NCBI RefSeq assembly: GCF_913053745.1
Contig: NZ_CAJXGF010000022.1
Coordinates: 1 to 39,143 of the forward strand
DNA from: an uncultured Nitratireductor sp.
GTDB taxonomy: Bacteria > Pseudomonadota > Alphaproteobacteria > Rhizobiales > Rhizobiaceae
DNA: 39,143 bases
Direction: 5' to 3'
Shown: positions 1 through 39,143 of the stretch, piece by piece
Layout of the letters: the number at the start of each line of letters is the position of its first letter
Numbering within the stretch: position 1 is the stretch's first letter
The notes under the pieces: generated by a model
What the model was told of the DNA's origin: nothing
The model's input: the letters and a program-made list of their open reading frames with translations, nothing else
Databases searched by the model: none
Made by a program: the position numbers and the translations under genes

Positions 1-1
1 C

Positions 2-502
2 CCGCGCTCACTTTCCCTGTCGCGCCGCGAAGCCGATATTGCGGTAACGGTGGACCGCCCCACCGAAGGCAGGCTCGTGGCCGCCAAACTGGTGGACTAC
101 ACGCTTGGCCTTTATGCCTCCAAAGCCTATGCCGAGGCACGGGGCCTGCCCAGGAACGCCGCCGAACTCGACGATCACCGCCTTGTCGGCTATGTGCCCG
201 ATCTGGTTTTCAGCCCGACGCTCGATTATGCCGCCGAGATTTCGGAGAACTGGGCGGCAGACTTCGCCGTTTCATCGGCCATGGGCCAGGTGGAGGCGGT
301 CCGCGCGGGCGCGGGCATCGGCATCCTGCACACATTCATCGCCCGCCGGCATGGGGACCTCGTGCCGATTGCCTGGGCCGCTCCGATCCGCCGCAGCTAC
401 TGGACAGTGTATCACGAATCAATGCGTCCGACGCGACGCATACAGGTGGCGGCGGCCTTCATCGGCGAATTGGTGGAGAAGGAAAAACATCTCTTCGTCT
501 AG
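2..502 (+). CDS. LysR-type regulator, C-terminal part (truncated by window edge)
   Basis: The reading frame is open from the first bases, so the gene begins outside the window. The visible part is about 166 residues and matches the effector-binding domain of LysR-family regulators. It includes the stretch ADIAVTVDRPTEG, typical of the first half of that domain, and GQVEAVRAGAGIGILHTFIA, typical of the helix before the last strand. The DNA-binding helix-turn-helix is not visible. LysR regulators bind DNA as tetramers and usually control a divergently read neighbour, which would lie to the left. The effector and target cannot be told from this part. The stop codon TAG overlaps the first bases of a dispersed palindromic repeat. 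Confidence 0.85.
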   Translation, partial: PRSLSLSRREADIAVTVDRPTEGRLVAAKLVDYTLGLYASKAYAEARGLPRNAAELDDHRLVGYVPDLVFSPTLDYAAEISENWAADFAVSSAMGQVEAVRAGAGIGILHTFIARRHGDLVPIAWAAPIRRSYWTVYHESMRPTRRIQVAAAFIGELVEKEKHLFV

Positions 503-605
503 AGCATTTCCGGTAAAAACGGGATCACCTCCAATGCCCCACCTCTTCGTTTTTAAGCAATTCCGGATGCAAAACCGGTTCCCACTTTTGCTGGAACTGC
601 TCCAG
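501..605. repeat. Dispersed palindromic repeat of Rhizobiales type
   Basis: The ends are imperfect inverted copies of each other: AGAGCATTTCC on the left, and GGAACTGCTCC on the right, which reads GGAGCAGTTCC on the other strand. Inside is the stretch TTCCGGATGCAAAACCGG followed by TTCCCACTTTTGCTGGAA. Units starting AGAGCATTTCC and carrying AAAACCGGTTCCCACTTTTG are, from memory, scattered in many copies through Brucella, Mesorhizobium and relatives. The element starts on the stop codon of the LysR gene and may fold into a long hairpin in its 3' end. Family membership is from recall, not a search. Confidence 0.65.
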
Positions 606-618
606 CCGATCAGGACGG

Positions 619-646
619 GCGGTAAGTCTTTCGTTAAAGACTAGCC
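619..646. other. Stem-loop between lysR-type gene and serine hydrolase
   Basis: The stem AGTCTTT / AAAGACT (625-631 with 636-642) closes a CGTT loop. An outer CGG/CCG pairing is separated from it by a two-by-two bulge. No T-run follows on either strand, so it is not a classic intrinsic terminator. It lies about 45 bases before the start of the serine hydrolase and could shape that gene's leader or the 3' end of the upstream message. Confidence 0.4.
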
Positions 647-691
647 GGCAGAACGGGATAGGCCTCGACCGTCGAGAAGGAAGATCAAGTC

Positions 692-2251
692 ATGACGCAC
701 CGCATCCTCGCCGCCGCGGCGGCCCTGACGCTCATCGTCACTCCGGGAACCGCACAGGCCGATGACCTTCCGCCGCCGCAGACAGCAGGCGTGACCATTC
801 CCGAAGGCCAGATCGAGAAAGCGGTCGATGCGCTCGACGCGATGATCGAGAAGGCGATAAAGGACACCGGCGTACCGGGCCTTGCCGTGGCCGTGGTGCG
901 CAAAGACGCGGTTCTGTTTGCCAAAGGCTACGGCGTGCGCAAGGCCGGCCAGGACGCGAAGGTCGACACCGACACCGCGTTCCAGCTCGCGTCGCTTTCC
1001 AAATCCGTGGGCGCGACCGTGGTGGCGCGAAAGGTGGGCGAAGGCATGGTCGACTGGGATACGCCGATGGCCGATATCCTGCCCTGGTTCAAGCTCTCCA
1101 ACCCCGACAGCACGGCGCTGCTGACGATTGGCGATCTCTACGCGCACCGCTCCGGCCTGCCCGACCATGCCGGCGACGATCTGGAAGATCTGGGCTTCCC
1201 GCGTCAAGTCATCCTCGAGCAGCTTCGACACCTGAAAGTGGGCGCATTCCGGCTCCAGTACGCCTATACGAATTTCGGCCTGACGGCCGCAGCAGAAGCC
1301 GTGGCGGGCGTTGCCGGCAAGGACTGGGCGACGCTCAGCGAACAGGCGATCTACACGCCGCTGGGCATGGAGAACACCTCCTCCCGGCTGAAGGATTTCC
1401 TGGCGCGCGACAACCGCGCCCATGGCCACATACGCAAGAGCGGTGAATGGGCCGCACTCTATCAGCGCGATCCCGACGCCCAAGCGCCGGCCGGCGGTGT
1501 AAGCGCCAGCGTGAACGACATGGCGAAATGGCTGCGCATGGTGCTTGGCAATGGCGACTATGACGGGCGCAACATTGTCGACGCGGAGGCACTTCTGCCG
1601 GCACTCAGTCCACAGATCGTTTCGGGCGCGCCCGCAACACCCGCCGCGCGCGCCAGCTTTTACGGCTACGGCTTCGGGGTTAACGTTTCACCGGCGGGCC
1701 GCGTGATGATCAGCCATTCGGGTGCGTTTGCGCTGGGTGCGGCGACCAATTTCACCATGCTCCCCTCGGCCGATATCGGCATCGTGATCCTGACCAACGC
1801 ACAGCCCATCGGCCTGGTCGAGGGCATCGCCATGAGCTTCATGGACCTGGTGCAGTATGGCGAGGTGCAGCGCGACTGGCTGGCATTGTATCCGGTCATC
1901 CTGGCGCCGATCCTGGAGCCTTTCGGCAAGTATACGGGTCAGGAAGCTCCGGCCGACGCGAAACCCGCACGCGAACTCGCCGACTACACCGGAACCTTCG
2001 CCAATGATTACTTCGGCAAGCTCATTGTCGAGGAAGCCGATAGCGGACTGGTGATGAAGGTGGAAGGCACGCCCAGCACCTTCCCGCTGCAACACTGGAC
2101 GGGCGACGAGTTCGTTTTCCGCCCGCGCAACGAAAATGCCACGGCGGGCTCCATCTCGTCGGTCGCGTTCACGGTCGACGGCGCGCTGGCCAGAGAGGTG
2201 CGCGTGGAGTATTTCGATCAATTGAAGGATGGCACGTTCGTTCGAGAATAA
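692..2251 (+). CDS. Serine hydrolase, class C beta-lactamase fold, exported
   Basis: A 519-residue protein of the serine beta-lactamase / D-Ala-D-Ala peptidase superfamily. Residues 1-23 form a signal peptide ending TAQA, so it should act in the periplasm. The catalytic motifs are visible: S101-L-S-K104 (nucleophile and general base), Y192-T-N194, and H342-S-G344, which stands where KTG sits in true beta-lactamases. A C-terminal domain from about residue 420 (ELADYTGTFANDYFGKL) resembles DUF3471, often attached to such esterases and peptidases. The ATG at 692 follows GAAGGAAG. With HSG instead of KTG, an esterase or peptidase role is more likely than drug resistance. The substrate is unknown. 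Confidence 0.88.
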   Translation: MTHRILAAAAALTLIVTPGTAQADDLPPPQTAGVTIPEGQIEKAVDALDAMIEKAIKDTGVPGLAVAVVRKDAVLFAKGYGVRKAGQDAKVDTDTAFQLASLSKSVGATVVARKVGEGMVDWDTPMADILPWFKLSNPDSTALLTIGDLYAHRSGLPDHAGDDLEDLGFPRQVILEQLRHLKVGAFRLQYAYTNFGLTAAAEAVAGVAGKDWATLSEQAIYTPLGMENTSSRLKDFLARDNRAHGHIRKSGEWAALYQRDPDAQAPAGGVSASVNDMAKWLRMVLGNGDYDGRNIVDAEALLPALSPQIVSGAPATPAARASFYGYGFGVNVSPAGRVMISHSGAFALGAATNFTMLPSADIGIVILTNAQPIGLVEGIAMSFMDLVQYGEVQRDWLALYPVILAPILEPFGKYTGQEAPADAKPARELADYTGTFANDYFGKLIVEEADSGLVMKVEGTPSTFPLQHWTGDEFVFRPRNENATAGSISSVAFTVDGALAREVRVEYFDQLKDGTFVRE

Positions 2252-2266
2252 CTCCGACGGCGCTGC

Positions 2267-2281
2267 CGCTTTGAGAAAGCG
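2267..2281. terminator. Possible bidirectional hairpin between convergent genes
   Basis: A perfect six-base stem, CGCTTT-GAG-AAAGCG, sits in the 58-base gap between the ends of two convergent genes. There is no T-run on either side, so termination is only a guess from position. Confidence 0.3.
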
Positions 2282-2309
2282 CCGACAAGCCGTCCGCGCT
2301 TTCGGGATT

Positions 2310-2597
2310 TCAGAACGGAGGCCCCGAGTGGCTGACATGGTGTTTCCGCACCGTTACGGCGGATAGCGGAGCATCGCTCGCGGGCGGGTTCGCGACGCGG
2401 CGCCAGGCGTCGAGCGCCGCATCGTTTTCCCACAGTTCGAACAGGTTCACCCGGGCCGGATCGAGCGCGTCTTCGCAGATGGCGAAATCGACGCAGCCGG
2501 GATGGTTGCGCGCGCGGCGGATCATGTCCGCATGAGCGGCGACATGGGCACGCCGCTCTTCGGGCGGCACGGCCATATGGCCGGCGATGACGATCAT
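2310..2597 (-). CDS. Antibiotic biosynthesis monooxygenase (ABM) fold protein
   Basis: A 95-residue protein beginning MIVIAGHMAVPPEERRAHV, with the pattern of the small ABM family: a first beta strand, a long helix with HADMIRRARNHPGCVDFAIC, then DPARVNLFELWENDAALDAWRR. These dimeric ferredoxin-like alpha+beta barrels include quinol monooxygenases and haem-degrading enzymes, but many have no known substrate. The ATG at 2597 is preceded by GGGAGA at good spacing; the frame stays open further upstream without a comparable site. It is convergent with the serine hydrolase and reads in the same direction as the phosphofructokinase gene 99 bases upstream, so it may be the last gene of that unit. 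Confidence 0.8.
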   Translation of the reverse strand: MIVIAGHMAVPPEERRAHVAAHADMIRRARNHPGCVDFAICEDALDPARVNLFELWENDAALDAWRRVANPPASDAPLSAVTVRKHHVSHSGPPF

Positions 2598-2696
2598 GGT
2601 TGTCTCCCTGGAATTCACATCGATACGGCCACAGGACGTTTGCAAACGCACCGAAACGACAGGCGGCGACAAAAAGGCTCCGCCTCGACGCGCATG

Positions 2697-3863
2697 TCAG
2701 ACGAACGGCTTCGCGGGATCGTAGCGGCGTGGCAGGAGCCGTTGCAGATAGGCAAGACCCTCGTCGGACAGGCGGTTTTCATCCGGCTTCAGATAGGTTT
2801 CGGGCATGTGCCGCGTCTTGCCGGCGACGGCGTCGAGATCGACCAGGCGGCAGACGGTCTTGCCGCCATCGAACTGGAGCGCCACGGAGCCGTCGCCCTT
2901 CTCCACCGAACCGACGGCGAATGCGCCAGCCTCGAAAGCCTCGCGCGCATCGGTCTCGCTGATCGTGGCGATGTTGCCGCGCGGCAGATAGCCGAACGTG
3001 TCGACGCGCGCACGCTGACCGGCCATGTCCTCGGCAAGAATGCGCTCGATGGCCTGGCCGAGATCGCTGCCGGACAGCTTGATGTTGCCGTGGGCGTCGC
3101 GCTCCTGCATCTCGGCGGGCACCAGCGTTTCGACCAGCGAGCGCCCCTCGGCGTCGGACACGCCCTCCGACATGGCGACGATACAGCGCCCGTGGCGCGC
3201 GACCGTGGCCTCGACGTCCGCGACGAAACGGGTTCGCTCGAAGGCGCGCTCGGGCACGTAAACGAGATGCGGGCCGCTCTCCTCATCGAGCGCCCAGGCG
3301 GCCGCGGCCGCGGTGAGAAACCCCGCATGGCGGCCCATGACGATGCCCACATAGACACCCGGCAATGCGCGGAAATCCAGCTCGACGCTCAAAAACGCAC
3401 CGGCCACCATTTCACCGGCGGAGATGAAGCCCGGCGTGTGATCGTTCTCCATCAGATCGTTGTCGATGGTCTTGGGCGCGTGCATGAAGGTCATGCCGCC
3501 GCCCGACGCATCGCGCAGAATGGCCTGGGTGCCGGACGTGTCGTTGCCGCCGATGTTGACGAAGGCATCGGCGCCCACTTCCTTCAACCCCTTCATGATC
3601 TCTTCGCAATAGGCCGCGTCGGGCTTGTCGCGCGTGGAGCCCAGCGCCGCACCGGGCGTGGCGGCGATGCGCCGGAGCTCGGTCTCGGACAGATCGGACA
3701 GGGCGACGAAGCGGCCGTCACGGATGCCGCGCACGCCGTGCAACGCGCCGAGCACGCGGCATCCGGGATAGCGCTTCATCGCTTCCAGCGTCGCACCAAC
3801 GACGGTCTGGTTGATGACGGCGGTGGGACCGCCGCCCTGGGCGATGACGAAGGTTTCGGCCAT
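2697..3863 (-). CDS. pfp: 6-phosphofructokinase, PPi-dependent type
   Basis: A 388-residue phosphofructokinase that phosphorylates fructose 6-phosphate at carbon 1 in the cytosol. Visible family motifs are QGGGPTAVINQT at the N-terminus, GGNDT (105-109), PKTIDND (130-136, with D134 as the catalytic base) and MGRHAG (176-181). ATP enzymes usually read GGDGS and PGTIDND. An Asp in place of the second Gly of GGDGS, and Lys in place of the Gly of PGTIDND, mark pyrophosphate-using enzymes, which work reversibly. The position of the magnesium-binding Asp of E. coli PfkA is Asn107 here, which is a variation. The start chosen is MAETFVIAQ; an ATG 36 bases upstream is possible. A tandem Usp gene lies directly upstream. 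Confidence 0.88.
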   Translation of the reverse strand: MAETFVIAQGGGPTAVINQTVVGATLEAMKRYPGCRVLGALHGVRGIRDGRFVALSDLSETELRRIAATPGAALGSTRDKPDAAYCEEIMKGLKEVGADAFVNIGGNDTSGTQAILRDASGGGMTFMHAPKTIDNDLMENDHTPGFISAGEMVAGAFLSVELDFRALPGVYVGIVMGRHAGFLTAAAAAWALDEESGPHLVYVPERAFERTRFVADVEATVARHGRCIVAMSEGVSDAEGRSLVETLVPAEMQERDAHGNIKLSGSDLGQAIERILAEDMAGQRARVDTFGYLPRGNIATISETDAREAFEAGAFAVGSVEKGDGSVALQFDGGKTVCRLVDLDAVAGKTRHMPETYLKPDENRLSDEGLAYLQRLLPRRYDPAKPFV

Positions 3864-3910
3864 GGCTCGCGCCCTCTCCTTGCGATGATGTTCCGCCATT
3901 CATGGCATGA

Positions 3911-3943
3911 CGGGTGCGCGGCTGAAAAGAGCCACAGCACCCG
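3911..3943 (-). other. Intercistronic stem-loop between usp and pfp
   Basis: A seven-base stem CGGGTGC / GCACCCG encloses a second four-base stem GGCT/AGCC with a CTTTTC loop, read on the minus strand. It lies 10 bases after the usp stop and about 48 bases before the pfp start. No T-run follows, so it may protect or process a shared message rather than end it. Confidence 0.4.
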
Positions 3944-3952
3944 CGCGCAGGA

Positions 3953-4807
3953 TTAACGGAACAGCATGACCGGAATCTTGCAGGATCGCAGCATGGCTTC
4001 GGTCGTCGAGCCGATGATGAGGCTGCGGATGCGCGAATGGCCGTAGGCCCCCATCACCAGAAGGTCGAACTTCTCGCTCTCGACACGCTCGGAAATGACC
4101 GTTTCGGGCTGGCCCGGCACGACTTCACCCTGTGCCTCGATACCGCCGCCACGCAGGACCGCCTCGGCATCGGCGAGGCGATTGCGCGCCTCGGAGTTGT
4201 CGGCCCCGACCGTGAGCAGCTTGACGGTGAGACCCGCAAAGAGCGGCGAACGGGACATGGCGTCGACCGCTTTCATGCTGCTGGCGCCGCCATCATAGGC
4301 GACCAGCACCTTTTCGATGGGCGTGAAGGCGCGGGCGGCAACGAAGACCGGCTTGTGGCTCGACCGCACGACGCGCTCCAGATTGGACCCCAGATGCAAT
4401 TTGGCGAAATCGGCTGCCTCGCCGCGCTTGCCGATCACCAGAAGATCGGAATCGACCTCCACCTCGGCGACCGTCTCGACCACGTCACCATGGCGCAGAC
4501 GGCCCGAGACCGCCTCGATGCCGGCGGTGCGCACCGCCGCTTCGGCATCTTCGAGGATCGCGCGGCCACGCTTCATGGCCAGGCGCGCGCGCCGCTCGTC
4601 GAGCTCGGAGAGTTCCTTCAGGAGCGAGGAGCGCGCACCGAGCGCGATCTTGCCCGACAGATCCGACGGAGCGCTGCCCGTCTCGCGGCGGCCGAGCACA
4701 TGGAGTAGTTCGACGGAAGATTCGAGCCTGCCGGCGATCCACGCCGCGTGCTCGCATACGCTTTGCGAATAGATGGAACCGTCGATGAATGCGGTAATCT
4801 TTGACAT
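3953..4807 (-). CDS. Universal stress protein, two tandem Usp domains
   Basis: A 284-residue cytosolic protein with two UspA folds in one chain. The first starts MSKITAFIDGSIYSQSVCEHA and the second about residue 150 (IEKVLVAYDGGASSMKAVDA). The second carries the nucleotide-binding signature GAYGHSRIRSLIIGSTTE near the C-terminus; the first has the weaker GKRGEAADFAKLHLGSNLE. Tandem Usp proteins bind ATP and help cells survive stress or growth arrest; no enzymatic role can be assigned. The ATG at 4807 follows GGAGGAAGG, so the longer upstream frame, which runs through a palindromic repeat, is not used. It sits upstream of the phosphofructokinase in the same direction, perhaps in one transcript. 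Confidence 0.88.
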   Translation of the reverse strand: MSKITAFIDGSIYSQSVCEHAAWIAGRLESSVELLHVLGRRETGSAPSDLSGKIALGARSSLLKELSELDERRARLAMKRGRAILEDAEAAVRTAGIEAVSGRLRHGDVVETVAEVEVDSDLLVIGKRGEAADFAKLHLGSNLERVVRSSHKPVFVAARAFTPIEKVLVAYDGGASSMKAVDAMSRSPLFAGLTVKLLTVGADNSEARNRLADAEAVLRGGGIEAQGEVVPGQPETVISERVESEKFDLLVMGAYGHSRIRSLIIGSTTEAMLRSCKIPVMLFR

Positions 4808-4820
4808 TGTCCCTTCCTCC

Positions 4821-4867
4821 AGCATCGGGCCGAAAAGCGGAATCCGGTTTTCGGTCATACCGATGCT
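4821..4867. repeat. Short dispersed palindrome in the usp 5' leader
   Basis: The terminal inverted repeat AGCATCGG / CCGATGCT is perfect over eight bases. An inner inverted pair (CCGAAAA / TTTTCGG) flanks CGGAATCCG. Units starting AGCATCGG and carrying CGGAATCCGGTTTTCGG are, from memory, abundant in Rhizobiales intergenic DNA. It ends just before the ribosome binding site of usp and would fold in the leader of that message. Confidence 0.65.
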
Positions 4868-4918
4868 CTATCAATGATTCGGATCGTCCTTTGTGCGTCT
4901 GAAAGGACGCAGGGCGAT

Positions 4919-6403
4919 CTAGTGGCCCATCAGCTTTTCGAGTGCACCCGGCTTGTCGTGAATGCCAAGCTTGTCGACGATGGTTTCGCTGGCCTCGTTC
5001 ATCCCGACGATCTCCACCTCGGCACCGTCGCGGCGGAATTTGAGCACGATCATGTCGAGCGCGCCAACACTGGAAATGTCCCAGATATGAGCACGGGAAA
5101 CGTCGATGACGACCTTGTCCAGCGCTTCCTTGAAATCGAAGGCGGCGTTGAAGTCCTCGACCGACGCGAAAAAGAGTTGGCCCTCGACGCGATAGGTGCG
5201 CTCACGCCCATCCGCAGACAGGGTCGATGTAACCCGGAAGATCTGCGCGATCTTGCCGGCGAAGAAGATGCCGGACAGCAGCACGCCAACCAGCACGCCG
5301 ATGGCGAGATTGTGCGTGGCGACAACGCAGACGACCGTGGCCAGCATGACCACGGAAGACGACAGCGGATGCTCGCGCAGACTCTTGATCGACGACCATG
5401 AGAATGTGCCGATGGAGACCATGATCATGATGGCGACAAGCGCGGGCATCGGGATCTGGCGCACCCAATCGCCGAGGATCACGATCATGAACAGTAGGAA
5501 CACGCCGGCCGCGAAGCAGGACAGGCGCCCGCGCCCGCCGGATTTCACATTGATCATCGACTGGCCGATCAGGGCGCAGCCCGCCATGCCGCCGATAAAG
5601 CCCGTGGCCGTGTTGGCGAGGCCCTGGCCGATGCACTCCTGGTTCTTGTCGCTCGACGTATCGGTGAGCTCATCCACCAGCGAGGCGGTCATCAGCGATT
5701 CCAGAAGGCCAACAGCCGCCACCGCCGCCGAATAAGGCAGAATGATCTGCAGCGTTTCCAGATTGAGCGGAATGTCGGGCAACAGGAAGACCGGGAAGGT
5801 CGACGGCAACTCGCCCATGTCACCCACCGTGCGCACGTCGAGTCCGAAGGCGATGGACACCGTGGTCAAAACGATAATGCAGACGAGCGGCGACGGCACG
5901 GACTTGGTCAGACGCGGGAACAGATAGATGATGGCGAGCCCGGCAGCGACCATCACATAGGTGAGGTTGGGCACGCCGATCAGTTCGGGCAGTTGTGCCA
6001 TGAAGATGAGAATGGCCAGCGCATTGACGAAGCCGGTCATGACCGACCGCGACACGAAGCGCATCAGATGGCCGAGCTTCAGGAGCCCGGCGCCGATCTG
6101 CAGGAGGCCTGCAAGCACCGTGGCGGCGAGCAGATATTGCAGGCCGTGCTCCTTGACGAGCGTGACCATAAGCACGGCGGTCGCGGCAGTGGCGGCCGAG
6201 ATCATGCCCGGGCGACCGCCGGCTATTGCGGTGATGACGGCGATGGAGAAGGAGGCGTAAAGCCCGACCTTGGGGTCGACACCGGCAATGATCGAGAAAG
6301 CGATGGCTTCGGGGATGAGCGCCAGAGCGACGACCAGCCCGGAAAGAAGATCGGCCCGGACATTGCCGAACCATTCGTCACGGTAATGGGAAAGCGAGAA
6401 CAT
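4919..6403 (-). CDS. SulP family inorganic anion transporter with STAS domain
   Basis: A 494-residue inner-membrane protein of the SulP/SLC26 family, which moves sulfate, bicarbonate or related anions. The N-terminus [41 protein letters not shown] is the family signature, followed by multiple membrane segments to about residue 390. A cytoplasmic STAS domain closes the protein ([27 protein letters not shown]). Start choice: [11 protein letters not shown] at 6403 has GAAGG four bases upstream. An ATG at 6421 is also in frame, with GGGAGG only two bases before it. Whether the substrate is sulfate or bicarbonate cannot be told from the sequence. A structured leader precedes it. Confidence 0.88.
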
Positions 6404-6575
6404 GGAACCTTCAGGAGACATGACCTCCCAACCGCCGACAGACACCTGCGGTCGGGAAAGACAGAAACGATCGAGGTTGCGCCGGCGGATCAGCGGCCGG
6501 CAGAGCCACCCGGAATTTCACCGGGTCCAAAGCGGATGCGCGGTGTTTAACCCTATTTCTTGCTGCGACGCAACA
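6404..6575 (-). promoter_or_regulatory. Structured mRNA leader of the SulP gene, candidate riboswitch-like element
   Basis: Read on the minus strand, the leader has three hairpins. The first is ACCCGG-TGAAATT-CCGGGT (6508-6526). The second is GCCGGC with a nine-base loop (6481-6501), followed at once by GCAACC. The third is CCGAC with an eleven-base loop (6435-6455), just before the start codons. GTTGCG at 6569-6574 can pair with CGCAAC at 6476-6481, closing the first two hairpins into a junction. The first loop and the GCAAC joint look like the L5 and J6/3 parts of cobalamin riboswitches, but the B12 box and arms P7-P12 are not evident. From memory, a 'sul1' RNA motif has been described upstream of sulfate transporters in Alphaproteobacteria. 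I cannot check the match. Confidence 0.5.
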
Positions 6576-6601
6576 TTCTTGATGCTGCGAAGGAACCTCC
6601 G

Positions 6602-8401
6602 TCAGTCCGGCTTCTTACGGGGTTTTTTCCTGCCGCCGGCGGGTTTGCCGAATTTCGGCTTGCCCGGTTTGCCGTCCTTCCTGGCCCGGGGCTTGGCGTC
6701 TTCGCGCCACTCGCCGCCCTTGCGATGCGGCTTGCCGGCGGGACGGCGCTTGCCGCCAAAGGGTTTGGGGCCGTTGCGCGGCGCAAACTCCGGCACACCG
6801 TCGAGCTGCACCACACGGATGCTGCGCTCCAGAACCGCCTGCGGACCGATGGCCGCAAGAAAACGGTCCACACTGGCCGCATCGAGCTGAACGAAGGTTT
6901 CGTCCTGCTGCATCTTGATCGCGCCGATCTCGCGCTTGGTGAGCTCGCCGGCGCGGCACAGAAGCGGGATGAGCCAGCGCGGCTCGGCATTCTGCTTGCG
7001 CCCGACGGACAGCGAGAACCAGACGCTTTCGTCGAAATCCTCGCGACGCGGTTTGCGCTCCTCGCGCATGCCGTCGGCATCGTGGACGGTGATTTCGGTC
7101 ACATCCTCGGGCGCGGAAAGCTTGCCGCGATGTAGGCGCACGAAAGCCGCCGCCACCTGCTCCGCACCGTGTTTGGCAAGCAGGGCCTCGACGAAATCGG
7201 TCTCGTTTTCCTGAATCGGTTCTTCGAGGTTCGGATCCGCCATGAGGCGCTCGTCGTCGCGGCGCAGAACGTCCTCGGCCGATGGCGGGCTGCCCCATTC
7301 GAGGCGCACCTTGGCGTCGCGCAGAAGGCGCTCGGCGCGGCGGCGGCCATTGGGCGCAACGATGAGCGCGCTGACGCCCTTTCGCCCCGCTCGGCCGGTG
7401 CGGCCGGAGCGGTGCAGAAGCGTTTCGGTGTTGGTGGGCAGGTCGGCATGCACCACAAGCTCCAGATTGGGCAGGTCGATGCCCCGGGCGGCAACATCCG
7501 TCGCCACGCAGACGCGGGCGCGCCCGTCGCGCATGGCCTGAAGCGCATGGGTGCGCTCGCTCTGGCTGAGTTCACCCGACAGGGCGACGACCGAGAAGCC
7601 GCGATTGTTGAACCGGGCCGTCATGTGGTTGACGGTGGCGCGCGTGTTGCAGAACACCAGCGCATTGCGCGCCTCATAGTAGCGCAGCACGTTGATGATG
7701 GCGTTTTCGCGCTCCTGGGGGATGGCGAGGAAGCCGCGATAGTCGATATCGCCATGCTGCTTCTGCTCGGCGGCGGTGGTGATGCGGACCGCATCACGCT
7801 GATAGTTCTTCGCCAGATTGGCGATGGTGCGCGAAACCGTTGCCGAGAACATGAGGGTGCGGCGCTCAGCCGGTGCCGCGTCGAGAATGAACTCCAGATC
7901 CTCGCGAAAACCGAGATCGAGCATCTCGTCGGCCTCGTCCAGCACCACGGCGCGCAGATCCGACATATCGAGCGCGTTGCGGCGGATGTGATCGCACAGG
8001 CGCCCGGGCGTGCCGACGACGATGTGCGCACCGCGCTCGAGTGCACGGCGCTCGGTGCGAATGTCCATGCCGCCGACGCAGGAAGCGATGACGGCACCGG
8101 TCTCGGCATAGAGCCATTCCAGCTCACGCTTGACCTGGAGCGCGAGTTCGCGCGTCGGCGCAACGGCAAGACCGAGCGGGGCGGCGGCACGGTCGAAGCG
8201 TTCCTCGCCATCAAGCAGGCTCGGCGCCAGCGCGATGCCGAAGGCGACGGTCTTGCCGGAGCCGGTCTGTGCCGAAACGAGCGCATCGGCGCCGGCGGGC
8301 TCCAACTCCAGCACAGCCTTCTGCACCTGGGTCAATTCGGTATAGCCGCGTTTGTCCAACGCCCGGCCAAGCGCCGGCACAATGCCTTCGAACTCGGTCA
8401 T
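6602..8401 (-). CDS. DEAD-box ATP-dependent RNA helicase
   Basis: A 599-residue helicase with all core motifs: Q motif region TELTQVQKAVL, Walker A AQTGSGKT (44-51), PTREL (82-86), TPGR (131-134), DEAD (155-158), SAT (186-188), and HRSGRTGRAGRKG in the second RecA domain. A DbpA-like RNA-binding domain follows (WLIPLLCRAGELTKREIGAIKM). The chain ends in a Lys/Arg/Gly-rich tail of about 55 residues that would bind RNA without sequence preference. Proteins of this layout (DeaD/CsdA/DbpA group) unwind structured RNA in ribosome assembly or mRNA decay. The ATG at 8401 follows AAAGAAGA. The 160-base leader carries a direct repeat. Confidence 0.92.
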   Translation of the reverse strand: MTEFEGIVPALGRALDKRGYTELTQVQKAVLELEPAGADALVSAQTGSGKTVAFGIALAPSLLDGEERFDRAAAPLGLAVAPTRELALQVKRELEWLYAETGAVIASCVGGMDIRTERRALERGAHIVVGTPGRLCDHIRRNALDMSDLRAVVLDEADEMLDLGFREDLEFILDAAPAERRTLMFSATVSRTIANLAKNYQRDAVRITTAAEQKQHGDIDYRGFLAIPQERENAIINVLRYYEARNALVFCNTRATVNHMTARFNNRGFSVVALSGELSQSERTHALQAMRDGRARVCVATDVAARGIDLPNLELVVHADLPTNTETLLHRSGRTGRAGRKGVSALIVAPNGRRRAERLLRDAKVRLEWGSPPSAEDVLRRDDERLMADPNLEEPIQENETDFVEALLAKHGAEQVAAAFVRLHRGKLSAPEDVTEITVHDADGMREERKPRREDFDESVWFSLSVGRKQNAEPRWLIPLLCRAGELTKREIGAIKMQQDETFVQLDAASVDRFLAAIGPQAVLERSIRVVQLDGVPEFAPRNGPKPFGGKRRPAGKPHRKGGEWREDAKPRARKDGKPGKPKFGKPAGGRKKPRKKPD

Positions 8402-8433
8402 TCATCTTCTTTCGGAAATGAGCGCGCTTTAAG

Positions 8434-8458
8434 AGATCGTCTGGGGCAGATCGTCTGG
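8434..8458. repeat. Two 11-base direct repeats in the helicase 5' leader
   Basis: AGATCGTCTGG occurs at 8434-8444 and again at 8448-8458, with a period of 14 bases. The pair lies 33-57 bases upstream of the helicase start codon, so it would be in its mRNA leader or over its promoter. It could be a protein-binding site or a simple local duplication. Confidence 0.5.
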
Positions 8459-8561
8459 CGAGCGCGCAGCGTGGCCATTTCGCCAACGCTTTTGCGCCCT
8501 ACTACGCGCGTCGGACACAAATGTACAGCACGGTATGGCAATTTCCGCCAACTTCGAAAGC

Positions 8562-9956
8562 TCAACCAGCCGCCGCCTCGCGCCGCTCGCGCGCCGTCAG
8601 ACGCATCATCACCATTCCCAGAAGCACGGTCAGGGCAGAGACGATCGACAGGGTGAGAAACGCGTTGAAATAACCCGCGGCGCCGCCGGCATGAGCCAGA
8701 AGCACGACGACCGCCACCGCTCCAACCGCGCCGCCAACACGCTGGACGATGTTGACCAGCGTTGTCGCGTCGCCCATCTCCTCCTTGCGGGCGGAGGCAT
8801 AAGCCGCCGTCATGGCCGGCATCTGCCCCAGCGCCATGCCAATGCCTCTGAGCACGAGAAGCGGCGCGAGCCACGCGGCAGGCAAAGGCGTGGGCAGGAG
8901 AAACGGCAGCGTGCTGACAAGAAGCGCGACCCCGCCGGCGAGCGTGACCCGGCCGGCGCCGAACCGATCCGTCAACGTGCCACCGACCGGAAGCGCGAGA
9001 GCGCTGCCGAGCCCCATGGCCAGGAGCAGGAAGCCGGTTTCCACCGTATCGCGGCCGGCGATCACCTGGAGATAGAGCGGAAGAAGCAAAAGCCCGCCAT
9101 ACATGTTTGCGCCGGTCAGACCGGTGGTGAGCGTGGCCGCGGTGAAGACGGGCCGACGAAGAAGCGCGAGGTCGATCAGCGGTGGCCGCGCGCGCATGGC
9201 ATTGACGGCGAACCTCGCGACGAGCAAAAGGCCGACGACGACGCAAACCAGATCGATGCGTGTCAGGCCCTGGGCACCGATCTCGGTCGCGCCATAGAGA
9301 AACAGTGGCAATCCCGCGCCAAGCAGAACCAAGCCCGCAAGATCGAGACGGCGCGTCTCGTCGCGTTCGCCGGGCGGAACCAGGCCTCTGGCAAAGAGAA
9401 GGGCAGCCACGCCGACAGGAACGTTGATCCAGAAAAGCCAGCGCCATGAGGCGTGATCGAGCAGCAGACCGCCAATGGCCGGACCAATGGCCGGGCCGAG
9501 CGCGACGACGAGCCCGAGCGCGCCCATGATACGGCCAAGCTGCTTGGGGCCGGCTGTCGCGCCGATGACGGCCTGTCCCGCCGGCACCATGAGACCGCCG
9601 GCCAGCCCCTGAAGAAAGCGGGCCGCGATCAGCGACCACGGACCGGGCGCGATGGCGCAGAGCACCGATGCCGCGGCAAAGCCGGCAAGGCTGAGCGCCC
9701 ACAGGCGGCCGTAACCGAAACGGTTTCCAAGCCAGGCCGCGGCCGGCAGCGAAATCGCCAATGCGATCAGATAGCCGGTGGCGATCCACTGGATTAGGGG
9801 CAGAGTTGTGGAGAAATCCTCGCGGATGGTCTCCAGCGCGAGATTGACGACGGTGGAATCCAGCATCGCCATGAACGCGCCAGCGCCGGTGACGGCGGCG
9901 ATCTTCCAGATCCGCGCGGGAATGGCCGGCGGCGGTGTTTGACGATCCGGGCTCAC
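8562..9956 (-). CDS. MFS exporter, DHA2 (EmrB/QacA-like) family
   Basis: A 464-residue inner-membrane protein predicted to have about fourteen membrane segments. LDSTVVNLALETI in the first segment is typical of the DHA2 drug:proton antiporters. GRLWALSLAGFAAASVLCAI and QGLAGGLMVPAGQAVI follow the family pattern, and GPAIGPAIGGLLLDHASWRWLFWINVP is the antiporter motif C with the usual tail. The start is a GTG with GAGGG about nine bases before it. It lies 65 bases after the glutaredoxin-type arsC on the same strand, so it may be read with the arsenic genes. Nothing in the protein points to arsenic as a substrate, and it is not obviously ArsJ or ArsK. Confidence 0.87.
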   Translation of the reverse strand: MSPDRQTPPPAIPARIWKIAAVTGAGAFMAMLDSTVVNLALETIREDFSTTLPLIQWIATGYLIALAISLPAAAWLGNRFGYGRLWALSLAGFAAASVLCAIAPGPWSLIAARFLQGLAGGLMVPAGQAVIGATAGPKQLGRIMGALGLVVALGPAIGPAIGGLLLDHASWRWLFWINVPVGVAALLFARGLVPPGERDETRRLDLAGLVLLGAGLPLFLYGATEIGAQGLTRIDLVCVVVGLLLVARFAVNAMRARPPLIDLALLRRPVFTAATLTTGLTGANMYGGLLLLPLYLQVIAGRDTVETGFLLLAMGLGSALALPVGGTLTDRFGAGRVTLAGGVALLVSTLPFLLPTPLPAAWLAPLLVLRGIGMALGQMPAMTAAYASARKEEMGDATTLVNIVQRVGGAVGAVAVVVLLAHAGGAAGYFNAFLTLSIVSALTVLLGMVMMRLTARERREAAAG

Positions 9957-10021
9957 GGGCCGGCACCCTCGCCCGCACCCATGGCCAAGTCAATGCGCGA
10001 AGGTGTCGCGGCGCATCGGAT

Positions 10022-10420
10022 CTACTTCACCACCTCGCCGTCTTCCTTCGTGAAGGCTTTCACCGCGTCTTCCGGCAGAAGTTCCAGCACAGTCTCGGAA
10101 GGGCGGCAGAGCTTCGTCCCAAGCGGGGTTTGGACGATGGGGCGGTTCATCAGGATCGGGTGCTCGACCATGAAGTCGATCAGTTCGTCGTCGCTCCATT
10201 TGTCTTCGCCAAGACCGAGTTCGTCATAGGGTGTGCCCTTCTGGCGCAGGATCGCGCGCGGCGACACACCCATGGCGGCAATCAGCGACACCAGGGTTTC
10301 ACGGCCGGGCGGCGTCTTGAGATATTCGATCACCTGCGGCTCCTCGCCGGCCTCCCGGAGCATGGCCAGCACGTTGCGCGAGGTGCCGCATTTTGGGTTG
10401 TGGTAGATGGTGGCGGTCAT
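10022..10420 (-). CDS. arsC: Arsenate reductase, glutaredoxin-dependent type
   Basis: A 132-residue ArsC/Spx-fold enzyme that reduces arsenate to arsenite using glutathione and glutaredoxin. The active site is HNPKC11GTSRNVLAML. The three arginines that bind arsenate in the plasmid R773 enzyme have counterparts at R59 (ILRQKGTPY), R93 (LMNRPIV) and R106 (LCRPSE). The ATG at 10420 lies 11 bases after the stop of acr3, so the two are cotranscribed. The frame stays open far upstream inside acr3, but family alignment fixes this start. It is the second arsenate reductase of the operon and is unrelated to the first in fold. Confidence 0.93.
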   Translation of the reverse strand: MTATIYHNPKCGTSRNVLAMLREAGEEPQVIEYLKTPPGRETLVSLIAAMGVSPRAILRQKGTPYDELGLGEDKWSDDELIDFMVEHPILMNRPIVQTPLGTKLCRPSETVLELLPEDAVKAFTKEDGEVVK

Positions 10421-10431
10421 TTGTCTCTCGT

Positions 10432-11511
10432 TCAGCTCTTGGGGAACCAGTCCCGGGTGCGGTTGGCGAAGGCGACCAGCGACAGCATCACCGGCACCTC
10501 GACCAGAACGCCGACCACCGTGGCAAGGGCGGCGCCGGAGTTCAAGCCGAACAGGCTGATGGCGACGGCCACCGCGAGTTCGAAGAAGTTCGACGTTCCG
10601 ATGAGGGCGCAGGGCGCGGCGACATTGAACGGCACCTTCCAGATACGGGCGGCGAAATAGGTCAGGAAGAAGATGCCGTAGGACTGGATCAGAAGCGGCA
10701 CGGCGATCAGCACGATCAGGATGGGCCTTGCGACGATGACATGGCCCTGGAATCCGAAGAGCAGCACGACCGTGACCAGTAGGCCGATTACGGAGACAGG
10801 TTTCAGCGACGCGGTGAAGTCCGAGACCGCCTTTTCGGCCTCGGCGCCGGAGGCGCGGCCGGTGAGCCATTTTCGGGTCAAGGCGCCGGCAACGAGCGGA
10901 ATGACCACGTAAAGTCCGGTCGCCAGAAGAAGCGTTTCCCACGGCACGGCGATGTCGGTGACGCCGAGCAGCAGGGCAACGATGGGCGCGAAGGCGAAGA
11001 TCATCACCACATCGTTGAGCGAGACCTGCACGAGCGTGTAGGTGGCGTCACCCCGGGTAAGCTGGCTCCACACGAAAACCATGGCCGTGCACGGCGCGGC
11101 ACCGAGCAGGATCAGGCCGGCAATGTATTGCTGCGCATCGGCGGGCGCGATCCACGGGGCGAAGACATATTCGAAAAACAGAACGCCGAGGGCTGCCATG
11201 GTGAAGGGCTTGACGAACCAGTTGACGGCAAGCGTCAGCACGAGGCCCTTGGGCCGGTCGCCGATATGGCTGAGGCTGGCAAAGTCGACATTGACCATCA
11301 TCGGGAAAACCATGGCCCAGATGAGAACGGCGACGACCAGATTGACCGAGGCGTATTCGAGCGAGGCGAGAAAGCCGAACAGGCCCGGCATCAGATTGCC
11401 GAGGGCAATGCCGGCGACGATGCAAAGCGCCACCCATATGGAGAGGTATTTTTCGAAGAAGCCGATGCCGCCCGCCGGGGCGTCGGATCGGTGCAGAATA
11501 TGCTCGGTCAT
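10432..11511 (-). CDS. acr3: Arsenite efflux permease, ACR3 family
   Basis: A 359-residue membrane protein of the ACR3 (BASS superfamily) arsenite carriers, with about ten membrane segments. [21 protein letters not shown] opens the first segment. [19 protein letters not shown] carries the conserved cysteine needed for transport in characterised members, and [15 protein letters not shown] follows. It exports trihydroxyarsenite made by the neighbouring reductases, driven by the proton gradient. The ATG at 11511 has GGAA seven bases upstream; a TTG one codon earlier is less likely. Only ten bases separate it from the upstream arsC. Often labelled arsB, although it is unrelated to the ArsB family. 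Confidence 0.94.
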
Positions 11512-11521
11512 CAAACGGTTC

Positions 11522-12031
11522 CTATTGGGAATGCGCCGGCGTGCGGCCGATATTGTCGAGACGCCGCTGAAGGGAAAGCCGGTCGAGCGAAGCGAACGGC
11601 AGCGCCGTGAAAATGGAAATGCGGTTGTTGAGCATGCGGTATGTGTCTGCGAAAGCGAGGTGTTTTTCGGCCTCGGTACCGGAGACCGCAGCCGGGTCGG
11701 GCAGGCCCCAATGGGCCGTCATCGGCTGACCGGGCCAAACGGGGCAAGCTTCCTGAGCCGCGCTGTCGCATAACGTGAAGACGAAATCCAGCTTCGGCGC
11801 TTCGGGCGTCGCGAACTCGGCCCAATCCTTCGAGCGCGCGAAAGCGACATCGTGATTCATGTGTTCGAGCAGTTCCACCGCGTAAGGGTGCACCGCACCC
11901 CTGGGCCGGGAGCCTGCCGAATAGGCCATGAAGCGGCCCGCGCCGACGCGGTTCAGGATCGCTTCGGCAAGGATGGAGCGGGCCGAATTGCCGGTGCACA
12001 GGAAAAGCGCATTGAAAGGCCGATCGCGCAT
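11522..12031 (-). CDS. arsC: Arsenate reductase, low-MW phosphatase type
   Basis: A 169-residue enzyme with the fold of low-molecular-weight tyrosine phosphatases. The phosphate loop LC12TGNSAR18S binds arsenate and C12 is the nucleophile. C88 and C96 ([18 protein letters not shown]) can form the disulfide relay of thioredoxin- or glutaredoxin-linked ArsC enzymes, and LPDPAA supplies the general acid. The ATG at 12031 follows GGAGG, and it starts 11 bases after the arsR stop. A C-terminal tail of about 25 residues ([17 protein letters not shown]) extends beyond the usual core. It provides a second route to arsenite, alongside the glutaredoxin-type enzyme at the operon's other end. Confidence 0.92.
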
Positions 12032-12042
12032 GGTCTTGCCTC

Positions 12043-12375
12043 CTAGCAATGACAAGTGGCCGCCTCGATGGCGGGGCGGCAAAGGTCGGGATTTCCGTTG
12101 CAGCAGTCCTCCATCAAGAAGGAAAGGAGATCGCGGAAACCGGTCATGTCCGCGTGGTAGCGAATGACGCGCCCTTGCCTCTCCGCTCGGATCATGCCCG
12201 ATTGCGTCAGCACTTTGAGGTGGGCGGATGCGGTGTTCTGCACCACATCCAGCCTCGCCGCGACCTCACCGGCCGGCAAACCGCCCGGCCCGGCCTTCAC
12301 CAGAAGGCGAAACACGTCGAGCCGGGTTTCCTGCCCGAGAGCGGAAAGCGCTTCGATGGCTTCGGGTTTTCTCAT
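12043..12375 (-). CDS. arsR: ArsR family arsenite-responsive repressor
   Basis: A 110-residue winged-helix repressor. The DNA-reading helix region is AARLDVVQNTASAHLKVLTQSGMI and the wing RAERQGRVIRYHAD. Instead of the E. coli CVC site in the DNA-binding helix, cysteines cluster at the C-terminus: C91, C92, C99, C108 and C110. A C-terminal CC-x6-C site resembles the Acidithiobacillus ferrooxidans type of ArsR, which evolved its arsenite site separately. When arsenite binds, the repressor should leave the operator and free the operon. It is first in arsR-arsC-acr3-arsC. A likely operator lies just upstream. Confidence 0.93.
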   Translation of the reverse strand: MRKPEAIEALSALGQETRLDVFRLLVKAGPGGLPAGEVAARLDVVQNTASAHLKVLTQSGMIRAERQGRVIRYHADMTGFRDLLSFLMEDCCNGNPDLCRPAIEAATCHC

Positions 12376-12381
12376 TATCTA

Positions 12382-12405
12382 AATATCCGGATTTATCGAT
12401 ATATT
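12382..12405 (-). promoter_or_regulatory. Probable ArsR operator
   Basis: An A+T-rich imperfect palindrome lies 7 bases upstream of the arsR start codon in otherwise G+C-rich DNA. On the plus strand the arms are AATATCCGGA and TCGATATATT with a four-base centre; seven of ten arm positions are symmetric. ArsR-family operators are typically such interrupted, A+T-rich inverted repeats overlapping the promoter, so autoregulation is likely. Confidence 0.5.
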
Positions 12406-12590
12406 GGATCGGCTTTTGACATGCCTGGCGCGCGAGGTCAAGAGGTAACAGGCGGGGACCGAAGGTTTGTTTGCCGGCGGCATGAAGAAATGCCGCCTGT
12501 GCGACCCGGACGGTTTATTCAACGGGTCCGCGCGTGAAACATACGGCTGGAACAGTGCGAGGTTGTGAAACCGGACCAGTGCACATGACC

Positions 12591-12656
12591 CTTCTTCCCG
12601 CTTACGGGGAGGAGGATGTCAGTCGTGCTGCGCGTCCCCGGTTCCCACGAACCGGG
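12591..12656. repeat. Two strong palindromes downstream of fpr
   Basis: The first, at 12591-12614, pairs CTTCTTCCCG with CGGGGAGGAG around a CTTA loop (ten pairs counting G-U). It resembles the short CTTCTCCCCG...CGGGGAGAAG palindromes that, from memory, recur in rhizobial genomes. The second, at 12637-12656, is CCCGGTTC-CCAC-GAACCGGG with eight perfect pairs, 16 bases past the fpr stop. Neither has a following T-run. The second may mark the 3' end of the fpr message. The rest of 12406-12671 shows no gene. Confidence 0.5.
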
Positions 12657-12671
12657 TGCGCAAACGCATAC

Positions 12672-13499
12672 TTATCCAACAAAGGCGCGTTCGACGACGA
12701 AGTCGGCCGGCTCGGCATTGGAGCCTTCCTTGAGACCGGCCTTCTCGACCAACGCCTTGACGTCCTTGAGCATGGCCATGGAGCCGCAGATCATCACGCG
12801 GTCCTGCTCGCGATCGAGGGGCTCGGTGCCGAGCGCCTTGAACAGCTCGCCATTCTCGATCAGCGTCGTGATGCGCCCCATGACGGGCGAGGTCTCGCGC
12901 GTGGTCGAGGTGAAATGGGTCAGGCGCCCCTCGACAAGCTCGCCGATCAGCGGATCGTCCTTGAGAGCAGTCACCAGTTCCTTGCCGTAATCGAGCTCGG
13001 CCACGTCGCGGCAGGTGTGGGTGAGGATGATATTGTCGAACTTCTCATAGGTCTCCGGATCGCGGATCAGGCTCGCGAATGGCGCGATACCCGTGCCGGT
13101 GGAGATCATGTAGAGGTTCTTCGCAGGCGTCAGCGCATCGTTGACGAGCGTGCCGGTGGATTTCTGCCGCATCAACACCGTGTCGCCGGGCTGGATCTTC
13201 TGCAGATGCTGGGTCAGCGGACCGTCCGGCACCTTGATGGAGAAGAATTCCACTTCCTCGTCCCAGCTCGGGCTGGCGATGGAATAGGCACGGAAAACAG
13301 GCTTCTCCGCATTGGGAAGACCGATCATGACGAACTCGCCGGAGCGGAAACGGAAGCTCTGCGGACGCGTGATGCGAAAGGCGAACAGATTGTCCGTATA
13401 ATGCTTCACCGACGTCACACGCTCGGCAAAACAGCCGGCGGGAATCGGGAATTCGGTGGTCTTTTCGGCTTCGGCCTCGCGGAGCGCAGCGCTGTCCAT
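12672..13499 (-). CDS. fpr: Ferredoxin/flavodoxin-NADP+ reductase
   Basis: A 275-residue flavoprotein that passes electrons between NADPH and ferredoxin or flavodoxin. FAD binding is shown by FRAYSIASPSWDEEVEFFSIKVPDGPLT, in which RAYSIAS holds the flavin. NADP+ binding is shown by ISTGTGIAPFASLIRDPETYEKF and by MICGSMAMLKDVK. The chain ends FVVERAFVG, the aromatic-containing extension typical of bacterial-type Fpr, where the residues after the last strand tune coenzyme affinity. Length is slightly above the usual 257 because of an N-terminal extension. GAGGAAAG precedes the ATG at 13499. It is divergent from hyuA with a shared 195-base control region. Confidence 0.93.
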   Translation of the reverse strand: MDSAALREAEAEKTTEFPIPAGCFAERVTSVKHYTDNLFAFRITRPQSFRFRSGEFVMIGLPNAEKPVFRAYSIASPSWDEEVEFFSIKVPDGPLTQHLQKIQPGDTVLMRQKSTGTLVNDALTPAKNLYMISTGTGIAPFASLIRDPETYEKFDNIILTHTCRDVAELDYGKELVTALKDDPLIGELVEGRLTHFTSTTRETSPVMGRITTLIENGELFKALGTEPLDREQDRVMICGSMAMLKDVKALVEKAGLKEGSNAEPADFVVERAFVG

Positions 13500-13598
13500 G
13501 GATACTTTCCTCGTTCGGTCGGAAGTCTGTATGCCTGTTTCGGTTGCGGTTGCAAACTCAAATCACGGCATCGATGGCTGCTCTTGCCTGCCGAGATT

Positions 13599-13612
13599 AT
13601 TAGTATACAAAT
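13599..13612. promoter_or_regulatory. GntR/FadR-type palindrome between fpr and hyuA
   Basis: ATTAGTATACAAAT is a 14-base palindrome of the form ATT-N-GTATAC-N-AAT. Such GTATAC-centred sites are typical of FCD-type GntR regulators in proteobacteria, which often control catabolic genes. It lies 83 bases before the hyuA start. On the minus strand TTGACG (13622-13617) and TAATAA around 13604-13599 are spaced as possible -35/-10 elements for fpr, so the site would overlap that promoter. No GntR gene is in the window. A separate perfect palindrome, TTGACGTCAA, begins at 13617. Confidence 0.5.
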
Positions 13613-13694
13613 GAATTTGACGTCAAGTTTCCAGCGTTCGACACCTATTTCATATCGTCGGGTCAAAAAAGGTTTCGCATTCCGGATTTTCCCA

Positions 13695-15773
13695 ATGAAT
13701 GAGAAAAAAGGCATCAATTCGGGTTCCGTTGTCGCCGGCATCGATGTGGGCGGCACCTTCACCGATCTGATCCTGATCGACACACGCTCCGGCTCCGATA
13801 TGGGGCCTCGAGTGCGTGTCGCCAAGACCCCGACCACGATCGAGAACCAGGCCTTCGGCGTCGTCAACGCCATTCAGGAGACGGGCGTGCCAGCCTCCGA
13901 GATCGGCTTGATCGTGCATGGCACGACCACGACGACCAATGCCGTTTTGGAGCGGCAGCTTGCCAGAACCGGCATGATCACGACGGCCGGTTTTCGCGAT
14001 ATCATCGAGCTCGGGCGCCGCACGCGGCCGCAGGCCTATGGCATGACGGGCACGTTCGAACCCCTGGTGCCGCGCGATTTGCGGCTGGAGGTCAGCGAGC
14101 GCATGGACGCATCGGGCGATGTGCTTACCGCGCTCGACGAGGACGGCGTGCGCGCGGCGGTCGAGGCGCTGCTCGACGCGGGCTGTGTGTCACTGGTGAT
14201 ACACTTTCTGCATGCCTATGCGAACCCGGCGCATGAGAAGCGCGCGGCCGAAATCGCCGCCGAGTCCTGGCCCAACAATTACATCACCACTGGACACGCT
14301 CTGTTGTCGGAAGCGCGTGAGTTCGAACGCGGCGTGACCGCCACCGTCAACGCATCGGTGCAGCCGATTCTGGAGCGCTATGTCGCCCGGCTATCGAACG
14401 AGCTCAGAGGGCTCGGCTATGCCCGCGACTTTCTGGTGATGAACGGCAATGGCGGCATGATCTCCGCCGCCCATGTGGCACGCGAAGCGGCCAAGACGGT
14501 GATGTCGGGCCCGGCTTCGGGCGTCATGGCGGCTGCCTTCACGGCACGACGGGCCGGTGTCGACAACCTCATCACCTATGACATGGGCGGCACATCCACC
14601 GACGTGGCGCTGGTGCGCGGCGCGCGTCCGGCGGTCTCCAACGAGATCGAGGTTGAATATGCCATGCCGATCCATGTGCCGATGGTGGATGTGCACACGG
14701 TGGGCGCCGGCGGCGGCTCGATTGCCCGCGTCAACGATGCGGGGCTGCTGGAAGTGGGGCCGCAGAGCGCGGGCGCCACGCCCGGGCCGATCTGCTATGG
14801 CCGCGGCGGCGCAGCGCCCACCATTTCCGACGCCAATCTTCTGCTCGGCCGGCTGAACCCCAAGAAACTGCTCTCTGTGGACAATCCGGTCTCGGTTGCC
14901 GATGTCGACGCGATTTTCGAGAACAGGCTGGGAAGCCATCTCGGCCTTTCGGGCGTGGAGGCCGCCGGGGCGGTGCTGAAGATCGCCAACATAAAAATGG
15001 CGGGCGCCATCCGCATGGGCAAGGGGCACGACCCGCGCGATTTCGCGCTGTTCGCTTTCGGCGGCGCGGGACCGCTGCACGCGGCAGCCCTGGCCCGGGA
15101 ACTGGGCATTCCGCGCGTGATGGTGCCGGCGCGGCCGGGCATCACCAACGCACTCGGCTGCGTCGTGGCGGACCTGCGGCACGATTTCGTGCGCACGGTG
15201 AACCGGCCCGTTGCGAGCCTGGATGTGGCGCTCGTCAAAAGCGTTCTCCAAGAACAGCGCGCCGAGGGCGAGACGCTGATCGCCGAGGAGACCGTGCAGC
15301 CGGAGCGCATCGAATGCGTGCACACGGCGGACATGCAGTTTGTCGGCCAGACGCATCTCATCAATGTGCCCCTGCCCGGCCCCGACATCGACCGCGACAC
15401 GCTGCAGGCGCTTTTCGAGGATGCCTATTACAAACGCTTCAAGGTGCGGCTGCCGGAAATCCGCGCCAATCTCGTCAATCTCAACACTTCGGTGATCGGT
15501 GTGCGGGCGGACATCGATCTCGCCAGCCTGATCGACCCGGCCGGGCGCGTGGCGAGGCTTGCCGAAGCGCTGAGTGAAACGCGGCGGGTGTGGTTTTCGG
15601 GAAGCTGGCATGACACGCCGGTTTATGCCCGCGAAAAGCTGCCGCTCGATGCGGAGATCGAAGGTCCCGCGATTCTGGAACAGCTCGACACCACGACGGT
15701 GATCGAGCCCGGCGATCGCGCGATGTCGGATGCCGACGGAAACATCATCATCACGGTGGGAACGCGCCGATGA
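13695..15773 (+). CDS. hyuA: Hydantoinase A / 5-oxoprolinase family, ATP-dependent subunit
   Basis: A 692-residue protein of the HyuA family (N-methylhydantoinase A, 5-oxoprolinase A half, acetone/acetophenone carboxylase subunits). GIDVGGTFTDLILID at the N-terminus and VHGTTTTTNAVLER are the ATP-binding actin-like signatures. MGGTSTDVALVRG and GAGGGSIARVND are further conserved segments, and FGGAGPLHAAALARELGIPRVMVP belongs to the C-terminal half. With HyuB it hydrolyses or carboxylates a cyclic amide or ketone at the cost of ATP; the exact substrate is unknown. The ATG at 13695 has only a poor ribosome site, so this start is the least certain part. hyuB overlaps its stop by four bases. Confidence 0.9.
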   Translation: MNEKKGINSGSVVAGIDVGGTFTDLILIDTRSGSDMGPRVRVAKTPTTIENQAFGVVNAIQETGVPASEIGLIVHGTTTTTNAVLERQLARTGMITTAGFRDIIELGRRTRPQAYGMTGTFEPLVPRDLRLEVSERMDASGDVLTALDEDGVRAAVEALLDAGCVSLVIHFLHAYANPAHEKRAAEIAAESWPNNYITTGHALLSEAREFERGVTATVNASVQPILERYVARLSNELRGLGYARDFLVMNGNGGMISAAHVAREAAKTVMSGPASGVMAAAFTARRAGVDNLITYDMGGTSTDVALVRGARPAVSNEIEVEYAMPIHVPMVDVHTVGAGGGSIARVNDAGLLEVGPQSAGATPGPICYGRGGAAPTISDANLLLGRLNPKKLLSVDNPVSVADVDAIFENRLGSHLGLSGVEAAGAVLKIANIKMAGAIRMGKGHDPRDFALFAFGGAGPLHAAALARELGIPRVMVPARPGITNALGCVVADLRHDFVRTVNRPVASLDVALVKSVLQEQRAEGETLIAEETVQPERIECVHTADMQFVGQTHLINVPLPGPDIDRDTLQALFEDAYYKRFKVRLPEIRANLVNLNTSVIGVRADIDLASLIDPAGRVARLAEALSETRRVWFSGSWHDTPVYAREKLPLDAEIEGPAILEQLDTTTVIEPGDRAMSDADGNIIITVGTRR

Positions 15774-17521
15774 CCGACACCCTCACCCTCGACGCCATCA
15801 CGCTTTCCGTTATCCAGGCGGCACTCCAGCAGGTCTGCGACGAGATGGACCTGACTTTCTCACGCGCCGCCTTCTCGCCCGTCATCGCCGAGGCCAACGA
15901 CCGTTCGGACGGCATTTATGCCGCCGAGGACGGCGCGCTGATCGCGCAAGGCTCTGCCGGGCTGCCGGTCTTTGTCGGCGTGATGCAGTATTCGACGCGC
16001 ACACTCATCGAACGCATCGCCAGCGGGGACACCGCAGCGCCCGAACCCGGCGACATCTACATCGTCAACGACCCGTATCTCGGCGGCACGCATCTCATGG
16101 ATGTGCGTTTTGCCATGCCGGTTTGGCGCGACGGGAAAATCTTCTGCTGGCTCTCCAACACCGGCCATTGGCCCGATATCGGCGGCGCGGTTCCGGGCGG
16201 ATTCTCCGCCTCCGCCACGGCGGTGGAACAGGAAGGGCTGCGCCTGCCGCCGGTGAAGCTTTTCAAGAAAGGCGAACTGGACCCGGAAATCTACGCGATC
16301 ATCTGCTCCAACATCCGCGTTGCGGACCAGCGTATCGGCGATATCCGCGCGCAGGGCGCGGCGTTGGAAGTGGGCGCCGAGCGGCTGGCGCAGGTGCTCG
16401 ACCGCTATGGCGACGAGACGGTGCGCCAGGCCATCGCCGAATTGCGCCGGCGCGCGGCGACACAGATGCGCGCGCTGATCGCGCCGATCCCCGACGGGGT
16501 CTATCGCGGCGAGGCCTTCGTGGATTCCGACGGCGTGGTGGACGCACCGCTGACCATCGCGCTCGCCATCGAAAAGAAGGGCGACACGCTGACCTTCGAT
16601 TTCGAAGGATCGAGCCCGCCCTGCATGGGACCGATGAACAGCGTGCTCGCCACAACGCTTTCCTCCGTCTATCTGGCGATGCGCCATATCTTCCCCGAAG
16701 TGCCGCTGAGCGCGGGCGCATTCGAGCCGCTGATCATCCACCGGCCGGAAGGCACGTTTCTCGATGCGCGCTATCCGCGCCCGGTTTCAGGCTGCGCCGC
16801 CGAGGTCTCGCAGCGCATCGCCGAGGCCGTGTTCGCGGCCATGGTGAAGGCGCTGCCGGAGAAGGTGACTGCAGCACCGGCGGGTTCCAGCGGCAATTTC
16901 GCGCTTGGCGGGCACGACCCGGCGCGGGGCCGCGATTTCGTGATGTACCAGATCTCCGGCGGCGGCTATGGCGGCAATGCCGACCATGACGGTCTGACCA
17001 ATGGCTGCTCCACCATCGGTATCTCCAAATCGCCGCCGGTGGAGGTGATGGAGCAGGCCTTCCCGGTGCTTTACCGGCGCTACGCTCTGCGCGAGGGTTC
17101 GGGCGGGGCCGGCGAACAGCGCGGCGGGTTCGGCCTCTCCTACGAGGTGGAGCTTCTGCGCGGCGATGCCCGCGCCTCCTTCGTGATGGACCACGGCCGC
17201 TCGGGCCCGCAAGGCGTGCTCGGCGGGAAAGACGGCGGGGTGAACACGGTGACGGTGTGGCGCGACGGTGCGGCACACGTGCCGCCGCATCTTTCAAAGG
17301 AGCAGGACATTCCACTCAAGGCAGGCGACCGGGTCTGTGTGGGGACGCCGGGTGGCGGCGGCTATGGCGATCCGTTCCGACGCGCGCCGGAAAAGGTGCT
17401 CGGGGACGTGGCGCTGGGGTATTACACGGCGGCGGAGGCCGAGGTGCAGTTTGGCGTTGTTCTGAGCGCAGATGGGTTGGCGGTCGACGAAACGGCGACG
17501 CGCGCGAAACGCGGCGGCTGA
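15770..17521 (+). CDS. hyuB: Hydantoinase B / 5-oxoprolinase family subunit
   Basis: A 583-residue partner of HyuA. Family landmarks are ANDRSDGIYAAEDGALIAQG, GDIYIVNDPYLGGTHLMDVR, CWLSNTGHWPDIGGAVPGG, and GGGGYGDPFRR at the C-terminal end; the metal-binding Asp and His residues of HyuB proteins lie in the second and third of these. Its start codon overlaps the hyuA stop (ATGA), so the two are translationally coupled and likely form one complex. The length is normal for stand-alone HyuB. No transporter or regulator for the substrate is next to the pair, which leaves the pathway open. Confidence 0.92.
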   Translation: MTDTLTLDAITLSVIQAALQQVCDEMDLTFSRAAFSPVIAEANDRSDGIYAAEDGALIAQGSAGLPVFVGVMQYSTRTLIERIASGDTAAPEPGDIYIVNDPYLGGTHLMDVRFAMPVWRDGKIFCWLSNTGHWPDIGGAVPGGFSASATAVEQEGLRLPPVKLFKKGELDPEIYAIICSNIRVADQRIGDIRAQGAALEVGAERLAQVLDRYGDETVRQAIAELRRRAATQMRALIAPIPDGVYRGEAFVDSDGVVDAPLTIALAIEKKGDTLTFDFEGSSPPCMGPMNSVLATTLSSVYLAMRHIFPEVPLSAGAFEPLIIHRPEGTFLDARYPRPVSGCAAEVSQRIAEAVFAAMVKALPEKVTAAPAGSSGNFALGGHDPARGRDFVMYQISGGGYGGNADHDGLTNGCSTIGISKSPPVEVMEQAFPVLYRRYALREGSGGAGEQRGGFGLSYEVELLRGDARASFVMDHGRSGPQGVLGGKDGGVNTVTVWRDGAAHVPPHLSKEQDIPLKAGDRVCVGTPGGGGYGDPFRRAPEKVLGDVALGYYTAAEAEVQFGVVLSADGLAVDETATRAKRGG

Positions 17522-17540
17522 GAGGCGCGCACATCGACGC

Positions 17541-18548
17541 TCAATCGCCGTGCAACCGGAATTCCAGATAGAGATTGCGTTGCAGGAGCGAGTGGTTGTC
17601 GTCGGACATGAGCGACACCATGGTTGCGCCGTCGGCGCGCTGCCAGACATCGAGCGCTTCCATGTTGTCGATCTGGTAATCCATGCCGGCGGTGAAAAGC
17701 ACCGGCCCATCGGCGACGCTGCCCGGCGCAACGGTTGCGCCATCGATGCGACGCAGGCGCATGGCCACACCACTGGCGAAGGCGAAACGGCGTTCCAGCA
17801 AAAGCAGATCGCCGTCGGGGAGGAACGCGCCGTCGGTGATGTCGAACCCCTCCGACCGCGCAACCTTGAAGATTCCCTTCATCGGGCCTTCGAGAATGGC
17901 GGCAAAGCAATTGCCGTCCTCATCGATGCTGCGCTCGGCAACGACGACGCGCGCGCCGCCAAGCCGTCCGCCCGGCGGCGCATAGGCGATGGTCTCGAAG
18001 CCGCGATTGCTGCGCAATTCGCGGCGCGGCACCAGAAAATCCAGATCGCGCACGGCAGCGCCCATCGCGTCGCGTTCAATCTCGAACTCGGCGATGCGCT
18101 GAACGCGCTCGAAGCTGACGGTCGCCAGTTCATCCTTGACGGCGATGCCCTCGGCATCCGTTGTCCATTTTTCGCGGGTCGAATTGCCATCGCCATCGAC
18201 CATGGGCTGCATACTGAAATCGGCGAAGCCGGCGGGTCTGCCTTCGGCATCGCGGATCAGCGTTCCGAAGAACCAGAAACCGGTGTCGGAAACGCCCATG
18301 ACCGCCGCTCCGGGCGAGGTGAAGCGAAACGAGGAGAAAGCGCCGAAATGATCGACCGGAGAGCTCATCGACAAGCCGCCGACGAATTCCAACGGGCCGA
18401 AACGGGTCTCGTGGGAACCGACGGCGAAATGGCGGATCGGCACGGCGTTCACCGCCGTCGGAATGGCGGGTTCCTGCGCGTGTGCCGTGGAGACGAAGGC
18501 GAATGCGAGGAGAACACCTCGCCCGAGCCAGCGATAAACTCCACGCAT
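17541..18548 (-). CDS. Exported phytase-type esterase-like protein
   Basis: A 335-residue secreted protein with a signal peptide at the N-terminus (RWLGRGVLLAFAFVSTAHA). The body matches, by pattern, proteins annotated as 'esterase-like activity of phytase' in Alphaproteobacteria: FVGGLSMSSPVDHFGAFSSFRF, ERDAMGAAVRDLDFLVPRRELRSNRGFETIAYAP, and DGAFLPDGDLLLLERRF. These are probably beta-propellers acting in the periplasm on phosphate esters or other substrates; activity is rarely tested. The start MRGVYRWLG was chosen because the signal peptide follows it; its ribosome site is weak, and the frame stays open upstream. It converges with hyuB with an 18-base gap. Confidence 0.8.
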   Translation of the reverse strand: MRGVYRWLGRGVLLAFAFVSTAHAQEPAIPTAVNAVPIRHFAVGSHETRFGPLEFVGGLSMSSPVDHFGAFSSFRFTSPGAAVMGVSDTGFWFFGTLIRDAEGRPAGFADFSMQPMVDGDGNSTREKWTTDAEGIAVKDELATVSFERVQRIAEFEIERDAMGAAVRDLDFLVPRRELRSNRGFETIAYAPPGGRLGGARVVVAERSIDEDGNCFAAILEGPMKGIFKVARSEGFDITDGAFLPDGDLLLLERRFAFASGVAMRLRRIDGATVAPGSVADGPVLFTAGMDYQIDNMEALDVWQRADGATMVSLMSDDNHSLLQRNLYLEFRLHGD

Positions 18549-18723
18549 CGAATCGACGGCCGGAAGGTGCGGCCCCACGACGTTCGGGAACGAACGGGGG
18601 AGCGAAGCGCTGTCCGGTTTGCATTGCGGGAACAGGGAAGAGAACAAGCGCGTTATCGCATTGACGGGTGCGGCCGTGCATCGCGAAAGCGCGCAAATGG
18701 CGAAAACCGACAGAGCGACACCC

Positions 18724-20610
18724 TCAGCCCGCACGCCGCATCGCGCCGCCGCCGCGACGCGCGCCCTCTTCCTCGAAGAGCGAGGCAAGCTGCTCGGTCA
18801 TGGCGCCGGCGAGCTCTTCCGCATCGACGATGGTGACGGCGCGGCGGTAGTAGCGCGTGACGTCATGGCCGATGCCGATGGCCAGAAGTTCGACCGGTGA
18901 GCGGGTCTCGATCAGGTCGATGACGCCGCGCAAATGCCGCTCCAGATAGTTGCCGGGATTGACAGACAGGGTGGAATCGTCGACCGGCGCGCCATCGGAG
19001 ATCATCATCATGATCTTGCGCTGCTCGGGCCGGGCCATCAGGCGCTGGTGCGCCCAAAGAAGCGCCTCGCCGTCGATGTTTTCCTTCAAAAGCCCCTCAC
19101 GCATCATCAGACCGAGATTGCGGCGGGCACGACGCCAGGGCGCATCGGCGCTCTTGTAGATGATGTGGCGCAGGTCGTTGAGACGTCCGGGATTGGCGGG
19201 CTTGCCTTCCTTCAGCCATTTCTCGCGCGCCTGCCCGCCCTTCCACGCACGCGTGGTGAAGCCGAGGATCTCGACGCGCACGCCGCAGCGCTCCAGCGTG
19301 CGGGCGAGAATGTCGGCGCAGGTGGCGGCGACCGTGATCGGCCGGCCGCGCATGGAGCCCGAATTGTCGAGCACCAGCGTCACCACCGTGTCGCGGAAAT
19401 TGGTGTCGCGCTCCTGCTTGAAGGAGAGCGGCTGCATGGGATCGATGACGAGGCGCACGAGCCGCGCCGTGTCCAGCACGCCTTCCTCGAGATCGAAGTC
19501 CCAGGAACGGTTCTGCTGCGCCATCAGGCGGCGTTGCAGACGGTTCGCCAGACGCCCGACGACCCCTTGAAGATTGGCGAGCTGCTTGTCGAGAAAGGCG
19601 CGGAGGCGGTCGAGTTCTTCCTCGTCGCACAGCTCCTCGGCACCGATCGTCTCGTCGAATTCGGTGGTGAAGACCTTGTAGTCGATGTCGCGGGCGGCCT
19701 GGTCGAACGGGCTGTCGGGACGGCGCGCCTCGCCCGGCGTTTCCGAATCGAGCTCGTCGTCCTCGGACACATCGTCGGCGGTGGTGTCGCCGGCTTCGCT
19801 CTCGCCGGTCTCGGTGTCCTCGCTCTCGCCAGAAGACTCCTCACCCTCACTCTCCTCGCCGCCGGACTCGTCCTGTTCGCTTTCCTCGGCCTGTTCCTGA
19901 GCCTCCGGCGCGTCGCTGTCTTCCTCGCTCTCCTCGGTCTGCTCCTCCTCGGCAAGATCCTCGCCGAGATCGATGGAGGAAAGCAGGTCGCGCACGGCAC
20001 GGGCGAAACCGTTCTGGTCGTCGATCTGTCCGGCCAGCGCATCCATGTCCGCGGCGGCCTTGTCCTCGATCCAGTCGCGCCACAGCGAAACGAGCTTTTC
20101 ACCACTCCTGGGCGCGGGACGACCCGTCAGCTTCTCGCGCACCATAAGCGCTATGGCTTCCTCGAGCGGCGCATCGGCCTTCTCGGTCACTTCGGCCAGA
20201 TTGGCGCGTTCATACTTGTCCTGCAGCATGGCAGCGATGTTATCGCCCATGCCCTGCATGGCGCGCGACCCTATGGCCTCGACACGGGCCTGCTCGACCG
20301 CGTCGTAGATGGCGCGCGCCTCGTTGCCTTCCGGCGCGAGGCGGCGGTGAAGGTCGACGTCGTGGCAGGCGCGGCGCAACGCCATGGAATCGCCGATGCC
20401 GCGCGTGACGGTGAGGGCTTCGGACGTGGCCCGCTTTGGCAGGTCCGGAAGGCGGGCGCGACTGCCCGTGAGCGACGGCTTGTCCTTGGAAAAGGAAACC
20501 TCAAGCTCGTGATCGCCGGCGACGGCGCGCATGCAGGCGGTCGTGGCGCGCTTGAACGGATCGAGCGGCGCTTCGGCGGGTTGTCCGGGCTTGCGGTTGG
20601 TCTGGCTCAC
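18724..20610 (-). CDS. cobT: Cobaltochelatase subunit CobT
   Basis: A 628-residue subunit of the aerobic cobaltochelatase, which inserts cobalt into hydrogenobyrinic acid a,c-diamide with CobN and CobS. CobT and CobS form a ring like BchD/BchI of magnesium chelatase. Residues 1-215 are the N-terminal domain. About 217-294 is a very acidic linker rich in Glu, Asp and Ser. The C-terminal half is a von Willebrand A domain with the metal site D415-N-S417-G-S419. The start is a GTG at 20610 with GAGAGAAG upstream. It follows a GFA-family gene with a 22-base gap, and cobS precedes that, all on one strand. CobN is not in the window. Confidence 0.95.
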
Positions 20611-20632
20611 GGGCTGTCTTCTCTCGGCCGGG

Positions 20633-20980
20633 TCAGCGCGCGCGACCGTCGTATTCCTGCGGCTTGAGCGCGTCCAGATCGACACCGTCGAGGCAGCGCA
20701 CATTGACCGCCGCCATCTTGGTGCCATCCGGCATCGCGCCCCGCGCGAAGGATTCCATACCGCATCTGGAACAGAAGAGATGCTCAATCGTGTTGGTGTT
20801 AAAACGATATTCCGTCAGGCTCTCATCGCCCTTTTCCAGAGAGAATTCTTCCAGCGGCGTAAAAGCGAGAATGCTGCCGCGCTTGCTGCAATAAGAGCAA
20901 TTGCAGGTGATCGGATTCTCAAGATCGACATCGACGCTGTAGCGTACGGCGCCGCAATGACATCCACCCTGGTAACGCAT
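20633..20980 (-). CDS. GFA / CENP-V family zinc protein
   Basis: A 115-residue protein of the glutathione-dependent formaldehyde-activating enzyme (Gfa) fold. Zinc ligands are visible as C7-x-C9, C26-x-C28-xx-C31 and C70-xx-C73 ([27 protein letters not shown]). The family binds two zinc ions; the founding member has a disputed role in joining glutathione and formaldehyde, and most members have no known substrate. GGAGGAGG precedes the ATG closely. It sits between cobS (11-base gap) and cobT (22-base gap) in the same direction, so it should be expressed with the cobaltochelatase chaperones. A link to metal or thiol handling there is inference only. Confidence 0.88.
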
Positions 20981-20991
20981 CGTTCCTCCTC

Positions 20992-21978
20992 CTAGCTCAG
21001 CGCGACGTTGGCCGCACTTTCCGGCAGTTCCTCACCGAAGGCGCGCTGATAGAACTCGGCGACCAGGGCCCGCTCCAGCTCGTCGCACTTGTTGAGGAAG
21101 GTAAGACGGAAGGCGAAGCCGACATCGCCGAAGATTTCGGCGTTTTCGGCCCACATGATCACCGTACGTGGGCTCATGACGGTCGACAGGTCGCCATTCA
21201 TGAAGGCCGAACGCGTCAAATCGGCGACGCGGACCATGCGCGAAACGGCTTCGTGGCCCTTCTCGTCCTGGAAATGCTTGTTCTTGGCCCGGACAATGGC
21301 CACTTCATCATCGTGCGGCAGATAGTTGAGCGTGGTGACGATGGACCAACGGTCCATCTGCGCCTGGTTGATCTGCTGCGTGCCGTGATAGAGGCCCGTC
21401 GTGTCGCCGAGGCCGACCGTGTTGGCGGTGGCGAACAGGCGAAACGCGGGATGCGGGCGGACGACGCGGCTCTGGTCGAGCAGGGTCAGACGGCCGGAGG
21501 ATTCCAGGACACGCTGGATGACGAACATCACGTCCGGGCGGCCGGCGTCATATTCGTCGAAAACGAGCGCGACATTGTGCTGGTAGGCCCAGGGCAGGAT
21601 ACCGTCCTTGAACTCGGTAACCTGCTTGCCTTCCTTGACGACGATGGCGTCCTTGCCGACGAGGTCGATACGGCTGACATGGCTGTCGAGATTGATGCGC
21701 ACGCAAGGCCAGTTGAGACGCGCGGCGACCTGCTCGATATGGGTCGACTTGCCGGTGCCGTGATAGCCGGAAACCATCACACGGCGGTTGTGGGCGAAGC
21801 CGGCCAGGATGGCGAGCGTCGTCTGCTTGTCGAACAGATAATCGGGGTCGACGTCGGGCACGTGGGAATCGGCCACGGAAAAGGCCGGCACGACCATGTC
21901 CGACTCAAAGCCGAATGTGTCTTTCACCGAAACGGTCGTATCGGGCAAATTGGCGATATCGCGGTCAATCTTGTTCAT
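20992..21978 (-). CDS. cobS: Cobaltochelatase subunit CobS
   Basis: A 328-residue AAA+ ATPase, partner of CobT in cobalt insertion during aerobic B12 synthesis. Walker A is GYHGTGKS (71-78) and Walker B is ALVFDEYD (D141, E142). A sensor 1 region ([22 protein letters not shown]) and arginine-rich segments follow. The N-terminus [32 protein letters not shown] is typical of alphaproteobacterial CobS. Two ATG codons stand in tandem (21981 and 21978). GGAGG lies one base before the first and four before the second, so the second is preferred. The genes order as J-domain protein, cobS, gfa-like, cobT. Confidence 0.95.
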
Positions 21979-22080
21979 CATGCCTCCAGCGGCCAGGCCC
22001 TCGCCCGCATCGCTTGAACTGTTCTTTTTTCCGGAGCGTCTCATCAGACTGGGTTCGACGCGTCTTACCAGACGCTCGCC

Positions 22081-22698
22081 TTAACAGAAACCCGCCTGTT
22101 TCAACAGCCGGTATGCCTCGAGCACGCTTCTGAGCCGGTCTTCGGACCCCCGGTCGCCACCATTCGCATCGGGATGGTGTTGCTTCACCAGATTCTTATA
22201 ACGCGACTTGATCTCTTCGCCAGTCGCTTGTGCGCCCAGGCCCAGCGTTTCCAGCGCCTTGGCCTCAAGCGGCTTCAACCGTTTCTCGCGCGGCTTCCGT
22301 GCCGCCTGCTGCTCGCCGAAAAGGTTGAACGGATCACCCATGCGGTTGTGATAGGCAGCACGGCCCGACCTGTAGGTCGAGAAATCCGCCGCGGCGCGCG
22401 CTTCCCCATTGCCGGTGATCTTCCAGGTCGGCCGATGGCCGGTAAGCGCTTCCTTCTGGTAACGGGCGACCTCGGAATCGCTCAGACCCGAGAAATAGTT
22501 GTAGCCCTTGTTGTATTGCCGGGCATGGTCGACGCAGAAGCGGAAATAGTGGCCTTCCGCATGGCGCCCCACGGGAGCGCGGTGCAGGCCGGCCTCGTCG
22601 CACCCGTCCCACTGGCAGCGGGGCGCGCGCGACTTTGCCTCCGCCTTCGGATCGGGGCGGATGCGAATTTTCTCGAAATATTTCGAGTAGGGTTTCAT
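22081..22698 (-). CDS. J-domain (DnaJ-like) protein
   Basis: A 205-residue protein whose last 60 residues are a J domain: ALETLGLGAQATGEEIKSRYKNLVKQHHPDANGGDRGSEDRLRSVLEAYRLL, with the HPD tripeptide at 175-177 that triggers DnaK ATP hydrolysis. The N-terminal 60 residues hold Cys and His in possible metal-binding spacing (C28-x4-C33, then H46, H50, C55, H58). This C-terminal J-domain type is conserved next to cobS in several Rhizobiales as I recall, but its client is unknown. It ends about 100 bases before the cobS start on the same strand and is divergent from bolA. Confidence 0.88.
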   Translation of the reverse strand: MKPYSKYFEKIRIRPDPKAEAKSRAPRCQWDGCDEAGLHRAPVGRHAEGHYFRFCVDHARQYNKGYNYFSGLSDSEVARYQKEALTGHRPTWKITGNGEARAAADFSTYRSGRAAYHNRMGDPFNLFGEQQAARKPREKRLKPLEAKALETLGLGAQATGEEIKSRYKNLVKQHHPDANGGDRGSEDRLRSVLEAYRLLKQAGFC

Positions 22699-22765
22699 AT
22701 CGGACTGCGTGTCACCAAATCAGTGTGGAAGTATGGCCGCTCAGCGCAGGGATACAAGAATTGAC

Positions 22766-22777
22766 TTTTGGCCAAAA
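22766..22777. promoter_or_regulatory. Perfect 12-base palindrome in the J-domain gene / bolA divergent region
   Basis: TTTTGGCCAAAA is fully symmetric and directly overlaps TTGACT (22761-22766), which could be a -35 element for bolA, although no good -10 follows. The spot suits an operator. Nothing else in 22699-22843 stands out beyond GGGG-ATG-CCCC at 22811-22820. Confidence 0.3.
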
Positions 22778-22843
22778 TTCGACCTAGCGCTTGAATCGAA
22801 TGTTAATTTGGGGATGCCCCCCATATGGTACGAGGAGACACGA

Positions 22844-23125
22844 TTGTCCATCCAATCGACAATAGAAAGCAAGCTTACGGACGCTTTTTCGCCCGAGCGG
22901 CTCGCCGTGATCAATGAGAGCCATCTGCATGCGGGCCATCAGGAGCATTTCGACGGCACCGGCGAAACGCATTTCCGCGTGCGGATTGTCGCAGGGGCAT
23001 TTGCCGGCATGAGCCGCGTGGAACGGCACCGGGCCGTCAACGACCTGCTCGCCGAGGAACTGAAGGACCCCGTGCACGCATTGGCCATCGAACCGGCTGC
23101 GCCGGGAGAACCGACGCGCTGGTGA
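22844..23125 (+). CDS. bolA: BolA family protein
   Basis: A 93-residue BolA/IbaG-fold protein. SIQSTIESKLTDAFSPERLAVINESHLHAGHQEHF contains the variable loop and the conserved His region that ligates a shared iron-sulfur cluster with a monothiol glutaredoxin. FRVRIVAGAFAGMSRVERHRAVNDLL is the helix-turn with the FxGxxxxxRHR-like signature. BolA-glutaredoxin pairs handle iron-sulfur trafficking and stress response. The start is unusual: TTG at 22844, with GAGGAGA five bases upstream, gives the N-terminus (M)SIQSTIE seen in relatives. An ATG at 22814 would add ten poorly matching residues and has no good ribosome site. Confidence 0.9.
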   Translation: MSIQSTIESKLTDAFSPERLAVINESHLHAGHQEHFDGTGETHFRVRIVAGAFAGMSRVERHRAVNDLLAEELKDPVHALAIEPAAPGEPTRW

Positions 23126-23316
23126 GGGGCGGTCGGCCTGATTCTCTCAATAGGATTTTACCAATCCCCTGAGACGATCGACTGCAGCGCGCGCCTTGAC
23201 CCGGGATCGGATACCTGAACCGTCATATCGATGCTCCAACGTCTACAATCGAGAGATAGGAGCAAGAATGACCATGGTCATTTCCGGGGCCAACAATCAG
23301 AAGCAGCGCCAGCGCC

Positions 23317-23341
23317 CGGATCAGGCGAGCGGCCTGATCCG
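23317..23341. other. Perfect 10-base stem-loop over the stop codon of the CNNM gene
   Basis: CGGATCAGGC - GAGCG - GCCTGATCCG is a perfect inverted repeat. It includes the stop codon of the CNNM gene (TGA, at 23323-23321 on the minus strand) and the last few sense codons. No T-run follows, but its position suggests a role in ending or stabilising the long aroK-aroB-CNNM message. The 190 bases from here back to bolA hold no recognisable gene. Confidence 0.5.
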
Positions 23342-24586
23342 CAGCCTTGTGATGCGGTTCTTGTCGCGCTTCATGACGATGAAGCGTTTGCCGAAGAAGG
23401 TGAAGGCCTGCTTTTCCTCGGGAATGGTCTGCGTCTCGTGGATGACGAGACCGGCGATCGTCGTCGCCTCCTCGTCGGGCAGATCCCAGTCGAGCGCCCG
23501 GTTCAGGTCGCGGATCGGAACGGAGCCTTCAACCACGATGGAGCCGTCGGCTTCCTGCTTGACGCCCTGCACCTCCACATCGTGCTCGTCGGCGATGTCG
23601 CCGACAATTTCCTCGATGATGTCTTCGAGCGTCACCAGACCTTCCACCTCGCCATATTCGTCGACGACGATGGCTATGTGCGCCTTGCGCCGCAGGAAGG
23701 CATTGAGCTGGTCCTGCAATGTGGTCGTATCGGGCACGAACCAGGGCTTCGACGCCACCTTGGCGATGTCGATCCTGGAATAATCGTTCTCCACATCGCC
23801 CAGCGCGCGCAGGAGATCCTTGGCATGGACGACGCCGACAATGTTTTCGGTCGACCCTTTCCAGATCGGTATGCGGGTATAGGGGCTTCGCAGGATCTCG
23901 CGCACCACCACTTCCGGTGCCTCGTCGGCGTTAACGGAACGCATGTTGGTGCGGTGGATCATCACGTCCGAAAGTTCGAGCTCGTGAAGGTCGAGCAGAC
24001 CGCCGACGCGGTCGCGGTCCTGCTTCACCACGGCGCCCTCGCGGTGCAGAACCTCGACGGTGCCGCGCAGCTCTTCATGGGCCGAAAGCATGGATTCGCG
24101 GCTTTGCAGATCGACACCGAAGACCGAAAGCATCAGCCGTACAATGCCGTTTGCAAGCGAAGACAGAAGGCCGAACAACAACACGACGATGCGCGCGAAG
24201 GGCGACACGGTGAGCGCGAACATCTCCGGTTTCGCGAGCGCCCAGGACTTGGGCAGAATCTCCGCGAAGATCACCAGCAGCACCGTCATGATGACGGTGG
24301 CGTAAAGCACGCCCGCATCGCCGAAGAGCTTCAGAAACAGGCTGGTCGTCAGCGCCGAGGCAAGAATATTGACGAGATTGTTGCCGATGAGCAAAGCGCC
24401 GACCAGCCGGTCGCGGCGAAGGATCAGCCGGTCGACGAGACCGGCACGCGCATCGCCGTTCGCCTCCATCGTGTGCAGTCTGGCCCGCGAAACCGCGGTC
24501 ATGCCCGTTTCGGTTCCCGAGAACAGGAAAGAGAGCGCGATCAGGCCCACAATGCTGCCACCGGTGATCCAAATCTCTGGTGTCAT
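23321..24586 (-). CDS. CNNM/CorC (HlyC) family membrane protein with CBS domains
   Basis: A 421-residue inner-membrane protein. Residues 1-190 form the CNNM (DUF21) domain with about four membrane segments ([64 protein letters not shown]). Then come a CBS pair ([18 protein letters not shown] to [28 protein letters not shown]) and a C-terminal CorC/HlyC transporter-associated domain ([26 protein letters not shown]). Relatives are magnesium transporters or support magnesium or cobalt efflux; the haemolysin label is historical. Its start codon overlaps the aroB stop (ATGA), so it is coupled to shikimate genes it has no metabolic link with. Confidence 0.9.
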
Positions 24587-25710
24587 TGCGAAAGAGACTC
24601 CTCAAGAAAGGAAAGAACCTGGCTGGTCGGCACATCCTTCGCCACGAAAGACCGGCCGATGCCGTGGGTGAGAATGAAGGTGAGCGCGCCGCGCGACACC
24701 TTCTTGTCCTGCGCGATATAGGTCAAAAGCCGCTCGGCGCCAGGCAAATCGCCCGGCACGTCGGACAGCCGGGTCGGCAGGCCGACGGCGGCGAGATGCG
24801 TCTCGACACGCCCGGCATCGTCGGGGCTTGCCAGATTGAGCCGCGCGGAAAAGCGATGCGCCAACGCCATGCCGATGGCCACGCCCTCGCCATGCACGAG
24901 ACGCGCACTGTCATAGCCGGTGGCCGCCTCCAGCGCATGTCCGAAGGTGTGGCCGAGATTGAGCAAGGCGCGGTCGCCCGTCTCCAGTTCGTCGCGCGCC
25001 ACCACATCGGCCTTGGCCCGACAGGATTGCGCGATGGCCTCTACCCGCTCCACGCCGCCAGAGAAAACCGCCTGCCAGTTTTCTTCCAGCCAGGCGAAGA
25101 AATCCGGCCGATCAATCAGCCCGTATTTGGCGACCTCGGCATAGCCGGCGCGAAATTCGCGCGGCGAAAGCGTGTCGAGCACCGCCGTGTCGGCAATGAC
25201 GAGCTGCGGCTGATGAAAGACGCCAACGAGATTCTTGCCGTGCGCCGTGTTGATGCCGGTCTTACCGCCAACGGAGGAATCCACCTGCGCGAGCAGCGAT
25301 GTCGGCGCCTGCACGAAATGCATGCCGCGCCGGACGATGCCGGAGGCAAAACCGGCGAGATCGCCGACAACGCCACCCCCCAGAGGAATGACGATATCGC
25401 CGCGTTCCAGACGCGCGTCGAGAATGCCGGAAACAACCTCTTCGAGCGTGCCGAAACTTTTCGAGCGCTCGCCGGGCGCCACGGTGATGGCCGCTGCCTC
25501 TATTCCGGCGGCGGAAAGCCCAGCCTGAAGCGTGGCAAGGTGGTTTTCCGCGACATTGGCATCCGTGACGATGGCGGCACGGACGCCAGGCAGACGGCGT
25601 GCAATCTCCGCACCTGCCCGCTGGAGAAGACCCGGCCCGATCAGAATGTCATAGGAGCGCGCGCCCAGCGAGACCTTAACGGTGGCGGGCGCTGCAATCG
25701 CATCGCTCAT
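24583..25710 (-). CDS. aroB: 3-dehydroquinate synthase
   Basis: A 375-residue enzyme turning DAHP into 3-dehydroquinate, the second step of the shikimate pathway, using NAD+ and a divalent metal. NAD-binding and active-site segments are visible: [67 protein letters not shown] (with the conserved Lys of GGKTG), and [35 protein letters not shown], where the His residues bind metal. Its ATG overlaps the aroK stop, and its stop overlaps the next gene's start, so three genes are translated as a coupled chain. Confidence 0.96.
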
Positions 25711-26327
25711 AATCGGCTGTCCTTCCCGTTCCGATCTCCGCGTTTGGAAGACCGGGTTTGCAGATATTGGTCAAGCGCAGCGATCACCTCGTTGACGATG
25801 ACCTCCTTCGCCTCCTCGCGCGAGTGCACGACGATGTCGGCCTCGGCATAAAGCGGATAGCGCTCGTCGATGAGGCGGCGCATCACACCTTCAGGATCGT
25901 CACCGTTCAAAAGCGGCCGGTTGGAGCGGCGACCGACGCGTTCCATCAGAGTGGGAAGATCCGCCTTGAGCCAGACCGAGATCCCCCGGCGGACGACCGT
26001 CCGGCGCGTCTGGACGTTCATGAACGCCCCGCCGCCGGTGGAGACCACGCGCGGCCCGCTCTTGAGCAACCGGGCGATCACCCGGCGCTCCAGAGCGCGG
26101 AACTCGGCTTCGCCATAGGTGGCGAAGAGGTCCGGCACGGTCATGCGCGACACCGTCTCGATCTCGTGATCGCTGTCGATGAAAGGCAGTTTCAGCGCAT
26201 CGGCCACGCGCCGGCCGATGACCGTCTTGCCAGCACCCATCAGACCAACGAAGACAAGCGACCGCTTGCCAAGCCGGCGGACGAGATTCTTCGTATCTGC
26301 AACGGATGGATTTTCGGTGACTGTCAT
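25707..26327 (-). CDS. aroK: Shikimate kinase
   Basis: A 206-residue P-loop kinase that phosphorylates shikimate at the 3-hydroxyl. The Walker A motif is [16 protein letters not shown], shikimate binding is shown by DSDHEIE and ALERRVI (Arg), GGGAFMN is the Walker B-like segment, and RSNRPLL carries the lid arginine. An N-terminal extension of about 20 residues precedes the core. The start MTVTENPSV at 26327 has AGAGG seven bases upstream; an ATG at 26366 is possible but would run into a perfect palindrome in the control region. aroB follows with an ATGA overlap. Confidence 0.95.
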
Positions 26328-26366
26328 GCTCGCGCCTCTGCCTGCCGGTTTCGACACAAAAGCCAT

Positions 26367-26386
26367 GATCCGTCAAGCGCTTGACG
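26367..26386. promoter_or_regulatory. Perfect 20-base palindrome in the aroK / xerD divergent control region
   Basis: TCCGTCAAGCGCTTGACGGA is fully self-complementary. Each arm contains TTGACG, a good -35 hexamer, pointing outward in each direction: plus strand at 26379-26384, minus strand at 26374-26369. No clear -10 boxes sit at 17 bases on either side, although TATACA is at 26398 on the plus strand. The position between two divergent units suits a regulator's operator, or paired back-to-back promoters. Confidence 0.5.
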
Positions 26387-26497
26387 GACAAGCAGCACAT
26401 ATACATGTCCGTGCGCTTGCCCCCTGCGCTTGCAAAGACAGGAGCGGCATCCCATAAACGGGCTGGGTAGGGGACCACAAGATGGGGCTTTGAACGC

Positions 26498-26647
26498 ATG
26501 CCGACGCTTTTTCGGCTACTGGTTATCGTGGCGATTCTTGCAAGCCTGGTTTACGGGGCCATGATCGCGCTCGTGACCTTCGTTGAACCGCAAACGGGCG
26601 AGATGAGCGTGCGGATCCCCGCAGAGAAGCTGAATCCATCGCAATGA
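26498..26647 (+). CDS. Small single-pass membrane protein upstream of xerD
   Basis: A 49-residue peptide starting [20 protein letters not shown] and ending in AEKLNPSQ. One hydrophobic segment (about residues 5-30) would anchor it in the inner membrane. The short tail ([20 protein letters not shown]) reads like a conserved hypothetical protein I recall upstream of xerD in Rhizobiales. The final bases ATGA are shared with the xerD start, so translation of xerD is probably coupled to it. No ribosome site of note precedes the ATG. Its function is unknown. Confidence 0.75.
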
Positions 26648-27582
26648 CACTCAAGGTCGGCAGCGGCGCACGAATCGAGGCGTTTCTGGAGATGATGGCC
26701 GCCGAGCGCGGCGCCAGCGACAACACGCTCGCCTCCTACCGCCGCGACCTGGAAGACGCCGCGCAGCACATCGCCGCGAAAGGCCGCGCTTTGCAGGACG
26801 CGGGAGCGGACGATCTGCGCGATTTTCTGAGCGCGCTTTCGGTTCAGGGTTTCGCGGCGACGACCCAGACCCGCAAACTCTCCGCGCTCAGGCAATTTTT
26901 CCAGTTTCTCTATTCGGAAGGCCTGCGCGGCGACGATCCCACCGGCATTCTCGACAGCCCCAAAAGGGGGCGCGGACTTCCCAAGACACTGAGCGAGGAG
27001 GAGACCGGCCGCCTGCTCGAGCGCGCCGAGGCGGACGCGCGCGAAGCCGCGTCCGGCAGCCCCGAACAGGTCGCAGCGCTGCGGCTCCACGCGCTGCTCG
27101 AAGTGCTGTATGCCTCGGGTCTGCGCGTCTCGGAACTGGTGAGCCTGCCGGTGACGGTAGCGCTGCGCGACGAGCGTTTCTTCGCGGTGCGCGGCAAGGG
27201 CGGCAAAGAGCGCATCGTGCCGCTATCGGGCAAGGCGCGCAGCGCGATGCAGGCCTGGCTAGCCGTGCGCACGGCCGGATCCGCCAGATCCGAAAGCCCC
27301 TGGCTGTTCCCGGCGGGTTCGGAAAGCGGGCATCTTTCACGCCAGGTCTTCGCGCGGGAATTGAAGACGGTTGCCGCCCGCGCGGGCATCGAGACGGCAA
27401 AGATCTCCCCGCATGTGCTGCGCCACGCCTTTGCAAGTCATCTGCTGCAGAACGGCGCGGATTTGCGCGCGGTGCAGGAATTGCTGGGCCATTCCGACAT
27501 ATCAACGACGCAAATCTATACGCATGTGCTTGAAAAACGCCTTGCCGAACTGGTTCAAAAGCACCATCCGCTTGCCGATTAG
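26644..27582 (+). CDS. xerD: Tyrosine recombinase XerD
   Basis: A 312-residue site-specific recombinase that, with XerC, resolves chromosome dimers at the dif site. The catalytic set is complete: R161 (SGLRVSEL), K185 (RGKGGKER), H257-xx-R260 (HVLRHAF), H283 (LGHSDIS) and the nucleophile Y292 (TTQIYTHV). The N-terminal SAM-like domain ([23 protein letters not shown]) binds the core site. Length and motif order are those of the chromosomal enzyme, not a phage integrase, and no attachment-site duplications are seen nearby. The start overlaps the preceding small gene by four bases. Confidence 0.93.
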
Positions 27583-27682
27583 CCTCATCGACGTTATGTG
27601 GAGCGTCACATTACCGGCGGCAGGCCGTGTTCAACCAAGAGATGCCTTTATCGCAGTGTCTCGTGTTCGATTTGGCGAGTGA

Positions 27683-28633
27683 ATGTATAACTATCTCGAT
27701 TTTGAAAAGCCCGTTGCCGATCTCGAAGGCCAGATTCTCGAACTGAAAAAGCTCGCCGAAAGCGGCGAAGCCGTGGACGTCGCCGACGAGATCGCACGCC
27801 TGGAAAAACGCTCCAAGGATGCGCTTATCGAAGTGTACCGGTCCCTGACGCCCTGGCAGAAGGCGCAGGTGGCCCGCCACCCCGATCGACCACATTGCCT
27901 GGATTATGTGCGCGACCTGTTCACCGATTTCACGCCGCTTGCCGGCGACCGCGCCTATGGCGAAGACAACGCCGTGATCGCCGGCTTCGCCCGCTTCAAG
28001 GGCGAGTCCGTGGCCGTGATCGGGCAGGAAAAGGGCAATGACACGCAGAGCCGCCTGAAACACAATTTCGGCATGGCACGCCCCGAAGGCTACCGCAAGG
28101 CGGTGCGCGTCATGGATCTGGCAGACCGTTTCGGCATTCCGCTGATCAGCATCGTCGACACGACCGGCGCCTATCCCGGCATCGGCGCGGAAGAACGCGG
28201 CCAGGCCGAGGCCATCGCCCAATCAACGTCCAAATGCCTCGGCCTCAAAGTGCCGAACGTCGCCGTGGTCATCGGTGAGGGCGGTTCGGGCGGTGCCATC
28301 GCGATTGCCACCGCCAACCAGGTCTACATGCTGGAGCATGCGATCTATTCGGTGATCTCGCCCGAGGGCGCGGCCTCGATCCTGTGGCGCGACTCCGCGC
28401 GCGCCAAGGATGCCGCCACAAACATGAAGATCACCGCTCAGGACCTGATGGGCCTGAAGGTGATCGACGCCATTATTCCCGAGCCCATCGGCGGCGCCCA
28501 CAGGGCGCCGCAGAAGGTGATCGAGGCCGCGGGCGAGCAGATCGAAAAGGGCTTCGCCGAACTTGCCGGGAACAATATGGACTATCGCGAACATCGCCGC
28601 GAAAAATTCCTGGCGATCGGTCGAACGCTTTGA
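27683..28633 (+). CDS. accA: Acetyl-CoA carboxylase carboxyltransferase subunit alpha
   Basis: A 316-residue subunit that, with AccD, moves the carboxyl group from biotin to acetyl-CoA, giving malonyl-CoA for fatty acid synthesis. Family landmarks are LEKRSKDALIEVYRSLTPWQKAQVARHPDRPH near the N-terminus, MARPEGYRKAVRVMDLADRFGIPLISIVDTTGAYPGIGAEERGQ, and the oxyanion-hole region VIGEGGSGGAIAIA, followed by YSVISPEGAASILWRD. The length is normal. It starts 100 bases after xerD on the same strand; the gap holds nothing distinctive. It is convergent with the next gene. Confidence 0.96.
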   Translation: MYNYLDFEKPVADLEGQILELKKLAESGEAVDVADEIARLEKRSKDALIEVYRSLTPWQKAQVARHPDRPHCLDYVRDLFTDFTPLAGDRAYGEDNAVIAGFARFKGESVAVIGQEKGNDTQSRLKHNFGMARPEGYRKAVRVMDLADRFGIPLISIVDTTGAYPGIGAEERGQAEAIAQSTSKCLGLKVPNVAVVIGEGGSGGAIAIATANQVYMLEHAIYSVISPEGAASILWRDSARAKDAATNMKITAQDLMGLKVIDAIIPEPIGGAHRAPQKVIEAAGEQIEKGFAELAGNNMDYREHRREKFLAIGRTL

Positions 28634-28639
28634 GCCCTC

Positions 28640-29287
28640 TCAAGCCGCGGAGCTGTGTCTCGGCCTGCGGACGACCCTGACGGTCCCGCTGTTTCCGCCC
28701 CCACAGAAAAACCTGTCACCGCCATCGGATTCGAGACCGGAAACGCCCGTACCGGACGGCATGTCCAGTTGATCGAGCACCGCGCCCGTTTCGGGATCGA
28801 TGCGCCGAAGATCGCTTTCGTCGCCGTCCCAGGTTCCATGCCACAATTCTCCATCGACCCAGGTAACCCCGGTGACGAAGCGGCTGGATTCTATGGTGCG
28901 CAGGATGCTGCCTGTTTCCGGGTCCACCTTGTGAATCTTCCGGTCGCGATACTGGCCGACCCATAGCGCGCCCTCGGCCCATGCGAGCCCCGAACTGCCG
29001 CCGTTGATCGGCGCGGGAATGGTCGCGAGCACCGATCCCGTTTCAGGATCGATTTTCTGTATCCGGTCTTCGGCGATCTGGTACATGTGCTCGCCGTCGA
29101 AAGCGGTACCGGCCATCGCCGTTGCGTCGATGGCCCGGATTATCCGACCGCTTTCGGGATCGATCGCGTTCAGCTTGTCACCGGACGCGAACCAAACATG
29201 CCGCCCGTCGTGCGTGACGCCATGAACCCCCTCCACACCGGGGAAAGGACCGTACTCCTGAATAATTTCTGCATCTGATCTTGTCAT
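28640..29287 (-). CDS. Small beta-propeller protein (PQQ-like / Vgb-like repeats)
   Basis: A 215-residue protein built of about five repeats of roughly 40 residues, each with a phrase like LNAIDPESGRIIRAI, IQKIDPETGSVLATI, IHKVDPETGSILRTI or LRRIDPETGAVLDQL. This pattern is shared by glutamine-cyclotransferase-like and virginiamycin B lyase-like propellers. There is no signal peptide, so it should be cytosolic, and no clear catalytic residues can be picked out. ATG at 29287 is preferred to the GTG one codon upstream; GGAG lies about nine bases before it. It reads in the same direction as the regulator gene upstream, with a 36-base gap, and likely shares its transcript. Confidence 0.75.
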   Translation of the reverse strand: MTRSDAEIIQEYGPFPGVEGVHGVTHDGRHVWFASGDKLNAIDPESGRIIRAIDATAMAGTAFDGEHMYQIAEDRIQKIDPETGSVLATIPAPINGGSSGLAWAEGALWVGQYRDRKIHKVDPETGSILRTIESSRFVTGVTWVDGELWHGTWDGDESDLRRIDPETGAVLDQLDMPSGTGVSGLESDGGDRFFCGGGNSGTVRVVRRPRHSSAA

Positions 29288-29323
29288 CACCTGGCTCCTG
29301 TTTCGCTGGTTGATGCGACGATC

Positions 29324-30544
29324 CTAACCGCTGGGCAGCCGTGTCGGGAGTAACAAGCTTGTCGGGAAACCGGGCAGCGTCGGAGCGATCCAGCGACAGG
29401 CCCGCCCACGCCCGAACGAGCGCACCTTGCCTTCGGCCTTCAGCCGCTCGAGCGCTCTCTGTACGGTGCGGGAACTGACTCCGAGCGCCAGCGCCAGCGC
29501 CGCGCTCGACCAGGCTTCACCATCTGCGAGCAGGGCCAGAACGTCGGCATGAGCATCCTCGACGGGTTGCGCCAGAACGACAACCTGCCGGCCTGCGGGA
29601 GCGACCAGTACGAATCCGCCTTTCGTGGCGCGCAAGCCGGCATGGGTGCGCAAGAGCGCACGCAGACGCCCTATTTCCACGCGCAGCCGCGCGCGGTGGG
29701 ATTCATCGGCGTCCTTTCCCCTGAAGGCGCGCGCCACGAGCTCCGCTCGGGACAGATCCCGCGGCCATGCCTCGGCAAGAGCGCGCACCAGGGCGAAAAG
29801 AACCGGTCGCGTTTCGAGCGGAATCGTCTTTCCCGCGCTGCGGACCACGTGGCGACAGGCATCGACGACGAAAGCGTCCGATCCAAACAGCGTTTCCACC
29901 TGCTCGAGCAGAAGCGGCTCTTCGCGCCCGTCCGCGATCAGGCGTGCAGCCGGTGCCAACAGGGCTTGCCGGGCGGCATCGACCTCGCTGACCAGGGAAG
30001 GAATGCCGGCGCGGCTGGCAGCTTCTGCGGCGCGTTCAAGGGCGGATTTCGCCTTTCGCGCCTCGACGCGGCGCATGGCGATGCCGGCCACCACCATCTC
30101 GTAACCCGCCCGCGCCTGAAGCGGCAGCAATGCCGAATCCAGCGCACCGAGTTCCCGATCGGCCTGTTCGAGACGGCCGATCAGGAGCAGGCGCCGGGCG
30201 GACAGGTAGCGGGCATAGGCGGCGTTGGTGCGGTCGCCAGCCCGCTCGAGCGTTTCGCGCGCCCGTTCGAGCGCCTTGCCGGGCCAGCCGAGATCGCGCG
30301 AAACGAGCGCGATTTCAGCCTCCGCAATGACGCAACGCGCCCGCGCCCCGTGCTCGCGCGGTCCGAACGAACGCACAGCGCGGCGCAGCAGCGCCTTGGC
30401 CAAATCCAGATCTCCAAGCTGCGCCATGGCAATGCCGCGCAACGCCAGCGCCGGCGCATCGCTGCGCAGGGAAACCCAGTTGAGCGCCCCCAATGGATCG
30501 CCTGCCGCCAGGGCACGACCCGCCGCCGTGATCAGAGCATCCAT
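29324..30544 (-). CDS. TPR-like protein with C-terminal winged helix, probable regulator
   Basis: A 406-residue protein rich in Ala, Arg and Leu. Residues about 1-200 form repeated helical pairs of TPR type (GDPLGALNWVSLRSDAPALALRGIAMAQLGDLDLAKALLRRA; AAYARYLSARRLLLIGRLEQADRELG). About 230-310 (RPVLFALVRALAEAWPRDLSRAELVARAFRGKDADESHRARLRVEIGRLRALL) resembles the OmpR-like DNA-binding domain of SARP or LuxR-fused regulators. About 345-390 (LALALGVSSRTVQRALERLKAEGKVRSFGRGRACRW) is a second winged helix. No sensory ligand domain is recognisable. It is divergent from the DUF899 gene (99-base gap) and probably controls it. Confidence 0.7.
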   Translation of the reverse strand: MDALITAAGRALAAGDPLGALNWVSLRSDAPALALRGIAMAQLGDLDLAKALLRRAVRSFGPREHGARARCVIAEAEIALVSRDLGWPGKALERARETLERAGDRTNAAYARYLSARRLLLIGRLEQADRELGALDSALLPLQARAGYEMVVAGIAMRRVEARKAKSALERAAEAASRAGIPSLVSEVDAARQALLAPAARLIADGREEPLLLEQVETLFGSDAFVVDACRHVVRSAGKTIPLETRPVLFALVRALAEAWPRDLSRAELVARAFRGKDADESHRARLRVEIGRLRALLRTHAGLRATKGGFVLVAPAGRQVVVLAQPVEDAHADVLALLADGEAWSSAALALALGVSSRTVQRALERLKAEGKVRSFGRGRACRWIAPTLPGFPTSLLLPTRLPSG

Positions 30545-30643
30545 CTGAATCGCGCCAAGATTGTCACTCTCGCTCTTTGAAACCGGTCCCTAGTCTAACC
30601 GAAGTCCGCCCACCGACAAGGCGGCTGACGAAAGGAGAAAATC

Positions 30644-31423
30644 ATGACCGCACATACGACCGGAACACGCGAGGAATGGCTCGCGGCACGCCTGGCGCTT
30701 CTCGAGGAAGAGAAGGAACTGACAAGGCGGAGCGACGCATTGACGAAAAAGCGCCAGGAACTGCCCTGGGTGCGCATCGACAAGGAGTATCGGTTCGACA
30801 CGGATGCGGGCAAAGCCTCGCTGGTCGAGCTTTTCCAGGGTCGCTCCCAACTTCTTATCTACCATTTCATGTTCGGGCCGGATTACGAAGCCGGATGTCC
30901 TTCCTGCTCGGCCATCGCCGACGGATTCGATGGCTCTGTCGTTCACCTGGCCAACCATGACGTGACACTCATGGCCGTGTCGCGCGCGCCACTGGCGAAG
31001 CTGCAGGCGTTCAAGAAACGCATGGGTTGGACGTTCCCTTGGGCCTCCGCGACGGACAGCGATTTCAACTTCGACTTCGGTGTCGGCTTTACAAAGGAGC
31101 AGCAACGCGACGGCGGCATCGAATACAATTATCTTCGCGAACCGCCGATGGCAAACACGCTGGCCGGCAAGACGATGCAGGAATGGGACGGCGACAACCC
31201 GGTTGCGCTGACCGCGGCAATGACGGGAACGGACGTGCCCACCTTCACGCGCGAGCGACCAGGCGCGAGCGCTTTCGTGCTCGAAGACGGCGCCGTCTAC
31301 CACACCTACTCCACCTATGCCCGCGGACTGGACGGGCTGTGGGGCATGTATCAGTGGCTCGATCGCGCACCCAAGGGGCGCAACGAAGCGGGCATGTGGT
31401 GGCGTCACCATGACAAATACTGA
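30644..31423 (+). CDS. DUF899 family thioredoxin-like protein
   Basis: A 259-residue protein of the DUF899 family. It has a thioredoxin-like fold with the motif GC85PSC88 at the place of the redox dithiol (HFMFGPDYEAGCPSCSAIADGF). Other family marks are KEYRFDTDAGKASLVELFQGRSQLLIYHFMF, GWTFPWASATDSDFNFDFGVGFT and GMYQWLDRAPKGRNE near the C-terminus. There is no export signal, so it should be cytosolic. The reaction is unknown. GGAG (in GAAAGGAGAAAATC) precedes the ATG at 30644. The last 14 bases overlap the start of the DUF2182 gene, showing that the two are expressed together. Confidence 0.88.
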   Translation: MTAHTTGTREEWLAARLALLEEEKELTRRSDALTKKRQELPWVRIDKEYRFDTDAGKASLVELFQGRSQLLIYHFMFGPDYEAGCPSCSAIADGFDGSVVHLANHDVTLMAVSRAPLAKLQAFKKRMGWTFPWASATDSDFNFDFGVGFTKEQQRDGGIEYNYLREPPMANTLAGKTMQEWDGDNPVALTAAMTGTDVPTFTRERPGASAFVLEDGAVYHTYSTYARGLDGLWGMYQWLDRAPKGRNEAGMWWRHHDKY

Positions 31424-32069
31424 TCGGCGGCCGTTTGCGGCGGCCCTGGCGGCGACACTCGGGCTCGCCGCCCTGTGCTGGGGCCTTACCGCGCAGAAGA
31501 TGAGCGGGATGAACATGGGACCCGCCGCCTCGCTCGGCCCATTTCCGTCCTTCATCGCCATGTGGGCGACGATGATGGCGGCGATGATGCTGCCCGGCGT
31601 CGCGCCGGCGGTCCTGAAGGTCGCCAGAGATGGAGGCTCGACCGCAACGGTCCTGAGTTTCGTCGGCGCCTATCTGGCCGTGTGGGCAGCGATCGGCCTG
31701 CCGGTCTATGCGCTTTACCAGCCGCACGGCACCGCAATGGCCGGTGTGATCACGATCGCGGCGGGCCTCTACGAGTTCACCCCGATCAAGAAGGAAGCGC
31801 GACGCCGATGCTGTCACGGTCCCATTGCATCCGGCGTTGAATGCGCCGCCTATTGCGTCGGCACGACCGCCGGGCTGATGGCGATGCAGATCGCCATCGG
31901 GATCATGAGCCTGAGTTGGATGATAGCGGTGACGCTCGTCATCTGTGCGCAGAAACTGTTTCCGCCGCACCGCTTCGTCGACGCAATTCTGGGTTTGGCG
32001 CTGATCGGGCTCGGTGTCGCAATCATCGCCACGCCACAGCACGTGCCCGGCCTCATGCCGGCCATGTAA
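31410..32069 (+). CDS. DUF2182 family membrane protein
   Basis: A 219-residue integral membrane protein of the DUF2182 family (called predicted metal-binding membrane proteins). It has about five to six hydrophobic segments. The family signature MWATMMAAMMLPGVAPAVLK is at 51-70, and a His/Cys-bearing loop, RRRCCHGPIASGVECAAYCVG, follows the middle segments. The Met-rich stretches (QKMSGMNMG; MWATMMAAMM) suggest soft-metal contact, but no function has been shown to my knowledge. The ATG at 31410 lies inside the end of the DUF899 gene in another frame. Confidence 0.87.
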   Translation: MTNTDRRPFAAALAATLGLAALCWGLTAQKMSGMNMGPAASLGPFPSFIAMWATMMAAMMLPGVAPAVLKVARDGGSTATVLSFVGAYLAVWAAIGLPVYALYQPHGTAMAGVITIAAGLYEFTPIKKEARRRCCHGPIASGVECAAYCVGTTAGLMAMQIAIGIMSLSWMIAVTLVICAQKLFPPHRFVDAILGLALIGLGVAIIATPQHVPGLMPAM

Positions 32070-32096
32070 ACCCGCTTCCCAACCCGCCGGGCCCTG

Positions 32097-32828
32097 TCAA
32101 AGCACCTTGCGCAGAAATGCGCGGGTGCGTGGGTCCGCGGGATTGGTGAACATCTCATCGGGCGAGCCCTGTTCGACGATCTTGCCGCCATCCATGAACA
32201 GAACACGGTCGGCGATGTCGCGTGCGAACTGCATCTCATGCGTAACGATCAGCATCGTCTGACGCGCATCCGCGACGCGCTTGAGCAATTGCAGCACCTC
32301 GTCCACCCATTCGGGATCGAGCGCGGAGGTGGGCTCGTCGATCAACATGATCTCCGCATCCGCCGCCATGGCGCGGCCGATGCCGACGCGCTGCTGCTGG
32401 CCGCCGGAAAGTGCGGCCGGATAGCTCGCGGCCTTGTCGGAAAGACCGATGGTGGAAAGAATCTCGTCGGCGCGGGCATGCGCCCTCGCCTTCTCCCAAC
32501 CGCGGACGGTGATCAGCCCCTCGGCAATGTTGTCGCGCGCGGTCTTGTTGGCGAAGAGCGCATAATTCTGGAAGACGAAGGAGGTCTGCCGCCGGAGCGC
32601 CAGTTCGTCCGCTGCCCTCGCCGCACGCGCGTCGACCGTGACGGGGCCGATGGTGATGCTTCCCGCATCCGGCTTTTCGAGGAAATTGAGCGCGCGCAGG
32701 AGTGTCGACTTGCCGGTGCCGGAGGGGCCGATGATCGCCACGCGTTCGCCCGACCGGATGTCGAGATCGATGCCGTCGAGCACGGTGTTGGCGCCGAAGC
32801 GCTTGGTAAGCCCCTTGACCGAAATCAT
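32097..32828 (-). CDS. Amino acid ABC transporter, ATP-binding protein
   Basis: A 243-residue ATPase of the polar amino acid uptake (PAAT) family, which includes GlnQ, HisP and TcyN. Walker A is GPSGTGKS (34-41), the Q loop is FVFQNYALFANKTARDNI, the signature is LSGGQQQR (140-147), and Walker B is IMLIDEPTSALDPEWV (D164, E165). It powers import through the permease whose gene overlaps it by four bases (ATGA). The convergent DUF2182 gene ends 27 bases away. The substrate cannot be fixed from this subunit. Confidence 0.94.
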   Translation of the reverse strand: MISVKGLTKRFGANTVLDGIDLDIRSGERVAIIGPSGTGKSTLLRALNFLEKPDAGSITIGPVTVDARAARAADELALRRQTSFVFQNYALFANKTARDNIAEGLITVRGWEKARAHARADEILSTIGLSDKAASYPAALSGGQQQRVGIGRAMAADAEIMLIDEPTSALDPEWVDEVLQLLKRVADARQTMLIVTHEMQFARDIADRVLFMDGGKIVEQGSPDEMFTNPADPRTRAFLRKVL

Positions 32829-33499
32829 CGCGCCACCGCCTTTCCGAGCCGCGCTTCAAGCTGACGCTGAACGACCGTCAGCGCCTCGACGATGACCCAA
32901 TAGATGATCGCCACGAGAATGAACGCCTCGAAATAGAGAAAGCTGCCGGCGGCTTCCTTCTGCGCCGCGCCCATCAGCTCCGTCACGCCCAGCGTGAAGG
33001 CGAGCGATGTGCTCTTGATGATGTCGACGAAGTAATTGACCAGGGTCGGGGCGGCGATGCGCGCGGCCTGCGGCAGGATGATGCGGCGCATCATCTGCGC
33101 TGTCGTCATGCCGACCGAGCGCGAGGCTTCCCACTGGGAACGGTCCACGCCGAGGATCGCCGCACGGATGCTCTCGGCCATATAGGCGGCGAAGTGCAGG
33201 GTGAGCCCCATGACAGCGGCTGTGACGCCGTTGATGGCTGTCAGAAACGATAAGACCTGCGGCAGACCGTAGTAGAACAGGAAGAGCTGCACCAGGAGCG
33301 GCGTGCCGCGGAAAAAGCTGATGAATATCTGGGTGAACCCATCGAGCAACGGCACGCGCATGACGCGGACGATCGCCATCAGGGAAGCCAGGAGCAACGC
33401 AAAAAACATTGCCACCGACGCCATGGCGAGCGTCAGCGGCACATATTTGAGAAGCACGGGGACGAGCCCCAGCATGTAGTCGAGATCAAGCGGTCTCAT
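32825..33499 (-). CDS. Amino acid ABC transporter, permease
   Basis: A 224-residue inner-membrane permease with about five segments. The ATPase-contact EAA loop is AESIRAAILGVDRSQWEASRSVGMTTAQMMRRIILPQAARIAAPTLVNYF. The early segment FFRGTPLLVQLFLFYYGLPQV is typical of the HisM/GlnP/YecS group. Single-permease systems of this type form homodimers. LAFTLGVTELMGAAQKEAAGSFLYFEAFILVAIIYW resembles cystine permeases (TcyL/YecS), supporting cystine or a similar polar amino acid, but not proving it. It overlaps the ATPase gene and lies 30 bases after the binding-protein gene. Confidence 0.93.
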   Translation of the reverse strand: MRPLDLDYMLGLVPVLLKYVPLTLAMASVAMFFALLLASLMAIVRVMRVPLLDGFTQIFISFFRGTPLLVQLFLFYYGLPQVLSFLTAINGVTAAVMGLTLHFAAYMAESIRAAILGVDRSQWEASRSVGMTTAQMMRRIILPQAARIAAPTLVNYFVDIIKSTSLAFTLGVTELMGAAQKEAAGSFLYFEAFILVAIIYWVIVEALTVVQRQLEARLGKAVAR

Positions 33500-33529
33500 C
33501 GTCCCCGGCTCTCATCGGTTGTCGGCGCT

Positions 33530-34273
33530 TTACTGCGTGATGTCGGTGCCGAACCACTTTTGCGAAATTTCGGTCAGCGTGCCGTCTTCCTTCAGCTTTG
33601 CGATGGCGGCATCCACGCGATCGCGCAGGGCCTTGCCCTCGTCGTCGTCGCGGAAAGGTAGGGCGTTGCGGATCTCGGAGAAGGGCTGACCGGCAAGTGC
33701 CAGCGGCAGCGGGGTCTCCTTGATCACCTGGCTGGCGCTGACGCGATCCATCACGAAAGCGTCGACGCGGCCAAGCGCGGTGTCCTGCTCGAGATTGCTC
33801 TCATAGGTCTTGATGTCGATCTCGTCGGCATAGGGCAATTCGCGCAGAAGCTGCTCGAAATTGGATCCCAAATTGACGGCAACCGAGCGCCCCTTGAGGC
33901 TCTCCGGTCCCGTGATCTCGGTCTCGTTGCCCTTCTTGACCACCACCTGCGCGCCGTCGATCACATAGGGCTGCGAGAAAGCGAACTTCGCTTCGCGCTC
34001 CGGTGTGATCGTGATCTGATTGGCGATGGTGTCGATGCGGTTCGATTCGAGCGCGCCGACGAGTCCGGAGAAACTCATCGTCACGAAGTCGACCTCGTCG
34101 CCCGTTTCCTCGGCGACGGCGTTGATGAAATCCACCTCGAAGCCCTGAAGCTTGTCCTGCTTGACGAAGGTGAACGGGAAATAGCCGCCCGACATGCCGA
34201 CGCGGATGGTTTCTGCGTGGGACGCCGAAACGGTGGCGGCTAAAATCGCTGCTGCAAGTGCCAGTTTACGCAT
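33530..34273 (-). CDS. Amino acid ABC transporter, periplasmic binding protein
   Basis: A 247-residue family-3 solute-binding protein with signal peptide MRKLALAAAILAATVSASHA. The ligand-site segments are VGMSGGYFPFTFVKQDKLQGFEVDFINAVAEETG, SFSGLVGALESNRIDTIANQITITPEREAKFAFSQPYV and GRSVAVNLGSNFEQLLRE. It resembles FliY/TcyJ-type cystine binders, in which an aromatic pair and an Arg hold the amino acid; here the Arg of TPEREAKF fits. The ATG at 34273 follows GGAG. The longer frame upstream reads through A+T-rich leader DNA. First gene of binding protein-permease-ATPase. Confidence 0.92.
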   Translation of the reverse strand: MRKLALAAAILAATVSASHAETIRVGMSGGYFPFTFVKQDKLQGFEVDFINAVAEETGDEVDFVTMSFSGLVGALESNRIDTIANQITITPEREAKFAFSQPYVIDGAQVVVKKGNETEITGPESLKGRSVAVNLGSNFEQLLRELPYADEIDIKTYESNLEQDTALGRVDAFVMDRVSASQVIKETPLPLALAGQPFSEIRNALPFRDDDEGKALRDRVDAAIAKLKEDGTLTEISQKWFGTDITQ

Positions 34274-34721
34274 TGAAATCTCCAAGGGCGCCGGGCGCCC
34301 GCCTGTTGATTGGGTGCCGGGAAAATAAGCACTGGAGTAAATTTTTCTATAGATCAGCACACACAAGAGCCGAAAAAGCAAATCGAATATCATGAAAATG
34401 AAATTTCAGGTACGCGATGCTCGGAACCGGGCGTTATCGAGCATATTTTGACTCTTTCCCTTAGTCCTTATGACGGGCGTTCCGCGCGCGCAGGTCCGGC
34501 CAATCCTGCATCCCGCCCCTTGCACTTGTGCCATTCTTCCCCTAGAAGCCGCGAAAAGGCCACAAAGCCCGACAAAATGCCTCGGAATGGTCACGACATG
34601 GCTGCAATGCCTAACGGGCCCGGTAATCTTTTCGAAAGCATAAGGGTTCATTTTCTATAAGCGGAGTGGCATTTTACATTCTCCGCGTGGGGGCCAAATA
34701 GGCGGGACACGACAACCATCC
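34274..34721. other. 448-base divergent intergenic region, no gene seen
   Basis: This A+T-richer stretch separates the ABC transporter operon (minus) from the L,D-transpeptidase (plus). Near the left end GGGCGCCGGGCGCCC (34286-34302 region) forms a strong hairpin just before the ribosome site of the binding-protein gene. On the minus strand TTCGGC, 17 bases, then TATAGA (ending near 34345) could be its promoter. On the plus strand TATAAG at 34656-34661 may be a -10 for the transpeptidase, with no clear -35. Open frames of 80-116 codons here have no family likeness and are rejected. Confidence 0.5.
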
Positions 34722-35999
34722 ATGACACGCCTGATCAAATACACCTTTTTGCTGTCGACAGCGTTTGCGCTGGCTGCATGCAACGAAACACTTGAGGACA
34801 TCGCGCCGAAGGCCGAGCGTCAGCTGCCTGCACGCATCGTGCAGACGATGAAGGCCAAGGGCATGAGCAAAAGCTCTCCCGTGACGATGCGCATCTTCAA
34901 GGAGGAAGGTAAGCTGGAGGTCTGGAAGGCCAAGACAAACGGCCGCTACGACATCATCGCCAGCTACGACATCTGCAAATGGTCGGGTCAGCTCGGGCCG
35001 AAATTCACGGAGGGCGACCGCCAGGCTCCGGAAGGATTCTATACGGTCCGTCCGGCACAGATGAACCCGAAGTCGAGCTATTATCTCGCTTTCAACATCG
35101 GCTTCCCGAACGCCTACGACCAGGCGAATGGCCGCACCGGCAAGCATCTGATGGTGCATGGCGCTTGTTCGTCCGCCGGCTGCTATTCGATGACCGACGA
35201 GCAGATTTCGGAAATTTACGCCTTCGCCCGCGATTCCTTCAAAGGCGGACAACGCGCGTTTCAGGTCCAGGCCTTCCCGTTCCGGATGACGGCCGAAAAC
35301 ATGGCGCGCTACCGGAACGATCCGAATTACGATTTCTGGAAAATGCTCAAGGAAGGCTACGATTATTTCGAGCTGACCAAGATGCCACCGAAGGTGGATG
35401 TGTGCGGCAAGCGCTATGTGTTCAATCGCGAGACGCTGGACGGAGAGAGCCTCTCACCCACCGCTGCCTGCCCGCCGATGAGCCAGCCCGAATCGCTTCT
35501 GACGGCCTACCGGCAGTATCAGAGCCAGTACGACACGGCCTTCAACGCCGCCCTCAAGGCGCAGTCGACGGCATCGAAATCCGAAACCATCGCCGGACAT
35601 CAGGAAGCACGCCTGGTGGCGGACTGGAGCAAGCGCCGCGCAAGGGGCGAGAAGGTTTCGCGCCTTCCGCCCAACATTCCCTCGCCGACGGCGGTGGCCG
35701 AGGCTCCCGAGCCGGCTTCGACGCCAGCGGTTGCAGCAACGGCATCGGCTTACACAGCCGAACCCGCGTCGCGTCTGCAAAACGCGCTCGAGGCTGCCGC
35801 CGGAGAGGCGCAGCAACAGTCGCAGGAAAATGCCGCAGCGGCGACAACGGAAACGCCCGTCGAGGGTGCTGTCCCCAACCCGACACCGCGACCGAACACC
35901 AGCGCCGAGCGCACGGCGTCGGTCCCGGCTCCGGCTCCGGCCGCGGGTGGCCAGGGCACCTCTTTACGCCGCCGCATTCAGAATCTCTTCAGCCGCTGA
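34722..35999 (+). CDS. L,D-transpeptidase family lipoprotein (YkuD domain, YafK-like)
   Basis: A 425-residue envelope protein. The lipobox LAAC20 ends a short signal sequence, so C20 should carry lipid. The YkuD domain spans about 50-185; the catalytic motif is H146-G-A-C-S-S-A-G-C154-Y-S-M, with C154 as nucleophile. The substrate-side phrase FTEGDRQAPEGFYTVRPAQMNPKSSYYLAFNIGFPNAYD is typical of the YafK/LdtF branch, which acts on L,D cross-links or on protein attachment to peptidoglycan. From about 290 the chain is a low-complexity Ala/Pro/Glu/Thr tail ending TSLRRRIQNLFSR, probably unfolded. The TusA-like gene starts two bases after the stop. Confidence 0.9.
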   Translation: MTRLIKYTFLLSTAFALAACNETLEDIAPKAERQLPARIVQTMKAKGMSKSSPVTMRIFKEEGKLEVWKAKTNGRYDIIASYDICKWSGQLGPKFTEGDRQAPEGFYTVRPAQMNPKSSYYLAFNIGFPNAYDQANGRTGKHLMVHGACSSAGCYSMTDEQISEIYAFARDSFKGGQRAFQVQAFPFRMTAENMARYRNDPNYDFWKMLKEGYDYFELTKMPPKVDVCGKRYVFNRETLDGESLSPTAACPPMSQPESLLTAYRQYQSQYDTAFNAALKAQSTASKSETIAGHQEARLVADWSKRRARGEKVSRLPPNIPSPTAVAEAPEPASTPAVAATASAYTAEPASRLQNALEAAAGEAQQQSQENAAAATTETPVEGAVPNPTPRPNTSAERTASVPAPAPAAGGQGTSLRRRIQNLFSR

Positions 36000-36001
36000 T
36001 C

Positions 36002-36232
36002 GTGACCGCGGCGCCGCAGACATACGACCTCAAGGGGCTGAACTGCCCCTTGCCGGTCCTTCGGGCGCGCAAACGCCTCTCGGGTATGCCAAGCGGCGAC
36101 AGACTCTGGCTGGAAACCACCGACCCGCTCGCGGTGATCGACATCCCCGCATTCTGCAACGAGAACGGACATCTGCTCGTCGAGACGGAAGCCACGCCGG
36201 ACGGGCATCGCTTTCTGGTGGAACGCGGATAG
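36002..36232 (+). CDS. TusA family sulfurtransferase-like protein
   Basis: A 76-residue protein with the TusA fold. YDLKGLNC15PLPVLRARKRLSGMPSGDRLWLETTDPLAVIDIPAFCNENGHLLVE holds the family Cys-Pro-x-Pro motif, whose Cys carries persulfide in true TusA. TusA relays sulfur for tRNA thiolation, molybdenum cofactor or other paths; several paralogues have unknown partners. The start is a GTG two bases after the stop of the L,D-transpeptidase gene, with only a weak ribosome site, so coupled translation is likely. No tusBCDE genes are near, so its partner is unknown. Confidence 0.87.
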   Translation: MTAAPQTYDLKGLNCPLPVLRARKRLSGMPSGDRLWLETTDPLAVIDIPAFCNENGHLLVETEATPDGHRFLVERG

Positions 36233-36262
36233 CTCCGGCGGTGGCGCGCGGTTGGCTGCGCC

Positions 36263-37366
36263 CTATCGGCGAAAACCGGCAATGGCGAGCGGGTTGTCCT
36301 CGAGAGCGGCCCTGTCGGGCATATCGACCGCCGCATCGCCCATAAAGGCAGAAAACAGTCCCTTTACATAGGCTTCATCAAGCCCGGCACCGATGACGAC
36401 CAGACGCACGCCGCGCGTTTCATCGGGCCATTTTGCCAGAAAGCGCGGTTCATGCAGAACCTGGCGAACGCCCTGCACGACAAGCGGCCTGTCCGGTTGT
36501 CCGCGGAGTTCGACAATTCCCTTCAGCCGCAGGATCCGCGCCCCGCATTGGCTGCGCAGGAGGTCGAGAAAATTCTCGAGCGCCGCCCCCGCGATGGGGC
36601 GTTCGTGCGCAAGCGGGATGGTGTCAAACGCCGAGCTATGCGCGTGATCGTGATGGTGATGGTGATGGTGGTCATCATCATGGTGATGGTGGTCGTGGCT
36701 ATGATGGCGATACGGCGCAGCGGCGCGCATCACCCCCGCCGCGCGAGCACCGATATCCAGCGCGCTGCAATCGATGACTGTCATCGCCTCCGACTCATGC
36801 GCGGCGAGCGGCCCGAGCCCCGGCGCAAGCGATGCCAGATGCGCCGTCAGCCGGGAAAGCGTGTCTGCATCCACCATGTCCGTTTTCGTAAGGAGCAGCC
36901 GGTCGGCGACGGCCACCTGGCGTCGGGCCTCCTCGTGCGCCTCGAGCGTCTCCAGTCCATGCACCGCATCCACCAGCGTGACGACCCCGTCCAGCCGGAA
37001 TCGCGCGGCCAGTGCCGGATGCGCCGCCAGTGCCTGCAAGACGGGAACCGGGTCGGCAAGCCCCGTGGTCTCGACGACGACGCGCTTGAGAGCGCCGGCA
37101 CGACCGTCCGCCATTCGCTCGTCGAGGTCCACAAGCGTGTCCACCAATGCGCCGCGAACCGTGCAGCACAGGCATCCGTCCGACAATTCGATGATGCCAT
37201 CGGACGCTTCTTCCACCAGAAGGTGATCAATGCCGATCGCGCCAAACTCGTTGACGATCACGGCGGTGTCGGAAAGGGCCGGATCGCGCAGAAGGCGGTT
37301 GATCAATGTGGTCTTTCCGGCGCCGAGGAAGCCCGTGACCAGCGTCAACGCTATTGTGTCGGTCAT
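36263..37366 (-). CDS. COG0523 (CobW/YciC-like) metal-chaperone GTPase with His-rich loop
   Basis: A 367-residue G3E GTPase. Walker A is GFLGAGKTT (12-20), the metal site is GCLCC (C65, C67, C68), the specificity motif is TKTD (160-163), and the C-terminal CobW domain starts at about 255. Between the domains, residues 221-243 hold 16 histidines in 23 positions. Such loops are common in zinc-linked members (ZagA, YciC, YjiA type) and can store or pass metal. It lies far from the cobS-cobT genes and directly behind a D-Ala-D-Ala carboxypeptidase gene with a 7-base gap, so a zinc role is likelier than one in B12 synthesis; this is inference. Confidence 0.9.
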   Translation of the reverse strand: MTDTIALTLVTGFLGAGKTTLINRLLRDPALSDTAVIVNEFGAIGIDHLLVEEASDGIIELSDGCLCCTVRGALVDTLVDLDERMADGRAGALKRVVVETTGLADPVPVLQALAAHPALAARFRLDGVVTLVDAVHGLETLEAHEEARRQVAVADRLLLTKTDMVDADTLSRLTAHLASLAPGLGPLAAHESEAMTVIDCSALDIGARAAGVMRAAAPYRHHSHDHHHHDDDHHHHHHHDHAHSSAFDTIPLAHERPIAGAALENFLDLLRSQCGARILRLKGIVELRGQPDRPLVVQGVRQVLHEPRFLAKWPDETRGVRLVVIGAGLDEAYVKGLFSAFMGDAAVDMPDRAALEDNPLAIAGFRR

Positions 37367-37373
37367 CGTCGTG

Positions 37374-38495
37374 TCAGCCGCCCTGCGTTGTGTCCGCCGT
37401 GGCGCTTTTGAGCGGGTAGTCCGGCCGCGGCGTCGGGATCGGCACGTCGGCATAGCGCGGTACGGACGGCGCCGGCCCCGTCGCACCGCCCAGACTGACC
37501 GTCACGGCACGAGGCTCGTGGTTCATCGCCGTCAGGTAGGGCGATCGCTCCACCAGAAGATCGTCATCGTCTCCACGCTCGAACCGCGCCTTGACCGCAG
37601 CTTCCGAGCAGACTTGCGGACGCAGGTCGACCGCCACATCGCGTCCTTCTCCATAGGGAGTAAAACCGGCGATGGAGGGCGAAACCGCCCCTTGAATCCT
37701 GAACCCTTCGGCCAACAGCCGGGCGGCTTCCTCGCCGCGCTCCACCTGCGAGGGCGCGCCGAGCACAATCGTGGCCAGCGTGCGGCCGTGACGCGTGGCC
37801 GTGGCGGCAAGATTGAAACCGGACGAACAGACATAGCCCGTCTTCATTCCATCGGCACCGGGGAAACGGCCCACCAACCAGTTGTAATTGGGCAGAATCT
37901 TGTCGCCGGTTCGAACGGCCTCCATCGAGAAATAATGCGCATGTTCGGGGAACTCGGTGCGGATGGCGCGCACCAGAAGTGCCAGATCGCGCGCCGTGGT
38001 GTATTGCTGCGTGGCGAAGAGACCGTGCGGGTTAACATAGTTCGTGCCCGTCATGCCGAGGCTGTGGGCGGCGGCATTCATGCGTCGTGCAAATGCGTCG
38101 ACCGAACCGCCGACATTCTCCGCGATCGCGGTCGCGACATCGTTCGCGGACTTGACCATGATCAGCTTGATCGCATTGTCGAGCGTCAGCACCGAACCGG
38201 CCGGATAGCCCATCTTGCTCGGCGGCTCGCGCGTCGCCCTCTTGGACACCGTCACCGGCGAATCGAACTGCAATTCGCCGTCCCTGACCGCTTCAAAAGC
38301 CACATAGGCCGTCATCAGCTTGGTCAGCGAAGCCGGATACCAGCGCTGAAACGCATCCTCGTGCGACAACACCCGACCGCTTGTGACGTCGAGAACGATC
38401 GTTGGCCCGGCCGAAGCGGTTACAACCGCCGACACCATCCCCATCACTGCCCCGGCCACAACGGTCGTGGCAAACCTTCCGAAACACATGCGCAT
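37374..38495 (-). CDS. D-alanyl-D-alanine carboxypeptidase (class C low-MW PBP)
   Basis: A 373-residue exported penicillin-binding protein that trims the last D-Ala from peptidoglycan stem peptides. The catalytic motifs are S56-L-T-K59 (YPASLTKLMTAY), S116-A-N118 and K218-T-G220 (DGMKTGYVCSSG). A hydrophobic N-terminal segment (FATTVVAGAVMGMVSAVVTASA) serves for export. From about 265 the C-terminal part is not the usual PBP5 beta domain with a membrane helix, but a segment ending in PIPTPRPDYPLKSATADTTQGG. Start: ATG at 38495, or 38489; both have only a partial ribosome site (GGAT). It is followed at 7 bases by the His-rich GTPase. Confidence 0.92.
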   Translation of the reverse strand: MRMCFGRFATTVVAGAVMGMVSAVVTASAGPTIVLDVTSGRVLSHEDAFQRWYPASLTKLMTAYVAFEAVRDGELQFDSPVTVSKRATREPPSKMGYPAGSVLTLDNAIKLIMVKSANDVATAIAENVGGSVDAFARRMNAAAHSLGMTGTNYVNPHGLFATQQYTTARDLALLVRAIRTEFPEHAHYFSMEAVRTGDKILPNYNWLVGRFPGADGMKTGYVCSSGFNLAATATRHGRTLATIVLGAPSQVERGEEAARLLAEGFRIQGAVSPSIAGFTPYGEGRDVAVDLRPQVCSEAAVKARFERGDDDDLLVERSPYLTAMNHEPRAVTVSLGGATGPAPSVPRYADVPIPTPRPDYPLKSATADTTQGG

Positions 38496-38926
38496 TATCC
38501 GAATTTCATGTCCATCTGAAGCGCCAGGCGCCTTGATTGTCGTGTATGCCAACGGTTCTGTATGCCAACGCCCTACGTGCCAATCATCGCAAAAATGTGC
38601 CTATGGCACAGATTCGCAGATCGACTTCAATCCCCGGCCCCGCCTGCGCCGATACGACCGGCACATTTAACGCGAACCGACCGCTTATAGCAAAAAACCA
38701 AAATTCCCGACGCCGCTCTTCCGGGCCGGCGGATCGGCGCCACGCGACGGGACGACGACCCTGGTCCAAACGGATCAGCTTGCAATCGCGCCCGAACGCA
38801 TCTTACCTAGCGCCTGACTTCAGCAAGATGACCACGGGATGCCTGCGGCCTTGCCCAGCGCCCGTGCAAGGCCCAACCCACAATAAAGCCCAAATGCCGG
38901 CAAAAATTTGAAGGGAGCAGCAAGAC
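38496..38926. other. 431-base divergent control region with direct repeat and palindrome
   Basis: No gene is supported here. TGTATGCCAACG occurs twice (38543-38554 and 38559-38570), a 16-base period, 48-75 bases upstream of the carboxypeptidase start. TGTGCC-TAT-GGCACA (38596-38610) is a perfect palindrome. For the plus-strand amidohydrolase, TTGCAA (38780-38785), 17 bases, then TTACCT (38803-38808) is a weak promoter candidate. GGGAG lies about nine bases before its ATG. Short frames in the region lack family likeness. Confidence 0.45.
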
Positions 38927-39143
38927 ATGCCGATTTTGAATCGTTCTGCGGAATTACAGGCGGAGATTGCCGAATGGCGACGCGACCTTCACCGCAATCC
39001 TGAACTCCTGTTCGACGTGCACCGCACAGCCGCTCTGGTGGAAGAGAAACTCACCGCGTTCGGCTGCGACGAAATCGTGACCGGGCTCGGCAAAACCGGC
39101 GTTGTCGGCATCATCCAGGGCAATCTCGGCACCGGGCCGACGA
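38927..39143 (+). CDS. M20 family amidohydrolase, N-terminal part (truncated by window edge)
   Basis: The first 72 residues of a peptidase M20D / amidohydrolase. AEIAEWRRDLHRNPELLFDVHRTAALVEEKLTAFGCDEIVTGLGKTGVVGII is the standard opening of hippurate hydrolase (HipO), IAA-amino acid hydrolase and N-acyl amino acid amidohydrolases, in which RRDLHxxPEL is the signature. These enzymes cleave N-acyl or small peptide bonds with two bound metal ions, whose ligands lie beyond the window edge. The ATG at 38927 follows GAAGGGAG. The gene is divergent from the carboxypeptidase gene. Confidence 0.9.
   Translation, partial: MPILNRSAELQAEIAEWRRDLHRNPELLFDVHRTAALVEEKLTAFGCDEIVTGLGKTGVVGIIQGNLGTGPT

Follow-up and report, generated by a model that had tools for sequence, protein, structure and literature searches.

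The window analysed here, the whole of a 39,143-nucleotide stretch of DNA from an uncultured Nitratireductor sp., carries on its minus strand a gene for a SulP/SLC26 transporter, followed by a gene for a universal stress protein homologue, an arrangement also found at 65 of the 132 loci with enough sequence (Table 1). In the leader of the transporter gene, a preliminary description had picked out on the minus strand the hairpins ACCCGG-TGAAATT-CCGGGT (6526-6508) and GCCGGC/GCCGGC (6501-6481), and had pointed to a motif named 'sul1' in the upstream regions of SulP genes. Both hairpins are present as described and are the P1 and P2 of sul1, so that this pointer was correct: when the whole window was compared with 4227 Rfam families using cmscan, the sole above-threshold match was sul1 (RF03058), which scored 70.1 bits (gathering score 36.2) and covered the model over its full length. 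A permissive scan of positions 6380-6620 up to E=5 returned this match alone, and the genome contains one copy.

Table 1. Features of the transporter leader and the adjoining genes (window coordinates).
Feature	Coordinates	Strand	Basis
Putative -35 box TTGCGT, overlapping the GTTGCG arm	6568..6573	-	Family T enrichment at -43/-42
Putative -10 box TTAAAC, 17 nt after the -35 box	6545..6550	-	Family -10-like peak; matching columns of the genus alignment
sul1 RNA (RF03058) core	6476..6531	-	cmscan 70.1 bits, model positions 1-56 of 56
P1 hairpin ACCCGG-UGAAAUU-CCGGGU	6508..6526	-	98.8% of cells paired, two-sided changes in 4/6 pairs (42 relatives)
Joint GGCUCU, GGCU nearly invariant	6502..6507	-	192 tabulated distinct cores
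P2 hairpin GCCGGC / loop CGCUGAUCC / GCCGGC	6481..6501	-	94.4% of cells paired, two-sided changes in 4/6 pairs
Third stem CCCGACCGC/GCGGUUGGG (P3/P4 position)	6427..6456	-	Family P3 covariation; by eye, one pair A-U to G-C within the genus
SulP/SLC26 transporter gene, start ATG 6403-6401	4919..6403	-	Pfam Sulfate_transp and STAS; start placed by homology
Universal stress protein gene after SulP	3953..4858	-	Pfam Usp

It is virtually certain that the element is a member of sul1. Besides the score, the window has the 5' GG, the UGGCU joint, both hairpins and the P2 loop CGCUGAUCC, and it shares with RF03058 the placement before a SulP gene, the ATG at 6403 of a protein with the Pfam Sulfate_transp domain lying 72 nt past the element. 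A small difference concerns the outer P2 pair, which is G-C followed by GCAAC in the window and u/a followed by caac in the Rfam consensus. The suggestion that the leader might represent a new class is not supported, because the class is already in Rfam; the element is instead a well-supported addition to a known orphan class. The original report of sul1 is said to be that of Weinberg et al. in 2017. Rfam types the family as a riboswitch, a label that is not itself proof. In the accessible parts of the literature, sul1 RNA is named in tables of PMC7371854 and PMC9943018, while PMC10636060 puts it under RF01070 as part of a citric-acid-cycle gene, apparently through a mix-up of families. No ligand for sul1 is named in these parts of the three papers, nor did searching of the literature, to the same partial depth, yield one, and a word search for 'sul1' in a review of former orphan riboswitches (PMC7266159) gave no hit.

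The core of the element is well conserved and its hairpins are supported by covariation. Across 192 tabulated distinct cores the 5' GG, the GGCU of the joint and most positions of the conserved P2 loop CGCYNAUCC vary little or not at all. When aligned leaders were tested for covariation, P1 and P2 were found to covary among relatives: in a set of 42 diverse relatives (from 45 selected cores, L141, L145 and L262 being excluded for their long P1), standard pairing is seen in 96.6% of cells, two-sided changes affect 8 of the 12 pairs, and the covariation score is 0.359 as against 0.145 in shuffled alignments, with 0 of 500 shuffles reaching either the score or the pairing percentage. Sliding the alignment reduced pairing to 28-57%. 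The outermost P2 pair is unpaired in 14 of the 42. The arms of P1 also covary in a permutation test with non-overlapping arms (0/1000). Folding energy, by comparison, was discarded as evidence for the element, since it is unremarkable both for 6386-6533 (z -0.73) and for 6404-6575 (z +0.62). The P1 loop is variable, with 100 distinct loops in 193 cores, and the P1 hairpin mostly spans 15-21 nt, the extremes of 12 and 34 nt being perhaps parsing errors. Part of this variation is ordered. Cores with a C-G innermost P2 pair have a UGNRANN P1 loop in 109 of 143 cases, as against 1 of 50 where the innermost pair is G-C, and 37 of these 50 have short P1 loops, counts that carry no correction for relatedness. 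On this comparison of sequences, sul1 cores fall into two structural subtypes, distinguished by the innermost P2 pair and the P1 loop.

These counts bear directly on the likeness to cobalamin riboswitches that had been seen in the first loop and in the GCAAC string. A conserved L5 loop and the GCAAC of J6/3 are features of cobalamin riboswitches, and the window does share a UGAAA-type loop (UGAAAUU) and a GCAAC string with them. It could accordingly be imagined that the leader is a degenerate cobalamin riboswitch that retained its L5 and J6/3 pieces and lost its outer arms, a reading to which the UGNRANN loops of 110 of the 193 cores would lend some colour. However, the Cobalamin covariance model (RF00174) gave no match in 6380-6620 up to E=5, and neither piece is conserved throughout sul1: 97 of 193 distinct cores have a P1 loop that begins with UGNAA, 4 of 232 relatives have GCAAC in the 8 nt that follow P2, the subtype with the G-C innermost pair all but lacks the loop, and the P1 span itself varies. 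We therefore reject a relation to cobalamin riboswitches, which has next to no probability; the likeness is one of small motifs, not of families, and is superficial. The UGNRANN loop, which we take to resemble a T-loop, may explain why L5 came to mind. Seven cobalamin riboswitches are found elsewhere in the genome of the window, among them two divergent copies lying back to back on contig C2 (8687-8888 on the minus and 8950-9148 on the plus strand).

The 56-position Rfam model lacks a third stem that is seen in the window and its relatives. A third hairpin had been described just before the transporter start; it is present, as CCCGACCGC/GCGGTTGGG at 6456-6448 / 6435-6427 on the minus strand, and it occupies the location of a covarying family-wide stem, P3. 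In the relatives, the segment directly after P2 pairs with the segment preceding the start codon, the 3' arm occupying roughly -30 to -12 relative to the SulP start. Near -24 the pairing probability is 0.49 in 169 leaders (thinned from 190), as against 0.18 in chimeras that join the 5' part of each leader to the 3' part of another, and pairing summed from -45 to -6 exceeds that of a leader's own chimeras in 80% of leaders (Wilcoxon p 3e-17, with kinship ignored). Own arms pair at a mean of -12.7 kcal/mol and permuted arms at -9.5 kcal/mol, a difference reached in 0 of 2000 permutations of 110 leaders less than 45% alike and again in 0 of 2000 at a likeness limit of 50% (141 leaders); the control on coding regions gave no signal (492/2000 and 843/2000). 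An earlier test on 196 leaders (thinned from 209) had given a mean z of -0.71, as against +0.09 and -0.01 in controls. All these P3 tests cover leaders whose start distance lies within fixed limits.

When 176 pairs of blocks were scanned in the 90 leaders that head the thinned list, comparisons between neighbouring same-frame blocks (including the arms of P1) being excluded, the strongest signals by a clear margin came from P2 (z -14), P3 (reaching -9.2) and P4, an apical stem (reaching -6.0); the next unrelated pair stood at z -2.3. Because some blocks could overlap, P3 and P4 were retested with non-overlapping arms. P3 holds (z -14.6, 0/1000 permutations, 137 leaders). The support for P4 weakened once overlap was removed: its first scores, z -6.0 and -4.7, came from blocks that could overlap in short leaders, and without overlap it scores z -3.9 (0/1000, 119 leaders), or z -2.5 (10/1000) in the 51 long leaders. 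Judged from these covariation tests, the third stem is real as a feature of the family. The 3' arm of the third stem in the window, at -32 to -24 from the ATG, lies inside the family-wide peak of P3 3' arms, and in the genus one of the pairs has, by eye, changed from A-U to G-C. Compared with the usual P3, the window's stem is a hairpin of shorter range, and its own long-range P3 arms are not singled out by the permutation test, ranking at 0.231 among swapped partners.

The preliminary description had also closed the whole element with an outer stem formed by GTTGCG (6574-6569) and CGCAAC (6481-6476). This stem we reject. The counterpart segments of 137 thinned leaders show no covariation, pairing at -4.21 kcal/mol as against -4.28 when permuted (684 of 1000 permutations being as good), and in the genus TTGC is kept in 10 of 10 genomes and GCAAC in 7 of 10, with no compensation by eye. 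Furthermore, GTTGCG overlaps a -35-like box. Counted back from the sul1 GG, 201 upstream regions favour T at -43 and -42 (0.55 and 0.57), followed by G or T, and have their maximum of TA-rich, -10-like words between -22 and -19. This layout resembles that of a sigma-70-type promoter which starts transcription some 8 nt ahead of the GG, from which we infer a transcript start near 6536-6538 in the window. The fit of the window itself is imperfect, its TTG lying at -45 to -43 and thus displaced by 2 nt from the family mode, and no promoter reached the threshold used in a consensus scan of its leader. The GTTGCG arm is nevertheless more likely to belong to a promoter than to an RNA stem. Together with P3, the promoter layout supplies a testable boundary for the RNA, from a likely start some 8 nt ahead of the GG to the end of P3 roughly 12 nt short of the start codon, which a 56-nt construct would not cover.

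The association of sul1 with SulP genes is strong. Our surveys found sul1 in 70 of 151 genomes of the family, in 51 of 297 of the order (including the window's own and one counted in the family survey) and in 11 of 385 of the class (9 above the cut-off, the window's own included); in the genus of the window all 10 genomes have it. At 127 of the 135 places found in the three surveys the next gene on the same strand is a SulP gene. Of the other eight, two are matches below the cut-off that appear spurious (L143 and L144), one lies at a contig end (L063), one precedes what is by eye a broken-off SulP start (L101) and four precede other genes. At L101 the apparent SulP N-terminus breaks into another frame, and the same genome has a second sul1 with a SulP gene. 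A pattern scan gave, among the matches listed, 96 sul1-like elements out of at least 118 loci, 91 accepted for a P1 of at least 6 bp and five (L188, L220, L237, L262 and L264) by eye despite a weaker P1; among these listed matches SulP follows at 90 of the 96, four leave the available stretch and two precede other genes. Four places with SulP, confirmed with RF03058, lie outside the Alphaproteobacteria, three of them in Betaproteobacteria (L162, L171 and L184, in records of Alcaligenaceae, Achromobacter and Eoetvoesiella) and one in a gammaproteobacterium (L216, Rhodanobacter). Within the family, all 70 genomes with sul1 carry the transporter, and 70 of the 75 genomes with a SulP of at least 56% identity have sul1; the other five (L313-L317) encode a SulP of 80-82% identity with no sul1 match, or no intact sul1, before it. 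Upstream of one of these (L314) there seems, by eye, to be a decayed sul1 remnant. The distance from sul1 to the start codon is mostly 60-80 nt in 220 leaders (range 23-230) and about 70 nt in most relatives with a mapped start, close to the 72 nt of the window. It is very likely that the element acts in cis-regulation.

What the transporter carries is less obvious than its family name implies. The closest solved structure is 5da0, which aligns along almost the entire length with E 1e-185; 6ki1 reaches 1e-35 and a plant sulfate transporter 3e-25. In NCBIfam, the protein stays below the cut-offs set for sulfate permease, DauA and BicA. In the parts of the sources available to us, 5DA0 is SLC26Dg, for which transport of fumarate in liposomes is reported (PMC6497670) and which is called an H+-coupled fumarate transporter (PMC8298490). 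With such a nearest relative the 'sulfate' label may mislead, and the link to sulfate is doubtful. The idea that the transporter marked by sul1 replaces the sulfate ABC importer was rejected, since the association is positive: CysT is found above its cut-off in 48 of 70 genomes with sul1 and in 30 of 81 without (Fisher p 1.6e-4, kinship ignored). The genome of the window and two others of its genus (G000, G040 and G136) have no CysT above the curated cut-off, which could give SulP a greater weight in sulfate supply in these genomes.

Six copies of sul1, scoring 60.8-79.2 bits, stand before genes other than SulP. At L128 the gene has no Pfam match and is followed by an MBOAT gene, and L126 has, by eye, a similar-looking gene; the others precede a Sulfotransfer_3 protein (L129, 43 bits), an Acyl_transf_3 protein (L131), a hexapeptide transferase (L173) and a C-methyltransferase (L199). 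Two of the genomes concerned, G683 and that of L199, have sul1 and lack a close SulP, with homologues at 23-38% identity. The start codons of five of the copies lie 140-336 nt away as called, the sixth (L126) being uncertain, and at such distances the copies may be leftovers beside unrelated genes; conversely, the cores are intact, which speaks for continued function of at least some of them. These contexts offer extra clues to the ligand. They could be read, with the SulP annotation, as pointing to a riboswitch for sulfate or PAPS that links sulfate uptake to the sulfation of surface polysaccharides, given the sulfotransferase at L129 and the transferase genes of surface-polysaccharide-cluster kind after other copies. 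We consider this unlikely. A sulfotransferase follows at one of the six places, and with starts farther off than the usual ~70 nt the link may be incidental; the transporter is by far closest to SLC26Dg; and CysT is not complementary to sul1.

Turning to the level of control, the region 6380-6640 has no terminator-like site, and with the start codon nearby translation is the likely level. Shine-Dalgarno (SD) sequences are weak, with a median of -3.0 kcal/mol, and 38 of 169 leaders yielded none; direct sequestration of the SD by P3 was rejected because the SD-like hexamer is no more paired in real leaders (0.63) than in chimeras (0.66). P3 seems instead to act just upstream of the SD. The block-pair scan of 90 leaders found no helix competing with P3, and a kissing pair between UCC of the P2 loop and a GGA before the start was rejected by eye, since some leaders whose loops lack UCC keep a GGA partner. 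Translational riboswitches of Alphaproteobacteria such as SAM-II and SAM/SAH likewise have a small core near the start codon and no terminator. They differ from sul1 in that the covarying stem of sul1 does not sequester the SD itself, and neither has an Rfam match at the locus.

It is conceivable that sul1 is the binding site of a regulatory protein or small RNA that reads the loop and joint and thereby blocks or helps SulP translation. The small core of two 6-bp hairpins, the weak SDs and the rather fixed start distance would suit such a site. A conserved joint and a 9-nt loop are, however, typical of compact aptamers, and copies before unrelated genes, if functional, favour a shared ligand over autoregulation of SulP; the riboswitch typing in Rfam points the same way, for what a label is worth. 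A protein or small RNA site is thus possible, if improbable. We favour a ligand-binding riboswitch, which we hold to be reasonably likely, and the balance tips, a little less firmly, towards an orphan riboswitch candidate that sits close to the 5' end of the transporter mRNA and works on translation. For control of translation specifically through P3 the odds appear even. According to this riboswitch model, a small molecule would bind the conserved single-stranded parts (the 5' GG, UGGCU and the P2 loop CGCYNAUCC) and make P3, with its 3' arm stopping some 12 nt short of the start codon, more or less stable; ribosome loading would change with it, and synthesis of the transporter would track the level of the ligand. 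The favoured ligand would be an anion carried by an SLC26Dg-like transporter, or a metabolite made from that anion. In its fullest form, a translational switch of some 125-135 nt (P1-P3 to the start codon) in two subtypes, with a non-sulfate anion such as a C4-dicarboxylate as its ligand and a sensor reused in a few lineages for surface-polysaccharide genes, the proposal is speculative and unlikely to hold in every part.

Beyond the Rfam model, the comparison adds the third stem, the promoter layout, the two subtypes, places outside the Alphaproteobacteria and a doubtful link to sulfate. The RNA boundary, a transporter subfamily with a fumarate carrier as its nearest solved relative and the contexts other than SulP make the question of the ligand directly approachable. 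Elsewhere in the window, the open reading frames at 10022-12082 resemble, by eye, an arsenic-resistance-type cluster, presumably encoding an ACR3-like permease together with ArsC-like and low-molecular-weight phosphatase-like reductases.
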